Assembly (NCBI RefSeq): GCF_964033635.1
Contig: NZ_OZ035533.1
Span: 6,295,001 to 6,359,000 of the forward strand
From: Chitinophaga sp. MM2321
GTDB taxonomy: Bacteria; Bacteroidota; Bacteroidia; Chitinophagales; Chitinophagaceae
Direction: 5' to 3'
DNA: 64,000 bases
Part shown: positions 1-64,000 of the stretch, piece by piece
Layout of the letters: each line of letters starts with the position of its first letter
Position numbering within the stretch: the first letter of the stretch is position 1
Translations under genes and position numbers: made by a program
The notes under the pieces: generated by a model
What the model saw: the letters and a program-made list of their open reading frames with translations, nothing else
Database searches by the model: none
Told to the model about the DNA's origin: nothing

Positions 1-91
1 GGAGGTTGCGCAATGCTGCCAGCCGCTCCCGGAAGGTTAACTTCTCATCCTTCTCCGACCGCTTTTTCCGCGGGTTGCTAAATGTACTCAT
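1..91 (-). CDS. 5' end of an unidentified protein (cut by the window edge)
   Basis: An ATG (complement of 89-91) opens a reading frame of 30 codons that runs off the left edge with no stop. The visible N-terminus is hydrophilic and rich in Lys, Arg and Glu, starting MSTFSNPRKKRSEKDEK and followed by a leucine-rich stretch. Such charged leaders precede membrane-spanning ABC exporter subunits in some Bacteroidota, but nothing diagnostic is visible, so no function is assigned. It is transcribed leftward, divergently from the genes to its right. Confidence 0.5.
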   Translation of the reverse strand, partial: MSTFSNPRKKRSEKDEKLTFRERLAALRNL

Positions 92-431
92 AACAGTAAT
101 TTACATATTTGTGCGGTGTTGCCCCAAACATTTCAGCGTAAGATTTGTATCTTATACGGAGAATGCAAAAACTGTCATCTAATGGGAATACTTATTGTTC
201 TGGTCATCGCCGGTAGTATAGGGGTTATCGCAGGCTGTATTGCAGCTATCAATATGAAATCAAAACAGTGGTCCTCTTTTGACGAGTAAACGCTGCTACC
301 TCCCTCTATCTTCCTGGTCCGGATGCAGCATCCCGGCCTGTTCCCGTCCCCGGGGCAGACAACCACTTATAAAAAATACGCTTGGAAAGTTATCATGACC
401 CCGTATCTTGCCTGCTTAAAGGTTTTTGATT
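92..431. other. Intergenic region between divergent genes
   Basis: About 340 bases separate the leftward gene at the edge from the mannosidase. It holds one possible small membrane-protein reading frame (182-289, listed separately). Just upstream of the mannosidase a TTG at 382-384 lies 19 nt before TATCTTG at 404-410, a weak match to the Bacteroidota -33/-7 promoter. I see no RNA gene or strong hairpin. Confidence 0.5.
182..289 (+). CDS. Possible 35-aa single-span membrane peptide
   Basis: An ATG at 182 opens 35 codons ending in TAA at 287-289. The product would be one hydrophobic helix (residues 2-24, very rich in Ile, Val, Ala and Gly) followed by a short polar tail KSKQWSSFDE. Size and layout recall small oxidase-assembly peptides such as CcoS, but the CcoS signature is not convincingly present and no cbb3 genes are nearby. 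There is no ribosome binding site, although these bacteria often lack one. It may be a chance frame. Confidence 0.3.
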   Translation: MGILIVLVIAGSIGVIAGCIAAINMKSKQWSSFDE

Positions 432-2726
432 ATGAAATCGGGATTCAGGATTGGCAGCGCATTTGCGCTATCTGCCGTGATGTTGGTTGGCATACAGGCA
501 GACGCCCAGGTAAAACGGCCGGCAACAACAGGCTTTGTGGAAAGTAAATCAGTAGCTTCAGTAGATCCATATATCGGCTCCGGTGGCCACGGGCACGTAT
601 TTGTGGGTGCCAGCGTTCCTTATGGCGCCGTGCAGGCCGGACCTACCAATATTGTGAAAGGTTGGGACTGGTGCTCAGGATATCACTATTCAGACAGTGT
701 CGTGATAGGCTTCTCTCAAACACATCTCAGCGGCACCGGTATCGGCGACCTTGGCGATGTACTCATTATGCCATACACGGGTAAAATAAAGACTAACCGC
801 GGTACACAGGAAGATCCAACTTCAGGTTATGGCTCCCACTATTCACATGCACGCGAGAAAGCCCGCCCCGGCTATTACGCCGTTCACCTGGATGATTATA
901 ATGTACAGGTAGAATTAACCGCCTCCGAAAGAGTCGCTTTCCATAAATATACTTTTCCTGAAAATCAGCCTTCCAACATCATCATTGACCTGAAAGAAGG
1001 CATTGGATGGGATGCGCCCGTAGAAACATATATCCGCCAGGTAGATGAATATACCCTGGAAGGATACCGTTTCTCCAAAGGTTGGGCAGAAGATCAACGC
1101 CTTTGGTTCGCCATAAAATCTTCTGTGCCGGTAACGAAGTTTGTTGTTTTTGAGGGAGACGAACAGCAAGCCGGTACTTCCGTTAAAGCGAAAGCGGTGA
1201 AAGGAGTAATCTCCTTTGATAAATCACCCGGACAGGTCATGTTGAAAGTAGGGATTTCACCTGTCAGCAGTGAAAATGCACTGGCGAATATCAAGGCAGA
1301 AATACCCGGCTGGGATTTCACGAAAGTGGTAAACAACGCCAACGCCAAATGGGATAAAGAACTCTCCAAAGTAAACATCGAAACAAAAGATGCTGCCGCA
1401 CGCCGCGTGTTCTACACCGCGCTGTATCATACCATGATCGATCCTGCATTATTCAACGATCATGACCGCAGTTATCGCGGCACCGATAAAAAAGTATATC
1501 CTGATCCGGGTTTCGACAACTACTCTGTTTTCTCCCTGTGGGATATTTATCGCTCCTGCGCACCATTGAGTACAATCCTGCATCCGGAAAAAGTAAACAG
1601 CTTTGTGAACTCCATGCTCACCATCTTTAAGCAACAAGGCAAATTGCCTATCTGGCCGTTGATGGGTAGTGAAACCAATTGTATGGTAGGCTATCACGCG
1701 GTACCTCCTATCGTGGATGCTTACCTGAAAGGCTTTACCGGCTTCAATGCAGAAGATGCATTTGCGGCCATGAAAGCATCTTCTACCCGCGATGACCTGG
1801 GCGTGAAATACGTAAAAGAAAGAGGATATATTCCGGCAGATAAAGAATACGAATCCGTTTCCAAAGCACTGGAATATGCAATCGATGATTGGTGCATAGC
1901 GGCGATGGCAAAAAAAATGGGTAAGCAGGAAGATTATGAATACTATAAAAAGCGCGCCGGCTACTATAAAAATTATTTTGATAGCACCATTAAATTTGTA
2001 CGTCCGCGTATGAGCGATGGCAGCTTCAAAACACCGTACGATCCTTTCAATTCCGTTCACGAAAAAGGCGACTTTACAGAAGGCAACGGCTGGCAATATA
2101 CCTGGCTGGTACCACAGGATGTAGATGGCCTGATCAACCTGATGGGAGGCGACGAAGCCTTTACCCGCAAGCTCGACAGCCTCTTCACCGCTAAAGGGGA
2201 TATGGGTGCGGAAGCATCTAATGATATCTCCGGATTGATCGGTATGTATGCACACGGCAATGAGCCGAGTCATCACGTTACTTACATGTATGCCTTTGCC
2301 GGTAATCAATGGAAAACCGCTGAGAAGGTAAGACAGGTCATGAAAGATTTTTATTTTGATCAGCCTGAAGGACTTGCCGGTAACGAAGATTGCGGTGCTA
2401 TGTCATCCTGGTATATTTTCTCTGCCCTGGGCTTCTATCCTGTAAACCCTGCTAATGGGGTGTATGTATTGGGTAGCCCGCTGTTTGATAAAGCTACTGT
2501 GAAACTGCCTGGTGGCAAAACATTCACGGTGCAAACCATGCAGAACAGCGGTGAAAATATCTATATCCAAAGTATCACACTCAATGGTAAGCCTTACAAC
2601 AAAAGCTTTATCCTGCACCAGGATCTGGTGAAAGGTGGTACCATGGTAGTGAAAATGGGTAATAAACCTAATTATGATTTTGGTAAGAACGTGGCAGACA
2701 GGCCGGGAACAGTATCTGAATTATAA
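432..2726 (+). CDS. GH92 family alpha-1,2-mannosidase, secreted
   Basis: Calcium-dependent exo-alpha-mannosidase of glycoside hydrolase family 92, releasing mannose from N-glycan or yeast-mannan type substrates, probably in the periplasm or at the cell surface. The 764-aa protein starts with a signal peptide (hydrophobic core about residues 8-24, ending ADAQ). The GH92 N-terminal signature DPYIGSGGHGH is followed by the (alpha/alpha)6 catalytic domain, with GNEPSHH (Glu611, expected general acid) and GNEDCGAMSSWY (Asp653 in the base region). A TTG six bases upstream is in frame, but ATG at 432 gives the cleaner signal peptide. It converges on the next gene with a shared hairpin terminator between them. 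Family assignment is firm; linkage preference is inferred. Confidence 0.93.
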   Translation: MKSGFRIGSAFALSAVMLVGIQADAQVKRPATTGFVESKSVASVDPYIGSGGHGHVFVGASVPYGAVQAGPTNIVKGWDWCSGYHYSDSVVIGFSQTHLSGTGIGDLGDVLIMPYTGKIKTNRGTQEDPTSGYGSHYSHAREKARPGYYAVHLDDYNVQVELTASERVAFHKYTFPENQPSNIIIDLKEGIGWDAPVETYIRQVDEYTLEGYRFSKGWAEDQRLWFAIKSSVPVTKFVVFEGDEQQAGTSVKAKAVKGVISFDKSPGQVMLKVGISPVSSENALANIKAEIPGWDFTKVVNNANAKWDKELSKVNIETKDAAARRVFYTALYHTMIDPALFNDHDRSYRGTDKKVYPDPGFDNYSVFSLWDIYRSCAPLSTILHPEKVNSFVNSMLTIFKQQGKLPIWPLMGSETNCMVGYHAVPPIVDAYLKGFTGFNAEDAFAAMKASSTRDDLGVKYVKERGYIPADKEYESVSKALEYAIDDWCIAAMAKKMGKQEDYEYYKKRAGYYKNYFDSTIKFVRPRMSDGSFKTPYDPFNSVHEKGDFTEGNGWQYTWLVPQDVDGLINLMGGDEAFTRKLDSLFTAKGDMGAEASNDISGLIGMYAHGNEPSHHVTYMYAFAGNQWKTAEKVRQVMKDFYFDQPEGLAGNEDCGAMSSWYIFSALGFYPVNPANGVYVLGSPLFDKATVKLPGGKTFTVQTMQNSGENIYIQSITLNGKPYNKSFILHQDLVKGGTMVVKMGNKPNYDFGKNVADRPGTVSEL

Positions 2727-2744
2727 TTATTAAGAAGATAAAAC

Positions 2745-2780
2745 AAGCGCCCATGTAGGAATCGTACTGCATGGGCGCTT
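2745..2780. terminator. Bidirectional hairpin terminator
   Basis: Perfect 11-bp stem, AAGCGCCCATG (2745-2755) with CATGGGCGCTT (2770-2780), and a 14-nt loop, followed by a T-rich stretch. It lies between the convergent stops of the GH92 gene (2726) and the GHL10-like gene (2804) and could serve both. Confidence 0.8.
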
Positions 2781-2803
2781 TGCTTTTATATCTTTTCTTA
2801 TCA

Positions 2804-3883
2804 TCACAATGCGAGTACCCGCAATACTTCCGGCGTTACTTCTCCAAAAATAGAAACGCCTGCGGCGCCATTTTGTATTGATAGCCTGATGGCTTCCTGC
2901 AAGTCGTTATAGTTACCGTGGAAGTCCGGCAGATAAAGCCCGGCATACAAGGGGAATGCACCGTGTAATGCTTTAACGCCTTCTGCTACGGCATCGCCAA
3001 TCCAGTTTATATTTTCTCTGTAGAAACCGTGATAGATCATGGGACATACGGCATTCAGCTGCCAGTTGGTCCAGTCCTGCCGTACAATACGTTTGGCTAT
3101 TTCCGGTGTGGGGAATACTGCGGCGGAAATAGGTTTTTTATGTTGTTGCGCTACCTGTGCGAGGTTGTTAACCACATTGGTAATGCAGTCGTACCGGAAC
3201 TTGCGCCACGACGGGCTTTGATCGGGATGTTCTATCTTCAGCGGATCTACATCGTTTTTAGCTTTGTAGGCATTGCGACAATCTTCACAATAACAGAAAT
3301 CATATTCCGGCAATTCCCGCGATTGATCGATACCATAGTTACTCCATAAATTCACCGGTAAAATTACATCGCAGAACCGTACATAATCGAGGTGAATGCC
3401 ATCTACATAATCTTTGGAGAGGATCTTTTCTACCTGATCTTTGAGATAGTTTACCACTTCCGGTTTACTGGGACAAAGCCACCTGTAGTAATTTACATAC
3501 GGCGGATGATCCGCGCAGGACTCACCCTTACGGTTTTTAGCATACCATTCCGGGTGACTGGCCAGCAGTTCTTTCTCTCCCCGGTTCATCGTCCACATCC
3601 AGCGGTGAGCATTGATGCCGTTGGCTTTGGCTGTTTTGAAATGCAGCTCACTGTCGGCTTCAAAAAAGATATCAGCGATGCCGGCGTTTTTGTAGGCGGC
3701 ATAGCGTTTTTGCAGTATGGCTGCGGTATCCTTATGATCCGGATTGATCCACACCCGGTGTTGTGCGGTGAGCTTTTCCATGCGCCGTGGCGCCGTTTTG
3801 ACCGCCGCACTGGCGGGTATCGACGGTTTTGCCAATGCTAGTCCACCAATACCCAGTGCTTTAATAAAATGACGTTTATCCAT
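2804..3883 (-). CDS. Putative GHL10-like glycoside hydrolase (TIM-barrel family)
   Basis: A 359-aa protein resembling the glycosyl-hydrolase-like 10 (GHL10/YngK-type) barrels. The N-terminus, MDKRHFIKALGIGGLALAKP, looks like an export signal. The barrel begins near RVWINPDH, and GIHLDYVRF (about residues 163-171) is the typical strand with an acidic residue in these families. A Cys-rich insert CYCEDCRNAY (about 197-206) could bind metal or form disulfides. Aromatic residues such as HRWMWTMN fit a sugar-binding cleft. Substrate is not predictable. It lies convergent to the mannosidase, suggesting a small carbohydrate-use locus, but there is no SusC/D pair here. Confidence 0.7.
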   Translation of the reverse strand: MDKRHFIKALGIGGLALAKPSIPASAAVKTAPRRMEKLTAQHRVWINPDHKDTAAILQKRYAAYKNAGIADIFFEADSELHFKTAKANGINAHRWMWTMNRGEKELLASHPEWYAKNRKGESCADHPPYVNYYRWLCPSKPEVVNYLKDQVEKILSKDYVDGIHLDYVRFCDVILPVNLWSNYGIDQSRELPEYDFCYCEDCRNAYKAKNDVDPLKIEHPDQSPSWRKFRYDCITNVVNNLAQVAQQHKKPISAAVFPTPEIAKRIVRQDWTNWQLNAVCPMIYHGFYRENINWIGDAVAEGVKALHGAFPLYAGLYLPDFHGNYNDLQEAIRLSIQNGAAGVSIFGEVTPEVLRVLAL

Positions 3884-3895
3884 CTTTGTTATTTT

Positions 3896-3939
3896 CTGAC
3901 CAGGATTATATAGATTTTGAGGATTAACCGGATGGGTGT
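3896..3939. repeat. Left terminal inverted repeat of the GxxExxY cassette
   Basis: Begins CTGACCAGGATTA and ends GGATGGGTGT. Read as reverse complement, the segment at 4518-4560 begins with the same 13 bases and ends with nearly the same GGATGGGTGT word, so the two form an imperfect inverted pair of about 43 bp enclosing the GxxExxY gene. Both arms contain GGATT-like words at 8-11 bp intervals. The outer end is 12 bp from the GHL10-like start codon. Confidence 0.7.
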
Positions 3940-3946
3940 TTTGTGG

Positions 3947-4363
3947 TTATGTAGAGGATGAAGAGGAAATATTTTCGTTAAATTTACCATTGTATAAGCG
4001 TTTAAACTCCAGGCTAATGCTGCCAAAGTTAATGAGCAGTCCTATTTCCTTGTTGTAGATCTCCAGATAATTTAATGCTTGTGTTAAATGAACAGCTTCT
4101 AGTTTTATTATTGCTTTTAGTTCTATAGGTAATCTTTCTTCAACGAGGAAATCCACCCTCCTGGTTCCTATAGATACTCCCTGATATAAAATTAGCATTG
4201 CTTTTTCTCTTTCAAAAGTAACACCTTCTTTCTGCATTTCAATTTCCAACGCACGTTGATAGATAAATTCCTGGAAACCATTGCCCAATATACGATGTGT
4301 TTTCATCGCACACCCTATTATTTTACCCGTAATTTCATGAAATTTTGGTTGGTAATTATTCAT
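3947..4363 (-). CDS. GxxExxY family protein
   Basis: Member of the widespread but functionally undefined GxxExxY family. The 138-aa product carries the name-giving motif within LGNGFQEFIYQRAL (G-F-Q-E-F-I-Y) and a downstream VDFLVEERLPIELKA stretch resembling the D...ExK core of PD-(D/E)xK nuclease folds. ATG at 4361-4363 was chosen because it begins the conserved region (MNNYQPKFHEITGKIIG); an upstream in-frame start at 4399 would add 12 atypical residues. It ends in a serine run. The gene is bracketed by inverted repeats (3896-3939 and 4518-4560), which suggests a cassette-like element rather than part of a neighbouring operon. Nuclease activity is inference only. Confidence 0.85.
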   Translation of the reverse strand: MNNYQPKFHEITGKIIGCAMKTHRILGNGFQEFIYQRALEIEMQKEGVTFEREKAMLILYQGVSIGTRRVDFLVEERLPIELKAIIKLEAVHLTQALNYLEIYNKEIGLLINFGSISLEFKRLYNGKFNENISSSSST

Positions 4364-4468
4364 AGCCGGTTGGTTAATCAAACAATAACAAAACAACAAA
4401 TAAATAAGGTAAGGATAACAAACAATACATCTAATTTAATAAAAGTTCACTAATTAAAAACCCAAAAT

Positions 4469-4507
4469 AACAAAGCGGAGAAATGTTTCCGTATCATCCG
4501 CTTTGTT
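4469..4507 (-). terminator. Hairpin terminator downstream of the M13 peptidase gene
   Basis: Perfect 11-bp stem AACAAAGCGGA (4469-4479) with TCCGCTTTGTT (4497-4507). Read leftward it is followed by T-rich sequence. It lies about 50 bp past the M13 stop, inside the right part of the GxxExxY cassette, and would also insulate that gene from readthrough. Confidence 0.7.
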
Positions 4508-4517
4508 CTTTTATCCT

Positions 4518-4560
4518 ACACCCATCCTATAAATCCTGATAGTCCTTTAATCCTGGTCAG
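4518..4560. repeat. Right terminal inverted repeat of the GxxExxY cassette
   Basis: Reverse complement starts CTGACCAGGATTA and contains GGATTT and GGATGGGTGT words, matching the left arm at 3896-3939 with small indels. Its last base, 4560, directly touches the stop codon of the M13 peptidase gene (4561-4563). Confidence 0.7.
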
Positions 4561-6609
4561 TTACCAGATTCTCACCCGCGTGCTATCTGCTCTCCACATA
4601 CCATCTCCCTGTTTCACGCCATACACTTCATAGAAGGCGTCTACATCGCTGAAAGGCCCGTTTACCCTGAATTTAGCAGGAGAATGTACATCAATGAGTA
4701 CCCGTCTGGCGAGTTCTTCTTTTTTAGTATGACTCAGCCATCCTAAGGTATAACCCATGAAGTACCGCTGCGATGGCGTATATCCGGCAATCTTTTCTCC
4801 TTTCTTAAATTGGTCGGTTTGTTGAAACGCATCCCATCCCAGGAGGATGCCGCCGAGGTCGGCGATATTTTCGCCGAGGGTGGCTTTTCCATTTATGTGG
4901 AGACTGTCTACCACTACATAATCATCAAATTGTTTGACCATCACGGCAGCACGTGCATTGAATTTGGCGGCATCGTCCTTGGTCCACCAGCTTTTTAAGT
5001 TGCCGGCAGCATCGAATTGGCGGCCTTCATCATCAAAGCCATGTGTTATTTCATGACCTATCGTAGAAGCGCCGGCGTAGCCGTATACGAGGGCATCATC
5101 GAGTTCTTCATCGCGCTTGCCGGGAACGGTGAAGATACCGGCAGGCAATACGATTTCGTTGTTGCTGGGGTTGTAGTAGGCGTTGTAGGTTTGTGGTGTC
5201 ATGTCCCATTCGTTGCGGTCTACAGGTTTGCCCAGTTTATTGATTTCATATTGATGCCACCATTTATGAGCGGCAGTGATATTCTGTAAGTATGATTGCT
5301 CCTTGATTTCCATGGCAGAGAAGTCTTTCCATTTATCAGGGTAGCCTACTTTTTTGGTGATCCTGGATAATTTGTAAAGTGCTTTTTCTTTGGTGCTGTC
5401 GCTCATCCAGGTGAGGTTTTGGATGCGTATTTTTAATGCGCCGCGAATATCTTCCACGAGTGCTTCATATCTTTTTTTGGCGGTGGCGTTGAAAAATTCT
5501 TTTACGAATAGTTGTCCGAGGGCTTCGCCCATGGCGCGTTCTTCAGTATCCAGTACACGTTTCCAGCGGGGCTTTTGTTTTTCCTGGCCTCTGAGCAGGG
5601 TGCCGTAGAAAGCAAAGTCTGTTAAGGCGATGGTATCGCTGAGGGCAGGTGCGGCGCTACTGATGAGATGCCATTTCAGGTAGTTCTTCCAGGTTTCCAG
5701 TGGTTGCGATTTGACGGCATTACTGAGCGCCGTGTAAAATTCCGGCTGACCAACAATAATGGTATCTGCAAAGCTGTTGACACCTTGTTGTTTGATGAAG
5801 GAGATCCAGTCGATGTTGCCGGCAATTTTGTTTAATGCCGTTACCGGCATTTTGTGGTAGTTGGCTTCCGGGTCGCGCAGGGCTTCCAGTTTGCGGCTGG
5901 ATTTTGCCAGGATGGTTTCCAGTTGCAGGATGTTGTTGGCTGCGGTGTTGGCGGCGCTGCTGTCAAGACCGGTAAACTGTAGCATCCGTGCAATATGCGC
6001 CGGGTAGGCTTGTCTTACTTTGGTGGTTCGGTCGTCTGTATTGAAATAGTAATCGCGGTTGGGCAGGCCCAGGCCGCCCTGGTAGAATTGCAGCGCCATT
6101 ACATCACTGTTTTTGGCATCCTGTGCAATGTACGTCTGGCACATGGCGCCGGTGAAGATGTTTTGCGTGGCGGCCAGTTGGAGCAATTGCTGCGGGGTAG
6201 TGACGGCGTCAATGGCTTTCAACTGATCTTCAATCGGTTTGATGCCGGCAGCATTGATGCCTACGGAGTCCATCCCGCTTTTCCAGAAAGCAGCTATTTT
6301 GCGGGAGATGTCGTCAGCAGGGTTCTCTGCCGCATGTTCATTGATAATGCGTAATCTTTTGTACAGTTCTTCCTGTACGAGGTTACCGATTCCCCAGGAG
6401 CTGTATTCGGGGGGAATGGGATTGCGTTTGATCCAGCCGCCGTTGGCGTAATCAAAAAAATCCTGTGCAGGGTTGACGGTACTGTCAACATTGGCTGCGA
6501 GGGCATCAGGGGTGGACTGCGTGGCATCAGGAGTACGCTTCCCCTGGTTGCAGGCCATGAAAGTAGCCATGCCGGCTATTCCCATAGTGGTGAGCAGATA
6601 TTTCTTCAT
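4561..6609 (-). CDS. M13 family (neprilysin-like, PepO) zinc metallopeptidase lipoprotein
   Basis: Secreted zinc endopeptidase of family M13, which cleaves small peptides. The 682-aa protein begins with a lipoprotein signal whose lipobox is FMAC, with Cys at about residue 20. The N-terminal lobe (about 45-430) matches peptidase M13 N. The catalytic lobe holds HEITHGFDDEG (His519, Glu520, His523) and ENIADLGG with Glu580 as third zinc ligand. The C-terminus ends in RVRIW, close to the usual xxxW end of the family. Length is typical. A monocistronic gene, with a terminator hairpin at 4469-4507. Confidence 0.95.
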   Translation of the reverse strand: MKKYLLTTMGIAGMATFMACNQGKRTPDATQSTPDALAANVDSTVNPAQDFFDYANGGWIKRNPIPPEYSSWGIGNLVQEELYKRLRIINEHAAENPADDISRKIAAFWKSGMDSVGINAAGIKPIEDQLKAIDAVTTPQQLLQLAATQNIFTGAMCQTYIAQDAKNSDVMALQFYQGGLGLPNRDYYFNTDDRTTKVRQAYPAHIARMLQFTGLDSSAANTAANNILQLETILAKSSRKLEALRDPEANYHKMPVTALNKIAGNIDWISFIKQQGVNSFADTIIVGQPEFYTALSNAVKSQPLETWKNYLKWHLISSAAPALSDTIALTDFAFYGTLLRGQEKQKPRWKRVLDTEERAMGEALGQLFVKEFFNATAKKRYEALVEDIRGALKIRIQNLTWMSDSTKEKALYKLSRITKKVGYPDKWKDFSAMEIKEQSYLQNITAAHKWWHQYEINKLGKPVDRNEWDMTPQTYNAYYNPSNNEIVLPAGIFTVPGKRDEELDDALVYGYAGASTIGHEITHGFDDEGRQFDAAGNLKSWWTKDDAAKFNARAAVMVKQFDDYVVVDSLHINGKATLGENIADLGGILLGWDAFQQTDQFKKGEKIAGYTPSQRYFMGYTLGWLSHTKKEELARRVLIDVHSPAKFRVNGPFSDVDAFYEVYGVKQGDGMWRADSTRVRIW

Positions 6610-6757
6610 AAGCTTTTAAGGTTGTTGTTAACAGCGGAAAGGTAAATATTTTTCATAATCCCTATCCTTAAAATGGGCTGAATGGATCATGATTACAGGA
6701 TGGAATACAATTATTAAATTGTATTTTGTTAGCATATCAATCCGCAAATATCCTGTT

Positions 6758-7945
6758 ATGATCAACAGACTTACTACTGGCCGCATTTTATCTATTGACG
6801 CCTTCCGGGGCATCACGATACTGATCATGATTTTTGTGAACAGTGTGGCCGGTGTGAGTGGCATCCCTTCCTGGATGCAGCATGCACATGCGGATGAAGA
6901 CGCCATGACCTTTGTGGACGTGGTGTTTCCTGCCTTTTTGTTTATCGTGGGAATGTCCATTCCTTTCGCAATCAACAGCCGGCTGGCGAAGGGCGATAGC
7001 TTCCTGCAATTACAGCAACATATTTTATGGCGTACGCTGGGGCTGCTGGTGCTCGGCGTATTCATGGTAAATACCGGCAACATCAATGGTGAAGCCACGG
7101 GGATGCGTCCGGCATTATGGACCCTCCTGTTTTATGCATGCGCCATCCTGGTATGGAATGTATACACTTTTAAACAGCAGTGGATCAGCTGGTGCTTTAA
7201 AGGCGCAGGCATCGCAGGGCTGATTATCCTGGCGTTGATGTACCGCGGCGGCGAAGCGGGTACGGGGCGCTTAACGCCGCAGTGGTGGGGAATACTGGGA
7301 CTGATAGGATGGGCTTACCTGTATGCCTGTATTATCTACCAGCTTTTCAAAGGTGTTGCGGGAGGTATTTTTCTGATGATAGCGGTATGTACCGGTTATT
7401 ATATTTTATGTCAACAGCCGTTTATGCACCAGGGCGGATGGCGTTGGTTGGCATCGCAAAGCGGCAACGCTGCGCATACGTCGGTGGTTTTATGCGGGAT
7501 GTTGTTGTCATTATTTTATTTTGATGAAGACATTGACCTGAGAGGGAGTAAACTGGTTTCCCGGGTAACCGGCTATTTCGCCCTGTTGCTGATTGCGGCG
7601 GCCCTGTTACGTCCTTCTTTTAAAGTATCAAAAGTATTGGCTACGCCCAGCTGGTGTTTGTATAGCGCCGCCATATGTGTAGCCATATTTTCTTTTTTAT
7701 ATTTTTTGATAGATGTAAAAAAGATCAGCAAATGGACTTCTTTCTTCCGGCCGGCCGGCTCCAACCCGTTGCTGACCTATATCCTGCCTGATATTGTTTA
7801 TTTCCTGATGATCCTGCTGGGCATCAGCCTCCCGGCTGTGTTGGGTGAGGGTTTGCCAGGTGTAATATGGTGCGCTTTTTATGCAGTAGCCATGTTGTTT
7901 ATTGTAAAAGGCTTAAACAAACTCCATATTCGTTTGCAGCTGTAA
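6758..7945 (+). CDS. HGSNAT/DUF5009-like membrane acyltransferase
   Basis: A 395-aa polytopic membrane protein of the heparan-alpha-glucosaminide N-acetyltransferase-like family (DUF5009/DUF1624 group). The N-terminal signature RILSIDAFRGITILIMIFVN (about residues 7-26) is characteristic. Roughly ten hydrophobic helices follow, including FVDVVFPAFLFIVGMSIPF and, near the end, SNPLLTYILPDIVYFLMILL. By analogy it would move acetyl groups across the inner membrane onto a sugar amine; the acceptor here is unknown. ATG at 6758 was chosen because the family starts just before RxLSIDAFRG; an in-frame start at 6689 would add 23 unconserved residues. Divergent from the M13 gene. Confidence 0.85.
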   Translation: MINRLTTGRILSIDAFRGITILIMIFVNSVAGVSGIPSWMQHAHADEDAMTFVDVVFPAFLFIVGMSIPFAINSRLAKGDSFLQLQQHILWRTLGLLVLGVFMVNTGNINGEATGMRPALWTLLFYACAILVWNVYTFKQQWISWCFKGAGIAGLIILALMYRGGEAGTGRLTPQWWGILGLIGWAYLYACIIYQLFKGVAGGIFLMIAVCTGYYILCQQPFMHQGGWRWLASQSGNAAHTSVVLCGMLLSLFYFDEDIDLRGSKLVSRVTGYFALLLIAAALLRPSFKVSKVLATPSWCLYSAAICVAIFSFLYFLIDVKKISKWTSFFRPAGSNPLLTYILPDIVYFLMILLGISLPAVLGEGLPGVIWCAFYAVAMLFIVKGLNKLHIRLQL

Positions 7946-8101
7946 CTATCTTACACATCCCCGCGTTATAATAAACGTAATGTAGAGAAATATCTACGTG
8001 CAAAACATCTTAAACGGTGTGTACTACGTAGATATTCCATGGCATCTGGTTTGTGTGTATTGTCTGTTATCAGGAATTTTTTTATCCCAAAATTCACCCC
8101 C

Positions 8102-8341
8102 ATGAAAAAAATAGCAATTGTATTGGCTTTAACAGGAGTGATTTTAGCTACCTTAGCACAGTATGCCTTTTTGAACGATTGGATGTGGTTCAAAGTGTTC
8201 CATACCCTTGGCTTTATAGGCTACATATTTATCATTAGTGGTCTTGCTTATTTTTCGCTGTGGTTTATTCATCAGCTTTCCCGCGATGAAAAGGATAGGA
8301 TCAAACGCTACTATCACGAGCATCACAATGAACCGGAATAA
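8102..8341 (+). CDS. Small two-helix membrane protein, unknown function
   Basis: A 79-aa protein starting MKKIAIVLALTGVILATLAQ. It has two hydrophobic segments (about residues 3-24 and 33-57) joined by FLNDWMWFKVFH, and a charged tail DEKDRIKRYYHEHHNEPE. I do not recognise a family. ATG at 8102 follows an A/C-rich leader typical of Bacteroidota. The next gene starts 24 bp downstream on the same strand, so the two may be co-transcribed. Confidence 0.7.
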   Translation: MKKIAIVLALTGVILATLAQYAFLNDWMWFKVFHTLGFIGYIFIISGLAYFSLWFIHQLSRDEKDRIKRYYHEHHNEPE

Positions 8342-8365
8342 GGGATCACACAACGATTGTGTCAT

Positions 8366-8617
8366 ATGTCCGCAGATATTTTTACCCTGAAATTTGAATA
8401 TAAAGGTCACCCCCATATCCTGGAAGTACATACTGGCTTCCAGCAATATAAAACCGTGTACAAAGTAAATATTGCAGAACACGAAATTACTTACGAACCC
8501 GATGAAGAAGGTTTTGTACGCGCAGTTTCAAGTAAACCCATGCACGACCATACACCCAATGTAGACGTTGAACTATTACATCATGTGGCGGAGTTGATTA
8601 TACAGCATATTCAGTGA
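8366..8617 (+). CDS. Hypothetical 83-aa soluble protein
   Basis: Begins MSADIFTLKFEYKGHPHILEV and is rich in His, Glu and beta-branched residues, with an alternating pattern suggesting a small beta-sheet protein ending in a helix. No family recognised. ATG at 8366 is preferred to an upstream in-frame TTG at 8357. Its TGA stop (8615-8617) directly abuts the stop of the convergent kefC gene (8618-8620), with no room for a separate terminator. Confidence 0.65.
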   Translation: MSADIFTLKFEYKGHPHILEVHTGFQQYKTVYKVNIAEHEITYEPDEEGFVRAVSSKPMHDHTPNVDVELLHHVAELIIQHIQ

Positions 8618-10510
8618 TCAGGCTTCGCTTTCCGGCTCTCCCCTCACTTCATCACGTATAGATTCCGGGTCCCATCCGTGGCCTTCGTCCAACCATGTTT
8701 TTACACGATCTGAAGAGATGAGCTTTTCCATTTCATCAATGCGTTCCTTCATACTGTTGATGTATTGTTTTTTGTCGTCGCGTAGGGCCGATAAGCCTTT
8801 CAGCGTGCTTTCATCCTGTTTTAAAAAGGTACGTGCAGCGCGGTGACTGTGATAAGCCCTTTCGCCCAGCATGTTCAGCGCATCGGCGCCCATGCGGAGG
8901 GAAGTGTCTACCGTTTCCCGGTAAATATGTAATACACCCAGATCCATCAGTTCAAAAGTGTCTTCTATCTGTTGCGCTCTTACCAGCAGCTGAAGGTGGG
9001 GGAAGTAACGCTGGGCGATGGTTACAATTTCCTGTGTTTGTTCCCGGTGGTCAGTAGCGATGATCAGTAGTTTGGCATCTGCGGCTCCGGCTGCCGCCAG
9101 TAAATCATACCGCGATGCATCGCCATAATATACTTTGATGCCCAGGTTATGCAGTGCGTCTACCCGGTCCGAGTCCAGGTCGAGGATGGTGCACTTCACG
9201 CCGTTGGCACGCAGGAAACGCCCTGTCATGCTGCCGAAGCGGCCGAAGCCCGCTATGATCACCGGATTTTTTTCATTGATTTCATCGCTGCGTCTTTCCT
9301 CCCGGTCTTTGTCGCGGGTGTAACGGGGTTGAATCACTTTTTCATACAACAGCATAATCAAAGGTGTAAGCGCCATACTGGTGGCTACAATGGCGGTTAA
9401 CATGGCAGTGAGGTGCGCATCGAGGATCTTCGTTTGCGTCGTAAATGCCAGCAATACAAAAGCAAATTCACCGATGTCTGCCAGCGCAAAAGCAAAGAGC
9501 AGGTTCTGATCGGTACTGAGTTTAAAGATCTTTCCCAGCACCAGCAACACCACTGCTTTCACCGCCATCAAACCCAATACCAGCCCGATTATGAGCAAAG
9601 GCTCCTGCATGATCAGTTTAAAATCTATAGAGGCGCCCACTGCAATAAAAAACAATCCCAACAGCAATCCTTTGAAAGGCTCAATATCGCTTTCCAGCTC
9701 ATGACGATATTCACTGTTGGCCAGCACTACGCCGCCCAGAAAAGCACCCAGCGCGGAGCTGAGACCTACCAGGTTCATGAGTACGGCAATGGCTACCACC
9801 ATCAGCAAGGCCGTGGCGGTGAAGAGCTCACGTACCCGCGTACGGGCAATTACCCGCATCAGCGGACGGACCAGGTACCTGCCACCAATAATAATAGTGA
9901 CTACCGCACCCAGTACTACCAGCGTTTGTCCCCATCCGGGTAAGCCGTCTCTCAGGGAATGTCCTTGTATGTCTCCAGCGGTTATGGCGGCAGTAGCCAG
10001 TAAAGGGAACAGGGCGAGCATGGGGATCACTGCAATATCCTGGAAGAGCAGCACCGAAAAGGCGCTTTGCCCCGCGGCCGTACCCATCCACCCTTTCTCA
10101 TTCAAGGTTTGTAATACAATGGCCGTAGAGGATAAAGAGAGGATCATGCCCAGCGCCAGCGATGCATTCAGTGGCTGTCCTATCCAGTAGGCAATGGCGG
10201 CAATAGCGGCCGCACTGAGGATTACCTGCAATCCGCCCAACCCCAGAATGGATGCCCGCAAACGCCATAACAGCGCAGGCTCCAGTTCAATACCTATCAA
10301 AAATAACATCATCACCACGCCAAATTCGGCGAAGTGCATAATATCTTCTCCCTCTTTACCTATAAAACCCAATAAAGAAGGACCTATAATAATACCCGCA
10401 ATCAGGTATCCCAGCACAGCGCCCAATCCCATTTTTTTTGCAATGGGCACAAACACAATAGCAGCAGCCAGGTATACCATCGACTGAAATAGCAAAGAGT
10501 GTTGATCCAT
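8618..10510 (-). CDS. kefC: Glutathione-regulated potassium efflux antiporter KefC-like (CPA2)
   Basis: Potassium/proton antiporter of the CPA2 family, expected to protect against electrophiles by K+ efflux and cytoplasmic acidification. The 630-aa protein has about 12 membrane helices (residues 1-385) with the Kef hallmark HELESDIEPFKGLLLGLFF, then a linker and an RCK N (Rossmann) domain starting VIIAGFGRFGSMTGRF (about 413-428) with the GxGxxG nucleotide motif. A charged C-terminal tail of about 90 residues is predicted helical. Length matches E. coli KefC (620 aa). The KefF-like gene lies 2 bp upstream on the same strand, as in enterobacterial kefFC. Confidence 0.92.
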   Translation of the reverse strand: MDQHSLLFQSMVYLAAAIVFVPIAKKMGLGAVLGYLIAGIIIGPSLLGFIGKEGEDIMHFAEFGVVMMLFLIGIELEPALLWRLRASILGLGGLQVILSAAAIAAIAYWIGQPLNASLALGMILSLSSTAIVLQTLNEKGWMGTAAGQSAFSVLLFQDIAVIPMLALFPLLATAAITAGDIQGHSLRDGLPGWGQTLVVLGAVVTIIIGGRYLVRPLMRVIARTRVRELFTATALLMVVAIAVLMNLVGLSSALGAFLGGVVLANSEYRHELESDIEPFKGLLLGLFFIAVGASIDFKLIMQEPLLIIGLVLGLMAVKAVVLLVLGKIFKLSTDQNLLFAFALADIGEFAFVLLAFTTQTKILDAHLTAMLTAIVATSMALTPLIMLLYEKVIQPRYTRDKDREERRSDEINEKNPVIIAGFGRFGSMTGRFLRANGVKCTILDLDSDRVDALHNLGIKVYYGDASRYDLLAAAGAADAKLLIIATDHREQTQEIVTIAQRYFPHLQLLVRAQQIEDTFELMDLGVLHIYRETVDTSLRMGADALNMLGERAYHSHRAARTFLKQDESTLKGLSALRDDKKQYINSMKERIDEMEKLISSDRVKTWLDEGHGWDPESIRDEVRGEPESEA

Positions 10511-10512
10511 AT

Positions 10513-11118
10513 CTATTGTGTTTGAGAAGGAAGTTGAAGAATCTGGTTCATATACGTCAGTTGCGGCAATGCCGACAGGTCAATATGCCCGTCCCGCAAG
10601 TGTTCCAATACCTGTCTGAATTGTTGCGCCTCTTTTTTTATGTCTATGTTATCCATCCGGTGCACACCATAAATAACATAAGGCGCTGCATATGGCATAT
10701 TGCACAACGCAGCGGTTTGTATGAAAGGAGCCAAAAACTGGTGGATCGTAAAACGGTGATGCCCTGCTGCGTTATAGCCGCTCTCGGGACCTCCTGCGGA
10801 AATAACATTGCTCAGGTACTTACCCTTTAAGGCTTTGCCGGTATGACCATAAGCCCAGCCATGTTCCAGTACCAGGTCCATCCACTGCTTTATTATAGCA
10901 GGTGCACTGTACCAGTAAAAAGGATGCTGCAGCAATATAACATCATGCTGTTCCAGTAGCTTCTGTTCCCTGTTTACATCAATATCCAGATCCGGATATT
11001 GTTCATACAGATCATTGAGCGTAATACCCTGCATACCTTTGATCATCGCCAGCAATTGCTTGTGCATCCTTGATTTTTCCAGTGCAGGGTGAGCGAAGTT
11101 GATCAGGATTTTAGCCAT
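10513..11118 (-). CDS. kefF: KefF-like NAD(P)H:quinone oxidoreductase
   Basis: Flavodoxin-fold FMN oxidoreductase of the KefF/KefG/MdaB group, which binds the cytoplasmic domain of Kef antiporters and activates them. The 201-aa protein shows the family signatures LNDLYEQYPDLDIDV (about 54-68), LLEQHDVILLQHPFYWYSAP (about 73-92) and HGWAYGHTGKALKGK. Its stop is 2 bp before the kefC start, so the two are almost certainly co-transcribed with the ancillary protein first. Upstream is the long hairpin element 11127-11286 rather than a plain promoter. Confidence in function is high because of both sequence and pairing. Confidence 0.9.
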   Translation of the reverse strand: MAKILINFAHPALEKSRMHKQLLAMIKGMQGITLNDLYEQYPDLDIDVNREQKLLEQHDVILLQHPFYWYSAPAIIKQWMDLVLEHGWAYGHTGKALKGKYLSNVISAGGPESGYNAAGHHRFTIHQFLAPFIQTAALCNMPYAAPYVIYGVHRMDNIDIKKEAQQFRQVLEHLRDGHIDLSALPQLTYMNQILQLPSQTQ

Positions 11119-11126
11119 AGACCAGG

Positions 11127-11286
11127 ACCAGGATTAAACGGATATAAAGATTTACCATGATTTATTTTTTGTTGTTAGTTAAAAAATCAGGGAAGATGTA
11201 AGTGTAAATTACGTTTACATCTTAAAAAATCTTATAAACAACAAAAAATAAATCATGGTAAATCTTTATATCCGTTTAATCCTGGT
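11127..11286. repeat. Perfect 50-bp inverted-repeat element (MITE-like hairpin)
   Basis: Arms 11127-11176 and 11237-11286 are exact reverse complements, starting ACCAGGATTAAACGGATATA. The 60-bp spacer contains a further weaker stem built from GATGTAA and TTTACATC. The element fills the whole gap between the CLC stop (11287) and the KefF start (11118), and the left outer end repeats ACCAGG in tandem. The terminal word (G)ACCAGGATTA also ends the GxxExxY cassette at 3896-4560. Confidence 0.85.
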
Positions 11287-13137
11287 CTACCCTTCTGAAT
11301 ATTCCTGCAACAGCAACCTGTATTTATTCAGAATACTTGATTTTGAGATGAAGCCCACGAGCTTTTTATCCTGTACTACCGGCAGGGCCCACACATTTGC
11401 TTCCTCAAATTTATTGATCACATAGTTGATGTTATCTTTCAGGGTAACCACAGCCGGCGGGGCCTTCATGATTTTTTTAACAGTCATGGTATCGTATAGT
11501 TCCGGGTTGAACATGATGGGGCGGAGATCATCCAGGGTAATAATGCCTTCCAGTACCTGCTGCTGATTCACGACCCCGATAATATTCCGGGTGCCTTCTT
11601 TTACCACGTCTATCAACTGGCGGAGGGTGGCGTTAATATCTATCTTCAATATATCCCTGTCTACCAGGTCCTCCATTTTCAGGAGCAGGAGGATGTTCTT
11701 GTCATGTTCGCGTGTAAATACTTTTCCTTCTTTTGCCAGTTCATTAATATCCGGTGAGATGGGAGAAAACCATTTTGCCATCAGAAATGAGATGGTAGAT
11801 ACGATCATCAGCGGGATAAACAGGTCATAACCCGAACTGGATTCAGCGATCAGGAAGATGGCGGTGAGCGGTGCATACATTACACCGGCCATCACGCCGG
11901 CCATACCGACGATAACAAGGTTGGTAACGGGAACATCGGTGAACCCGAGCTGTACACATAGCATAGCAAAGAAAAATCCTAAGAACCCGCCTGCAAAAAG
12001 GGACGGCGCAAAATTCCCGCCGTTGCCACCACTCTGGATGGTGAGGGAAGTGGCGAACGCTTTCAACAGGCAGATACAGCCGGTGAATACCAGGATCATC
12101 CAGCTTTGCAACGGAAGATACCGGAAGAAACTGTTCTGAAGGATTTCTTCGCCGCCGCCGCTGGCGAGCGATTTCACACTGGTATAACCTTCTCCGAACA
12201 AAGGTGGCAGGATCACGCACAGTGCAGATACCAGCACCCCGCCCAGCATGGCTTTGCGCAGGGCGCTCCATTTCAGGTGTTTGAAAAAATGTTCTACTTT
12301 TTGTGATAACACCACAAAGTACCGTGCATAGAAACCGCATAGCAGGCCCAGGGCAATATAGAAAGGAAGATTGTGATAGTTGAAAGGTACGCGGGATTCA
12401 AAGTGAAATAATACTTCTTCCTGCAAAATGATTTTTGATAACAGGCTTCCGCAAACAGCGGCCACTACCAACGGCATAAAATCTGAAAACACAACACCCG
12501 TCAGCAAAATCTCAAAGGCGAACATCATACCGGCAATGGGCGCGTTGAAAGCCGCTGCGATACCGGCAGTAGCGCCGGCAGCCAGCAACAAGGTACGCTC
12601 TTTATATCCCAGGTGATAGGTGCGGGCATAGTTAGAGCCAAGTGCTGCACCCGTTACCGCAATCGGACTTTCCAAACCGGCGGAGCCTCCCAAACCTACT
12701 GTTATCGCACTTTGCAGGATCTGTGAGTACATTTTTACCGGCGGGATCAGGCTGGAGTTCAACGCTATTTCATGGAGTATAGCAGGGATGCCCTTTCTCG
12801 ACTGTCCCTTAAAAAACCAGATCACGATCAGTGTAGTGAGTACAATTCCGAGAAATGGAAATACAATATAAAAGATAACCTGTGTACTGAAATGTACTTT
12901 GTAGGTGATAACATAATGGATATAATGTACCAGGAGTTTAAGCACCACACCGGCCAAACCCGCAGCGCAACCTACCAGTATACCGGATAACAGCAGGAAC
13001 TGGCTCCTGTTCATTTTACTGTGCAGCCAGTGGATGACTAGCTCGTAGCTTCTGGCCTTCTTCATGCTGAACTGTTCGAAGTCCTTTCTGAACCTGATGA
13101 AGCTATGATATTTCCGGATGTGGTTAAACTGGCTCAT
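11287..13137 (-). CDS. CLC family chloride channel/transporter with CBS domain pair
   Basis: A 616-aa CLC protein: membrane domain (about 45-470) plus two C-terminal CBS domains (about 490-612) likely sensing nucleotides. The external gating glutamate is Glu156 in GGSAGLESP, and the anion-site motif GxFxP appears as GGNFAPSLFAGG. The position equivalent to the internal proton glutamate of E. coli ClcA is Ile210 (FNAPIAGMMFAFEI), as in many channel-type CLCs. The usual GSGIP is RKGIP (114-118). It starts 16 bp after the transglutaminase-like stop on the same strand, suggesting co-transcription. Channel versus exchanger cannot be settled by sequence. Confidence 0.92.
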   Translation of the reverse strand: MSQFNHIRKYHSFIRFRKDFEQFSMKKARSYELVIHWLHSKMNRSQFLLLSGILVGCAAGLAGVVLKLLVHYIHYVITYKVHFSTQVIFYIVFPFLGIVLTTLIVIWFFKGQSRKGIPAILHEIALNSSLIPPVKMYSQILQSAITVGLGGSAGLESPIAVTGAALGSNYARTYHLGYKERTLLLAAGATAGIAAAFNAPIAGMMFAFEILLTGVVFSDFMPLVVAAVCGSLLSKIILQEEVLFHFESRVPFNYHNLPFYIALGLLCGFYARYFVVLSQKVEHFFKHLKWSALRKAMLGGVLVSALCVILPPLFGEGYTSVKSLASGGGEEILQNSFFRYLPLQSWMILVFTGCICLLKAFATSLTIQSGGNGGNFAPSLFAGGFLGFFFAMLCVQLGFTDVPVTNLVIVGMAGVMAGVMYAPLTAIFLIAESSSGYDLFIPLMIVSTISFLMAKWFSPISPDINELAKEGKVFTREHDKNILLLLKMEDLVDRDILKIDINATLRQLIDVVKEGTRNIIGVVNQQQVLEGIITLDDLRPIMFNPELYDTMTVKKIMKAPPAVVTLKDNINYVINKFEEANVWALPVVQDKKLVGFISKSSILNKYRLLLQEYSEG

Positions 13138-13153
13138 GGCGCAAATTTAGGGA

Positions 13154-14062
13154 TCACAGCTCAATCAATGCATAAACTTTATCATTCATGTAAGGGCCGC
13201 CGGGATGCCGGGCGGTGTAATCAAGATTGATCCAGTACTCTCCTTTCAGTTCGTGGTAATAGATTTCCCGCACCACCGGCTTGGGGAAAAGCGTGATGAT
13301 GGCCTGTTTCATGATCTCAAAATCGTCTTTGTCACCGCAATAGAGTTCAGGATACGCATGTCCTTTGATCAGTACAATGCGGCAACGCGCGCCTATGGAT
13401 TGCAGGCAGGAGGTCATTAAAAGAGAGTGGTCATCACAGTCGCCACCCAATCCGTTCTGAATAGTTTCCTGCGGCGTTGCAAAGTATTCATCGCGGCGGG
13501 AGTCCAGTACATATTTGAAATGGGTGTTGATATAACGGAAGAGGGAAAGGAACCGCGTGATCTTACCAAATTTATAGAAGTATTCATCGTAATATTCGAG
13601 TGAATGTTTGACGGAGAAATTACGGACCACCGAATCCTGGATGTTGATTTTTTCGCGTATACCCCGTACGGTTTTATCTCGGTAGCTTTCCACGCGCCGG
13701 GGATATAAGCTGAGGATATCCAGCTGTTTGCTGTCTTTTGCGCCCCAGTTGCCCTGTACCATACCTTTATAGTCATTGAGTACGTTGGTAAAAGTATAGC
13801 GGTCGGTATATTTATTAAATAACAGCAGGCTGCATAAGAGGATAAAAGCGGGAATGATCAGTGGTCTGAAGATCCAGCGGAGCAGGTACACCAGCAGGAA
13901 GCTGATGGCAACAGCAATAACGAGGTCAATATGCCAGCCACCTGCAACAATGGGGGGCATGAACCGGTTTATGTATGGCGCCAGCGGTAATAACGTCAGC
14001 AGGCTCAATAAGTTGAGCAGTATTTTTTGAGTGGCGGTGTATTTGCTTTCATCAATGGCCAT
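13154..14062 (-). CDS. Transglutaminase-like domain membrane protein
   Basis: A 302-aa protein with two to three N-terminal membrane helices (about residues 13-31, 44-62 and 66-82) and a transglutaminase-like cysteine-protease fold. The catalytic triad is visible: Cys209 in GLGGDCDDHSLLM, His235 in IKGHAYPELYCGD, and Asp281 in YWINLDYTARHPGG. Such bacterial domains are mostly proteases or peptide-processing enzymes; the substrate is unknown. ATG at 14060-14062 is preferred over an in-frame TTG four codons upstream. It sits 33 bp after the NACHT gene and 16 bp before the CLC gene, all leftward. Confidence 0.85.
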   Translation of the reverse strand: MAIDESKYTATQKILLNLLSLLTLLPLAPYINRFMPPIVAGGWHIDLVIAVAISFLLVYLLRWIFRPLIIPAFILLCSLLLFNKYTDRYTFTNVLNDYKGMVQGNWGAKDSKQLDILSLYPRRVESYRDKTVRGIREKINIQDSVVRNFSVKHSLEYYDEYFYKFGKITRFLSLFRYINTHFKYVLDSRRDEYFATPQETIQNGLGGDCDDHSLLMTSCLQSIGARCRIVLIKGHAYPELYCGDKDDFEIMKQAIITLFPKPVVREIYYHELKGEYWINLDYTARHPGGPYMNDKVYALIEL

Positions 14063-14095
14063 TATGCTATGCAAGAAAACAAAATTATGCCATAA

Positions 14096-16747
14096 TCATC
14101 GCGCAAAATTAGGAACTGCCTGTTTAAAGGAAGTACTTTTCCGGATCAGCTCAATTTGCTGCATGGTATCACATTGCTGTTTGTCCATATTTAACTCCTT
14201 ATATATCTTTTTAAGCAAGCCAAAGTTCATCAGCGCAAGTACTTTAAAATCCAGTTTCTGTGCGTTTTCTACGGCAGTTTCAGCTGTACGGATGGCTTTA
14301 TGAAATTCGTGCTCACTAAAATATACGGTGGCATGCAGTAGTTTATAAAATGCTTCCAGGTATTTGCCACTGAAATAATCGGAGGAATATTTTTTCATCA
14401 CCTTGTCGATATGCGCACACAGGCGTTCTGCTGACTTAATATTGCCGAGTCCCAGGTAAGCGTGGGCTTGCCAGCACAATATCATCAGGCGGAAGGAGTC
14501 TGTTTTGCGGTGCTGTAGCGACGGATAGGTATCAAATAACCGGATGGTAAAATCCAGGAGGCGGTCATAATCTCCCATCAATAAAAATGCGATCCCCATA
14601 TTACGGAATACAATCTCTTGTGATACAGAGATTGGTTTTGGAGAGATCTTGCCCCAGTATTCGGGATAGTTATAGAGCTTGTCGCGTACTTCTTTGTTAA
14701 CGATGCCAAATTTGAGGTGCTCATAAATGAAGAGTAAGATCTCGTAGGGCGTTACCCACAGATCTTCTTCTATTTCGCTTGAACTGCATATTTTTTTAAT
14801 GACATTCAGTTCCATTTCGCATTGCTCTGCGTCCAGTTGCAATACGCCTATGGTAAAGAGCATGTTCCTGATCTTCAGCTTGTCATCCCGGGTTTCTGCC
14901 AGTCCCAGCAAAGCATTCAGCACTTTCCGTTTTCTGAAATGTATAAATTCGTCATTAATAATATTGCTGATGGGATTCTTTTTGAAGAATCCTGTGGGGA
15001 AAATAGACTTGAGTTCTACCTGGTTATTGCCATCGTGTTGATAGTGGAGTACCAGGTATTCCAGCAGGTGTGATTTTTCGATATTGGCCAGCGGCAGATG
15101 CAGCATTTTTATGATGCCGTCTGTTTGCTTATGCGTGATGGCATAACGTAAAAGCCAGCGGAATACACCTATCCGGTAGGGTGATTGCGGGAGGTGCATC
15201 AATATATTCAGGAGCAGGCATTCATTGATTTCCTGGTTGCTCTGTTGCAGGTAATGCATGGCCACAAAGTATTCCAGCAGGAAAGTATGAGCGAAGCGCA
15301 CTTTCACATGAAACATGATTTCCTGGCTCAGATTTTCTTCTACCAGGATATTATCTGCCAGTAATTCTTTATAAGCGGGGAAAAGTTCAGCATTCTGATT
15401 CAGGAGCAGATTTTTATTGGTATAAATACCGTTTTTCCCCATATCCAGCAGCGTTAGCAGCTTTTCAATGATTTTTATTTTAAAGGAATTGCTGGGTGAA
15501 TTGAACACCCTGTTCTGAATGAACCGGGATACAATTTCAAAAAGGCTCAGGTGTTCGTCTACAAAGGTTTGTTCCGGGCCTGCATTTAACTGGCAAAAGA
15601 GCTGCAGGTAGTAAGGGTGTTGCAGTTTTTGCAGGAAGCTTTCGGAAAATGTTTTTACGGTAGCGGGATCGAACTGATGATTATAAAGGATTGATTTTAC
15701 TTCCTGTTCCGCCAGTTGGGGGAGATTGATGTTTGTTTCCTCGTCCATTTCCTGTCCCAGGTACCAGTAGCGGCGGAATGCCGGGTATTGCTGGGAGTGC
15801 TGGAATATTTCAGACCAGGTACTGCTGCGGATGGAGAGGATCACCTTTACCCAGGGGTACAGGTCATTGGAGTATACGAAGTCCTCCAGTTTGGTGTAGA
15901 GTACTTTTAGTTTTTCTCCTGACACGGCGATTTCGTCAAAGCCGTCTATTATTAATATGAGTCGTCCGCCTTTTTTATCGAAGTGGCTGGCGAAATATTC
16001 CCGGAAATTTTCGCCGTTGCCCATGTTCATCTGGTTATCTAGCCAGGCGGCGAGGGAGAATCCTTTGAGGAGGAGACTACCGGCGGCGTGGGCATGAATG
16101 AACCAGCACACATCCTGTTGATACCGCGCTTCCCGTGCAAACCAGAAGTGTTCGGCGAGGTGAACGAGGGCCACAGATTTACCCCATCCGGAAGGGGCTA
16201 TCAATGCAGTGGCGGTATAGTCGCTTTCCAGGAACCGGTCAATATGTGCATTGCAGAACTGCCGGGGTACTGTGTTGGGAAAGGCAATGCCGGAGCGGTT
16301 TTTCAGCGTGAGGATGGTGTAATGGGATACTGCATCGGCTTTGATTTTCAGGTCATCCCATTTTTTGGTGTCCTGTGGAGCCGAATCAGAAGACGCCATC
16401 ATTTTCTTGTAATGATACTGCTGAAAGTCTTCCCAGTCTTTATACTGACAATACTGGGAGAGGGTGTTGAGCGTATAACGGGAAAAGCTGTGTTGTGCCA
16501 CGGCAAATCCGAAAACCCTTTTGAGGGTGGTTTCACTCATCAACTTAGTAGTGCTGTCCAGTATGGACTGGGATAGCTGTTTGCATTCTGCTGGTAAAAT
16601 GACTTCAACACCAAATACCCGCAAAACCTCTTTTTGCAGTGTTATGATGAAGTCATAGGATAGATCAATCATAGGGGACGCTAATGGATTTTGGAATTTT
16701 CGATACCGTTTTAAGTACGTATGCTTCAGCGATTTAGATTTCAACAT
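14096..16747 (-). CDS. NACHT-type STAND NTPase with helical N-terminal module and TPR-like C-terminus
   Basis: An 883-aa signal-transduction ATPase. Residues about 30-115 form a small helical module with SETTLKRVFGF and YTLNTLSQYCQYKDWEDF, a pattern that recurs at the N-terminus of Bacteroidota proteins and looks helix-turn-helix like. The P-loop is PSGWGKS (185-191) and the Walker B LILIIDGFDE (263-272), with the extra acidic residue typical of NACHT. The rest is helical, with TPR-like repeats toward residue 880. Proteins of this build act as transcriptional regulators (MalT-like logic) or as defence sensors (Avs-like). No effector domain is obvious, and boxes just upstream favour a regulatory role; this is inference. 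It heads a leftward gene run. Confidence 0.8.
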   Translation of the reverse strand: MLKSKSLKHTYLKRYRKFQNPLASPMIDLSYDFIITLQKEVLRVFGVEVILPAECKQLSQSILDSTTKLMSETTLKRVFGFAVAQHSFSRYTLNTLSQYCQYKDWEDFQQYHYKKMMASSDSAPQDTKKWDDLKIKADAVSHYTILTLKNRSGIAFPNTVPRQFCNAHIDRFLESDYTATALIAPSGWGKSVALVHLAEHFWFAREARYQQDVCWFIHAHAAGSLLLKGFSLAAWLDNQMNMGNGENFREYFASHFDKKGGRLILIIDGFDEIAVSGEKLKVLYTKLEDFVYSNDLYPWVKVILSIRSSTWSEIFQHSQQYPAFRRYWYLGQEMDEETNINLPQLAEQEVKSILYNHQFDPATVKTFSESFLQKLQHPYYLQLFCQLNAGPEQTFVDEHLSLFEIVSRFIQNRVFNSPSNSFKIKIIEKLLTLLDMGKNGIYTNKNLLLNQNAELFPAYKELLADNILVEENLSQEIMFHVKVRFAHTFLLEYFVAMHYLQQSNQEINECLLLNILMHLPQSPYRIGVFRWLLRYAITHKQTDGIIKMLHLPLANIEKSHLLEYLVLHYQHDGNNQVELKSIFPTGFFKKNPISNIINDEFIHFRKRKVLNALLGLAETRDDKLKIRNMLFTIGVLQLDAEQCEMELNVIKKICSSSEIEEDLWVTPYEILLFIYEHLKFGIVNKEVRDKLYNYPEYWGKISPKPISVSQEIVFRNMGIAFLLMGDYDRLLDFTIRLFDTYPSLQHRKTDSFRLMILCWQAHAYLGLGNIKSAERLCAHIDKVMKKYSSDYFSGKYLEAFYKLLHATVYFSEHEFHKAIRTAETAVENAQKLDFKVLALMNFGLLKKIYKELNMDKQQCDTMQQIELIRKSTSFKQAVPNFAR

Positions 16748-17281
16748 CCTGGAATGAACAAAATGAACAGAATATATTAATTCTGTTCATATAGATAAAT
16801 ATTTACAATGAATGGGCTTTCCCCAATAATATAAGAATGAATATCATATATAAATATGAGATAAGCAAGTTTATAATGGAAAATAACGCTTGCAAATTTT
16901 CCATATATATATATTAAAAAAATATTAAAAAGACAATATTTCCTTTCCTGGCCACACAAAATAATTTTAAAATGAGGCTTTCAGAAGCCTTTTCCTTTGT
17001 TCAGCCCGCTACCAAAATGAATAAAATGAACAGAGATTTTGCAAAATGAACAGAAAGATTTCTGACAGCAAAATGAACAGAAATGACCTGCACAATAACG
17101 GCATGTTCATTATACTTTCGTACCACTTATATAACAAAGCTTTAACATTTTAAAGGGAAGAGGTACTTATTAAAACCCTGTATGCTTTCCATTAGAGCTT
17201 GTTCATAACCTATCCGCCGCCTAAGAGTTTTTATCGTAACTGATTGAAACTGAAAATTCCTTTATTCAAATATTTGATGCT
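16748..17281. promoter_or_regulatory. Divergent regulatory region with an array of ATGAACAGAA boxes
   Basis: This 534-bp AT-rich gap separates the NACHT gene from the giant adhesin. Boxes on the plus strand: ATGAACAAA near 16754, ATGAACAGAA at 16763-16772, ATGAATAAA near 17017, ATGAACAGA at 17026-17034, ATGAACAGAA at 17046-17055 and 17073-17082. Minus-strand copies: 16781-16790, 17104-17110 and 17200-17206 (TGTTCAT). The pair 16763-16772/16781-16790 makes a 10-8-10 palindrome ending 6-45 nt before the NACHT start codon. Pairs at 16754/16763 and 17017/17026 are both spaced 9 bp. The concentration is far above chance, which suggests a regulator binding region. Confidence 0.7.
17113..17120 (+). 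promoter_or_regulatory. Candidate -7 element for the adhesin operon
   Basis: TACTTTCG is close to the Bacteroidota -7 consensus TAnnTTTG. No TTTG is present about 19 nt upstream; instead the region upstream carries ATGAACAGAA boxes (nearest at 17073-17082, roughly 35 bp upstream). This would suit an activator-dependent promoter with a 5' leader of about 155 nt. Placement is tentative. Confidence 0.35.
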
Positions 17282-20200
17282 ATGCATTCAAACGCTACTC
17301 CTAATTGCCCTTTTATTGCTATCCCGTGTACCTCAGCACCTTCGGGAGAAACTACCTTGAAACCCAATGTGCCGGTTGCCCGTAAATGGAGGTCCCGTCT
17401 TACCTGGAAAAGCCTGCTCCTGTTGCTCCTACTATTCGGATGGAATATGATGGACGGCCAGGCACAAACCCAAACAAAACGTGTTTACGCCGATCACCAG
17501 GTAAATGATGTTGTCACAACCGGTCTGGGTGTGTGCGTGTTGTGTAATGTAGCTAAACCAGACAGCGCGATAGACGTTACCGGTACTACATTCTTGAATA
17601 CTGCCGCTGTGCTGAATGCTGGTGTGGTAGTTGGCCTGGGTAATGTGGTCGTTTATGAAGATCTTATTTTCCCTGCGGGCCAAACCCCAACCGGAGCAAT
17701 GCCCGGCGCTGTGAAAGTTGGTGTGGGTTCTGCCCTCTCAGCTGCCCTTTTCGGCGGCATTACTATTCAGGCTTATAATGGAGCGTCTCCGGTCGGAAGT
17801 CCAGTACCCGCTTCCGAGGCTATCCTGAATTTATTGGCCAGCGGAAACCAGGCTGAAATATTTTTACCGGCTCCCGGAGCTGCATATGATAGAATCAGGG
17901 TGTCTATCAACGGCGGACTGCTGTCGGCTGCTGTAAGTATCCTTGTTTATGCTGGCTACTACGATGCACCGGCCACCGGAGCGATAGCTTGTGATGCCCC
18001 GATTGATGTGCTTTATGGAAGAGTTGGAGCACTGGCTACCCTTGGATCAATTTCGGGTGTGGCAAATGCAGTGGACGGAAATCCGACAACTTTCGCCCAG
18101 TTGAATACAACAGCAGGAACAACATTATTAAACAGCTATGCACAACTTACAGCTATCTACCCGGGATTATCCAAATCAGGGGATTCTGTTCGTATCATAC
18201 TTTCCAATTCAGGCGTTTTATTAAGTGCAGATGTATTGGATGCCATCACTATTGTTACCTACAACAGGAATACAGTGGTGGATTCCATTCGTGGCAATAG
18301 TAGTTTGTTGAAAATTAACCTGCTGTCTGGCAGCTCTGGCCCACAAACAATGACCTTTGCTTCCGCCGGCCAATTTGATCATATTCAGGTGAGGTTTGGT
18401 TCAGTGGTAAGCGCATTGGCTACCTTAAATGTGAATGAAATCCAACGTATGGGCCCCGCTCCCGCTACCGGAGGCGTATCGAAAACAACCTGCCTGAATA
18501 CGACCCCTTTTACCCTGGATGTGCTTAGTCCGGATAATACCAATCTTAATTACACCTGGTACGACTCTACTAATACACAGGTAGGTACCGGCAGTTCTTT
18601 CTCTCCAGCAACAAATACAGCGGGATCTTTCCGCTATTATGTATCGGCTACGAGAAAAACCTGTACCACCGAATCCGCCAAGGCACTGGTTACATTGGTG
18701 GTAACCGCCGCCGCCACTGCCGCAGATATTACACTGGCTGATACTACAATCGCCTGTGTAAGCAATACGGCAGTGCTCAATCCTACATCCACCACGGTAA
18801 CCACACCTGTTTTTAAATGGTATAAAAATGCAGACAGAACAGGTCCTGTTACCAACGGACTTACAGAAGGTGCAGTTACCTATGCTGTAGATGCTGCCGG
18901 TAAACTCACTATCACCGGTCTTACTGCCGGCAATCATACTTACTATGCAAGTGTAAGCGGTACTAACTATTGTGAAAATGAAGCGAATGCATTGAAAGCG
19001 GCTGTTGTAAAAGTGGTTACAGCACCGGCCTCTCCTGTAGTTACTGGAGATGTAGTCGTAGCAACCGGTCAGCCGGCTACACTGACTGCCGCCGCCGTAC
19101 CCGGGGCTACTATTACCTGGTATGCGGATGGCATCACCCCCACGCCTGCGGGAACCGGAACCAGCTTTGTAGTAGGTCCGTTTACCAACCCGGGCACTTA
19201 TACTTACTACGCATCTGTGAACATAGCCGGCGCCTGCGCGTCAGCACGTGTAGCCGTAAACGTAGTAGTAACAGGACCGGTTATCCCATCTCCTGATTGT
19301 AATGTTCCTACCAGCCAGGCATCCGGAACTACACTGGGTTGTGTCCTTTGTAGTGTAACAGATCCAACGGCTGATATAGATAATATCACCACTAACTTTA
19401 CCCACCTGAATATACCGGTAGGCTTACTGGGAGGTTCCGTTTATCAGCAACTGATATTCCCTGCTTCCGGTGCTGCCGGCGACAGTGTAATGGTTAACCT
19501 TGCAGCGCCCGGCGGACTGGCAGATGTGAGTCTCTTCGGTGGTGTGGTTATTACCTTATATAATAACAGTACAGTGGTGAAAACAGAAACGCTGTCACAG
19601 CTACTCACACTCCGCGTGCTGAGTGGTGACCAGTTTGCTGCTACCGTAGCAGCTACTGCTCCATTCAACCGCGTGGAAGTGAAACTGACAGGAGTGGCTA
19701 CGTTGCTGACTTCAATTGATATTTATGGTGCACGCATCTTTTATGCTAATCCCACTATAAATGCTCCCAATACCAGTGTGTGCATCAATAACAAAACAAC
19801 CTTGTCTGTAACACCGGCTGCGGGTACAACCGTACGCTGGTATGCAACTGCTACAGGCGGTACTGTATTAAGTTCACTAAATACTTACACAACAGACAGC
19901 CTGAAAACAGCTGGTACTGTAACCTATTATGTGGAAGTAGTGGGCGCCAATAGTTGTGCGAATCCTACACGGGTGCCGGTTAATGTAACGGTAACACCAG
20001 CCGGTACTGCCGCAGATATCACACTGGCTGATACTACAATCGCCTGTGTAAGCAATACCGCGGTGCTCAATCCTACATCCACCACGGTAACCACACCTGT
20101 TTTCAAATGGTATAAAAATGCAGACAGAACAGGTCCGATAACCAACGGGCTTACAGAAGGTGCAGTTACCTACGCAGTAGATGCTGCCGGTAAACTAACT

Positions 20201-23200
20201 ATCACCGGTCTTGCTGCCGGCAATCATACTTACTATGCAAGTGTAAGCGGTACTAACTATTGTGAAAATGAAGCGGGTGCATTGAAAGCGGCTGTTGTAA
20301 AAGTGGTCACAGCACCGGCCACTCCTGTAGTTACCGGAGATGTAGTCGTAGCAACCGGTCAGCCGGCTACACTGACTGCCGCCGCCGTACCTGGGGCAAC
20401 TATTACCTGGTATGCGGATGGCATTACCCCCACGCCTGCGGGAACCGGAACCAGTTTTGTAGTAGGTCCGTTTACTAACCCGGGCACTTATACTTACTAC
20501 GCATCTGTGAACATAGCCGGCGCCTGCGCGTCAGCACGTGTAGCCGTAAACGTAGTAGTAACAGGACCGGTTATCCCATCTCCTGATTGTAACGTTCCTA
20601 CCAGCCAGGCATCCGGAACTACACTGGGTTGTATCCTTTGTAGTGTAACGGATCCAACGGCTGATATAGATAATGTCACCACTAACTTCACCCATCTCAG
20701 TATGCCGGTAGGTTTACTGGGAGGTTCCGTTTACCAGCGACTGATATTCCCAACTCCGGGAAGTGCCGGCGATAGCGTACGGGTTGTTTTTGCAGCACCT
20801 GGCGGACTGGCGGATGTAAGTCTCTTCGGTGGTGTGGTTGTTACCTTATATAATAATGGTACACTGGTGAAAGCAGAAACGCTGTCACAGTTGCTCACAC
20901 TCCGCGTGCTGAGTGGTAATCAGTTTGCTGCTACCGTAGCAGCAACTGCTCCTTACGACCGCGTGGAAGTGAGGTTAACAGGAGTGGCAAATCTGCTGAA
21001 TGCTATTGATATTTATGGTGCACGCATCCTGTATGCTAACCCCATTATAAATACAACTACAGACACGGTGTGTATCAATAACAAGGCAACCTTGTCTGTA
21101 ATACCTGCTGCGGGTACAACTGTACGCTGGTATGCAACTGCTACAGGCGGCACTGTATTAAGTTCACTAAATACTTATACGACAGACACGCTGAAAACGG
21201 CGGGTACTGTCACCTATTATGTGGAAGTAGTTGGCGCCAATGGTTGTGCCAATCCAACACGTGTACCGGTAAGTGTAACGGTGTCTCCTGCGCCGGTAGT
21301 ACCTGGTCCTGATGCAACGATCAACCTGTGTCCTGGCTCAGACGCCTCATTGACAATACCTACACCGGATCGTACCATGACTTACAGGTGGTACAATGTA
21401 GCCACCGGCGGCACCAAGCTGAATACTGACAGCGGTTATGTTTTCAAGGCGCTGGCAATTAACCGGGATACTACTTTCTTTGTGGAAGCAGTAAGCAGTT
21501 GCGGTGCAGTATCTCCAAGACAGGCCGTTCACCTGGTGATGTCATCTTCATTGAGTGCGCCTGCTGTTGCACCGAATCCTGATTCGGTAAATATTGGTAC
21601 CCAGGCAGTACTCACTGCATTTACGCCTGCATCCAACGCCATCTATACGTGGTATGGCAGCCAGGCCGGCAATGATAGCCTCTTTACAGGACCTACCTAT
21701 TCTCCGCCTACGCGGGCTACAGCAGGAACTGTTATCTATTGGGTACAGGCTTCTATAAGTGGCGGTGGTAGCTGCCAATCAATTCGTGTGCCCGTTACCG
21801 TTGTTTATGGCGCATTCAATAATCCAACACCGGTACCTTGCGAAGGCGCCACTTCCCAAACAATCGGAGGAAGCGGATTGCTGATACTGGGTAACGTATA
21901 TAACCCGGCGCTCGCCGTAGATAATGACGCCAGCACAGGTGCTTCTCTCGTTATAAATCTTGGTGCACTCAATGCACAGGTTTGGGAAAGAGTGAAGTTC
22001 AATGGTGTATCTGTTCCGGGTGACACCGTAAGGGTATTACTGTCAAGCCCAAGCCAGGTACTTGCTGCCAGCTTATTGGGCGGTGTGCAACTGACTACTT
22101 ATAATGGCACCACCCCGGGCGATTCTGTAATGGCGAATAATCCATTAATCAAACTCGTGCTGCTGAGTAGCAGCAGACAAGCGATACTTGAATTTGTTCC
22201 CACACATCCGTTTGATGCGATAGAAGTGAAACTGAAATCCGGTATAGTGGGTGCATTAACAACAATAGATTTCAACTACGCACAGCGTGCCCTGGTACAA
22301 CCTAAAGTACAGGCTGCCGAGGTAACTGTATGTGCAGGTAATACCACCACACTCGGAGTACAGAATCCGGTGACTGGCATCACCTACCGCTGGTATACTG
22401 CCAACGGAAATTACCTGGCAGGTAAAGACGGTGCTACCTTCACTACCGGTGTACTTACTGCAGACAGCAGCTTTTTTGTGGAAGCATTCCGTAATGGTTG
22501 CGCCAGCAAAGGCAGGGCAAAGGTAGCGGTGAAAGTAGCAGCAGCACCTGCGGCGCCTGTTGTACAGGCAACCGATGTAAAGGTGTGTGCGGGTTCTGAT
22601 GCAGTACTGGCCGTTGCCACACCTGCAAAAGGATACAGCTACAACTGGTATAATGTAGCTAACGGCGGTACCAAATTAAATACAGATAGCGGTTTTACTT
22701 ATAAAGTGGTAAATGTGACAGCACAGGCCATCTACTATGTGGAAGCAGTGAACGACAGTTGTAATACAGTTTCTGCAACAAGAACAGCAGTTACAGTAGG
22801 TACCGCTTCTTCCCTGGCTTCACCTGTGGTAACCCCTGCGGCTGATACCGTAATAGTAAATCAACAGCCGGTATTTACAGCTACTGCATCATCTGCAAAC
22901 GCTGAATTCTACTGGTTTGCCAGTCAGGCCAGTACAGATACGTTGTTCAAAGGCGCCATTTTCGCGGCACCTGCATCTGCGACCCTTGGTACCATTACTT
23001 ATTGGGTGGAAGCAGCTTTACCTGGTGCAGCCAGTTGTAAGTCTGCAAGGATACCGGTGAATGCAGTAACGGTAACGGATATACAAAATCCTGTTCCTTG
23101 CGAAGGTGCTACCAGTCAGACGATTGGCGGCTCCGGACTCCTGGTGCTGGGGAATGTATACAACCCGCAACTGGCGGTAGATAACAGTGCCAATACGGCT

Positions 23201-26200
23201 TCTTCGCTGGTTATTAACCTCGGCGTACTGAATGCAACCGTATGGCAGAGGGCATTCTTCAACGGCTTATCCACTCCGGGTGATACCGTTAAAGTAATGC
23301 TGTCCAACCCCGGTCAGATCCTTTCTGCTGCGGTACTCGCAAGCGTTCAACTCACTACTTATAGCGGTAATGTACCGGGCGATTCCGTACTGGTATCCAA
23401 CCCGCTCGTTCATCTCAATCTGCTCAGCGGCGGCAAACGTGCACTGTTGTATTTCGTTCCTACCAAACCATTTGATGGTGTGGAAGTGAAACTGAAATCA
23501 GGCATAGTAGGTGCGCTGACAGAAATTGGCTTCAACTATGCACAGCGTGCCATTGTACAACCAACTGTACAGGTAACAAATGCAGCGATATGTAAGGGTA
23601 CACAGGCTACCCTCAGCGTAGTGAACCCTGTGTCCGGCGTTGTATATAGCTGGTTTGATGGTCAGGGCCACCACCTGCTCGACAGCATCGCTTACATGAC
23701 ACCTGCAACACTCGATTCCGGTACCTATACTTACACCGTAAGGGCCACCAGGAATGGTTGTCAGGGTGCAGCATCTGCTCCGGCACAAATTACCGTACAG
23801 GGAACACCTGCGGCGCCGGTTATTGCGGCTTCCGCTATCAGTATCTGTGTGGGAGATAGTGCTACACTTACTATTCAGAATGCCATCAATACAGTTACCT
23901 ATCGCTGGTACACTGCGGCAACCGGAGGAGCACTCCTGTTTACCGGTCCTGTTTACGTAGTAAAAGGACTCACGGCATCAGCAGATTTCTACGCGGAAGC
24001 ATCTTCCGGTAATTGCAGCGGTGGTGCCAGAACCAAAGTATCCATCGGTGTGGGAACAGCTCCTGTACCTATCCTGGATGCAAATCAGGTAACCGTTTGT
24101 GAGGGCGGTACTGCCATACTGAAAGTAACATCCTCTGTTAATAATGTCACTTACAACTGGTACACTACCGCTACCGGCGGCACCAGCATCTTTACAGGAC
24201 CTATCTTCACAACACCTGTTGTAAATGCTACAACAAAATACTATGTAGAAGCAGTAGGTGATATCAACAAATGTGGCAAGCCTTCTACCCGTGCTGTGGC
24301 TACTGTGAATACAGTACCTGTGCCAGCGGCACCGGCAGTAATAAGTGCCAATGTAAATACCTGTGTAGGTCAGGCGACCACTCTTGCTGTGAAGAATCCG
24401 CAGGCAGGTGTAACCTATCAGTGGTTTGATGCTGCTACCGGCGGTACCCTGGTATTCACCGGACCGGTATTCAACGTAACAGCAGACAGCAGCCGTACTT
24501 ACTATGTGCAGGCTCTTGTTGGTAACGGTTGTCCAAGCGCCACCAGAACAGCTGCTGCTATCACTGCCAGCAGTGTACCAACAGCCCCTGTTATAGCAGC
24601 ATCTTCTTTGTTTGTTTGCCAGGGTGGATCAGTAACGCTTGCTGTACAAAAACCGGCATCAGGAGTTACCTATCGTTGGTTTGATGCGGCTACCGGTGGT
24701 AATCTCCTCTTTACCGGAGCAAACTATATCACTGGTGCGTTAAATGCCAGCACTGATTTTTATGCAGAAGCAAGCAACGGTAATTGCAGCAATGCGATCA
24801 GAACAAAAGTATCCATAGGTGCAGGGCAAGCACCAACACCTGTACTCGAATCCAATAGCTTAACGGTTTGTCAGGGTGGAACAGCTACCCTCCGTGTAGT
24901 ATCCGCCACCAATGGTATTACCTACAAATGGTATACTGTGGCAACGGGTGGTACCGCGGTATTCACCGGACCGGATTATACAACCGGTACATTGACTAAC
25001 AGCATCGATTTTTATGTAGAAGCAACGGGAGATATTGCCCAGTGCGGTAATCCTTCTGCAAGGGTAAAAGCATCCGTAACTGTGGTGTCAGCTCCTGCTG
25101 CACCGGATGTAATGGCTGCAAGTCTCAAAACATGCGCAGGTACCGGTATTACTGTGGCAGTGAAAACACAACAGCCAGGTCTTACCTATCAGTGGTTTGA
25201 TGCAGCTACAGGTGGTTCATTGCTCTTTACAGGCCCTGTTTATAATGTGCCGGTGGTCAATAACAACACCACTTACTTTGTGCAGGCAGTGGTTGGTACA
25301 GGTTGTACCAGTGCTACCAGAACACCGGTAAGTGTAACGGTTGATCCGGCTCCATCAATTCCTTCCATAGCTACCGGTGATGTAGTCACCTGTATTGGCG
25401 GAACAGCCACCTTCAGCGTGCAGAATCCGGATGCGGCACTTACCTATCGCTGGTATGATGCACCGTCTAATGGTATGCTGCTGGCAACAGGTACTGCCTA
25501 TACAACTGCGCCATTAGGACTTACTACTGCTTTCTATCTGGAAGCCACGAATAACGCTGGTTGCAGTAGTGCCCGTAAAGGAGTAAAAGCAACAGTCGTA
25601 ACAACCATAGATGCGCCACTGGCTGATCCGATCACGATCTGTAGCGGTCAGACAGGCATATTGAGTGTGAAAAACAAAGTAAATGGTGTCATCTATAACT
25701 GGTACACTTTAGCCCGTGGTGGAGCATCGGTATTCACTGGTGCAGACTTCACCATCACACCAACAGTGGGTGCTACCTACTACCTGGAGGCAGCTACCAG
25801 CGGCGGTTGTGTAAGCGCCAGCAGAACAGTGGTAATCGTAACCGTGAATCCTTCCCCTGCGGTACCGGCAGTAGCCAATGCTACTATAGAAGCCTGCCAG
25901 GGTCAGACAGCTACACTGAACGCACTGAATCCGGATGCAACACTTACTTACAAATGGTATACTACCCCAACCGGTGGTACACCAGCAGGAACCGGCGCAT
26001 CCTTTATCACACCAGTCATCACCGCTAACCAGATGTACTACCTGGAAGCTACCAATAACAATGGTTGTCCGAGCGCAAGCCGTACAGCTGTCAGTGTAAA
26101 CGTAACACCTTCCCCTGCCAGTCCGATGGTAACGGGTAATGAAGCAGGTGTTTGTCCTGGTAGCACTGCAACGCTCACGGCAACATCCAATGCTGCCGGT

Positions 26201-26920
26201 GCAGACTTCCGCTGGTACAATAGTTCAACAGGTGGTACGCCGTTATTCACCGGTGCAGTATTCACTACACCTGCGATCACTGCAAATACCACTTACTATG
26301 TGGAAGTATTCACTACAGGTGGTTGTGCCAGCACGGCGAGAACAGCGGCAGCAGTAGTTGTCCTGCAACCACTGGCTACACCGGTTGTGACAGTAGATAT
26401 TACCACTGCCACCTCTATCACTTTCCGCTGGAACGCGATTACCGGTGCACAACGCTATGAAGTAACACTGGATAACGGTGTCACCTTCATCCCACCGTCA
26501 TCAGGTGCTAATGGTACCACACATACTGTAACGGGGCTGCAACCTAACCAGAACGTTACGCTCCAGGTAAGGGCCATAGGCGCCTCTACATGTCAGAACA
26601 GTGCTTTGTCAGCCGGCGTAACAGGTACAACAGCCAATCCGCAGGGCAACAACATCTTTGTACCAAACCTCTTCAGTCCGAACGGCGATGGTGTCAATGA
26701 TGTTCACCTTGTATATGGTACCGCAATAGCCCAGCTCGAATTCAGGATCTATAACCAGTGGGGTCAGCTTGTATTCACCTCCAAAGATCAACGCCAGGGA
26801 TGGGATGGTACCATGGGCGGACAGAAACAACCAGTGGGTGTATACGTATACATTGTTAAGGCTACAATGCAGGATGGATCAGTGATTACGAAGAAAGGAA
26901 ACGTAACACTCATGCGATAG
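17282..26920 (+). CDS. Giant multi-Ig-domain surface adhesin with type IX (type B) C-terminal domain
   Basis: A 3212-aa cell-surface protein of SprB-like organisation, exported by Sec and then the type IX system. Signal peptide: long polar leader, then LLLLLLLFGW (about 46-56), ending GQAQ. Six about 155-aa beta-rich units (A1-A6, from about residues 73, 236, 671, 1101, 1517 and 1937; marked by I/LC/GxV and AVD-like words) alternate with about 23 Ig-like domains (B; typical VCxGxxxTL...TYxWY...GGT...YYVEA...GC) carrying a Cys-Trp-Cys core. A fibronectin-III-like domain (about 3030-3118) precedes the gliding-motility C-terminal domain (3123-3212: PNLFSPNGDGVNDV, WDGTMGG, PVGVYVYIV). PorP/SprF and OmpA genes follow. 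Role in adhesion or gliding is inferred; ligand unknown. Confidence 0.9.
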   Translation: MHSNATPNCPFIAIPCTSAPSGETTLKPNVPVARKWRSRLTWKSLLLLLLLFGWNMMDGQAQTQTKRVYADHQVNDVVTTGLGVCVLCNVAKPDSAIDVTGTTFLNTAAVLNAGVVVGLGNVVVYEDLIFPAGQTPTGAMPGAVKVGVGSALSAALFGGITIQAYNGASPVGSPVPASEAILNLLASGNQAEIFLPAPGAAYDRIRVSINGGLLSAAVSILVYAGYYDAPATGAIACDAPIDVLYGRVGALATLGSISGVANAVDGNPTTFAQLNTTAGTTLLNSYAQLTAIYPGLSKSGDSVRIILSNSGVLLSADVLDAITIVTYNRNTVVDSIRGNSSLLKINLLSGSSGPQTMTFASAGQFDHIQVRFGSVVSALATLNVNEIQRMGPAPATGGVSKTTCLNTTPFTLDVLSPDNTNLNYTWYDSTNTQVGTGSSFSPATNTAGSFRYYVSATRKTCTTESAKALVTLVVTAAATAADITLADTTIACVSNTAVLNPTSTTVTTPVFKWYKNADRTGPVTNGLTEGAVTYAVDAAGKLTITGLTAGNHTYYASVSGTNYCENEANALKAAVVKVVTAPASPVVTGDVVVATGQPATLTAAAVPGATITWYADGITPTPAGTGTSFVVGPFTNPGTYTYYASVNIAGACASARVAVNVVVTGPVIPSPDCNVPTSQASGTTLGCVLCSVTDPTADIDNITTNFTHLNIPVGLLGGSVYQQLIFPASGAAGDSVMVNLAAPGGLADVSLFGGVVITLYNNSTVVKTETLSQLLTLRVLSGDQFAATVAATAPFNRVEVKLTGVATLLTSIDIYGARIFYANPTINAPNTSVCINNKTTLSVTPAAGTTVRWYATATGGTVLSSLNTYTTDSLKTAGTVTYYVEVVGANSCANPTRVPVNVTVTPAGTAADITLADTTIACVSNTAVLNPTSTTVTTPVFKWYKNADRTGPITNGLTEGAVTYAVDAAGKLTITGLAAGNHTYYASVSGTNYCENEAGALKAAVVKVVTAPATPVVTGDVVVATGQPATLTAAAVPGATITWYADGITPTPAGTGTSFVVGPFTNPGTYTYYASVNIAGACASARVAVNVVVTGPVIPSPDCNVPTSQASGTTLGCILCSVTDPTADIDNVTTNFTHLSMPVGLLGGSVYQRLIFPTPGSAGDSVRVVFAAPGGLADVSLFGGVVVTLYNNGTLVKAETLSQLLTLRVLSGNQFAATVAATAPYDRVEVRLTGVANLLNAIDIYGARILYANPIINTTTDTVCINNKATLSVIPAAGTTVRWYATATGGTVLSSLNTYTTDTLKTAGTVTYYVEVVGANGCANPTRVPVSVTVSPAPVVPGPDATINLCPGSDASLTIPTPDRTMTYRWYNVATGGTKLNTDSGYVFKALAINRDTTFFVEAVSSCGAVSPRQAVHLVMSSSLSAPAVAPNPDSVNIGTQAVLTAFTPASNAIYTWYGSQAGNDSLFTGPTYSPPTRATAGTVIYWVQASISGGGSCQSIRVPVTVVYGAFNNPTPVPCEGATSQTIGGSGLLILGNVYNPALAVDNDASTGASLVINLGALNAQVWERVKFNGVSVPGDTVRVLLSSPSQVLAASLLGGVQLTTYNGTTPGDSVMANNPLIKLVLLSSSRQAILEFVPTHPFDAIEVKLKSGIVGALTTIDFNYAQRALVQPKVQAAEVTVCAGNTTTLGVQNPVTGITYRWYTANGNYLAGKDGATFTTGVLTADSSFFVEAFRNGCASKGRAKVAVKVAAAPAAPVVQATDVKVCAGSDAVLAVATPAKGYSYNWYNVANGGTKLNTDSGFTYKVVNVTAQAIYYVEAVNDSCNTVSATRTAVTVGTASSLASPVVTPAADTVIVNQQPVFTATASSANAEFYWFASQASTDTLFKGAIFAAPASATLGTITYWVEAALPGAASCKSARIPVNAVTVTDIQNPVPCEGATSQTIGGSGLLVLGNVYNPQLAVDNSANTASSLVINLGVLNATVWQRAFFNGLSTPGDTVKVMLSNPGQILSAAVLASVQLTTYSGNVPGDSVLVSNPLVHLNLLSGGKRALLYFVPTKPFDGVEVKLKSGIVGALTEIGFNYAQRAIVQPTVQVTNAAICKGTQATLSVVNPVSGVVYSWFDGQGHHLLDSIAYMTPATLDSGTYTYTVRATRNGCQGAASAPAQITVQGTPAAPVIAASAISICVGDSATLTIQNAINTVTYRWYTAATGGALLFTGPVYVVKGLTASADFYAEASSGNCSGGARTKVSIGVGTAPVPILDANQVTVCEGGTAILKVTSSVNNVTYNWYTTATGGTSIFTGPIFTTPVVNATTKYYVEAVGDINKCGKPSTRAVATVNTVPVPAAPAVISANVNTCVGQATTLAVKNPQAGVTYQWFDAATGGTLVFTGPVFNVTADSSRTYYVQALVGNGCPSATRTAAAITASSVPTAPVIAASSLFVCQGGSVTLAVQKPASGVTYRWFDAATGGNLLFTGANYITGALNASTDFYAEASNGNCSNAIRTKVSIGAGQAPTPVLESNSLTVCQGGTATLRVVSATNGITYKWYTVATGGTAVFTGPDYTTGTLTNSIDFYVEATGDIAQCGNPSARVKASVTVVSAPAAPDVMAASLKTCAGTGITVAVKTQQPGLTYQWFDAATGGSLLFTGPVYNVPVVNNNTTYFVQAVVGTGCTSATRTPVSVTVDPAPSIPSIATGDVVTCIGGTATFSVQNPDAALTYRWYDAPSNGMLLATGTAYTTAPLGLTTAFYLEATNNAGCSSARKGVKATVVTTIDAPLADPITICSGQTGILSVKNKVNGVIYNWYTLARGGASVFTGADFTITPTVGATYYLEAATSGGCVSASRTVVIVTVNPSPAVPAVANATIEACQGQTATLNALNPDATLTYKWYTTPTGGTPAGTGASFITPVITANQMYYLEATNNNGCPSASRTAVSVNVTPSPASPMVTGNEAGVCPGSTATLTATSNAAGADFRWYNSSTGGTPLFTGAVFTTPAITANTTYYVEVFTTGGCASTARTAAAVVVLQPLATPVVTVDITTATSITFRWNAITGAQRYEVTLDNGVTFIPPSSGANGTTHTVTGLQPNQNVTLQVRAIGASTCQNSALSAGVTGTTANPQGNNIFVPNLFSPNGDGVNDVHLVYGTAIAQLEFRIYNQWGQLVFTSKDQRQGWDGTMGGQKQPVGVYVYIVKATMQDGSVITKKGNVTLMR
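18690..21290 (+). repeat. Two tandem about 1.29-kb copies inside the adhesin gene
   Basis: The segment from about 18722 recurs from 20012, a shift of 1290 bp (430 codons) that keeps frame. The first about 740 bp of each copy is almost identical at DNA level (for example GCTGATACTACAATCGCC in both), while later parts have drifted more. Each copy encodes domains B-B-A-B. Recent duplication or gene conversion is the simple reading. Confidence 0.85.
21320..23840 (+). repeat. Older about 1.26-kb tandem copies inside the adhesin gene
   Basis: CCTTGCGAAGG at 21837 recurs at 23097, a shift of 1260 bp (420 codons). The protein words NVANGGTKLNTDSG / NVATGGTKLNTDSG and CEGATSQTIGGSGLL occur once in each copy. 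Identity is clearly lower than in the upstream pair at 18690-21290. Each copy encodes the same B-B-A-B domain order. Confidence 0.75.
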
Positions 26921-26968
26921 TATCCAGTTTTGACACCGTAGTTTGAATCGTAAAATCATTAATAATAG

Positions 26969-27003
26969 CCGGGATGCAAATGCTGCATTGGTTTGCATCC
27001 CGG
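26969..27003 (+). terminator. Strong hairpin between the adhesin and porP genes
   Basis: Perfect 12-bp stem CCGGGATGCAAA (26969-26980) with TTTGCATCCCGG (26992-27003) and an 11-nt loop. It sits between the adhesin stop (26920) and the PorP/SprF start (27033). There is no long T-run, so it may act as an attenuator or mRNA-stability element rather than a full terminator. Confidence 0.65.
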
Positions 27004-27032
27004 TTAATCTTGAACAAGTAAAAAATGTTCCT

Positions 27033-28040
27033 ATGAAAAGGATTTTTATTGTTGCAATACTTTTATGGAGCAGTTTGTTGCCCGGAGTATCTGTTGCTCA
27101 GGTGGATCCTCACTTTTCGCAGTATTATGCTTATCCGTTGTGGTTAAATCCCGCATTGACCGGTGTTATAGATGGTGACTACAGGATCAGTGGTGACTAT
27201 CGTAACCAGTGGGCCAACTATGGTAAACCATTTTCTACAGCCGGTATTTCGGTAGATGCTGCCACCGATAAAAATATAGGTGTAGGTCTCAATGTAGTGA
27301 ACATGTCTGCCGGTGATGCCGGGTATAATTATTTTAATGGCATGGCCAGCGTATCCTATAGCGGGGTAAAATTTGGAAAAACACAAACAAGCCGCCTCGT
27401 TTTTGGTCTTCAGGCCGGCGTGATCAACAGAAGGGTTGATCCGGCTAAATTCCAGACCGGTAGCCAGTATCAGCCTGTAATAGGTTATGATCCGAGTATT
27501 GCCAATGGTGAAAATGTAACCACCACTTCTTCTTCAGCATTTGATGCTGGTGCAGGTGCGGTGTTTTTTGATGGCAATCCTAATCATATGTTTAACCCGT
27601 TTGCAGGATTTGCTGCTGCGCATCTTACACAACCTAAAGATCCGTTTGGATCTGCGGGATCAGACAAAAGATTGCCTGTCCGCTACCTCTTTCATGGTGG
27701 TACAAAAATAAAATTGAATGAGCAGTTCAGTCTTACGCCAACAGGGCTTTACATGCGTCAGGGGAATGCAGAAGAGATCGTAGCCGGCATGTATGCACAG
27801 CTGGCGGTAAACCCGGAATTTGACTTCCTGCTAGGTGGTAATTACCGCTTTAATGATGCGGTGATTCCTTTTGCCGGTTTCCATTTCAGAAACTTTGTAC
27901 TGGGACTCAGCTATGATGCCAATGCATCTAATATGCGCCGCCTGGTGAATGGCAGTCAGAGCTTTGAAGTATCTCTTTCCTTCATCAGCCGTAAAAGAAG
28001 AGTGCTCAATGAAGAATATTTTATTTGTCCCAGGTTATAA
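27033..28040 (+). CDS. PorP/SprF family type IX secretion outer-membrane protein
   Basis: Outer-membrane beta-barrel of the PorP/SprF family, which works with the type IX machinery; SprF-type members help deliver the adhesin encoded next to them. The 335-aa protein has a signal peptide (MKRIFIVAILLWSSLLPGVS) and the family N-terminus DPHFSQYYAYPLWLNPALTG (about 22-41). Later strands include FSTAGISVDA and FAGFHFRNFVLGLSYD. ATG at 27033 is the natural start; an upstream in-frame TTG at 26943 would add 30 residues before the signal peptide. It lies between the adhesin and the OmpA-like gene in the same orientation. Confidence 0.92.
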   Translation: MKRIFIVAILLWSSLLPGVSVAQVDPHFSQYYAYPLWLNPALTGVIDGDYRISGDYRNQWANYGKPFSTAGISVDAATDKNIGVGLNVVNMSAGDAGYNYFNGMASVSYSGVKFGKTQTSRLVFGLQAGVINRRVDPAKFQTGSQYQPVIGYDPSIANGENVTTTSSSAFDAGAGAVFFDGNPNHMFNPFAGFAAAHLTQPKDPFGSAGSDKRLPVRYLFHGGTKIKLNEQFSLTPTGLYMRQGNAEEIVAGMYAQLAVNPEFDFLLGGNYRFNDAVIPFAGFHFRNFVLGLSYDANASNMRRLVNGSQSFEVSLSFISRKRRVLNEEYFICPRL

Positions 28041-28106
28041 TTCGCACCTTGAAATCCTATTAGAATGGAGGAAAATATTTATACAGAAACAAGAAATGGT
28101 ACCCTC

Positions 28107-30158
28107 ATGAAAAAAATTATACTCTGCTGGCTGGTAATTTTTGCAGGAATAATTAACTCCATACAGGCGCAGTATGTTTATGATTATAAGCATACTGCTG
28201 ATATCTATTACAACGCAAGAGATTATTATTCTGCTGCACAGTATTACAATAAAGCCCTTGGCAGCTTTAAGATAAAACCAGAACAGGTACTGCCCTATAC
28301 CATTGCCGGTGTTGTTCCCCCTAAAGGCAAGCTGAAAGACTACCAGCAGGTAGTAGCAAGGTTAGCAGAATCTCACCGCCTGTACAACGATTTTGGCAAT
28401 GCTGAAAAATGGTATGCACAACTGGTCGGTTTCAATAATCCACAATATCCCCAGGCGACTTATTGGTATGGTATCTGCCTCAGGGCTAATGGAAAATATG
28501 AGCTGGCGCTGGAAGAATTTAATAAATTCAAAAAGAGCTATACAGCGGCAGACGAGCTATCTGCCCGTGTTCCGCTTGAAATTGCCTGCTGCGAATTTGC
28601 CATAGCGGAAGCAGGCCGGCAGCCGCGGTTTACCATCGCCAAAACTTCCGGTAATGTAAATGAAGGCGGCGCTAACTACGCCCCCGTAGTGATAGATCAG
28701 GGTACAATCATGTTTACCTCTTCCCGTGCCGATAATCCTCCTTTGCCCAACGGCACCAAAACCAGTACAAAGCAAAAGGCAAAAGATAAAAAGGGTACGC
28801 CTTATGTAAATGATCTCTACACCGCTATAGGTGGTAATAATAATTTTGAACACAGTCGCCGGGAGAAGATTCCTGCTACCAAAGGATATGATCAGGGCGC
28901 TGCTGCCTTGTCGCCGGATGGGTACTCATTGTACGTAACCCGGTGGACGGTAAAGAACGGGGTAAAACAATCTGCTATCTACCTGAGTACAAAACATGGA
29001 GACAGCTGGCAGGAACCTAAAATATTGGGAAGTAATATCAATGTGGAAGGCTATAACTCCATGCAGCCCTTTATTACAGCGGATGGCAAATACCTGCTGT
29101 TTGCCTCCAACAGGCCCGGGGGCATGGGTAAAAATGATCTCTGGTATTGTATTATGAACGGAACTGTACCGGGTGGTGCACGTAATATGGGTACGGCTAT
29201 TAATACCAAAGATGAGGAACAGGCCCCTTTTTATGATGCAGAAAAAAATGTGCTGGTATTTAGTACGGATGGCCGTGTAGGTCTTGGCGGTATGGATTTT
29301 TTCCAGAGTGAAGGCGACTTTGGTACCTGGTCAGCACCGGTAAACATGGGTAAGCCGCTGAATTCCCCTAAAGATGATATCTACTATACGGCATTGAATA
29401 GTAAACATCCTTTTGCCGCAGGGTTTATCAGTTCAGACAGGGAGTCGATCTGCTGCCTGGAAGTTTTTGGTATTAGCAGGATCCGCAAAGTGGCCAGTGG
29501 CCTGATCCTGGATTGTGATACACACCAGCCGCTGGAAGGCGCAACCGTTACCCTGCTGGATACTATCCGCCGGAAAACGATTCAGACAATTACCCTGGAT
29601 GAAACCGGCCGTTACAGTTTTGAAGTAGATGTACAACGCTATTATAAAGTGGTGGCCGAAAAGGAAAATTATTTTACCAAAGCCATCTACTTTAATTCGG
29701 AGTCACTCACAAGTGTAGACTCTATGGATAACCCAACCCTTTGCCTCAAACATTATGAAGTAGAGAAACCCATTGTACTGGATAATATCTACTATGATTT
29801 CGGTAAAGCTACCTTGCGTCCTGAATCCCAAATGGTATTGGATACAGTGGTGGATATGCTGAATGATAATCCAAAAATTACCATTGAAATGAGTGCACAC
29901 ACAGATAGTGTCGGCTCCGTTAAATTCAATGATCAATTATCACAGGAACGTGCACAGTCATGCGTGGATTACCTGATCAGTAAAGGCATTTCATCAGAAA
30001 GACTTATCGCAAAAGGATATGGCAAATCACATCCGATTGCACCTAACTCGCTGCCTAATCATAAAGATAATCCGGAAGGCCGTCAGATGAACAGGCGGAC
30101 AGAATTTAAAGTGTTGAGCAAACAGGTGTCTGTAAGTACAGACAACAGCAGTCAGTAA
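28107..30158 (+). CDS. OmpA family protein with TPR-like, PD40 and carboxypeptidase-regulatory-like domains
   Basis: A 683-aa outer-membrane-associated protein of the type found after PorP/SprF genes. Order: signal peptide (to about residue 22), helical TPR-like region (about 25-180), PD40/WD40-like propeller (about 195-455, with repeats such as FTSSRADN, LSPDGYSLYVTRW, FASNRPGGMGKNDLW and FSTDGRVGLGGMDFF), a Cna-B/CarboxypepD_reg-like domain (about 470-545, LEGATVTLLD), and a C-terminal OmpA peptidoglycan-binding domain (about 570-675: YYDFGKATLRPES, AHTDSVGS, AKGYGKSHP). ATG at 28107 gives a clean signal peptide. A terminator follows at 30226. It likely anchors the adhesin/PorP complex to peptidoglycan. 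Confidence 0.92.
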   Translation: MKKIILCWLVIFAGIINSIQAQYVYDYKHTADIYYNARDYYSAAQYYNKALGSFKIKPEQVLPYTIAGVVPPKGKLKDYQQVVARLAESHRLYNDFGNAEKWYAQLVGFNNPQYPQATYWYGICLRANGKYELALEEFNKFKKSYTAADELSARVPLEIACCEFAIAEAGRQPRFTIAKTSGNVNEGGANYAPVVIDQGTIMFTSSRADNPPLPNGTKTSTKQKAKDKKGTPYVNDLYTAIGGNNNFEHSRREKIPATKGYDQGAAALSPDGYSLYVTRWTVKNGVKQSAIYLSTKHGDSWQEPKILGSNINVEGYNSMQPFITADGKYLLFASNRPGGMGKNDLWYCIMNGTVPGGARNMGTAINTKDEEQAPFYDAEKNVLVFSTDGRVGLGGMDFFQSEGDFGTWSAPVNMGKPLNSPKDDIYYTALNSKHPFAAGFISSDRESICCLEVFGISRIRKVASGLILDCDTHQPLEGATVTLLDTIRRKTIQTITLDETGRYSFEVDVQRYYKVVAEKENYFTKAIYFNSESLTSVDSMDNPTLCLKHYEVEKPIVLDNIYYDFGKATLRPESQMVLDTVVDMLNDNPKITIEMSAHTDSVGSVKFNDQLSQERAQSCVDYLISKGISSERLIAKGYGKSHPIAPNSLPNHKDNPEGRQMNRRTEFKVLSKQVSVSTDNSSQ

Positions 30159-30225
30159 ACCAGTACCATATTAAGCTGCCGGGCTATGTTCCCGGAGCTC
30201 CCATATCCTATAATTATCGACGAAG

Positions 30226-30256
30226 TAGCCGGCCGTAAGTGCCGGCTATTTTTTTA
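30226..30256 (+). terminator. Rho-independent terminator of the adhesin operon
   Basis: Perfect 8-bp GC-rich stem TAGCCGGC (30226-30233) with GCCGGCTA (30241-30248), a 7-nt loop, and then a run of seven or more T. It lies 68 bp after the OmpA stop. Confidence 0.9.
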
Positions 30257-30293
30257 TCTCTCAAAAAAAATATACCGGATGCAGAAAAATAAA

Positions 30294-30324
30294 AGCATAC
30301 TCCTTTATAAAAAAAGAGTATGCT
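30294..30324 (-). terminator. Terminator of the lipoprotein gene
   Basis: Nine-base stem AGCATACTC (30294-30302) with GAGTATGCT (30316-30324). Read leftward it is followed by TTTTATTTTT. It lies 27 bp past the lipoprotein stop. Confidence 0.75.
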
Positions 30325-30350
30325 CCGAACAGTTTTAATTTTACGAAATA

Positions 30351-30869
30351 CTAATTGCTTTCGCCAAAGTTGCCGATAGCAAGCGTGTCTGTTGAAGTCT
30401 TGCTGTGCATCACTTTCAGGTAGGCGGCATAGTGTACTGCGTTATCAAATTTAAATGCAGTATCCTTTGTAGCGCCCGAAGCCTGTTTGAGTGTAATTTT
30501 TTTCACGTTTTTAAACAACTCTATATTCATCGCAGCACCCGTACCTTTCACGTCTTCGTTGGCGTATAAAGTATCTGTTAGAGGTGTGGTGGTGGTGCCA
30601 CCAATAAAATATACCTGGTGCGACGTGTCTTTCACATTTTTAGTAAGTGAAAGTATTACATTGATAGAGCTGTCTGTGTTTTCCGTAACAGTGATGGCGC
30701 CTACATCTTTAGTAGCGTCGGCACCGGTGCCTTTCAGTGTAAATGATTTGGAACGTGGTGTTGGCACTGGGTCCGGGTTGTCGTCATTTGAGCAGGAAGT
30801 AAAAGTTATACCCAATACAGTAGCCATCACGACTCCCGTTTTGAGAGCATGTTTGTTAAACATAAGCAT
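30351..30869 (-). CDS. Hypothetical secreted lipoprotein
   Basis: A 172-aa protein with a lipoprotein signal (MFNKHALKTGVVMATVLG, lipobox TSC at about residue 26) followed by an Asp/Pro-rich linker NDDNPDPVPTP. The mature part is Thr/Lys/Asp-rich with alternating beta-strand pattern and pairs such as FTLKGTGADATKDVGAI and VKKITLKQASGATKDTAF. No domain recognised. ATG at 30869 or 30863 could be the start; both keep the signal. Monocistronic, with its own terminator. Confidence 0.75.
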   Translation of the reverse strand: MLMFNKHALKTGVVMATVLGITFTSCSNDDNPDPVPTPRSKSFTLKGTGADATKDVGAITVTENTDSSINVILSLTKNVKDTSHQVYFIGGTTTTPLTDTLYANEDVKGTGAAMNIELFKNVKKITLKQASGATKDTAFKFDNAVHYAAYLKVMHSKTSTDTLAIGNFGESN

Positions 30870-31263
30870 AATTTCCGTTTTACGAAGGTGTTAAGGTTGC
30901 AATTTTTGTTCAGGTTTCCGGCGCCTACCTGTTATTAAACGACATACAAAATAAAAAGTTACAGATACAGGTAAGTGTTTTTTAAAATGCAATTTTTGTG
31001 CCCGCTACAATCCTTTACTGCACTGTGTTTCCGGAGCGATTATTTTTTTTGAGAAGACGATTATTGATATTTTTATCGGGAAAAATTTTGATCAATCAAA
31101 AATTCCTTTACTTTTGTTTGGCATCTGAAGATGTGAAAATAATCGCATTATGAAAAATTAATCAGACAGCGGTTTTCCCGTTTGTCGCCCCTTCCCGCTT
31201 CACACAATTTAATAGCAGCATGGCTGCTGTTGGTTTCCATTTTTATTATTTTAATGATTCGTT
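30870..31263. other. Divergent intergenic region before the MATE gene
   Basis: About 394 AT-rich bases between the leftward lipoprotein gene and the rightward MATE gene. A good Bacteroidota promoter lies at 31087-31116 (listed separately), leaving a 5' leader of about 140 nt. No RNA gene or credible reading frame seen. Confidence 0.5.
31087..31116 (+). promoter_or_regulatory. Bacteroidota-type promoter for the MATE transporter gene
   Basis: TTTG at 31087-31090 and TACTTTTG at 31109-31116 (TAnnTTTG), separated by 18 nt, match the -33/-7 pattern of Bacteroidota sigma-ABfr promoters. Confidence 0.65.
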
Positions 31264-32679
31264 ATGTCTACAGAGACGCCAAAGCTGTCGCGTGTTGGCA
31301 GTTTTTTCAAATTATTTAAGATAGCTGTTGCCGGTACTGAAAAGGAGTTTACGACCGGTAGCATTGATCGTGCTATATTTTTGCTTTCCATTCCTATGGT
31401 CCTGGAAATGGCCATGGAGTCATTGTTTGCCGTGGTCGATATTTTTTTTGTGAGCCACCTGGGAATCAATGCTATTACCACAGTGGGCCTCACAGAATCT
31501 GTACTGACGCTGGTATATACAGGTGCTATGGGATTGAGTGTGGCGGCTACTGCTATGGTGGCGCGCCGGATAGGGGAAAAAGATCCGGATGCGGCAGCGC
31601 ATGCTGCTATGCAGTCGTTATACCTTGGGTTTTTAATATCGCTGCTTATCACCGTTGTGGGTATTTTTTATGCCAAAGAGATCCTGTTGCTGATGGGTGC
31701 ATCACAGGAAGTGGCTGACTACGGTTACGTGTATACGAAGATATTACTGAGCGGTAATCTGGTGATTGTATTGCTGTTCCTGATCAACGGTATTTTCCGC
31801 GGAGCAGGTGATGCGGCGCTTGCTATGCGTGCATTATGGATCTCCAATGGATTGAACATTTTGCTTTGCCCCCTGCTTATTTCGGGTTGGGGGCCTGTGC
31901 CTGCGCTTGGCCTGAAAGGTGCGGCGCTGGCTACTTTCATTGGCCGTAGCGCCGGCGTTTGTTACCAGTTGTATCACCTGATAAGAGGAAAAGATCTGAT
32001 CCGCATTGCACGTAAACACCTGGCGCCTGCGCTGCCCGTTATTGTGTCTATCCTGAAAATAGCTGCCGGCAGCACTGCACAAATGTTGATCGCATCTGCC
32101 AGCTGGATCTTCATGGTACGCATTATTTCTTATTTCGGGAAAGATGCAGTAGCAGGATATACCATTGCTATCAGGGTGGTTATTTTTACCATGTTGCCGG
32201 CCTGGGGAATGGCGAATGCGGCTGCTGCCCTGGTAGGACAAAACCTGGGAGCAAAGCAACCGGAACGTGCGGAGAAATCGGCCTGGCGTGCTGCTTTCTT
32301 CAATATGATCTTCCTGGGGATTGTATCCATCATTTTTATGGTGGGCGCGCCTGTTATCATAAAGCTGTTTACACATGAGCCGGTGGTAGTGAATTACGGG
32401 ATACAATGTTTGCGACTGATCAGCCTCGGTTACATCGCCTATGCTTATAGTATGGTACTCACACAATCGTTTAATGGCGCCGGCGACACGCGTACGCCTA
32501 CACTCATTAACCTTTTTGCATTGTGGATGTGGCAGATGCCTTTGGCCTGGCTGTTGGCCGTATGGCTGGATTTTGGCCCCCAGGGCGTGTTCTGGGCTAT
32601 CGCCATTTCTGAATCTACGATGGCGGTAGTAGCTATATTGCTCTTCCGCCGGGGAACCTGGAAACAGGTGAAGATTTAG
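31264..32679 (+). CDS. MATE family efflux transporter
   Basis: A 471-aa inner-membrane antiporter of the multidrug and toxic compound extrusion family (NorM/DinF-like), using Na+ or H+ to export cationic compounds. Twelve hydrophobic segments are visible in two similar halves: the first begins near RAIFLLSIPMVLEMAMESLF (about 40-59), the second near 255 with AGSTAQMLIASASWIFMV. Motifs such as LINGIFRGAGDAALAMRALW and SFNGAGDTRTPTLINLF are the paired family signatures. Length is typical. The N-terminal about 35 residues are polar. Substrate unknown. Confidence 0.92.
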   Translation: MSTETPKLSRVGSFFKLFKIAVAGTEKEFTTGSIDRAIFLLSIPMVLEMAMESLFAVVDIFFVSHLGINAITTVGLTESVLTLVYTGAMGLSVAATAMVARRIGEKDPDAAAHAAMQSLYLGFLISLLITVVGIFYAKEILLLMGASQEVADYGYVYTKILLSGNLVIVLLFLINGIFRGAGDAALAMRALWISNGLNILLCPLLISGWGPVPALGLKGAALATFIGRSAGVCYQLYHLIRGKDLIRIARKHLAPALPVIVSILKIAAGSTAQMLIASASWIFMVRIISYFGKDAVAGYTIAIRVVIFTMLPAWGMANAAAALVGQNLGAKQPERAEKSAWRAAFFNMIFLGIVSIIFMVGAPVIIKLFTHEPVVVNYGIQCLRLISLGYIAYAYSMVLTQSFNGAGDTRTPTLINLFALWMWQMPLAWLLAVWLDFGPQGVFWAIAISESTMAVVAILLFRRGTWKQVKI

Positions 32680-32703
32680 CTTCCTGCTTTCTGCAGAAGT
32701 AAT

Positions 32704-32711
32704 TACCTTTG
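32704..32711 (+). promoter_or_regulatory. Candidate -7 element for the PfkB kinase gene
   Basis: TACCTTTG matches TAnnTTTG exactly and lies 47 bp before the start codon. The -33 element is weak, so this is a tentative promoter. Confidence 0.4.
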
Positions 32712-32758
32712 CCTGGTTTTGCATGAAACTTTAACTCAATAAACACATAACAAACAGC

Positions 32759-33682
32759 ATGTCACTCACTGTCGTTGGTACTATGGCATTCGATGAAATC
32801 GAAACGCCTTTCGGAAAATCAGGAAAGATCATTGGTGGTTCAGCCACTTATATAGCTTGGGCTGCGTCCAACTTTGTAAAGCCTATTAACCAGGTATCCG
32901 TGGTGGGTGAAGACTTTCCGCAGTCGGAACTGGATGCGTTGTCTGCCAAAGGCGTGGCATTGGATGGTGTACAGATCAAGAAAGGGGAGAAATCCTTTTA
33001 CTGGTCAGGTAAGTATCATATGGATATGAACACCCGTGATTCACTGGCTACAGACCTCAATGTACTGGCCGATTTTCAGCCGGTAATTCCTGAAAGCTAC
33101 CAGGGTAGCGAGTTTCTGATCCTGGGCAACCTGACGCCACAGGTGCAGATAAGTGTACTGGATCAACTGAAGGTAAAGCCTAAACTGATCGTGATGGACA
33201 CCATGAACTTCTGGATGGAAGTAGCATTGGATGACCTGTTGAAAGTGTTGAAGAGAGTAGATGTACTGATGGTAAATGATGGAGAAGCGCGTCAGTTGAG
33301 CGGTGAGTATTCACTGGTAAAAGCTGCCCGCAAGATCCTGACCATGGGGCCACGTTATCTCATCATTAAGAAAGGAGAGCACGGTGCACTGTTGTTCTAC
33401 GAAAACCACGTATTCTTTGCACCTGCCATGCCGCTGGACGATGTATACGATCCAACCGGCGCCGGTGATACCTTCGCAGGTGGCTTTATCGGTCATCTTG
33501 CCAAAACAAAGGATATCTCTTTCGAGAATATGAAAACAGCCATCATCGTAGGTTCCGCCATGGCTTCCTTCTGTGTGGAAAAATTTGGGACTTCCCGCCT
33601 CAGAGAAATTACCCATGAAGATATTTCCGCCCGCCTCGAACAATTCGTTCAGCTGGTAAATTTCGATATCGACCTTGTTTAG
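32759..33682 (+). CDS. PfkB family carbohydrate/nucleoside kinase
   Basis: Ribokinase-fold kinase of 307 aa. The N-terminus SLTVVGTMAFDEIETPFG leads into GGSATYIAWAAS (about 27-38), the sugar-binding glycine region. The C-terminal signature DPTGAGDTFAGGFIGHL (about 231-247) carries the anion hole GAGD with the catalytic Asp. VNDGEARQLSG is the central family motif. Genes with this exact style (MAFDEIETPFG) are widespread in Bacteroidota and usually annotated as sugar kinase; the true substrate (adenosine, ribose or other) is not clear. It ends at a long inverted repeat shared with the convergent nuclease gene. Confidence 0.9.
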   Translation: MSLTVVGTMAFDEIETPFGKSGKIIGGSATYIAWAASNFVKPINQVSVVGEDFPQSELDALSAKGVALDGVQIKKGEKSFYWSGKYHMDMNTRDSLATDLNVLADFQPVIPESYQGSEFLILGNLTPQVQISVLDQLKVKPKLIVMDTMNFWMEVALDDLLKVLKRVDVLMVNDGEARQLSGEYSLVKAARKILTMGPRYLIIKKGEHGALLFYENHVFFAPAMPLDDVYDPTGAGDTFAGGFIGHLAKTKDISFENMKTAIIVGSAMASFCVEKFGTSRLREITHEDISARLEQFVQLVNFDIDLV

Positions 33683-33685
33683 AAA

Positions 33686-33801
33686 TTTGAGATTTACGAA
33701 TTTTGGTATTTAGGAATTTAGCGGAGAACTAAGCGTATTAATAGTCGCTCAGATCTCCGCTAAAATTAAATTCCTAAATACCAAAATTCGTAAATCTCAA
33801 A
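33686..33801. terminator. Long perfect inverted repeat between convergent genes
   Basis: Outer arms 33686-33720 and 33767-33801 are exact 35-base reverse complements containing GAGATTTACGAATTTTGG and TTTAGGAATTTA. A GC-rich inner stem GCGGAGA (33721-33727) pairs with TCTCCGC (33754-33760). The element starts 3 bp after the PfkB stop and ends 1 bp before the nuclease stop, so it fills the whole gap. It should terminate both strands. It shares words with hairpins at 45037-45275 and 47021-47135. Confidence 0.85.
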
Positions 33802-33802
33802 A

Positions 33803-34594
33803 TTATTTAAAGATTCCATTCAATACCGCTGCGAGCCTTAATCCTCCTTTCAGGAGTTGTTGATTCAAATCTTTTACAAATACATAATTATAGCGGTAGC
33901 TGAGTTTTGCATCCGGTTGGGTGTATTCATATACTTTATCTGACAGCAGATGTGAATCATAGAGCCAATCGGCGATGGTGCCGCTTTGCAGGCTCTTTAC
34001 TTCTGCGGTGGTGGCGATGTCAATGGCTTTAGTGTATTCTGTGTAGCTGAGCTGCTGAAAATCAATCAGGTGTTCATCCCATACCCGGTGCAGGTTGGTG
34101 GGTCTGTCAAACCAGGTTACACGGATTTTGTTACCGCCCATATCTTCATCTCTTCCTACGTGGAGGGGCATGTGCATGTCGCCGATCATGTGTACGAGGA
34201 AGGTGAGTGCAAATACTTTTTTGTCTTTGGAGAGCGAGCGGTTTTTCAGGTCGCTGATCATGGCCAGGGTTTCGGTATACAAATTTTCGCCGGTAGCGGC
34301 TTTTAGTAAGCTGTCAAATTCCGGACGGTTCACATTTGCGGGGAAGTCCAGGTAATGCCAGGTGTTGGTATGATCATACTGGTGTGTGGTGTCGGATTTA
34401 ATAAAGTCGGGCCAGTTAGCGATCATGGCCAGGCTCTGCCGGCCAAGGATGCTACCAATGGCTTTCCGTGCTTGTGGTGTAAGGTGTTGATACGCTATCT
34501 CTGCTACTATCCGGTGACCGTTGGGACCCCATGCAAAGCTGGCTAAAGGCAGTAAAAAGGCCAGCAACAGGCCCATTAAGATCTTTTTTCTCAT
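33803..34594 (-). CDS. S1/P1 family nuclease, secreted
   Basis: Zinc-dependent single-strand nuclease/3'-nucleotidase of 263 aa. The signal peptide ends at SFA, so that the mature protein begins Trp-Gly-Pro-Asn-Gly-His (WGPNGHRIVAEIAYQHL); the N-terminal Trp is itself a zinc ligand in this family. Other ligand motifs: NWPDFIKSD, YDHTNTWHYLD, FLVHMIGDMHMPLHVGRDEDMGGN spread over about residues 132-156, and LHRVWDEHLID. All the expected His/Asp positions appear present. It probably scavenges phosphate or nucleotides outside the inner membrane. Convergent with the PfkB gene. Confidence 0.93.
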   Translation of the reverse strand: MRKKILMGLLLAFLLPLASFAWGPNGHRIVAEIAYQHLTPQARKAIGSILGRQSLAMIANWPDFIKSDTTHQYDHTNTWHYLDFPANVNRPEFDSLLKAATGENLYTETLAMISDLKNRSLSKDKKVFALTFLVHMIGDMHMPLHVGRDEDMGGNKIRVTWFDRPTNLHRVWDEHLIDFQQLSYTEYTKAIDIATTAEVKSLQSGTIADWLYDSHLLSDKVYEYTQPDAKLSYRYNYVFVKDLNQQLLKGGLRLAAVLNGIFK

Positions 34595-34698
34595 AAGTAC
34601 GTCCTTGATTAAGGGGCTAAATTAAAGCTTCTTTTTTAACACTTTAACATCCCGGTTCTTTAGTATTTTTACAATACTGCTCAAAAAGATCATTCAAT

Positions 34699-36753
34699 AT
34701 GCCTTTTAAGTTACAAGCTCCATATGCTCCTGCTGGTGATCAGCCGGAAGCGATTAAACAATTGACACAAGGATTAGAGGAAGGAGAACCGTTCCAGACC
34801 CTGCTCGGCGTGACGGGTTCGGGTAAAACGTTTACAGTGGCCAATGTAATTCAGGAAGTACAGCGCCCTACCCTCGTACTCACACACAATAAAACCCTGG
34901 TAGCCCAGCTTTATGGGGAATTACGGCAGTTTTTTCCGGATAATGCCGTGGAATACTTCGTGTCCTATTATGACTACTACCAGCCGGAAGCGTATATGCC
35001 GGTGAGCGATACCTATATAGAAAAAGATCTCGCTATTAACGAGGAGCTGGATAAGCTCCGGCTGAAAGCCACTTCCAACCTGCTTTCCGGCCGGAGAGAC
35101 ATTATTGTGGTGGCCAGCGTGTCCTGTATTTATGGTATGGGTAACCCTACGGATTATGAAAACGGGATCATCCGGATAGAACAGGGACAGAAATTAAGTC
35201 GCAATACCCTCCTGCATGGATTGGTGAACTCTTTGTACAGCCGTACTACCGGTGATTTCAACCGGGGTAATTTCCGGGTAAAGGGAGATACGGTAGATAT
35301 TAACCTGCCCTATGTGGATTACGGGTATAGAATTACTTTTTTTGGAGATGAGATAGAAGAGATAGAAAGTTTTGACGTGCAAAATGGCAAGCGTATCGGC
35401 ACCATGGAAAATGCCGCCATCTTCCCGGCAAACCTCTACCTCGCGCCGAAAGACATTATGCAACAGGTGATCTTTGAAATACAGGATGAACTGCTTGCCC
35501 AGGTGGAGTATTTTAAAGCGAATGGTAAGCTGATAGAGGCGCAGCGCCTGTCTGAACGTGTAAATTACGACCTGGAAATGATCCGGGAGCTGGGCTATTG
35601 CAGCGGTATTGAAAACTATTCCAGGTTCCTGGACCGTCGTAAGCCAGGCACGCGGCCATTCTGTTTGCTGGACTACTTCCCCAAGGATTTCCTGCTGGTA
35701 GTGGATGAAAGTCACGTAACCATCCCGCAGATTGGCGGTATGTATGGCGGCGACAGGTCCCGTAAGCTGAACCTCGTGGAATTTGGATTCCGGCTGCCTT
35801 CCGCGCTGGATAACCGGCCACTCAACTTCTACGAATTTGAGAATATGCTGAACCAGACCATTTTCGTGAGTGCAACACCTGGAGAATATGAGCTGCGGAA
35901 AACAGAAGGTGTGGTGGTGGAGCAGGTAGTACGTCCTACCGGCTTGCTGGAGCCGCCTATTGAAGTACGCCCCAGTGTGAACCAGGTGGATGATCTCCTG
36001 GAGGAAATAGACAAGCGGGTGCAGAAGGGCGACCGTGTGCTGGTGACCACACTCACCAAACGTATGGCGGAGGAAATGGACAAGTACCTGGGACGTATTA
36101 ATATTAAGTCAAGATATATCCACTCCGAAGTGGACACGCTGGAACGTATTGAAATATTGAGGGATCTCCGTTTGGGTAATATAGACGTACTGGTGGGTGT
36201 GAACCTGTTGAGGGAAGGGCTCGATCTGCCGGAAGTATCATTGGTAGCTATACTGGATGCGGATAAAGAAGGCTTTTTGAGAGATGAACGTTCCCTGACG
36301 CAGACGGCGGGCCGTGCTGCGCGTAATGTGGACGGGCTGGTGATCTTTTATGCAGATAAGATGACAGACAGTATGCAGCGTACCATTGATGAAACGGATC
36401 GCCGCCGTGAAAAGCAGGTAGCTTATAATATTACACATAATATTACCCCCCGCACTATCCGGAAAAGCAAGGAGCAGATCATGGGGCAAACTTCCGTATT
36501 ACAGATCAAGCATTATGATGAGTCTTCTCCTTATGCAGTGCATGATGAGCTGTCGCTGGTAGCGGAAGATGCGATGGAATACGCGAAAGTGTCTGCGGCT
36601 GCGGTAAAAACCATTCCGCAGATGGAAAAAGCTATTTCCAGGGTGAAGAAGGATATGGAAAAGGCTGCCCGTGATCTTGATTTTATGGAGGCTGCCCGTT
36701 TACGCGATCAGATGTTTGCAATGGAACGCGAATTACAGGAAATGAAGCAATGA
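34699..36753 (+). CDS. uvrB: Excinuclease ABC subunit B (UvrB)
   Basis: DNA-damage recognition helicase of nucleotide excision repair, partner of UvrA and UvrC in the cytoplasm. The 684-aa protein shows the P-loop GVTGSGKT (37-44), the damage-probing beta-hairpin YFVSYYDYYQPEAYMP (about 92-107), helicase motif II DESH, motif VI QTAGRAARN, and a C-terminal UVR coiled coil (about 640-684: AARDLDFMEAARLRDQM) that binds UvrC. Length matches the family. Single gene in its own transcription unit, with a hairpin terminator downstream. Confidence 0.98.
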   Translation: MPFKLQAPYAPAGDQPEAIKQLTQGLEEGEPFQTLLGVTGSGKTFTVANVIQEVQRPTLVLTHNKTLVAQLYGELRQFFPDNAVEYFVSYYDYYQPEAYMPVSDTYIEKDLAINEELDKLRLKATSNLLSGRRDIIVVASVSCIYGMGNPTDYENGIIRIEQGQKLSRNTLLHGLVNSLYSRTTGDFNRGNFRVKGDTVDINLPYVDYGYRITFFGDEIEEIESFDVQNGKRIGTMENAAIFPANLYLAPKDIMQQVIFEIQDELLAQVEYFKANGKLIEAQRLSERVNYDLEMIRELGYCSGIENYSRFLDRRKPGTRPFCLLDYFPKDFLLVVDESHVTIPQIGGMYGGDRSRKLNLVEFGFRLPSALDNRPLNFYEFENMLNQTIFVSATPGEYELRKTEGVVVEQVVRPTGLLEPPIEVRPSVNQVDDLLEEIDKRVQKGDRVLVTTLTKRMAEEMDKYLGRINIKSRYIHSEVDTLERIEILRDLRLGNIDVLVGVNLLREGLDLPEVSLVAILDADKEGFLRDERSLTQTAGRAARNVDGLVIFYADKMTDSMQRTIDETDRRREKQVAYNITHNITPRTIRKSKEQIMGQTSVLQIKHYDESSPYAVHDELSLVAEDAMEYAKVSAAAVKTIPQMEKAISRVKKDMEKAARDLDFMEAARLRDQMFAMERELQEMKQ

Positions 36754-36864
36754 TGAACCGGCTGATTTAATAAACGCATATAGAATTATATGTAATATGT
36801 TTTAGCTGGTTTGAGAATGTAATTTATTTTACATAATCTATAATTTATTGATTTACAATATGAT

Positions 36865-36911
36865 AATGCCCATGTTGCTACCTTGTAGTAACGCGGGCAT
36901 TTGGCTTTTTT
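36865..36911 (+). terminator. Hairpin terminator after uvrB
   Basis: Interrupted stem built from AATGCCC, GTT and CTAC on the left and GTAG, AAC and GGGCATT on the right, followed by TTGGCTTTTTTG. It lies about 110 bp after the uvrB stop. Confidence 0.7.
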
Positions 36912-37104
36912 GAAAAATGTTAATCTATTCATAATTTATTCTTCAAATATCTGATTATCAATTATTTAATCTGATTATTTCTGCCTTAAAAAACTTTGAT
37001 ATGACGAAAAATAATAATTAACATTACAATTATTATTAATATAATTGACTTAATCCCAAATATCACCCCTAAAATTTAAATATTTCTATTTTTATCGACT
37101 TCTA

Positions 37105-37135
37105 TTTGATGTTTTAAATTTCACACCTACTTTTA
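37105..37135 (+). promoter_or_regulatory. Bacteroidota-type promoter for the ammonium transporter gene
   Basis: TTTG at 37105-37108, a 19-nt spacer, and TACTTTTA at 37128-37135 (one mismatch to TAnnTTTG). The expected transcription start is about 20 nt before the ATG at 37162. Confidence 0.6.
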
Positions 37136-37161
37136 TTTAAGAAATTTAAAAATCAAGTGCT

Positions 37162-38553
37162 ATGAAGAAAAACACATTTCAAGACTATCTACCATTCATT
37201 TTCCTTGCGATCGTGGCAATAATTGGAATTTTTATTCCCACACTGCCCAGTTTTGCCAATGTGAGCGAATATAATAATGCGGATATCGCCTGGATTTTGG
37301 TAGCCTCTTCTCTCGTATTTCTGATGACTCCGGGTTTATCCTTCTTTTACGGAGGGATGGTCAACAGAAAAAATGTTATTTCAACTATGGTGCAAAGCTT
37401 TATCGCTACCGGTTTGATCAGCATTGTTTGGGTAGTAGTAGGATTTAGTCTGGCATTTGGTAAATCAGTTCACGGTTTTATCGGTGATCCCACCACTTTC
37501 TTTATGTTCAAAAATGTAGGGTCAGGAGCCCCGTGGAGCCTGGCCCCCACTATTCCGCTGTTGTTGTTCGCCCTCTTCCAGATGAAGTTTGCGATCATTA
37601 CGCCCGCCCTGGTGGTTGGTGCAGTAGCGGAAAGGATTCGTTTTACTTCCTATGTACTGTTTATGATATTATTCAGTTTGCTGGTGTACGCACCAATTGC
37701 ACACTGGACCTGGCACCCCGATGGCATCCTGTTTAAAATGGGTGTACTGGATTTTGCCGGTGGTACGGTGGTACATATTTCTGCCGGTTGCGCTGCATTG
37801 GCTGGTGCGCTGGTACTGAAACGCAGGAAGGATCACGTAGAAAAGAAAGAGTTGCAGCCTGCAAATATTCCCTTTGTATTATTAGGTACCGGTTTACTGT
37901 GGTTCGGCTGGTTCGGTTTTAACGCAGGTTCTGCATTGGGCGCCAATGCCCTGGCTGCCAGCGCATTCGCTACTACCAATACAGCTACAGCTGCTGCAGG
38001 TTTATCATGGGTATTTTTTGATGTGATCCGCGGCAGAAAACCATCCGCACTCGGTTTCTGTATCGGTGCAGTAGTTGGCCTCGTAGCTATCACGCCCGCA
38101 GCCGGATTTGTTGCTATCCCGCAAAGTATATTCATCGGATTTATTGCTGCCATCATTTCTAACATGGCGGTACATTGGAAATCAAAAACCAGCATCGATG
38201 ATACGCTCGATGTATTCCCCTGCCATGGTTTAGGTGGTATCGTGGGTATGTTGCTGACTGGTATTTTTGCCACCAAAGCCATCAACCCCGGTGGCAACGA
38301 CGGCTGGTTCTATGGCAACTTCGACCTGTTCAAAAACCAGGTATTGGGTATGCTGATCGTAGTAGGATACAGCTTCGTGATGTCTATCGCCATCTTCAAA
38401 CTGATCGACTTTATTCACCCGCTCCGTGTTACGGAAGATGAAGAAGCACTCGGCCTGGATGTTACACAACACAACGAACATTATCATCCTGCATTATTAA
38501 GCGTGAGTGATAACGGTTTTCTCAAAGAAGAAGATGAACTCATTCACTCCTGA
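37162..38553 (+). CDS. amt: Ammonium transporter (Amt family)
   Basis: Inner-membrane ammonia/ammonium channel of 463 aa. After one extra N-terminal hydrophobic stretch (about 10-30, possibly a signal peptide or extra helix) come eleven helices. Family motifs: FFYGGMVNRKN (about 67-77), DFAGGTVVHISAGCAAL (about 196-212, with Asp and the first pore His), FNAGSALGANALA, and DVFPCHGLGGIVGMLLTGIFA spread over about 350-370 with the second pore His. The C-terminal tail after LRVTEDEEALGLD is the cytoplasmic regulatory end. No P-II gene is adjacent. The next gene encodes a barrel protein, a common pairing in this phylum. Confidence 0.95.
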   Translation: MKKNTFQDYLPFIFLAIVAIIGIFIPTLPSFANVSEYNNADIAWILVASSLVFLMTPGLSFFYGGMVNRKNVISTMVQSFIATGLISIVWVVVGFSLAFGKSVHGFIGDPTTFFMFKNVGSGAPWSLAPTIPLLLFALFQMKFAIITPALVVGAVAERIRFTSYVLFMILFSLLVYAPIAHWTWHPDGILFKMGVLDFAGGTVVHISAGCAALAGALVLKRRKDHVEKKELQPANIPFVLLGTGLLWFGWFGFNAGSALGANALAASAFATTNTATAAAGLSWVFFDVIRGRKPSALGFCIGAVVGLVAITPAAGFVAIPQSIFIGFIAAIISNMAVHWKSKTSIDDTLDVFPCHGLGGIVGMLLTGIFATKAINPGGNDGWFYGNFDLFKNQVLGMLIVVGYSFVMSIAIFKLIDFIHPLRVTEDEEALGLDVTQHNEHYHPALLSVSDNGFLKEEDELIHS

Positions 38554-38652
38554 AAAATATTGCGTATGATCATAGCAAATGAAAGAAAGCTCTTTGATAC
38601 AGATCTCTATCAACTATATTAAAACGTATATGCGATAACGTTAGAAAAAACT

Positions 38653-38729
38653 GGAATGGATAATTAATAGCTGGTCTGCTGTAAGAAGTGGAAACTGCAA
38701 CGGATTTTAAGTTATTAATTATTCATTCC
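38653..38729. repeat. 17-bp inverted repeat between amt and the porin-like gene
   Basis: GGAATGGATAATTAATA (38653-38669) pairs with TATTAATTATTCATTCC (38713-38729), 16 of 17 matching, with a 43-nt spacer. It lies in the 267-bp gap. It could be a regulatory hairpin in a read-through transcript or an operator pair. Confidence 0.55.
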
Positions 38730-38820
38730 TTCTATGAGGAACAAACATGCACCCCCCAAGACAACGCGCAAGAAAAGGCCGCATCGTTACTTACCATTTT
38801 ATCAACCAAACTATAAGTAC

Positions 38821-39903
38821 ATGAAACGAATGTTAACGACCTTATTCGCTGTGGGTAGCACCTTTGTTGCCTTCGCCCAGTCTACAGACACTTTGCCGGC
38901 ACCGGCGTTCAAGTTATCCGGTTCTGCTGATGTATATTATAAATACAACCTGAACGGTAACTACACTGATAATAAAACCAGCTTCACCAACTCACATAAT
39001 TCTTTTGAATTAGGTATGGTGTCCCTGAAAGTGGAACACGGGTTTAAAAAAGGAAGCATTGTAGCAGATCTCGGCTTTGGAAAAAGAGCAGGAGAATTTT
39101 CCTACAATGATTTACCGGAAGCCTCCACGGGCCTGTCAATGGCTATCAAACAATTGTATGTTTCCTATGAGCTGACAGACAAAATAAAAGTAAGTCTTGG
39201 CAGCTACGCCACACATATTGGTTATGAACTGGTGGATGCCTATCTCAACAGAAATTACAGCATGAGTTACATGTTTAGTAACGGCCCTTTTTTCAGTACC
39301 GGCGTAAAAGCTGATATAGCACTTAGCTCTTCTCTGAGCGCGATGGTAGGCGTTTTTAATCCTACCGATCTTAAATCAGTCACCTTAAACAGTCATAAAT
39401 ATATAGGCGCACAACTGGGCTTTGCCCCGGCAGAAACGCCCATCAAATTATACCTCAACTACCTCGAAGGGAAAGATACTTTTGGTATCCAGAACCACCA
39501 GGTAGACCTGGTAGCCACCTACCAGTTCAATAAAGTATTGGGACTGGGGTATAATGGTACTTACAGTACCTATTCAGATACCAGGGATAAATCTGCACCG
39601 TCAGGGAGTAAAAACTGGTGGGGATCTGCGCTGTATGTTAACTGCGACTTCACTGACAATTTCGGGCTTACGCTGAGAGGTGAATATTTCAGTGATAAAG
39701 ACGGCCTCAAAGTATTCAGCGGCGTGCCGGATGGTGGGGATGTGCTGGCAGGCACCTTATCATTTAACTATAAAGCAGGGAACCTTACTATTATCCCGGA
39801 ATTCAGACTGGATAAGGCTTCTGCCGATATTTTCAACAAATCGGGTGGGGCGCCTTATAATCTGACCTCTAATGTCCTGTTAGCCGCAGTATACCATTTT
39901 TAA
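38821..39903 (+). CDS. Porin-like outer-membrane beta-barrel protein
   Basis: A 360-aa protein with a signal peptide (MKRMLTTLFAVGSTFVAFAQ). The mature part alternates beta-strands from KLSGSADVYYKYNLNG to a final aromatic strand SNVLLAAVYHF, the usual signal for barrel assembly. The Gcw_chp/porin-like family is likely. ATG at 38821 was chosen; an upstream in-frame ATG at 38734 would add 29 basic residues before the signal peptide. Placed just after amt, it may be an outer-membrane pore that serves nitrogen uptake, but that is inference. Confidence 0.85.
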   Translation: MKRMLTTLFAVGSTFVAFAQSTDTLPAPAFKLSGSADVYYKYNLNGNYTDNKTSFTNSHNSFELGMVSLKVEHGFKKGSIVADLGFGKRAGEFSYNDLPEASTGLSMAIKQLYVSYELTDKIKVSLGSYATHIGYELVDAYLNRNYSMSYMFSNGPFFSTGVKADIALSSSLSAMVGVFNPTDLKSVTLNSHKYIGAQLGFAPAETPIKLYLNYLEGKDTFGIQNHQVDLVATYQFNKVLGLGYNGTYSTYSDTRDKSAPSGSKNWWGSALYVNCDFTDNFGLTLRGEYFSDKDGLKVFSGVPDGGDVLAGTLSFNYKAGNLTIIPEFRLDKASADIFNKSGGAPYNLTSNVLLAAVYHF

Positions 39904-39957
39904 AAACGGAATCTGGCTCATTTTGAAAGAAGAAAGATTGAAAAGCCCCAACCAACA

Positions 39958-39991
39958 AAAGCCATCCCGGCAGGGGTGGCTTTCTTTTTTT
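39958..39991 (+). terminator. Terminator after the porin-like gene
   Basis: Stem GCCATCCC/GGGGTGGC (39961-39980, one G-U pair) with a 4-nt loop, flanked by A-rich and T-rich runs. Confidence 0.8.
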
Positions 39992-40066
39992 CTGACAGGA
40001 CGATTTAATTCTTTCCGGGTATTTTAATCATAACCGGCAGATCATTATCTTGGTAAAAAAAATAAG

Positions 40067-40726
40067 ATGTTACAACCTTCCACGTTGAAATTCCTGAAGT
40101 CACTCAAGTTGAATAATAACAAAGGCTGGTTTGATGAGCACAGAGATACTTACCTGGCTGCCAAGGAAGATTTTGAGAATATGGTGCAGCAACTGATAGA
40201 CGGTATGGCCAGACAGGATGCCACATTAGCCGGTTTGCAGCTGAAAGACTGTGTTTTTCGTATATATAAGGACGTTAGATTTTCAAAAGACAAAACGCCT
40301 TACAAAATAAATATGGCTGCCTCCTTTCAGGCAGGTGGAAAGAAGTCACCGTTAGCCGGCTATTACTTTCACCTGGAGCCCGGAGGCAATAGTTTTGCCG
40401 GTGGTGGTTTGTGGATGCCGCCTGCACCTGCGCTGAAAAAACTGCGCCAGGAAATAGATTATAACTTCGAAGAATTTGAACACATCATTTCCAACAAAGA
40501 ATTTATCAAACATTTTGGAAAAGTAGAGGGAGATGCCCTTAAAACAGCACCACAGGGATACCAACCGGATAACCCGGCTATTGCCTATCTTAAATTGAAA
40601 AGTCTTATTGTTACACACCCTGTTACGGATGAAGCATGTATACAGCCGGCGATGGTAAGAGAGATCCTGAAAACATTTGCACTCATGCAACCCTTCCTGC
40701 AATTTATTAACCGTTCAATGGATTGA
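40067..40726 (+). CDS. DUF2461 family protein
   Basis: A 219-aa cytoplasmic protein of the conserved DUF2461 (TIGR02453) family, whose function is not established. Recognisable family features: N-terminal NNNKGWFDEHRDTYLAAKEDF (split here as residues about 17-37), DCVFRIYKDVRFSKDKTPYK (about 65-84), AGYYFHLEPGGNSFAGGG (about 101-118) and LWMPPAPALKKLR. Length is typical. Single gene ending at an inverted repeat. Confidence 0.93.
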   Translation: MLQPSTLKFLKSLKLNNNKGWFDEHRDTYLAAKEDFENMVQQLIDGMARQDATLAGLQLKDCVFRIYKDVRFSKDKTPYKINMAASFQAGGKKSPLAGYYFHLEPGGNSFAGGGLWMPPAPALKKLRQEIDYNFEEFEHIISNKEFIKHFGKVEGDALKTAPQGYQPDNPAIAYLKLKSLIVTHPVTDEACIQPAMVREILKTFALMQPFLQFINRSMD

Positions 40727-40734
40727 GAAAAGTA

Positions 40735-40800
40735 AGGTTTATTAGTTTATGGATAGTTTTTTATTAAGGGGTATCTGCCAGCCTATAAACTAATAAACCT
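40735..40800. terminator. 16-bp inverted repeat after the DUF2461 gene
   Basis: AGGTTTATTAGTTTAT (40735-40750) pairs exactly with 40785-40800, with a 34-nt spacer. It begins 9 bp after the DUF2461 stop and ends 24 bp before the convergent small gene's stop, so it probably terminates both. Confidence 0.7.
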
Positions 40801-40823
40801 GATCTTCCCTGGAATGCCCAGGA

Positions 40824-41075
40824 TTAATTTTTGTGAATAAGAAATTCGAACGGACGTGCTTTGCGGTTCTTCAACAGATTTTCTTTGTCCGTACGCGCGT
40901 GGGCAAAACGCTGATTGTACACATTTGCCACTTCGATAATGGGAATTATTCCGTCCAGTGTGTCCTGTTGATCAACGATGTTCATGATACGGGATACCTG
41001 TGAGGAAAAGTTGGTACTCCACTCTTCGGTAAACTTATGCATTAACAAAAGCTCACGATTGGTGTTGGTTTTCAT
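40824..41075 (-). CDS. Hypothetical 83-aa protein
   Basis: Starts MKTNTNRELLLMHKFTEEWS and is mostly helical and polar, with no signal or membrane segment. The C-terminus KARPFEFLIHKN is basic and aromatic. No family recognised. It is a plausible gene because it sits alone in a 670-bp space between well-defined genes, uses an ATG and has ordinary codon usage, but there is no independent support. Confidence 0.6.
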   Translation of the reverse strand: MKTNTNRELLLMHKFTEEWSTNFSSQVSRIMNIVDQQDTLDGIIPIIEVANVYNQRFAHARTDKENLLKNRKARPFEFLIHKN

Positions 41076-41398
41076 AGGATTAAAGGGTGTTTTCTGATTA
41101 GAAAATAACGAAAATATCCGGCATCTCTCTAAAATTGGACTACTCTTTTAGTAAAAGTATAGTTGGCATAGGATTATACTATCAAAATTGGTTTTTATAT
41201 GTCACAAATCAATACTACTTCCGTGTAATTTTTATGTTTTGAATGTTATTCTTTTATGAAAAGGAGAAAAAAAAGCAAGCGATAAAACGCTTGCTTTTAA
41301 GTACTTACAGATATCTTTTCGTATAGTCATATATGGGAGCTGCGCTTAAGGCCCTTTAAGGGCACTAATTACATAGCACAACAGTATGATTACCATGA
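41076..41398. other. Intergenic region between the small hypothetical and asd
   Basis: About 323 bases. It holds the asd terminator (41271-41298) and a perfect 13-bp palindrome GCCCTTTAAGGGC at 41351-41363, 35 bp past the asd stop. The rest is AT-rich with no gene seen. Confidence 0.5.
41271..41298 (-). terminator. Hairpin terminator of asd
   Basis: Perfect 11-bp stem AAAAGCAAGCG (41271-41281) with CGCTTGCTTTT (41288-41298) and a 6-nt loop. Read leftward, a run of T follows. Confidence 0.85.
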
Positions 41399-42388
41399 TT
41401 ACAACCAGTTCTTCTGTTGGAGGTATTCTGCAATCTGAACAGCATTGGTAGCCGCTCCTTTACGCAGGTTGTCTGCTACTATCCACATATTCACTGTTTT
41501 AACCTGTGTTTCATCCCGGCGGATACGACCCACAAACACTTCGTCTCTATCATGCGCATCTTTTGGCATCGGGTACAGTGATTTAGACGGATCGTCTACA
41601 ACTATTACACCTGGTGTATTTGCAAGCAAAGCACGCAGCTCGTTCACTTCGTATTCAGATTCAAACTCGATGTTTACCGCTTCGCTATGGCCGCCCATCA
41701 CCGGAATACGTACAGTCGTAGCCGTTACCTGGATCAGGTCATCACGTAAAATTTTCTTCGTTTCATTCACCATCTTCATCTCTTCTTTCGTATAGCCGTT
41801 ATCGAGAAATACATCTATCTGTGGAATCACGTTCAGATCTATCTGATAAGGATACGCCATTTCACCGGTAACCCCCTGTCTTTCATTCATCATTTGCGTT
41901 ACCGCTTTAACACCGGTACCGGTTACTGACTGATAGGTAGAAACAACTACTCTCTTGATTTTATATTTTTCGTGCAAAGGTTTTAACACCAGCACCATCT
42001 GTATGGTAGAACAGTTAGGATTTGCGATGATTTTATCTGCCTGTGTAAGGGCATCGCCATTTACTTCCGGTACTACCAGCTTTTTTTCCGGGTCCATTCT
42101 CCAGGCACTGGAATTATCGATGACGGTAATGCCTGCTGCTGCAAATTTTGGCGCCCACTCAAGAGAGGTGCTGCCACCGGCAGAAAAAATAGCCACATTG
42201 GGCTTCATGCCTATTGCAGTTGCAGCATTTACCACCTTCCAGGTTTTTCCCTTAAATGTTACTTCCTTACCAACGGACTTCTCAGAAGCCACGGGAATCA
42301 ATTCAGTCACCGGGAAATTTCTTTCCGTTAACACCTGTAACATTTTTGAGCCTACCAGTCCGGTTGCTCCTACTACTGCAACTTTCAT
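41399..42388 (-). CDS. asd: Aspartate-semialdehyde dehydrogenase
   Basis: Catalyses the NADPH-dependent reduction of aspartyl phosphate to aspartate semialdehyde, the branch-point step to lysine/diaminopimelate, threonine and methionine. The 329-aa protein begins with a Rossmann motif VAVVGATGLVGSKML (3-17). The active-site Cys is Cys126 in ANPNCSTIQ, and the acid/base His is His244 in IPVMGGHSEAVN. Length and the GYTKEEMKMVNETKKIL helix (about 198-214) are typical of the Gram-positive/Bacteroidota type. Single gene with its own terminator. Confidence 0.97.
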   Translation of the reverse strand: MKVAVVGATGLVGSKMLQVLTERNFPVTELIPVASEKSVGKEVTFKGKTWKVVNAATAIGMKPNVAIFSAGGSTSLEWAPKFAAAGITVIDNSSAWRMDPEKKLVVPEVNGDALTQADKIIANPNCSTIQMVLVLKPLHEKYKIKRVVVSTYQSVTGTGVKAVTQMMNERQGVTGEMAYPYQIDLNVIPQIDVFLDNGYTKEEMKMVNETKKILRDDLIQVTATTVRIPVMGGHSEAVNIEFESEYEVNELRALLANTPGVIVVDDPSKSLYPMPKDAHDRDEVFVGRIRRDETQVKTVNMWIVADNLRKGAATNAVQIAEYLQQKNWL

Positions 42389-42538
42389 TTTGTTTTACAT
42401 TTTTAATTTTGGAAGCATAAAATTAGTGTATAACGGCCTCTTTTCATAGTAATGTGTCTTATTTATTCCTGTTAAGATGTAATTAACAAACTGCCGGATT
42501 TTTGTAAGTAGGTTTGAGTAACCCCAAAATTGAAAAGT

Positions 42539-44260
42539 ATGTATACCCCCATTGTTTGCGCAAGCCTGCTACTACAGGCATTTGCAGCCCCCGCGATGTG
42601 GAAGGATTCTTCCGCACCCGCCATTTATGATATTGTTATTCATGAAATTATGCCTAAACCAGCTCCTGTAGCAGGATTGCCACCATACGAATACGTGGAG
42701 TTACGAAACAGGAGCAGTAAGCCTGTACAATTACAAAACTGGCGCTTGGGTGTAAACAAGCGGGAAGCCGTGCTGCCGGCTTATTTGCTGCAGCCGGGCG
42801 GTTTACTCCTTTTATGTGCACCCGCCGCTGTGAGTAGTTACCCTATTACCAATATAGTGGGTGTAGACCGTTTTCCCGCGCTGGCAGATGATAGTGGACT
42901 GGTAACGTTGTATAATGAAAACAAAAATGTTATACACGCGGTGGCATATAATAAATCCTGGTATGCCAATACCAGCAAGGATAAGGGAGGATTCAGCCTG
43001 GAAATGATCGATGCTGCCTGTCCCTGCTGTGGTAAAATAAACTGGTGCGCTTCCCTTTCCGCTACCGGTGGTACACCCGGTACTTACAATGCTGCCGCAG
43101 CTATCACCACTGATTTTTCCCGCCCGGACCTGTACTACGTAGCGGTGGCGGACAGCCAGCACATTATCCTGCACTTCAGTAAAACGGTAGACAGCCTGGT
43201 GGCCGCGGATCCTGCGCATTACCAGCTGAGTGACGGATCTGTAACAGCCGTCACGGTAACGCCGCCATTATTTAATACAGTCACCCTGCAATTATCCGCT
43301 GCCTTGCAGCCGGATCGGGTATATAATGTAACTGTAACCGGCGTAACCAGTTGTGGTGGCCCTGAGAGCGGTTTAAAAAATACGGCTGCATTTGGGCTTC
43401 CACAATTACCGGAAGCATCGGACCTGGTTATAAATGAAGTGTTGTTTAATCCGCCACCCGGTATTCCAAAGTTCATTGAATTATATAACCGTAGCAATAA
43501 AGTGATAGACCTGCAACAGGTGCGCATATGCGCCAGAAAGGCGGCCGGCAACCTGGACATCATTAAAAATATAGCACCGGAAGGCCATATTCTGTTACCG
43601 GGACAACTGCTGGCCTTAACTACATATGCCGACCTGTTATGCGCGTATTACACCTGTAAATCCCTGGAAAGCATAGCGGAGGTAAGTAGTCTGCCTACGA
43701 TGCCGGTAGAAGAAGGTACCGTGGTACTCCTGCGTGCCGACAGCCTGGTACTGGATGAAGTGCCTTATACGATAAGTCTGCATTTTCGGTTGGCCAGCCA
43801 GTTAAAAGGTGTGTCGCTGGAACGGCTGGATTATAACAGGCCGGCAACGGATACGGACAACTGGCAATCTGCTGCTGCCACTGCGGGTTATGCTACGCCC
43901 GGTTATCCTAATTCGCAGCAGTGGGCAGCACCGGAAACAGGGGTGAATATTTCACTGGCTCCGGCCATTTTTTCGCCGGACAACGACGGCGTTGATGACC
44001 AGGCGGTGCTGTCGTACCTGTTGCCGGAACCTGGCTGGATCGGCAATGTGACTGTTTATAACGCCAGCGGCAGGCCGGTACGTTATCTTGCCCGGAATAT
44101 TTTACTGGGAAATAAAGGCGTTGTAAACTGGGATGGATTTGGAGAAAATACAGTAGTTTTACCAGCAGGGATTTATATATTTTTTATAGAGATATTTAAC
44201 CTCAAAGGTCAGGTGAAACGCTGGAAACACGCCCTGGTCATGGCACGAAAGTTGAATTAA
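42539..44260 (+). CDS. Secreted lamin-tail domain protein with FlgD-like C-terminal domain
   Basis: A 573-aa extracellular protein. After a signal peptide (to about residue 18) comes a lamin-tail domain (about 30-190: IVIHEIMPKP, EYVELRNRSSKPVQLQNWRL), a Big_5-like beta domain (about 195-290: YYVAVADSQHIILHFSKTVD) and a second lamin-tail domain (about 295-465: LVINEVLFNPPPGIPKFIEL). The C-terminus (about 475-573) reads AIFSPDNDGVDDQAVLSYLL ... VVNWDGFGENTVVLPAGIY, like FlgD-Ig or type IX sorting domains. ATG at 42539 was used; an in-frame TTG at 42530 would give a slightly longer signal peptide with a Lys and could be the real start. Function unknown. Confidence 0.8.
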   Translation: MYTPIVCASLLLQAFAAPAMWKDSSAPAIYDIVIHEIMPKPAPVAGLPPYEYVELRNRSSKPVQLQNWRLGVNKREAVLPAYLLQPGGLLLLCAPAAVSSYPITNIVGVDRFPALADDSGLVTLYNENKNVIHAVAYNKSWYANTSKDKGGFSLEMIDAACPCCGKINWCASLSATGGTPGTYNAAAAITTDFSRPDLYYVAVADSQHIILHFSKTVDSLVAADPAHYQLSDGSVTAVTVTPPLFNTVTLQLSAALQPDRVYNVTVTGVTSCGGPESGLKNTAAFGLPQLPEASDLVINEVLFNPPPGIPKFIELYNRSNKVIDLQQVRICARKAAGNLDIIKNIAPEGHILLPGQLLALTTYADLLCAYYTCKSLESIAEVSSLPTMPVEEGTVVLLRADSLVLDEVPYTISLHFRLASQLKGVSLERLDYNRPATDTDNWQSAAATAGYATPGYPNSQQWAAPETGVNISLAPAIFSPDNDGVDDQAVLSYLLPEPGWIGNVTVYNASGRPVRYLARNILLGNKGVVNWDGFGENTVVLPAGIYIFFIEIFNLKGQVKRWKHALVMARKLN

Positions 44261-44326
44261 TGGGGCCCCCTGCTAACGGCTTTTTTCTAGTGAAAATTTG
44301 TCAGCGGGCAATCTATTATAATTATT

Positions 44327-44334
44327 TATATTTG
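44327..44334 (+). promoter_or_regulatory. Candidate -7 element for the DUF5606 gene
   Basis: TATATTTG matches TAnnTTTG and lies 20 bp before the ATG. The nearest TTTG (44297-44300) is 26 nt upstream, longer than usual. Confidence 0.4.
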
Positions 44335-44354
44335 CGCTTCCTAAAAATTTGAAC

Positions 44355-45023
44355 ATGCAGTACAGAGAAATTGTTGCAGTAACCGGATTGGGCGGTTTGT
44401 TTCAGTTAATTGCCAGCAAACAAGATGGCGCTATCGTTAGGTCACTGGAAGATAAAAGTACAAGGTTTGTATCTTCCCGCGTGCATAATTTTACTCCACT
44501 GGAAAGTATAGAAGTATTCACCACCGGCGAAAACGTAAACCTGGCTGAAGTATTCAAAGCCATGGACGAAAAAGCGGCTGCTTTTCCTTTGGCTGATGGT
44601 AAAGCAGATAATAAGGCTATTAAAACTTATTTCCAGAGCGTATTCCCTGAATTCGATGAAGAAAGGGTATACGTGAGTGATATGAAGAAAATGGTGAAAT
44701 GGTTTGGTATCCTTAAAGCAAATGATTTGCTGAAATTTGAGGAAATCCTGGCTGACGGTGAAGAGGAAGTGGAAGAAGAAAATGCTGCTCCGGCTGCTGC
44801 CAAAAAGGCAAAAGCTGAACCGGCTGTAACCACCGATGCAGATGCCGGCGATGAAAAGGCTAAAAAGCCCCGCGCTAAAAAAGCTACCAAAGAAGAAGGC
44901 GAAGAAGGTGCAGAAGAAAAAGCACCCAAAAAAGCAAAAGCTAAAAAAGAAGGTGAACCTACTGCTGAAGGCGAAGAACCTAAGAAAGTAGCGAAACCCC
45001 GCAAGAAAAAAACAGAAGAATAA
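44355..45023 (+). CDS. DUF5606 protein with long Lys/Glu/Ala-rich tail
   Basis: A 222-aa protein conserved in Bacteroidota. The N-terminal DUF5606 domain (1-135) shows REIVAVTGLGGLFQLIASK, FTPLESIEVFTTGENVNLAE and FPEFDEERVYVSDMKKMVKW; its function is not known. Residues about 138-222 are a low-complexity tail of acidic and basic runs, with histone-like words KKAKA, KKPRAKKATK and KPRKKK near the end, suggesting nucleic-acid contact or flexible scaffolding. ATG at 44355 was preferred to the in-frame TTG at 44349. Confidence 0.88.
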   Translation: MQYREIVAVTGLGGLFQLIASKQDGAIVRSLEDKSTRFVSSRVHNFTPLESIEVFTTGENVNLAEVFKAMDEKAAAFPLADGKADNKAIKTYFQSVFPEFDEERVYVSDMKKMVKWFGILKANDLLKFEEILADGEEEVEEENAAPAAAKKAKAEPAVTTDADAGDEKAKKPRAKKATKEEGEEGAEEKAPKKAKAKKEGEPTAEGEEPKKVAKPRKKKTEE

Positions 45024-45036
45024 TTTACGATTTTTG

Positions 45037-45122
45037 ATTTTGAGATTTATCGTGCAGCGAATACCAACATTTATTATTCAATGTTAATCTTCGCTACACA
45101 GTAAATAAAAAAATCTCAAAAT
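45037..45122. repeat. Degenerate long hairpin after the DUF5606 gene
   Basis: Outer words ATTTTGAGATTT (45037-45048) and AAATCTCAAAAT (45111-45122) pair exactly, and an inner GCAGCGA (near 45054) faces TCGCTAC (near 45090). The same outer and inner words occur in the perfect hairpin at 47021-47135. Likely terminator-like. Confidence 0.6.
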
Positions 45123-45140
45123 AAAAAAATCCCAAAATAT

Positions 45141-45187
45141 TTCAGGCTTCTATGTTACCGGTATTTCCTGTAGCATAGAAGCCTGAA
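45141..45187. terminator. 14-bp perfect hairpin
   Basis: TTCAGGCTTCTATG (45141-45154) pairs with CATAGAAGCCTGAA (45174-45187), with a 19-nt loop. Confidence 0.65.
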
Positions 45188-45194
45188 TCATTTA

Positions 45195-45275
45195 GGAATT
45201 TATTGATTGTTACCCGGGAAAGAGCAATTTCTGCGGAGAAAGCTGCTGTTAAAAGCACAAAAATCACTAAATTCC
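45195..45275. repeat. Degenerate hairpin before the M3 peptidase gene
   Basis: GGAATTTATTGATT (45195-45208) pairs with AATCACTAAATTCC (45262-45275), 13 of 14, around a core containing GCGGAGAA. The TTTAGGAATTTA and GCGGAGA words are shared with the element at 33686-33801. Confidence 0.5.
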
Positions 45276-45305
45276 GAAATCCGAAAATTCGAAAATAAAT
45301 TGACT

Positions 45306-47018
45306 ATGAATGCAGATATAAAGAAACTTCCGCGCCACTTTTTGCCGGAGACGTTCAAAGTAACAACCTGGGAAACCCTGCTACCCTACTTCGAAGCATT
45401 GCAGGAACGGAGTATCAGTAATGTAGCTGACCTGGAGCAATGGTTGAAAGATATGAGTGAGCTGGAAGCCGTGATCAGCGAAGATGCTTGCTGGCGCCAG
45501 ATCCGCATGACATGCGATACCACCAGCAAAGAACTGGAAGAAGCTTTCACTTACTTCTGTATGGAGATACAGCCCAAACTGCAACCCTATGCCGATGCGC
45601 TCAATAAAAAATTGCTGGAAACACCGTTTGTAAAAGGACTGGATCAGGATCTCTATAAAACATATCTCCGCAATGTAGAAAAACAGGTGAAACTGTTCCG
45701 GGAAGAGAATATTCCTATTCAGGCTGAGTTGAGTGTAATGGCACAGCAATACGGTGTGATAGCTGGCAAGATGACGATCACTGTTAACGGACAGGAATAT
45801 ACGTTGCAGCAGGCTGCCAAGTTCCTGGAAAACAGTGACCGTGCGCTGAGAGAAGAAGTGTTTACCAAAACAGCTGCCCGCAGATTACAGGACAGGGCTG
45901 CATTGGATCAGCTATATACCGGCCTCGTTCAGAAACGCGACCAGGTAGCAAAGAATGCCGGATTCGCCAATTACCGCGACTATAAATTCGTGGAACTGGG
46001 CCGCTTTGATTATACCAAAGAAGACAGCTTCCAGTTTCACGACGCCATCAAAGCGCATATCGTACCACTGGTACAACAGATCCTGGAAAAACAAAAAGAA
46101 AAACTACAGCTGGATACATTAAAGCCCTGGGATACAGAAGCAGAACCTGTAGGTGTGAAGCCACTCGAGCCATTCCAGACAGGTGAGGAACTGGTTACAA
46201 AAGCCATCGCCACTTTTGATGAACTGGGCCCCTTCTTTGGCAACTGTTTACGGGTAATGAAACAAATGGGCCGGCTGGACCTGGAAAGCCGTATTGGCAA
46301 GGCGCCGGGCGGTTATAACTGTCCGCTGTCTGAAACCGGTGTGCCGTTTATCTTTATGAATGCTGCCGGGCAAATGAAAGACCTCACCACCATGGTACAT
46401 GAAGGTGGCCATGCGGTACACTCTTTCCTGAGCCACAACCTGCCGCTAAGTGCCTTCAAGGAATACCCGATGGAAATCGCCGAAGTAGCCAGCATGAGCA
46501 TGGAACTATTTACCATGGATCACTGGAGCATCTTCTTCGATGATGCAGCACAACTACGCCGTGCACGTTTACAACAACTGGAACGCGCCATTACTATATT
46601 CCCATGGATTGCTACCATTGATAAATTCCAGCATTGGATCTATGAACATCCGCAACATACAACGGAAGAACGTACCGCCAAATGGCTGGAGATCTTACAG
46701 GAGTTCTCCCCTGCTGTGGTAGACTGGACAGGGCATGAAGATTATCGTGCTATTACTTGGCAAAAACAACTGCACTTGTTTGAAGTACCTTTCTATTACA
46801 TTGAATACGGTATTGCGCAATTAGGTGCCATCGCCATGTGGAAACAATACAAGGAAAATAAAACACAGGCGCTCAATAACTACGTACAGGCGTTAAGTTT
46901 AGGTAATACCAAAACACTACCCGAACTATATAAAGCTGCTGGTATCAGGTTTGATTTTTCTCCGGCTTATGTAAAGGAACTGGCTGATTTTGTGAAGAGC
47001 GAGATAGAGAAAATATAA
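45306..47018 (+). CDS. M3 family oligoendopeptidase (PepF-like)
   Basis: Cytoplasmic zinc oligopeptidase of 570 aa that degrades short peptides. The active site is TMVHEGGHAVHSF (HExxH at about 363-367) followed by a Glu about 25 residues later in YPMEIAEVASMSME. The helical N-terminal domain (about 20-330) is typical of the M3B group. ATG at 45306 begins the conserved region (MNADIKKLPRHFLPETF); an in-frame upstream start at 45207 would run back through a repeat element and add 33 basic residues. It ends at a long perfect inverted repeat shared with the convergent Fur-like gene. Confidence 0.93.
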   Translation: MNADIKKLPRHFLPETFKVTTWETLLPYFEALQERSISNVADLEQWLKDMSELEAVISEDACWRQIRMTCDTTSKELEEAFTYFCMEIQPKLQPYADALNKKLLETPFVKGLDQDLYKTYLRNVEKQVKLFREENIPIQAELSVMAQQYGVIAGKMTITVNGQEYTLQQAAKFLENSDRALREEVFTKTAARRLQDRAALDQLYTGLVQKRDQVAKNAGFANYRDYKFVELGRFDYTKEDSFQFHDAIKAHIVPLVQQILEKQKEKLQLDTLKPWDTEAEPVGVKPLEPFQTGEELVTKAIATFDELGPFFGNCLRVMKQMGRLDLESRIGKAPGGYNCPLSETGVPFIFMNAAGQMKDLTTMVHEGGHAVHSFLSHNLPLSAFKEYPMEIAEVASMSMELFTMDHWSIFFDDAAQLRRARLQQLERAITIFPWIATIDKFQHWIYEHPQHTTEERTAKWLEILQEFSPAVVDWTGHEDYRAITWQKQLHLFEVPFYYIEYGIAQLGAIAMWKQYKENKTQALNNYVQALSLGNTKTLPELYKAAGIRFDFSPAYVKELADFVKSEIEKI

Positions 47019-47020
47019 TG

Positions 47021-47135
47021 ATTTACGGATTTACGATTTTTTGATTTTGAGATTTGAAATGCAGCGGAGATCGATATTTAAATAATCTTCGCTGCATTTC
47101 AAATCTCAAAATCAAAAAATCGTAAATCCGTAAAT
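47021..47135. terminator. 46-bp-arm perfect inverted repeat between convergent genes
   Basis: Arms 47021-47066 and 47090-47135 are exact reverse complements over 46 bases; beyond them GAGAT faces ATCTT. They contain ATTTACGGATTTACG, TTGATTTTGAGATTTG and, innermost, GCAGCG. The left arm begins 2 bp after the M3 peptidase stop, and the right arm's last base is the first base of the Fur-like gene's stop codon complement. Likely bidirectional terminator and member of a dispersed repeat family. Confidence 0.85.
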
Positions 47136-47569
47136 TATTTACATGCTTTACACACCCCGCTTACAATCACTTCCACATTGTGAACGGCATAGCCTTTAGG
47201 TAATTGGATTTGTGGGATATCTGTTTCATCCAGGCAAAGGGTATTGCCACATGCTTCGCATTTAAAGTGAACATGATGATCATGATGGTCGTGTTCAGAA
47301 CATTCCGATTTGCACACGGCATATCTTACGGAAGTATCTGAAGTAGGTATTTTATGGATAATACCTTTATCGAGGAATGTTTGTAAGGTGCGATATACGG
47401 TAACGCGGTCAAATGATTTACCGGCCAGCTTTTCAAAGTCACTGTGTTCCAGTGCGCCATTGCTTTTCATGAACAGTTCCAGTATTTTGGTCCTGGTATC
47501 TGTAACACTCAGTTTACTATCCCTTAATAAAACGCCTATTCTTTCTGTTATTTGTTGTTTGGTGCCCAT
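47135..47569 (-). CDS. Fur family regulator, probably zinc-responsive (Zur-like)
   Basis: A 144-aa metal-dependent repressor. The winged helix (about 8-80) has the recognition helix DRVTVYRTLQTFLDKGI (54-70). The dimerisation domain has a His-rich loop SEHDHHDHHVHFKCEACG and paired structural-zinc cysteines Cys104/Cys107 and Cys140/Cys143. Sequence alone does not separate Fur from Zur or PerR. The neighbourhood (SCO protein, MerC-like protein behind a TTTGCAAC-type palindrome, TonB receptor) supports zinc or a related metal. It starts 13 bp after the SCO gene stop, so the two are probably one operon. Confidence 0.85.
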   Translation of the reverse strand: MGTKQQITERIGVLLRDSKLSVTDTRTKILELFMKSNGALEHSDFEKLAGKSFDRVTVYRTLQTFLDKGIIHKIPTSDTSVRYAVCKSECSEHDHHDHHVHFKCEACGNTLCLDETDIPQIQLPKGYAVHNVEVIVSGVCKACK

Positions 47570-47582
47570 GATGAAAAAAACT

Positions 47583-48209
47583 TTATTCTTCCATTAAACG
47601 GTCTATATCTACGATCAGCTTATTTACATCCTGTTGTTTGGTGCCTTCGTAGAGACCGCGTACCTGTCCTGTTTTATCTACCAGTGCAAACCATTGAGTG
47701 TGCACAAAATCATCTTCTCCGGTGTAGGTACCGTCATCTACCAGGTAACCCTGGCGTGCCAGTGCATACAGCTGCTTTTTATCGCCGGTCAGGAACCACC
47801 AGTTTTTGGCGTCCGCGCCATGTTTGGCTGCATAGGCTTTTAATACCGGAACACTGTCGTGCTCAGGATCTACGGTATGTGAGAGGATGAGGAAATCAGG
47901 TTTGTTCTTATATTTTGCGTATATCTTTTCCATGTTGGCATTCATCTTCGGACAAATACCCGTGCAGGTAGTGAAGAAGTATTCGGCCACATAGATTTTA
48001 TCTTTTACATCTTCTTTTGTCCGGGTATTACCTTCCTGGTCAGTAAAGGAAAACCCTTGAACAACGTGACCGGGAGCGCCCAGGATCGGCAATTTTTCCT
48101 TACCCAGAAAAGTTCCCCTGTCTGCTTTAATCAAAAAACCGGCATATCCGAGGAAACCCACACTCAATACCGCAAAAAATACAATCAATGTTATCGCTTT
48201 CTTTGACAT
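47583..48209 (-). CDS. SCO family copper chaperone / thioredoxin-like protein
   Basis: Membrane-anchored thioredoxin-fold protein of the SCO1/SenC family, which helps insert copper into the CuA site of cytochrome oxidase. The 208-aa product has one N-terminal helix (about 5-26), then the copper motif CTGICP (Cys82, Cys86), TVDPEHD (112-118) and the third ligand His170 in FVHTQWFALVD. All three Cu ligands are present. It leads a two-gene operon with the Fur-like regulator. The CuA-containing subunit is encoded 15 kb away at 62752 in this window. Confidence 0.92.
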   Translation of the reverse strand: MSKKAITLIVFFAVLSVGFLGYAGFLIKADRGTFLGKEKLPILGAPGHVVQGFSFTDQEGNTRTKEDVKDKIYVAEYFFTTCTGICPKMNANMEKIYAKYKNKPDFLILSHTVDPEHDSVPVLKAYAAKHGADAKNWWFLTGDKKQLYALARQGYLVDDGTYTGEDDFVHTQWFALVDKTGQVRGLYEGTKQQDVNKLIVDIDRLMEE

Positions 48210-48238
48210 AGGTAAAATCCCTTTTTTCGTTCAATATA

Positions 48239-48272
48239 CAAAGGTAGGATATAGTTCACAGATGCACATCAA
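48239..48272 (-). promoter_or_regulatory. Candidate promoter for the sco-fur operon
   Basis: On the minus strand TACCTTTG (48246-48239) is a perfect -7 element, with a TTG (48272-48270) 23 nt upstream. It lies 30 bp before the SCO start. Confidence 0.5.
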
Positions 48273-48424
48273 TGAAGCGGAACACTGCTTTTTTGGGATA
48301 GATTAACAAGTGCTTATATATGCTGCAATTGGTAATTTATCTCATTAAAAACTTTTTTTACTGTACTGCACATCCTGGTTCCTGCCGTTAAAAAATAGTT
48401 CACATGCTAAAATTAGGAAGATTT

Positions 48425-48445
48425 ATTTGCAACATTGTTGCAAAT
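48425..48445. promoter_or_regulatory. Perfect 9-3-9 palindrome, probable Zur/Fur-family operator
   Basis: ATTTGCAAC (48425-48433), ATT, GTTGCAAAT (48437-48445), with no mismatch. The symmetry and size fit a dimeric Fur-family repressor. Its left arm contains the -33 TTTG of the promoter at 48426-48458, so binding would block RNA polymerase. It lies 37 bp upstream of the MerC-like gene. Confidence 0.75.
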
Positions 48446-48458
48446 TGTTTTAGATTTG
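48426..48458 (+). promoter_or_regulatory. Promoter of the MerC-like gene
   Basis: TTTG (48426-48429), 21-nt spacer, TAGATTTG (48451-48458), an exact TAnnTTTG. Transcription would start near 48465, 17 nt before the ATG at 48482, which supports that start over the upstream in-frame ATG at 48404. Confidence 0.65.
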
Positions 48459-48481
48459 TTTCCGGAAAGAAAAACGGAGGT

Positions 48482-48883
48482 ATGGGAGAGAATATATTAC
48501 GGCGGATGAACCTGGATGCTGTAGGGATTGGTGCTTCTTTGATTTGTGCTGTTCATTGTGCGCTGTTGCCATTATTATTTGCAGCACTTCCCCTGTTGGG
48601 AGTGGAATTACTGGAAAATGAACAACTGGAGTATGGATTATTGGCAGGCTCCTTTCTCATTGGATGTATAGCCTTGGGAAGAGGGTATTACCGGTACCAC
48701 CGCCGGTTGCAGCCACTGTTGCTGTTTGCGTCGGGATTTATATTGCTGCTCGCTGGGCATTTCTGGCCGGTAGCAACTGCCTGGGCGGCCTTTATCATCA
48801 GTGTAGGCGCTGCTGCTATCATCGCGGCGCATTTGCTGAATCACCGTCAATGTAAGCAGTGTAGAATACACGAACCACATTAA
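48482..48883 (+). CDS. MerC-domain membrane protein
   Basis: A 133-aa inner-membrane protein of the MerC family with four hydrophobic helices. The metal motif is CAVHCALLPLLF (first helix, about 22-33), and a Cys pair in RQCKQCRIHEPH ends the protein. MerC proteins move mercuric ions in mer operons; Bacteroidota copies beside Zur-like regulators and TonB receptors are probably involved in zinc or other metal uptake. ATG at 48482 was chosen because promoter and operator lie just upstream; the in-frame ATG at 48404 would put both inside the coding sequence. The TonB receptor gene follows 179 bp downstream. Confidence 0.85.
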   Translation: MGENILRRMNLDAVGIGASLICAVHCALLPLLFAALPLLGVELLENEQLEYGLLAGSFLIGCIALGRGYYRYHRRLQPLLLFASGFILLLAGHFWPVATAWAAFIISVGAAAIIAAHLLNHRQCKQCRIHEPH

Positions 48884-49062
48884 CAATCAGATATGGAAAA
48901 AGTTCTTCTTTTTCAGTTATTTAGGCTGGACTAAATAATATTTGAGGCAAGTATAAAATAAGAGTATAGTTTCGTTGAAAATAATATAAGGTAACCGGAT
49001 AAGCATGCATTTGCTACTACCCCTGAATGCTGCCGGTTACTTCATCTATATTCTTATTGCGT

Positions 49063-51522
49063 ATGAAACATTTATTTACACTACTGTTTGCTCTTATTCC
49101 AGCTTTATTATCACAGGCGCAGGGAGGTATGCTGAAAGGCCGCATCACTGCTGCCGGCAAGCCTGTACAATTTGCCAGCATCTCGGTGCCTGCGCTACGT
49201 ACAGGTGCCACAGCCGATCTGTATGGTTTTTTTATCATGACGAATATTAAACCCGGTACCTACGAAATAAAAATATCTATGCTGGGATACCAGCCACTGC
49301 TACTTAAAAGAAGTATCAGCGCGGGCGAAACCACTGTGCTGAACATCTCACTGGAAGAAGATCTTTCAAAATTAAATGAAGTAGTGGTAACCGGTGTTTC
49401 CCGCGCCACAGCTGTTCGTAAAAATCCTATACCCATTGCCGTTATAGGTAAAAGAGAAATGAACATGAACGTGAACAGCAACCTGATTGATGCTATTGTA
49501 AAAGGTATTCCAGGTGTAAGTGCTGTCACTACCGGCCCCAATATTTCCAAGCCTTTTATTCGCGGCCTGGGATATAACAGGGTACTTACACTCTATGATG
49601 GTATACGACAGGAAGGACAACAATGGGGAGATGAGCATGGTATCGAAATAGATCAATACGGTATTTCCAGGGTGGAAGTAGTGAAAGGTCCTGCCAGTCT
49701 TACTTATGGCTCTGATGCACTGGCGGGCGTGATCAATATGATCCCGGATATTCCGGTAGTGGAAGAAGAAAAACTGGCAGGCAGCTTCCTGGCAGACTAT
49801 CATAGCAACAATGGCATGGCCGGCTCTTCGCTGGGATTGGCATATCAACAGCATGACTGGAAATTTGTATTGCGGGGTACTGCCAAAGCAGCACATAACT
49901 ATCGGAATAAAATTGACGGATTTGTTTACGGTACCGCGTTCAAAGAATATAATCTTTCTGCTTTGGCGAGGGTGGATAAGTCGTGGGGGTACTCACAATG
50001 GGGCGCCACCCTGTACGATAATATGCAGGAAATCCCTGATGGTAGCCGGGATTCGCTGACAAGAAAGTTTACAAGGCAGGTAAACGAAACCGATGATATC
50101 ACAAACCGCCCTGTTGTGCCGGAAAATGAATTGCGTACTTACACACTCAATCCATTGCACCAGCGCATCCAGCATTACCGGGTATATAATCATACAAAAT
50201 GGATAGTTGGTAGTGGAGATATAAATACAACTATTGGTTTGCAGCGCAGTATCCGCCGGGAATATAATCACCCGGAAGTGCCTGTCCAGCCTGGACTCTA
50301 CGTGGTGCTCAATACACTAAACTATGATGTGCGGTATAATCTTCCTGCTTTGGAAGGAATAGAAGCTACGGTAGGTGTAAACGGTATGTACCAGTCAAAC
50401 CGGAGTAAAGACGGCACTAATTTTCCGATCCCTGATTATAACCTGTTTGATATCGGTGGTTTTTTCTTTGCTAAAAAATCAATCGGAAAGCTGGATGTTT
50501 CCGGCGGGATCCGTTATGACAGCAGGCATATACGATGGAATGATTTTTATGTGGGCATCAATAAGGAAAATGGTTTTGAGCAACATGCGCAGCTGCCGGA
50601 TACTGCTGATGCAGTATTGCAGTTTCCTTCCTTCCGGCACAATTACACCGGTATATCCGGCAGTCTTGGATTTACCTATAACCTGAGCCAGCGTGTACTG
50701 TTCAAAGCCAATATTGCACGCGGATACCGCGCGCCAAACATTACTGAAATCGGCTCCAATGGCCTGGATCCGGGCGCACATATTGTATACCTGGGCAACC
50801 GCGGTTTTAAACCGGAGTTTAGTTTACAGGAAGATATTGGCTTCCTGGCTTATCTGCCCGATCTGGATATCAGCGTGGAGATATTTAATAATAATATTGA
50901 TAACTACATCTATCAGTCACGGCTATACGACGATAATGGTGATCCGGTAGTAATAGTACCAGGAAATACAACGTATAGCTATCAGCAATCCAGGGCGCGG
51001 TTGTATGGTGCAGAGGTAAGTGTTAACCTTCATCCGCGTACTATCGCCTGGTTAACCATGAATAACAGTATCGCCTATACGGAGGGATTGAACCGGAATG
51101 AGGAGTTGATTCGTTCACATGGTACATTGGTGCGCTATCTGCCCTTTATACCGCCGATGCATATACGATCAGAACTGCGGGCTACAGCACAACGTACTGT
51201 TGGGGTATTTTCCAAAATATACGGCCGTGTGGAAGCAGATCGTTTTGCAGCACAATCTCATTTTTACGGGGTAGATGATACCGAAACATTTACAGCAGGA
51301 TATACGCTGTTTAATGTGGGTGCGGGTACGGGCATTACCAACAAAAAGGGCAAGACGGTGTGTGAGTTGTTCCTGCAGCTGGATAATGTGTTCAACACTG
51401 CTTATCAGGCCAACATGAACCGCCTGAAATATTTTGAATATTACAGTGCTTCTCCCGGAGGACACCTGGGTATTTATAATATGGGAAGAAATTTCAGTGC
51501 TAAAGTGATGGTGCCTTTTTAG
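49063..51522 (+). CDS. TonB-dependent outer-membrane receptor, probably for a metal
   Basis: An 819-aa receptor with signal peptide (MKHLFTLLFALIPALLSQAQ), an N-terminal carboxypeptidase-regulatory-like domain (about 22-105), a plug (about 115-235: NEVVVTGVSRATAVRKNPI, IRGLGYNRVLTLYDGIRQEG, VEVVKGPASLTYGSDALAGV) and a 22-strand barrel ending GRNFSAKVMVPF. The TonB box is probably the NEVVVTG region. This is a stand-alone receptor with no SusD partner. Its location behind the MerC-like gene and the palindromic operator suggests ZnuD-like zinc import; the sequence itself does not specify the ligand. Its stop is 1 bp from the stop of the convergent barrel gene. Confidence 0.9.
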   Translation: MKHLFTLLFALIPALLSQAQGGMLKGRITAAGKPVQFASISVPALRTGATADLYGFFIMTNIKPGTYEIKISMLGYQPLLLKRSISAGETTVLNISLEEDLSKLNEVVVTGVSRATAVRKNPIPIAVIGKREMNMNVNSNLIDAIVKGIPGVSAVTTGPNISKPFIRGLGYNRVLTLYDGIRQEGQQWGDEHGIEIDQYGISRVEVVKGPASLTYGSDALAGVINMIPDIPVVEEEKLAGSFLADYHSNNGMAGSSLGLAYQQHDWKFVLRGTAKAAHNYRNKIDGFVYGTAFKEYNLSALARVDKSWGYSQWGATLYDNMQEIPDGSRDSLTRKFTRQVNETDDITNRPVVPENELRTYTLNPLHQRIQHYRVYNHTKWIVGSGDINTTIGLQRSIRREYNHPEVPVQPGLYVVLNTLNYDVRYNLPALEGIEATVGVNGMYQSNRSKDGTNFPIPDYNLFDIGGFFFAKKSIGKLDVSGGIRYDSRHIRWNDFYVGINKENGFEQHAQLPDTADAVLQFPSFRHNYTGISGSLGFTYNLSQRVLFKANIARGYRAPNITEIGSNGLDPGAHIVYLGNRGFKPEFSLQEDIGFLAYLPDLDISVEIFNNNIDNYIYQSRLYDDNGDPVVIVPGNTTYSYQQSRARLYGAEVSVNLHPRTIAWLTMNNSIAYTEGLNRNEELIRSHGTLVRYLPFIPPMHIRSELRATAQRTVGVFSKIYGRVEADRFAAQSHFYGVDDTETFTAGYTLFNVGAGTGITNKKGKTVCELFLQLDNVFNTAYQANMNRLKYFEYYSASPGGHLGIYNMGRNFSAKVMVPF

Positions 51523-51523
51523 C

Positions 51524-52195
51524 TTATTTACGCAGGTTCAATCCGAACTTGATACCTAGTTGCAGGCTGGGGAGTACGCTCACCAGCTTGCCATCGTTGC
51601 GGTGTACGCCGGTATCCGTATTGTCGTAATTTTTATAATTGTAGATCTTGCTGCGTACACCAATACCGATGTAGGGGTCCAGCACCAGTTTATCTTTTGT
51701 AAACTGGCGGCCCAGTAAAAGCTGTAATCCGAATACATCTTTGGAGCCGGAGTTGGTGTAGGTAGTATTATTAAAATCGATGTCTTCGTTTGAGTAGAAT
51801 ACTTTTTTATAGAAAAGAACGGGTTGAAAGTAAGTGCCCGCTGCGCGTGAAGGCATTGTTTCCCTTGAAATGAGGTACCAGCGTATACCGGCTCTGAATC
51901 CAAGGCCGCGGCCGTCTACAAATTGTTCGGTGCTGATATCGGGTTTCTTCTGCCCGATATCTATTTTTTTGGAGAGTACATAATCGGGATAGTCTGTATA
52001 AATACCGCTGATGCCTAATTCCACACTTATTTTATCGGATATTTCCTGTTCAATGGAGATATCCAGTTCATTGATCAACGTAGTAGGATTTACCTTGAGA
52101 TAGGTATTCCTGTGAAATGGCTTTGCTGCGTCCTGTGCATAGGAGGAAAGAATAAGTAAGCTGAACAGGCCAGTAAGTAGCAATGTCTTTTTCAT
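51524..52195 (-). CDS. Hypothetical outer-membrane beta-barrel-like protein
   Basis: A 223-aa exported protein: signal peptide MKKTLLLTGLFSLLILSSYA, then alternating strands such as ISVELGISGIYTDYP, GLGFRAGIRWYLI, FQPVLFYKKVFY, VFGLQLLLGRQF, LDPYIGIGVRSKIYNY and the terminal SLQLGIKFGLNLRK. This is an eight-strand-type barrel layout resembling the DUF3575/OmpW-like small barrels, but no family is certain. It may face the same conditions as the neighbouring receptor, yet it is convergent with it. A 12-bp hairpin lies upstream at 52232-52271. Confidence 0.7.
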   Translation of the reverse strand: MKKTLLLTGLFSLLILSSYAQDAAKPFHRNTYLKVNPTTLINELDISIEQEISDKISVELGISGIYTDYPDYVLSKKIDIGQKKPDISTEQFVDGRGLGFRAGIRWYLISRETMPSRAAGTYFQPVLFYKKVFYSNEDIDFNNTTYTNSGSKDVFGLQLLLGRQFTKDKLVLDPYIGIGVRSKIYNYKNYDNTDTGVHRNDGKLVSVLPSLQLGIKFGLNLRK

Positions 52196-52231
52196 ACAGT
52201 TGTAGATGGCTTTTGGCGATCAGATTTGAAT

Positions 52232-52271
52232 CTGTAGCTGTTAGTTATTAGTATAAAGATAACAGCTACAG
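52232..52271. repeat. 12-bp hairpin between purN and the barrel gene
   Basis: CTGTAGCTGTTA (52232-52243) pairs with TAACAGCTACAG (52260-52271), with a 16-nt loop. It lies after the purN stop and may terminate purN. The TAGCTGTTAG wording resembles the AGCTAG repeats at 58633-58663. Confidence 0.6.
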
Positions 52272-52299
52272 CCTAAAGTTAACTGCAAAAATCTGGCCG

Positions 52300-52866
52300 C
52301 TAAATCGACAATAATCGTTCCACAGTTACCGGAAACCATTGATGTTCCAGTGCTTGCACCTTGCGGGCTACCGTTTCCGGTGTATCTTCTTTGGTGATGA
52401 TGCAACGTTCCTGGAGGATTGTTTCCCCATCATCATATTTTTCATTTACGAAATGAATCGTGATACCGCTTTCTGTTTCGCCGGCAGCGATGACCGCCTC
52501 GTGTACAAAATGCCCATACATGCCTTTGCCTCCAAATTTCGGCAACAGCGCAGGATGTATGTTGATGATACGGTTGGGAAAAGCCTGTACGAGGTTGACA
52601 GGTATTTTCCATAAAAAGCCAGCCAGTACAACCAGGTCTGTCTGGTATTCCTTTAATATTTGTATATAAGTATCCGTATGAAGGAACTTGTCTTTTTCTA
52701 TTAATATACTGGGAATGCCTTCACGTTCGGCAATTGCTAAAACACCCGCCCCGGGTCTATTGCAAACAATCAGCGAAACCCTGCCTTTATCTGAATTTCT
52801 GAAATGGTCTATGATCTTTTGCGCGTTACTTCCGGCGCCTGACGCGAATAGGACGATATTTTTCAA
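52300..52866 (-). CDS. purN: Phosphoribosylglycinamide formyltransferase (GAR transformylase)
   Basis: Transfers a formyl group from 10-formyl-tetrahydrofolate to GAR in purine synthesis. The 188-aa protein matches the E. coli length. Substrate loop FASGAGSNAQKII (7-19); catalytic Asn102 and His104 in INIHPALLPKFGGKGMYG and Asp146 in NEKYDDGETI. The start codon is TTG (complement of 52864-52866): it gives exactly the family N-terminus MKNIVLFASG, no ATG is in reach, and AGGAG lies just upstream, an unusually clear Shine-Dalgarno match for this genome. Divergence from neighbours is nil; it stands alone. Confidence 0.95.
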   Translation of the reverse strand: MKNIVLFASGAGSNAQKIIDHFRNSDKGRVSLIVCNRPGAGVLAIAEREGIPSILIEKDKFLHTDTYIQILKEYQTDLVVLAGFLWKIPVNLVQAFPNRIINIHPALLPKFGGKGMYGHFVHEAVIAAGETESGITIHFVNEKYDDGETILQERCIITKEDTPETVARKVQALEHQWFPVTVERLLSI

Positions 52867-52903
52867 GTCTCCTGATTTATTTTATTGGCGCAAAAGTAAT
52901 TCT

Positions 52904-53653
52904 TTATTTTATGTATTGTCCGCAGCCGTGGTACACTTTGTCCTTGATTTGTATATCCACGGTGTTAGGTTGCATGAGGCCGCTCATGTCGTCCATACAC
53001 ATGGTATTGCGGATCTGGATGGTGATCTGCGGGGTGGTATATACTTTCAGGGTATCAGTATTGGGACGGGCCGCCGGGAGAGCTACCTGTACACTATCTC
53101 CGTTCATAGTATAGAAAAGGAGTTTTTTGCGTTCCAGGTTCAGGGCCCAACCGGGTTCGTTGCCGTGGGCGGAGAAGAGGATGCCTGCTTTTGCTTTTTC
53201 TGCCAGTTGGGCGCGGCGGTCGCCGCCTTCCACTGGTTTCAGGACATAGTTAGTGGCCAGCGCCCCTTCAATACGTTTGCCCTCGCGGTCGAGCAGGAGC
53301 AGTTTGCCGTCTGCGGCCAGGAATGAGCTGCTGTCTGTTTTCTTTTCTATCAGAACGGTAGAATCACTGAGTTGCTTCCAGGTACCGGTTTCTACCTGTG
53401 CAATGCCTAGTCCCCTGCCCTGGTAGGCAACAAGTTCACTAAAGGTGTGGTCGTCAAACAGGGTTACCTGGTAATCCATACCGGGGCAGTCTGCACAGGG
53501 AAGTGTACCCTGGTAGGTGCCGGTAACAGGTTTAATGACGGTTTTGACGGGAGTAGCTGCAGCGGTGCTGTCGCCCTGGGTGCCTGGGGTGGTATTGTTA
53601 TTACAGGCGGCCAAAACGGCTATAAAAACGGATAAGTAGATAAGTTTGTACAT
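52904..53653 (-). CDS. NlpE-like copper-stress lipoprotein with COG3650-like C-terminal domain
   Basis: A 249-aa lipoprotein (MYKLIYLSVFIAVLAAC, Cys17). The NlpE N-terminal domain (about 45-140) shows GTYQGTLPCADCPGMDYQVT with the CxxC typical of NlpE, which senses envelope copper or lipoprotein stress in enterobacteria. The C-terminal half (about 165-249) carries AHGNEPGWALNL and a final Cys-rich DKVYHGCGQYIK, as in COG3650-type proteins. ATG at 53651-53653 was chosen because it begins the lipoprotein signal; upstream in-frame codons are not signal-like. It is divergent from the ACIII operon, with a 445-bp gap between. Confidence 0.85.
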   Translation of the reverse strand: MYKLIYLSVFIAVLAACNNNTTPGTQGDSTAAATPVKTVIKPVTGTYQGTLPCADCPGMDYQVTLFDDHTFSELVAYQGRGLGIAQVETGTWKQLSDSTVLIEKKTDSSSFLAADGKLLLLDREGKRIEGALATNYVLKPVEGGDRRAQLAEKAKAGILFSAHGNEPGWALNLERKKLLFYTMNGDSVQVALPAARPNTDTLKVYTTPQITIQIRNTMCMDDMSGLMQPNTVDIQIKDKVYHGCGQYIK

Positions 53654-54098
53654 GGGAATGTTTTTTATGGGCAGATTGAACATTCTGGTCCGGTAACAGG
53701 TTATATTGGTAAAAATAGCATTCTCGCAGAGAATTACAGGCGGAGGTACATAATATATTATATATAAGCAAGGATATAGGGGACCACTATTTAATTCTGA
53801 TCTGCATCTATATATATTATATCCCCGGGAAAGCTTACACCACATTACGTGTAAGCGTATTACGCCAGAAAGAAAATCAACCTCATAGAAAATATTAACT
53901 CAGGAGCGGATTTACTTACCGGCGTGACGTAGTTGGCTACCATAAAGGCTTTCAACATAATTTGCGCGCCGGGGCCAGGCAAAATCGAAGATCATTTAAG
54001 GCAATTAATTTTATAATTGTTGATAAATTGTCAACATTGTGTCTTATTTTTGCTCGCACTTTTAAGAAACTTTAGGTCAAATCTAAACTATATAGGCT
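53654..54098. other. Divergent region between the NlpE-like gene and the act operon
   Basis: About 445 bases. Contents: alternating AT tracts near 53750-53766 and 53809-53822, a perfect 8-8-8 inverted repeat GCTTACAC (53833-53840) / GTGTAAGC (53849-53856), and a candidate act promoter at 54020-54052. No tRNA or recognisable riboswitch seen. Confidence 0.5.
54020..54052 (+). promoter_or_regulatory. Candidate promoter of the act-cox operon
   Basis: TTG (54020-54022), 22-nt spacer, TATTTTTG (54045-54052), an exact TAnnTTTG. The -33 region lies in a small inverted repeat GTTGA/TCAAC. The predicted 5' leader is about 40 nt. Confidence 0.5.
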
Positions 54099-55373
54099 GT
54101 GTATCGTCGTGTTTCCATTCTTTTGCGCAAGCATTTTGTGAGTGTGCTTATTCTATGCGCTAGTATAGTAATTCCGTTTTCTTCAGTTAAGGCTGCGGAT
54201 CCAGCGAAGGGTAAAGCAATATTTCAGCAAAATTGCGCTTCATGCCATAATGTCCACAAGAAGCTGACAGGTCCCGCTCTGAAAGGGGTTGAGGATAGGT
54301 GGCCAGATAAGAAATTATTGCACCAGTGGATTCATAACTCCGCTTCTGTCCTCGCTTCCGGCGACAAGTACGCCAATGATCTCTTCGCTGAGTATAACAA
54401 AAATGCGATGCCGGCTTTCCCTGCGTTTAGTAACGAGGAGATAGACGACATCCTGGCGTATATTAAAGTAGAGGAGGTTAAAATACCAGGTGGTGCTGCC
54501 CCTGCGGCCGGCGCTACTGCTGCAGATGCTAAAGACAAAGGCAGTGACAATAGTCTCCTCTTTGGTATTATTACACTGGTGTTGGCTGTTGTAGCACTTA
54601 TCCTGATGCAGATCAATAGTAACCTGAACAAGCTTGCTAATGATAAAGAAGGTACTGCTACCCCTGAATCGATCCCCTTTTATAAAAATAAAGCTTACAT
54701 CGCACTGTTTATTCTGGTGTTGTTCATGGTAGGTGGTTACTTCACTATTAACGGAGCTATCGGGCTGGGTCGTCAGAAAGACTATATGCCTGAGCAGCCG
54801 ATCTTCTACAGCCATAAGGTGCATGCGGGTATCAACCAGATCAACTGTTTGTACTGTCACGCCGGCGCAGAGAAGAGCAAGCATGCTATGATCCCTTCCG
54901 AAAATATCTGTATGAACTGTCACAAGGCGATCAAAGAATACGCTGGTCCTGAGCTGTTTACCGCTGAAGGAAAAAAAGTGGATGGTACAGCAGAAATCCA
55001 CAAATTATATGATTATGTAGGATGGGATCCTGAAGCAGGTAAATATACCAAACCAGGCAGACCGATTGAATGGACCAAGATCCATAACCTGCCCGATCAC
55101 GTTTACTTCAACCACTCCCAACATACAGTGGCCGGTCAGCAACAGTGCCAGACCTGTCATGGTGCCATCACCGAAATGGATGAAGTACATCAGTTCGCCG
55201 ACCTGTCTATGGGCTGGTGTATCAACTGTCACCGTACTACCAAAGTGCAGTTTGCAGATAATAACTATTACAGCATTTTCGAGAAACTTCATCAGGACAT
55301 AAAGGATAAGAAGATCGATAGCGTAACTGTTGAGATGGTGGGTGGTACTGAATGTCAAAAATGTCACTACTAG
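54099..55373 (+). CDS. actA: Alternative complex III subunit ActA, hexahaem cytochrome c
   Basis: Periplasmic haem-c subunit of alternative complex III (quinol:cytochrome c oxidoreductase). The 424-aa protein starts with a signal peptide/anchor and a monohaem cytochrome c domain (about 33-110; CASCH at 46-50). Two membrane helices follow (about 150-175 and 200-225), then a multihaem domain with five CxxCH: CLYCH, CMNCH, CQTCH, CINCH and CQKCH. Six haem sites are therefore visible. No ATG lies near the start: GTG at 54099 opens the frame and gives a good signal sequence; a TTG a few codons on is possible. First gene of the act-cox operon. Confidence 0.95.
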   Translation: MYRRVSILLRKHFVSVLILCASIVIPFSSVKAADPAKGKAIFQQNCASCHNVHKKLTGPALKGVEDRWPDKKLLHQWIHNSASVLASGDKYANDLFAEYNKNAMPAFPAFSNEEIDDILAYIKVEEVKIPGGAAPAAGATAADAKDKGSDNSLLFGIITLVLAVVALILMQINSNLNKLANDKEGTATPESIPFYKNKAYIALFILVLFMVGGYFTINGAIGLGRQKDYMPEQPIFYSHKVHAGINQINCLYCHAGAEKSKHAMIPSENICMNCHKAIKEYAGPELFTAEGKKVDGTAEIHKLYDYVGWDPEAGKYTKPGRPIEWTKIHNLPDHVYFNHSQHTVAGQQQCQTCHGAITEMDEVHQFADLSMGWCINCHRTTKVQFADNNYYSIFEKLHQDIKDKKIDSVTVEMVGGTECQKCHY

Positions 55374-55494
55374 GAAGGAATTAGCAATTTTTCATTTTTT
55401 CAGGTTGAGATTTAAATGCAAAAATTTCGGGATCAGAAAATTTGAAAATGTTTCAGAAGATATCAAATTTATAAACGTAACTCGTTAATATAAC

Positions 55495-58400
55495 ATGGAG
55501 CAAAAAAAGTATTGGAAAGGCTTGGAGGAGTTGCACAATACCGATGCGCATCAGGAAATTGTGAAGAACGAATTCAGTGAAGAATTGCCATTTGAGAGTG
55601 AAGGCCTGTTGAATGCTACTACCCCCCGCAGGGATTTTCTGAAGTACCTGGGTTTCACCACGGCTGCTGCTACTATTGCTGCCAGCTGTGAAACACCTAT
55701 ACAGAAAGCTATTCCTTACGTAAACAAACCGGAAGAAATAACACCCGGCGTAGCCAATTATTATGCTTCCTCTTATTCTATTGATGGTGAATATGTGCCG
55801 TTAGTGGTGAAAACCCGCGAAGGCCGCCCCATCAAGATAGAAGGTAATACGCTGTCTACCATCACACATGGTGCTACCTCAGCAAAAGTACAAGGCGCTG
55901 TATTGAGCCTGTACGACGTAGCCCGCCTGCGTTTCCCATCGATCGGCGGTACGGAAACGACCTGGGCAGAACTGGATAAACAAATAGGTGCAGCACTAGC
56001 CGGATTAGGCGGTGCTCCTGTTGTTTTATTGAGCTCTTCTATTCTCAGCCCGTCTACTAAAAAAGTGATCGGCGAATTCCTGGGTAAATACCCTAATTCC
56101 CGCCACGTTGTATACGATGCAGTGTCCTATTCCGGCATGCTGCAGGCCAACGAAGCTTCCTACGGTAAAAGAACCATCCCTTCCTATCACTTTGACAATG
56201 CCAAAGCGATCGTAAGTCTGGGTGCCGATTTCCTGGGAACCTGGCTCAACCCGGTTGAATACTCCCGTCAATTTGCACAAACACGTAAAATCAATGCTAA
56301 AAAACCGGAAATGTCCAAACACTTCCAGTTCGAAAGCACGATGAGCCTGACCGGTGCAAACGCGGACGAAAGATATACACACAAACCTTCAGAAACCGGT
56401 GCCATCGCACTGGCGCTGCTGGCTGCTGTAGGTGGTAGCGTTACAGCACCCGCTATTGCAGATGCACGCGTAAAAGAAGGGATCGCCAAAGCAGCGAAGG
56501 AACTGAAAGCTAACACCGGTAAAGCACTGGTAGTAAGCGGTTCCAACGATGTAAACGTACAGTTGATCGTTAACGCCATCAACAATATCGTAGGCGCTAA
56601 TGGTACTACTATCGACTGGGCATCTCCGGCTAACTACCGTCAGGGTATCGACAGCGATATGACGCAACTGGTAAGCGACATGAATGCAGGCAGCATTGGT
56701 GCTGTGCTGGTTTACGGCGCTAACCCCGTTTACGATTATTTCGAGTCACAGAAGTTTGCAGAAGGACTGAAAAAAGTGAAACTGGCTGTATCCTTCAACG
56801 ACAGACAAGACGAAACTACTGAGCTGTGTAAATATATTGCGCCTGATCATCACTTCCTCGAAAGCTGGAATGATGCAGAAGCAAGAGCAGGTTACACCAG
56901 CTTTGCACAGCCTACTATCATGCCGCTGTTCAAAACACGTGCGGTACAGGATACCTTACTCACCTGGGCTGGTAACACTACCATCTGGGCCGATTACCTG
57001 AAAAATGAATGGATCAGCAAACTGGGCAGCCAGGAAGCATGGGACAAAGCATTGCAGGACGGTATTGTTGAACCAGCTACTGCTCCGGCTTTAGGTGGTG
57101 CTTCTTTCGCCGGTGATATAGCCGGTGCTGCTGCTAAAATCAACAGCGGTAAGAAAGGTGGTCAATACGAACTGGTACTGTATGAAAAAGTAGCGATCGG
57201 TAACGGTAAACTGGCTAACAACCCATGGTTGCAGGAAATGCCTGATCCAATCACCCGCGCTACCTGGGACAACTACGCCTGTGTTTCCAACACACTCGCT
57301 AAGAAGTTCTCCATGCAACTGGGAGACGATTACGAAATCAATGCTGATAAAAAAGTACTGAAAATAAAAGCCAACGGTAAGGAAATCGAGCTGCCGCTGC
57401 TGATTGTTCCGGGCATACATCCTGATGTAGTTGCCATTGCAGTTGGTTACGGTCACAGCACCAATACAGGCAGAGCTGCCGGCTTAATCGGTAAAAATGC
57501 TTATCCACTGGTTGCCTCCAACGGTCAGACACGCGATTACTTCTCTATCGATGCTACTGTTGAAGCTACCGGCGAAAAATATCCAATTGGTTTAACACAA
57601 ACCCATAATAGCTACGAAGGCCGTCCTATCGTTAAAGAAACTACCCTCGAAGAATTCATCAAGAATCCGGTGGAAGTAAACGCAGACAGGTTAGAGCTGA
57701 AGAAGTTCGGTAAAGATTTCCGTAAGGATGCTACCCTTTATCCTAACTACAGCTACCCAGGTATCAAATGGGGCATGTCCATCGATCTGAACACCTGTTT
57801 TGGTTGTGGTGCATGTACAATTGCCTGTCAGGCTGAAAACAACGTTTCTGTTGTAGGTAAAGAAGAAGTGATCAAAGCGCATGAAATGCACTGGATCCGT
57901 ATCGATCGTTACTTCAGTGGTGATGAAAACAATCCGGAAGTAGTGTTCCAACCAATGCTGTGTCAGCATTGTGATAACGCGCCTTGCGAAAACGTTTGCC
58001 CGGTAGGTGCTACCAACCACAGTTCTGAAGGTCTTAACCAGATGGCTTATAACCGTTGTATCGGTACCCGTTACTGCGCGAATAACTGCCCTTATAAAGT
58101 GCGTCGCCTGAACTGGAGAGACTGGAATGGTGCTGATAGCTTTGAAAATAACCTGTATGATGTAGCTGATATGAACGATAACCTCACCCGTATGGTACTG
58201 AACCCTGATGTAGTGGTTCGTAGCCGTGGTGTGATGGAAAAATGTTCATTCTGTGTGCAGCGTTTGCAGGAAGCTAAACTGGATGCGAAGAAAGCAGGTC
58301 ACCCAATGAAAGATGGTGCTGCTAAAACTGCCTGCCAGCAAGCTTGCGGTGCTGATGCGATCGTTTTTGGTAACATCAACGATAAGAATAGCGAAATCTA

Positions 58401-58554
58401 CAAGATCCGTAACGAGGAGCAAACAGAAAGAATGTACTATGTGTTGGAAGAAACACACGTACTGCCTTCTATCAGCTACCTGGCTAAGATCAGAAATAAA
58501 GATGCCGCTCCTAAAGCAGAATCTGCACATAAGGAAGAAGCGCATCACGCTTAA
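55495..58554 (+). CDS. actB: Alternative complex III subunit ActB, molybdopterin-like plus iron-sulfur subunit
   Basis: A 1019-aa periplasmic subunit that fuses a molybdopterin-oxidoreductase-like domain (about 60-740; the Mo cofactor is absent in characterised ActB) to a four-cluster ferredoxin-like domain (about 755-985). Cluster motifs: CFGCGACTIACQ (from Cys768), CQHCDNAPCENVCP, CIGTRYCANNCPY, and CSFCVQRL with CQQACG. A twin-Arg export motif RRDFLKYLGF lies about 45 residues in, followed by a hydrophobic stretch and Cys. Electrons pass from quinol through these clusters to the haems of ActA. The spacing to actA is 121 bp. Confidence 0.96.
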   Translation: MEQKKYWKGLEELHNTDAHQEIVKNEFSEELPFESEGLLNATTPRRDFLKYLGFTTAAATIAASCETPIQKAIPYVNKPEEITPGVANYYASSYSIDGEYVPLVVKTREGRPIKIEGNTLSTITHGATSAKVQGAVLSLYDVARLRFPSIGGTETTWAELDKQIGAALAGLGGAPVVLLSSSILSPSTKKVIGEFLGKYPNSRHVVYDAVSYSGMLQANEASYGKRTIPSYHFDNAKAIVSLGADFLGTWLNPVEYSRQFAQTRKINAKKPEMSKHFQFESTMSLTGANADERYTHKPSETGAIALALLAAVGGSVTAPAIADARVKEGIAKAAKELKANTGKALVVSGSNDVNVQLIVNAINNIVGANGTTIDWASPANYRQGIDSDMTQLVSDMNAGSIGAVLVYGANPVYDYFESQKFAEGLKKVKLAVSFNDRQDETTELCKYIAPDHHFLESWNDAEARAGYTSFAQPTIMPLFKTRAVQDTLLTWAGNTTIWADYLKNEWISKLGSQEAWDKALQDGIVEPATAPALGGASFAGDIAGAAAKINSGKKGGQYELVLYEKVAIGNGKLANNPWLQEMPDPITRATWDNYACVSNTLAKKFSMQLGDDYEINADKKVLKIKANGKEIELPLLIVPGIHPDVVAIAVGYGHSTNTGRAAGLIGKNAYPLVASNGQTRDYFSIDATVEATGEKYPIGLTQTHNSYEGRPIVKETTLEEFIKNPVEVNADRLELKKFGKDFRKDATLYPNYSYPGIKWGMSIDLNTCFGCGACTIACQAENNVSVVGKEEVIKAHEMHWIRIDRYFSGDENNPEVVFQPMLCQHCDNAPCENVCPVGATNHSSEGLNQMAYNRCIGTRYCANNCPYKVRRLNWRDWNGADSFENNLYDVADMNDNLTRMVLNPDVVVRSRGVMEKCSFCVQRLQEAKLDAKKAGHPMKDGAAKTACQQACGADAIVFGNINDKNSEIYKIRNEEQTERMYYVLEETHVLPSISYLAKIRNKDAAPKAESAHKEEAHHA

Positions 58555-58632
58555 TATCTTTTAACAGGTCATCGTTAAGAGAAAAGACAGAGTAAGAAGT
58601 CACAGAATCTGAGATCATAACAAAAGACAAGG

Positions 58633-58663
58633 GCTAGTAGCTAGAAGCTAGCAGCTAAAGCTT
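58633..58663. repeat. Short AGCTAG-type repeat cluster before actC
   Basis: GCTAGTAGCTAGAAGCTAGC and what follows consist of overlapping AGCTA words that can fold in several registers. It lies in the 116-bp actB-actC gap, unlike the compact gaps elsewhere in the operon. Confidence 0.5.
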
Positions 58664-58670
58664 ATAGAAT

Positions 58671-60107
58671 ATGAATTTAAAATACGAATCCACACTGAGA
58701 GAACCTTTGGTAGACGGGGTTAAGGATTATCACCAGGTAACGGAAGATATCATCAGTCCCATTGAAGGGAAGCCTGGGAAATTGTGGTATGTAGGCTTTT
58801 TTATTTCACTGACACTGTTGGGCTTTGGTGCATTCTCAGTGTTTTGGCAGATCTATTTCGGTGTTGGTGTGTGGAACCTGAATAAAACTGTGGGTTGGGG
58901 TTGGGATATTACCAACTTCGTATGGTGGGTAGGTATTGGTCACGCCGGTACACTGATCTCCGCTATCCTCCTCTTGTTCCGCCAGGGTTGGCGTACAGGG
59001 GTGAACCGTGCGGCAGAAGCCATGACCATCTTTGCGGTAATGTGCGCAGGCCAGTTCCCGATTATTCACATGGGTCGTGTATGGATGGCGTTCTTTATCC
59101 TGCCTTATCCTAATACCCGTGGTTCAGTATGGGTAAACTTTAACTCCCCGCTCCTTTGGGACGTATTTGCGATCTCTACTTACTTTACCGTTTCCCTGTT
59201 GTTCTGGTACTCTGGTCTGTTACCGGATTTCGCTACCGTTCGTGACAGGGCTAAAACTAAATTACGCAAGTTATTATACGGTGTGGCCTCTTTTGGCTGG
59301 ACAGGTTCTACCAAACACTGGCAACGTCATGAGTCGCTGTCATTAGTACTGGCAGGTCTGGCTACACCACTGGTACTGTCTGTACACACGATTGTATCTT
59401 TTGACTTTGCCACTTCCGTAATTCCCGGTTGGCATACCACCATCTTCCCTCCTTACTTTGTGGCGGGTGCGATCTTCTCGGGATTTGCGATGGTACAAAC
59501 ACTGCTGATCATCACACGTAAAATATTACACCTGGAAGAATATATTACCCTGGGCCATATGGAGGCCATGAACAAGGTAATTGTACTGACGGGTTCTATT
59601 GTAGGTTGTGCTTACCTGACTGAGTTATTCATGGCATGGTATGGCGCTAACCCTTACGAATTTGATTCCTTCTTTAAATATCGTGCTGCCGGTCCGTTGG
59701 GTTGGTCTTACTATATCATGATGACGTGTAACGTTGTTACACCGCAGGTATTCTGGTTCCGCAAAATGAGAAGAAGCGTAACCGTGACTTTCATCATGTC
59801 TATTATTGTGAACATCGGTATGTGGTTTGAACGTTTTGTAATCATCTGTACTTCCCTGTACCGCGATTACCTGCCATCCAGCTGGGCATACTATCGTCCG
59901 TCCTGGCCTGAAGTAGGTTTCTACATGGGTACATTCGGTTTGTTCTTCACCTGCTATTTCCTGTTTGCCAAATACTTCCCGGTAATTGCGCTGGCAGAAA
60001 TCAAGGCAATCCTGAAAACTTCCGGAGAAAACTTTAAAGAGAAAATGGAAGTATACGAAGAAGAGACACCGGAGAAGTTTGCTCATGATGCAGCACATGC
60101 ACACTAA
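58671..60107 (+). CDS. actC: Alternative complex III subunit ActC (NrfD/PsrC-like membrane subunit)
   Basis: A 478-aa polytopic membrane protein of the NrfD family with about ten helices, which carries the quinol-binding site and a proposed proton path of ACIII. Recognisable regions: NFVWWVGIGHAGTLISAILL (about 82-101), AMTIFAVMCAGQFPIIHMGR (about 116-135) and HTIVSFDFATSVIPGWHTT (about 240-258). A His-rich C-terminus HDAAHAH ends the protein. Start ATG at 58671 follows an A-rich leader. Its order after actB and before actD is that of known Bacteroidota act operons. Confidence 0.96.
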   Translation: MNLKYESTLREPLVDGVKDYHQVTEDIISPIEGKPGKLWYVGFFISLTLLGFGAFSVFWQIYFGVGVWNLNKTVGWGWDITNFVWWVGIGHAGTLISAILLLFRQGWRTGVNRAAEAMTIFAVMCAGQFPIIHMGRVWMAFFILPYPNTRGSVWVNFNSPLLWDVFAISTYFTVSLLFWYSGLLPDFATVRDRAKTKLRKLLYGVASFGWTGSTKHWQRHESLSLVLAGLATPLVLSVHTIVSFDFATSVIPGWHTTIFPPYFVAGAIFSGFAMVQTLLIITRKILHLEEYITLGHMEAMNKVIVLTGSIVGCAYLTELFMAWYGANPYEFDSFFKYRAAGPLGWSYYIMMTCNVVTPQVFWFRKMRRSVTVTFIMSIIVNIGMWFERFVIICTSLYRDYLPSSWAYYRPSWPEVGFYMGTFGLFFTCYFLFAKYFPVIALAEIKAILKTSGENFKEKMEVYEEETPEKFAHDAAHAH

Positions 60108-60155
60108 AAGATGAATAGACAGAATTAATTACTTGGAATTTGAATTTTTAAATAT

Positions 60156-60749
60156 ATGGCTGTTAAAAATTTTGTTGTAGGCTTGTTTGACGATGAGGCA
60201 GTGTTGTTTCCAGCGGTAAAAAAAGTACGTACCGCCGGCTACAAGTTGCACGATGTATACACTCCTTTTCCTGTTCACGGCCTTGATCATGCAATGGGTT
60301 TAAGAGAAACCAGCCTTCATACAGCAGGTTTCATATACGGCATCACAGGTACCACTACGGCATTAGGTTTCATGAGTTGGGTATTTAATGTAGACTGGCC
60401 GCTGAATATTGGTGGTAAACCACATTTCCCGTTACCGGCATTTATTCCGATCACCTTTGAGCTGACGGTATTATTTTCAGCAGTGGGTATGGTATATACT
60501 TTCTGCTGGCTTTGCCAGATCATGCCAGGCGTGAAAAAACACATTTTTCACCCCAGACAGACAGATGACAAGTTTGTAATGGTTATTGAACTGACAGAAA
60601 AAACCAATGCCGAGGAAGTGAAGAGTTTCCTTGCTGCTGCAGGTGCACATGAGATCAATGAGCAGCGGGCTGAAGCAGGATGGTGGTTCGGAAGGTTTGA
60701 TAAGGATGATGAGCCTTATCTCCGTCAGGTCCAGACCACAAACGCTTAA
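60156..60749 (+). CDS. actD: Alternative complex III subunit ActD (DUF3341)
   Basis: A 197-aa membrane subunit with two helices (about 60-80 and 97-120) and cytoplasmic ends, of the DUF3341 family. Family words: FDDEAVLFPAVKKVRTAGY (about 11-29), VYTPFPVHGLDHAMGL (about 34-49), LPAFIPITFELTVLFSAVGM and the C-terminal WWFGRFDKDD. Its role in ACIII is structural; it binds against ActC. The gap to actC is 48 bp and to actE 83 bp. Confidence 0.95.
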   Translation: MAVKNFVVGLFDDEAVLFPAVKKVRTAGYKLHDVYTPFPVHGLDHAMGLRETSLHTAGFIYGITGTTTALGFMSWVFNVDWPLNIGGKPHFPLPAFIPITFELTVLFSAVGMVYTFCWLCQIMPGVKKHIFHPRQTDDKFVMVIELTEKTNAEEVKSFLAAAGAHEINEQRAEAGWWFGRFDKDDEPYLRQVQTTNA

Positions 60750-60832
60750 TTACAATAACAGCTAAAATATACAGTTGCGACATTAGGATTTGAGCAAGCA
60801 AGAACTAATGAAAGCTAGATAAATAATTTCTG

Positions 60833-61441
60833 ATGAAAAGGACTTCCAACATATTGATTGTAGCCGCATTGGCAACTGGAGCTTTCCTGGCAGCCTGTAA
60901 TAAGGGGGAGCACAACAGAAAGCCCGGCAGGATTTATATGCCCGACATGTATCAATCCCGTGCGTATGAATTTTACAGTGCTCGTTTGTCAGGCCTTAAG
61001 CCAGTGGAAGGAACAGTAAAAAGAGGTGAACTATTGCCATACCATCTGAAAGAATCAGATACGGCGCTGGCGAATCTGGTGAAGAATCCGTTGGCTATTA
61101 CACCGGCAGATCTGAAAGAAGGAGAGCGTATTTTCAATATTTACTGCGGCATTTGCCACGGTACTGCGCTGGATGGCAACGGACCTCTTTATAAAGGTGG
61201 CGACGGCCCTTACCCCGCAGCCCCTGCCAACCTGGTTGCCGGTGCAAAATCCGGTTACACAGAAGGCCGCCTGTTTCACGTAATGACTTATGGCTATAAC
61301 ATGATGGGTAGCTACGCCAGTCAGCTCGACAGAGCACAACGCTGGCAGATTGCTGCTTATATAAAGAGCAAACAGCCTGGTGCAGTAGCCCAGCCTTCTG
61401 CTGAAACGGCTCCTGCTAAAGATAGCGCGGCAGCTAAATAA
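60833..61441 (+). CDS. actE: Alternative complex III subunit ActE, monohaem cytochrome c lipoprotein
   Basis: A 202-aa lipoprotein cytochrome c. Signal peptide with lipobox LAAC (Cys22). Single haem site CGICH (105-109) and a likely axial Met in YNMMGSYASQL. The region YMPDMYQSRAYEFY (about 34-47) is typical of ActE. It probably hands electrons to the oxidase or to a soluble cytochrome. The C-terminal about 20 residues are Ala/Pro-rich and disordered. Compact spacing to actD and actF supports one transcript. Confidence 0.95.
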   Translation: MKRTSNILIVAALATGAFLAACNKGEHNRKPGRIYMPDMYQSRAYEFYSARLSGLKPVEGTVKRGELLPYHLKESDTALANLVKNPLAITPADLKEGERIFNIYCGICHGTALDGNGPLYKGGDGPYPAAPANLVAGAKSGYTEGRLFHVMTYGYNMMGSYASQLDRAQRWQIAAYIKSKQPGAVAQPSAETAPAKDSAAAK

Positions 61442-61485
61442 GAGAGTTAAAACTGAATTTCAATCAAGTATTTTAATATACAGTA

Positions 61486-62691
61486 ATGAAAGACCAATTT
61501 GTAGTACCGGCAAGATTAAAAAGGACCAGCTTCGTGTTAATGGGCGTGGGCTTGCTGACTTTATTGATCGGATTAATTGCGTTTCGAGGTGAGAACGCGG
61601 CACGGTTCTGGGCCGGTCTGTTGCAAAACAGCAGCTACTTTTTGCTGATTACATTGGCCAGTACCTTCTTTATAGCAGCTACTACCCTGGCGCATGGTGG
61701 TTGGCAAATTGCCTTCCGTCGTATTCCTGAAGCTATTTCAATGGCAGTACCTGCATTGTCTGCCATCTTGTTTGTAATTGTAATGATCCTGGTGTTTGGC
61801 GGGAAAGATGAAGTTTACCACTGGGTAAATGCACACCACGTTGCGGAAGATAAGATCCTTTCCTGGAAAGCTCCTTTCCTGAGTAAAAGCTTCTTCACAA
61901 CTGCTACCGTTATCACCCTGGCATTGTGGATCTGGTTTACGCTGAAACTGCGTAAAATGTCCATCGAAGAAGATGGATGGGATCTGCGTCCTGAAACCGG
62001 CCGCAAACTGCTCTGGAGAAATACCGTTATTTGTGGCGGCTTCCTGGTAATATATACTCTGAGCGTAGGCTCTACCACTCCATGGATGTGGTTGATGAGC
62101 CTCGATGCACACTGGTTCTCTACCATGTACAGCTGGTATACTTTCGCAAGCACCTGGGTTGCCGGTCTGGCACTGATATCACTGTTCGTTGTTTACCTGA
62201 AAAAACAAGGGTACCTTTCTTTTGTAAATGAAGAACACCTGCACGATCTGGGTAAATTCATGTTTGCTTTCAGCATCTTCTGGACTTACCTGTGGTTCTC
62301 CCAGTACATGCTGATCTGGTATGCCAACATGCCGGAAGAAACAGAATATTTCCAGCCACGTGTATGGGGCGAATGGAGACCGATTTTCTTCCTGAACCTG
62401 CTGATCAACTTTGTTGCTCCGTTGTTGTTCCTGATGAAAAGAGATACTAAACGTAATTATACTGCCATTGTATTCATCGCTATTGTGATCATTTTCGGTC
62501 ACTGGCTGGATTTCTGGCAGATGGTTTATCCGGCTACCGTAAAATCCCTGGTATTCCCTTGGTATGAATTCGGTCTCGGACTGGGTTTCGTAGGACTGAT
62601 CATTTTCCTGGTTGCCAACCAGCTTACTAAAGCTTCTCTGGTTCCGAAAAATCATCCATATCTGAAAGAAAGTATCGTTCACCACACCTAA
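61486..62691 (+). CDS. actF: Alternative complex III subunit ActF (membrane subunit)
   Basis: A 401-aa polytopic membrane protein related to ActC (NrfD-like), with about ten helices. Characteristic segments: TLAHGGWQIAFRRIPEA (about 67-83), GSTTPWMWLMSLDAHWFSTM (about 195-214), LGKFMFAFSIFWTYLWFSQ (about 256-274) and WLDFWQMVYP. ActC and ActF together form the two related membrane halves of the complex. It lies 44 bp after actE and 60 bp before coxB. Confidence 0.95.
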   Translation: MKDQFVVPARLKRTSFVLMGVGLLTLLIGLIAFRGENAARFWAGLLQNSSYFLLITLASTFFIAATTLAHGGWQIAFRRIPEAISMAVPALSAILFVIVMILVFGGKDEVYHWVNAHHVAEDKILSWKAPFLSKSFFTTATVITLALWIWFTLKLRKMSIEEDGWDLRPETGRKLLWRNTVICGGFLVIYTLSVGSTTPWMWLMSLDAHWFSTMYSWYTFASTWVAGLALISLFVVYLKKQGYLSFVNEEHLHDLGKFMFAFSIFWTYLWFSQYMLIWYANMPEETEYFQPRVWGEWRPIFFLNLLINFVAPLLFLMKRDTKRNYTAIVFIAIVIIFGHWLDFWQMVYPATVKSLVFPWYEFGLGLGFVGLIIFLVANQLTKASLVPKNHPYLKESIVHHT

Positions 62692-62751
62692 GCGTGTGAC
62701 GGAGATTAGGCAATAGAAAAGCATTAGATAACTTAATTATTTCATATAGCA

Positions 62752-63798
62752 ATGTCAGGATTATTAGCAGTCTTAGTTGTTGTTCTCATATTCATAGTCA
62801 TCTTCCAGATTTCGAAGGCGAGCGAATATGTGTCCATATTGAAGGGAGAAAAGAAAGCGCGCCAGCAAAGTAACCGTATAAATGGTTATCTGCTGATAGC
62901 ATTCCTGGTGCTGGGGCTTATTGGCGTTTACTACTGTAATGATTTGCTGAAAGGCAAAATCCTGGGTGAGTCTGCATCCGTGCAGGGGGAAGGGGTAGAT
63001 ACCCTTATCTACGTAACACTGGCTATCACCGGTATCGTATTCGTAGTTACACAGATCCTTTTATTCTGGTTCGCATTTAAATACCAGGAAAAAGAAGGGC
63101 AGCAAGCATTTTACTTCCCGCATAATAATAAACTGGAAGTGATCTGGACCGTTATCCCGGCCATCGCGCTCACCGTATTGGTGGCCTTTGGTTTGAAACA
63201 CTGGTTCCAGTTAACTTCTGATGCTCCCAAAGATGCAGCAATAGTGGAAATTACCGGTAAACAATTTAACTGGCTTATCCGCTACCCCGGTAAAGATGGT
63301 CAGCTGGGCCGCCGCGATTTCAAGAAAATCGACGAAGCAGCCAGCAACCCACTGGGTATGGACTGGGACGATCAACTGGGTAAAGACGACTTCATGGCAA
63401 CAGAAGTCCACCTGGTAGTAAACAAACCGGTAAAATTTGTAATTGGTTCACGCGATGTTATCCATGACGTAGGTTTACCTCACTTCCGTATGAAAATGGA
63501 TGCGGTTCCGGGTATCCCAACTACCCTGTGGTTTACACCTAAGTATACGACCAAGGAAATGAGGGAAAAAACCGGCAACCCTGATTTTACCTATGAAATT
63601 GCCTGCGATCAGATGTGTGGTGTTGGTCACTACTCCATGAGAGGAGTGATTGTGGTGGAAACTCAGGAGGAATATGACGCCTGGGTGATAAAACAGCCAT
63701 TACAGTATGCACTGGCTCATCCCGCTGCTGCACCGGCTTCGCCTGATGCACCTAAAGCAGATAGCACGCAAAAAACTGTGGCTGCCAATACCAAGTAA
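62752..63798 (+). CDS. coxB: Cytochrome c oxidase subunit II (CuA)
   Basis: A 348-aa subunit of the haem-copper terminal oxidase. Three hydrophobic segments (about 2-20, 40-62 and 80-105) are followed by a further helix (about 130-150, EVIWTVIPAIALTVLVAFG) and a cupredoxin domain. CuA ligands are visible: His244 in VGLPHFRM and CDQMCGVGHYSM with Cys285, Cys289, His293 and Met296. The C-terminus is an Ala/Pro-rich tail. Its position after actF indicates that ACIII and this oxidase are expressed together, consistent with the supercomplex known in Bacteroidota. Confidence 0.96.
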   Translation: MSGLLAVLVVVLIFIVIFQISKASEYVSILKGEKKARQQSNRINGYLLIAFLVLGLIGVYYCNDLLKGKILGESASVQGEGVDTLIYVTLAITGIVFVVTQILLFWFAFKYQEKEGQQAFYFPHNNKLEVIWTVIPAIALTVLVAFGLKHWFQLTSDAPKDAAIVEITGKQFNWLIRYPGKDGQLGRRDFKKIDEAASNPLGMDWDDQLGKDDFMATEVHLVVNKPVKFVIGSRDVIHDVGLPHFRMKMDAVPGIPTTLWFTPKYTTKEMREKTGNPDFTYEIACDQMCGVGHYSMRGVIVVETQEEYDAWVIKQPLQYALAHPAAAPASPDAPKADSTQKTVAANTK

Positions 63799-63910
63799 GC
63801 CGTAATTTTGTGTAGAAGATTTTTTTGACGCAGTAATTAAAAAACTAAAATAAAAACTGACAAACGATAATACTTCCCGGGAGTTAGTTTATTAATAAAT
63901 CGAACAGATT

Positions 63911-64000
63911 ATGAGTAACGAAGCAACATTGCACAGTCAACAGGAGGTAATGCACGGCGCGCATGAGCATCATGATCATGAGCACCATCATGAAGACAGT
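63911..64000 (+). CDS. coxA: Cytochrome c oxidase subunit I, 5' end (cut by the window edge)
   Basis: ATG at 63911 opens a frame that runs to the window edge (30 codons visible). The product begins MSNEATLHSQQ and becomes His-rich (HEHHDHEHHHEDS). No catalytic part is visible. The assignment rests on position directly after coxB in an act-cox operon and on similar His-rich leaders in Bacteroidota subunit I. Confidence 0.75.
   Translation, partial: MSNEATLHSQQEVMHGAHEHHDHEHHHEDS

Follow-up and report, generated by a model that had tools for sequence, protein, structure and literature searches.

MalT and AfsR are the closest described counterparts of the regulator reported here. MalT, the STAND activator of the maltose system in E. 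coli, binds DNA with its C-terminal domain; it oligomerises and then binds several sites cooperatively (PMC10427625). In Streptomyces, AfsR has an N-terminal DNA-binding domain, a NOD and a TPR part, and its direct-repeat operators lie near the core promoter (PMC10936776). SARP regulators have an OmpR-type domain with a BTA, 11-bp repeats and a 3' repeat placed 8 bp from the -10 element.

In the window (the whole 64-kb stretch of DNA that was analysed), an array of short repeat boxes lies between a STAND gene and a divergent adhesin operon. In our view this array is most likely the operator of the adjacent STAND protein, an activator whose oligomerised N-terminal helix-turn-helix (HTH) domains would bind cooperatively to tandem box pairs and bring in RNA polymerase. 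We found no publication on the regulator, the boxes or the peptides described below in the titles and abstract beginnings of the open-access matches listed.

Architecture of the STAND protein

The STAND gene occupies 14096..16672 on the minus strand, an open reading frame of 858 aa when read from its probable start, Met26 (ATG 16672). An upstream in-frame ATG at 16747 would extend the protein to 883 aa. The 858-aa database gene call, a conserved MIDLSYD start and a pLDDT of about 28 for residues 1-30 all point to Met26 instead of 16747 as the probable start. With that start, the NACHT-side box pair would lie about 83-96 bp upstream of the gene, and a STAND-side pair adjoining the start codon was rejected in view of the probable Met26 start. 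The preliminary description, which had put a palindrome next to the NACHT start, probably erred on this point.

The protein is conserved and consists of HTH (N-terminal), NACHT and TPR parts in that order. The predicted HTH domain covers residues 29-117 of the 883-aa frame (16397..16663, minus strand), with SETTLKRxFGFA as the candidate recognition helix; its core, SETT.KR..G.A, was invariant in 61 sequences. The N-terminal model was all-helical with no strands, and its fold gave modest scores against C.Esp1396I, EspR, DdrO, TP901-1 CI and POU-specific domains; it may be a five-helix domain like that of XRE and lambda-repressor-like HTH proteins. For the HTH, Pfam and NCBIfam reported no family, and a profile search of PDB sequences gave nothing below E 0.23. 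The NACHT-type nucleotide-binding oligomerisation domain spans about residues 126-502 (15242..16372, minus strand), where the P-loop and an acidic Walker B are conserved: in 37 sequences, query included, G187, G189 and G269 were invariant and K190 and D268 were kept in at least 90%. The model suggested a P-loop NTPase-like core, and NLRC4 and Avs4 aligned to it from residue 126, with an apparently NLRC4-like core. The Pfam NACHT score was 20.2 bits vs a gathering score of 26.7, and the NACHT and nSTAND3 matches were both weak, scoring under the cut-off. Among the matches listed, PF05729 was precomputed on 5 of 101 homologues, and the homologues were named only 'NACHT domain-containing' or 'hypothetical/uncharacterized'. 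The remainder, about residues 503-883 (14099..15241, minus strand), is a predicted TPR-like superhelix and a candidate sensor; in the model it resembled MalT domain III.

These features set the protein apart from both described systems. The HTH of MalT is C-terminal, whereas the HTH predicted here is N-terminal and all-helical and the core is NACHT-like; the modelled C-terminus was TPR-like, and Pfam gave no match to a DNA-binding HTH there. Because the position of the HTH differs, the protein is not a member of the MalT family. Its proposed targets, surface proteins and micropeptides, differ as well. With AfsR and large SARPs it shares the order of parts, and it would share the use of direct-repeat operators. 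However, neither an OmpR-type winged HTH nor a BTA was recognised in the all-helical N-terminal model or by Pfam, and the domain looks XRE/POU-like instead. Furthermore, in place of SARP repeats of 11 or 22 bp, the repeats here are of 9 bp, in a pair that starts 38 bp and ends about 24 bp before the -7 element. Since domain type and repeat spacing differ, it is not a SARP member. By analogy, the STAND protein may work like MalT and AfsR while belonging to neither group.

The preliminary description had named the STAND protein as the natural candidate for binding the boxes. Its conserved predicted N-terminal HTH agrees with this proposal, and so does the finding that the present genome has one confident copy of the HTH, in STAND, with the next match at E 0.5. 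The HTH profile matched all 79 sampled Chitinophaga genomes (split in two pieces in G210), and a further, weaker match was found in 55 of the 79. Proteins of about 400 aa with the same HTH and different recognition helices were also seen (L019-L032, L034-L038), some of which showed an apparent membrane segment by eye; they probably form part of a larger Bacteroidota regulator group. TGAAY pairs were absent from the 250 bp upstream of all 19 of these HTH-only relatives with other recognition helices. Upstream of the same 19, direct repeats numbered 55 vs about 10 in shuffles, 28 of the 55 being one simple repeat (L023), and no motif was common to them.

Conserved box pairs between the STAND gene and the adhesin operon

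The first gene of the divergent operon (17282..26920, plus strand) encodes a giant Ig_7 repeat adhesin of 3212 aa with a CHU_C / type B T9SS sorting domain, as judged by domain matches. It is followed on the plus strand by genes for a PorP/SprF-like membrane protein (26943..28040) and an OmpA / PD40 / TPR protein (28065..30158). An adhesin-side PorP match was present in nine homologous loci (L051, L054, L061, L065, L070, L090, L091, L105, L106), and the OmpA-type gene follows PorP in L051, L061, L065, L070, L090, L091 and L106.

All eight ATGAACA copies that had been counted in about 450 bp were recovered as exact matches, at 16754, 16763, 16784(-), 17026, 17046, 17073, 17104(-) and 17200(-). 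These 453 bp thus hold 8 of the 25 copies in the window, for which shuffles gave a mean of 10.9 (22 in the largest of 100). The exact 12-mer AAAATGAACAGA occurs eight times in the single-contig genome (6.78 Mb), four of them in this gap. When the window was aligned with 20 near relatives, the unit of the array proved to be a head-to-tail pair of boxes with 9-bp spacing. A single pair is found close to the STAND gene, and a series of three leads up to a conserved TAC(A/T)TTCG. The STAND-proximal pair TGAACAAAATGAAC (16755..16768, plus strand) is a strict pair and has a counterpart in 34 of 52 sequences. On the adhesin side, also on the plus strand, pair 1, TGAATAAAATGAAC (17018..17031), is strict and aligns with the pairs of near relatives; pair 2 (17047..17061) has a second half that is degenerate here and reads TGAAC in many aligned relatives; and pair 3, TGAACAGAAATGACC (17074..17088), is promoter-proximal, 39 bp separating its first T from the -7 element. 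The successive spacings of these pairs are 29 and 27 bp. Both of the 9-bp-spaced pairs described earlier are therefore in place, at 16755-16768 and 17018-17031. The window has one more strict pair, at 25917 within the adhesin gene, and three strict pairs vs 0.78 expected are not significant on the window count alone.

The copies on the two strands behaved differently in this alignment. Plus-strand copies were conserved, whereas the minus-strand copies at 17104 and 17200 and the second arm (16781-16790) of the palindrome near the STAND gene were not kept as boxes. The palindrome itself exists and extends to 11-6-11. The palindrome and the minus-strand copies were rejected as operators, and the second arm and the copies at 17104 and 17200 are probably chance matches because they are not conserved as boxes. 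The earlier count of boxes accordingly stands for the plus strand and loses its three minus-strand members.

A homologue-alignment search found 178 relatives, from which 78 loci were kept: 51 of Chitinophaga type (L039-L089, two of which carry other labels) and a further 27 that are mainly from Pedobacter. In 76 of the 78, STAND has a large divergent ORF as its neighbour, the exceptions being L088 and L110. In L088 (8000-10060; Chitinophaga sp. CF118), STAND and boxes are kept and the neighbouring adhesin gene is absent. In L110 (Pedobacter sp. Hv1), the matched STAND gene has another one in tandem upstream of it, which carries a related HTH and lies in between. One Bacteroidota-type locus (L090) carries a Beijerinckiaceae label, which is probably wrong.

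The 76 gaps between STAND and adhesin genes (39,776 bp) contained 138 forward pairs and no reversed one, vs dinucleotide-shuffle expectations of 0.9 and 0.15, respectively. The preliminary description had held that its proposal would fail if homologous loci kept both genes and lacked the boxes. At least one strict pair was found in 75 of the 76 two-gene gaps, and the remaining one (L061) has a degenerate pair in the right place. The rest of the same loci held 34 pairs in 1.64 Mb, a density 167-fold lower than in the gaps. The consensus of the 138 strict pairs is AATGAAYRAAATGAAYRR, tandem 9-bp direct repeats oriented toward the adhesin, in which the individual box reads AATGAAYRA. Arrays in the gap span Chitinophaga, Pedobacter and their kin, with STAND identity down to about 25%; in Pedobacter, at about that identity, the architecture is the same and the arrays consist of ATGAAYAAAATGAAY followed by AATGAAYRR. 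Over the 76 gaps, the commonest distances between half-boxes were 9, 19, 28, 29, 20 and 38 bp, followed by 27, 18, 56 and 47 bp, suggestive of a lattice of about 9.4 bp among sequences that are related to one another. Taken at the level of sequence, the boxes are genuine and look functional.

The two genes also occurred together in a sample of 147 family genomes. A full-length-type STAND match was present in 10 (that of G096 contains stops), and an adhesin frame above 2500 aa in nine, all of them among the 10 STAND-positive genomes. In G030 there was a STAND match and no adhesin was detected, and three STAND-less genomes had only shorter adhesin matches.

Promoter spacing and further sites in the genome

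A -33 consensus is known for Bacteroidota promoters. The -7 element of the adhesin operon, TACTTTCG (17113..17120, plus strand), is kept as TAC(A/T)TTCG in the 20 aligned near relatives, and no TTTG or TTG was seen by eye in the window about 20 bp upstream of it, just as the preliminary description had noted. Elements TACTTTCG, TACATTCG and TAGATTTG are like the -7 box of sigma-A promoters in this phylum (TAnnTTTG), which covers -12 to -5 (PMC9723704). With the -7 box so placed, the last adhesin pair is computed to lie at about -50 to -37. This position, which adjoins the place of the -33 element not seen here, would suit an activator in contact with RNA polymerase. The adhesin leader has a shared TTCNTAACCTA stretch, a possible second promoter.

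In 69 of the 76 gaps, TGAAY was found at a distance of 37-39 bp from a -7-type element downstream, a count that rests on a -7 pattern widened to TAnnATTG for one Pedobacter group after the alignment had been seen, and in which a few single matches may be chance. With the strict -7 pattern, the same spacing was found in 46 of 51 Chitinophaga-type gaps (window included) and in 16 of 26 others, whereas the median over all offsets was 1 and 0, respectively. Ten other 3-bp offset bins gave 5-24 of the 76 gaps, except for 51 at 65-67 bp, which is the next pair upstream. Four exceptions (L057, L069, L085, L086) have TGGAT at 38-39 bp instead, L079 has TGAAT 39 bp before TAATTTAG, and nothing convincing was found at 37-39 bp in L092 and L114. 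A fixed distance from site to -7 element and no -33, as at activator-dependent Bacteroidota promoters, is thus the arrangement at the adhesin operon, and activation is supported because of these two features.

The preliminary description had proposed an autoregulated activator of a divergent operon; its activating half agrees with the spacing above, and autoregulation fared less well. Of 52 sequences, 34 had a reversed pair near the STAND start; TA stood at +51 in 20 of these, and the full TAnnTT in four. Autoregulation through this reversed pair is plausible. Reversed pairs exactly 51 bp before TAnCTTTA were also seen by eye in this genome (L149, 10089-10121) and in five relatives (L263, L266, L271, L272, L273) picked for their common neighbourhood from 14 loci read. 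The sequence that follows is short and conserved and contains a hairpin; it is probably a short transcript. In this genome it is located some 105 kb away from STAND, beyond thiH.

Box pairs also occur far from the STAND gene; neither these sites nor the fixed promoter spacing had been noticed in the preliminary description. Pair-plus-box arrays were found in at least 71 of 79 Chitinophaga genomes vs no match to the reversed control string in the 79. The pair pattern with two mismatches hardly exceeded its control (99 vs 55). The three-box pattern matched 13 times in the present genome vs 0 for its reversed control, and further pairs lie at C1:5096570-5097670. They fall within a DUF805b cluster (G000 C1:5096475-5097670; L147 9475-10670) between an outer-membrane protein gene and rpsJ. 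Four DUF805b RNA elements (RF02914) precede rpsJ, three above the family cut-off and one 0.2 bits below; a pair lies 68-98 bp upstream of three of the four, and a tiny ORF, e.g. MNLLNQLLATLVALLQSLLGGL, follows each by eye. Elsewhere in the genome there are five more DUF805b matches, two of them below cut-off, and none has a pair within 1.5 kb.

The pattern of a pair followed by GAAAACC was found in 60 of 79 Chitinophaga genomes vs 2 control matches, though some of the matches look like chance within coding sequence. We read 31 loci, 30 from among the matches listed for this pattern plus L147, and 22 of them contained 42 units with both pair and RNA core. TAnnTT lay exactly 38 bp from the pair in all 42 (37 by script and 5 by eye where the script had halted at an earlier TAnnTT), a spacing that was outside the search pattern. 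An amphipathic-type peptide of 20-31 residues was called by script in 36 units; in the remaining six the ORF was a different one, was shorter or longer, or was missing. Among peptides preselected by length and glycine motif, differences at codon positions 1/2/3 numbered 545/117/727 in the 22-aa group (n=14), and all 38 were more amphipathic than their own shuffle mean. These peptides thus look translated and amphipathic. In the 147 family genomes the DUF805b-type promoter pattern matched 10 (2 for the control), of which inspection by eye left just the two from Chitinophaga as convincing; inside the genus, co-occurrence of this promoter with STAND is uninformative because the HTH is in all 79 genomes.

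Other arrays were noted as well. In this genome (L148, 8457-8490) and one relative (L256), an array precedes a gene that resembles a response regulator, a possible further target. Recurrent pairs (L150, 9377; L257, L262, L248, L267) share a AACCTATGCCAACTTTAGAG-like stretch similar to a portion of the leader of the adhesin gene, and in the latter four loci the neighbouring gene looks by eye like a glycoside hydrolase.

Competing readings and a proposed switch

Boxes far from the STAND gene are what any regulator would show, and the further related-HTH proteins in 55 of 79 Chitinophaga genomes provide other candidates. The boxes may then be operators of a transcription factor encoded elsewhere, with STAND as one target or as a neighbour for some other reason. 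We regard this as unlikely: the boxes stay linked to STAND and adhesin across two families, STAND has the only confident HTH copy in the present genome, and the 19 sampled HTH-only relatives have no boxes upstream.

It is slightly harder still to credit that STAND, bound to the boxes, represses the adhesin operon. On the adhesin side the last pair is 37-39 bp upstream of the -7 element without overlapping it, the -33 element is missing, and the DUF805b-led promoters keep the same geometry; nevertheless, multiple tandem sites can serve repression too, and STAND could repress its own promoter through the pair next to its gene.

Many bacterial immune systems include NACHT proteins. STAND might thus be an anti-phage NLR-like defence protein with unrelated boxes, and NCBIfam gave a weak similarity to an antiphage NACHT protein (14.9 vs a cut-off of 1000 bits). 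This is very improbable, since the HTH in all 79 genus genomes and the adhesin neighbour in 76 of 78 loci are unlike a mobile defence gene, PADLOC gave no match, and the N-terminus has a predicted HTH where a nuclease or another effector would be expected. That the boxes are chance repeats or left over from a repeated element, for which the AT-rich gap and the three non-conserved copies among the eight first counted might speak, is refuted at the sequence level by 138 pairs vs 0.9 expected in a single orientation at a fixed promoter spacing, and by the absence of the reversed control string from 79 genomes.

The best reading is that the boxes are operators of the STAND protein at the adhesin-PorP/SprF-OmpA operon, at the peptide cluster and perhaps at the STAND gene itself. 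We infer that a ligand would be sensed by the MalT-like TPR part, upon which the NACHT core, with ATP, would open and form an oligomer. In the oligomer several N-terminal HTH domains would be lined up to face the tandem boxes. At the adhesin promoter several pairs are stacked, and the last, at about -50 to -37, would replace the missing -33; STAND bound at this fixed distance from the -7 element would recruit RNA polymerase and turn the adhesin-PorP/SprF-OmpA operon on. The same pair at 38 bp would drive the DUF805b-led cluster of amphipathic micropeptide genes, and the reversed pair sits at the probable promoter of the STAND gene.

A wider reading is offered tentatively, at less than even confidence. 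One NLR-like (STAND) sensor in every sampled Chitinophaga may coordinate a surface programme composed of a T9SS-sorted Ig adhesin with PorP/SprF and OmpA, DUF805b-RNA-led peptides of 20-31 residues (maybe secreted or membrane-active) and a short conserved transcript. Its undescribed N-terminal HTH would read 9-bp direct-repeat pairs in two geometries (direct at 38 bp, reversed at 51 bp), and it might represent an NLR-type switch of surface or self-recognition that acts via transcription and not cell death.

If STAND is the activator, a large protein family that is present in all 79 sampled genomes of the genus would acquire a binding site, a defined promoter geometry and a set of targets. The operator and its spacing to the -7 element would be precise enough for regulon prediction in related genomes. 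Within the genus, C. pinensis has been described as not easily amenable to genetic work (PMC13070061). Furthermore, the Bacteroidota would gain a STAND activator that is like MalT and AfsR but reads DNA with another domain, and a STAND activator would be linked to T9SS surface adhesins and conserved micropeptide genes.
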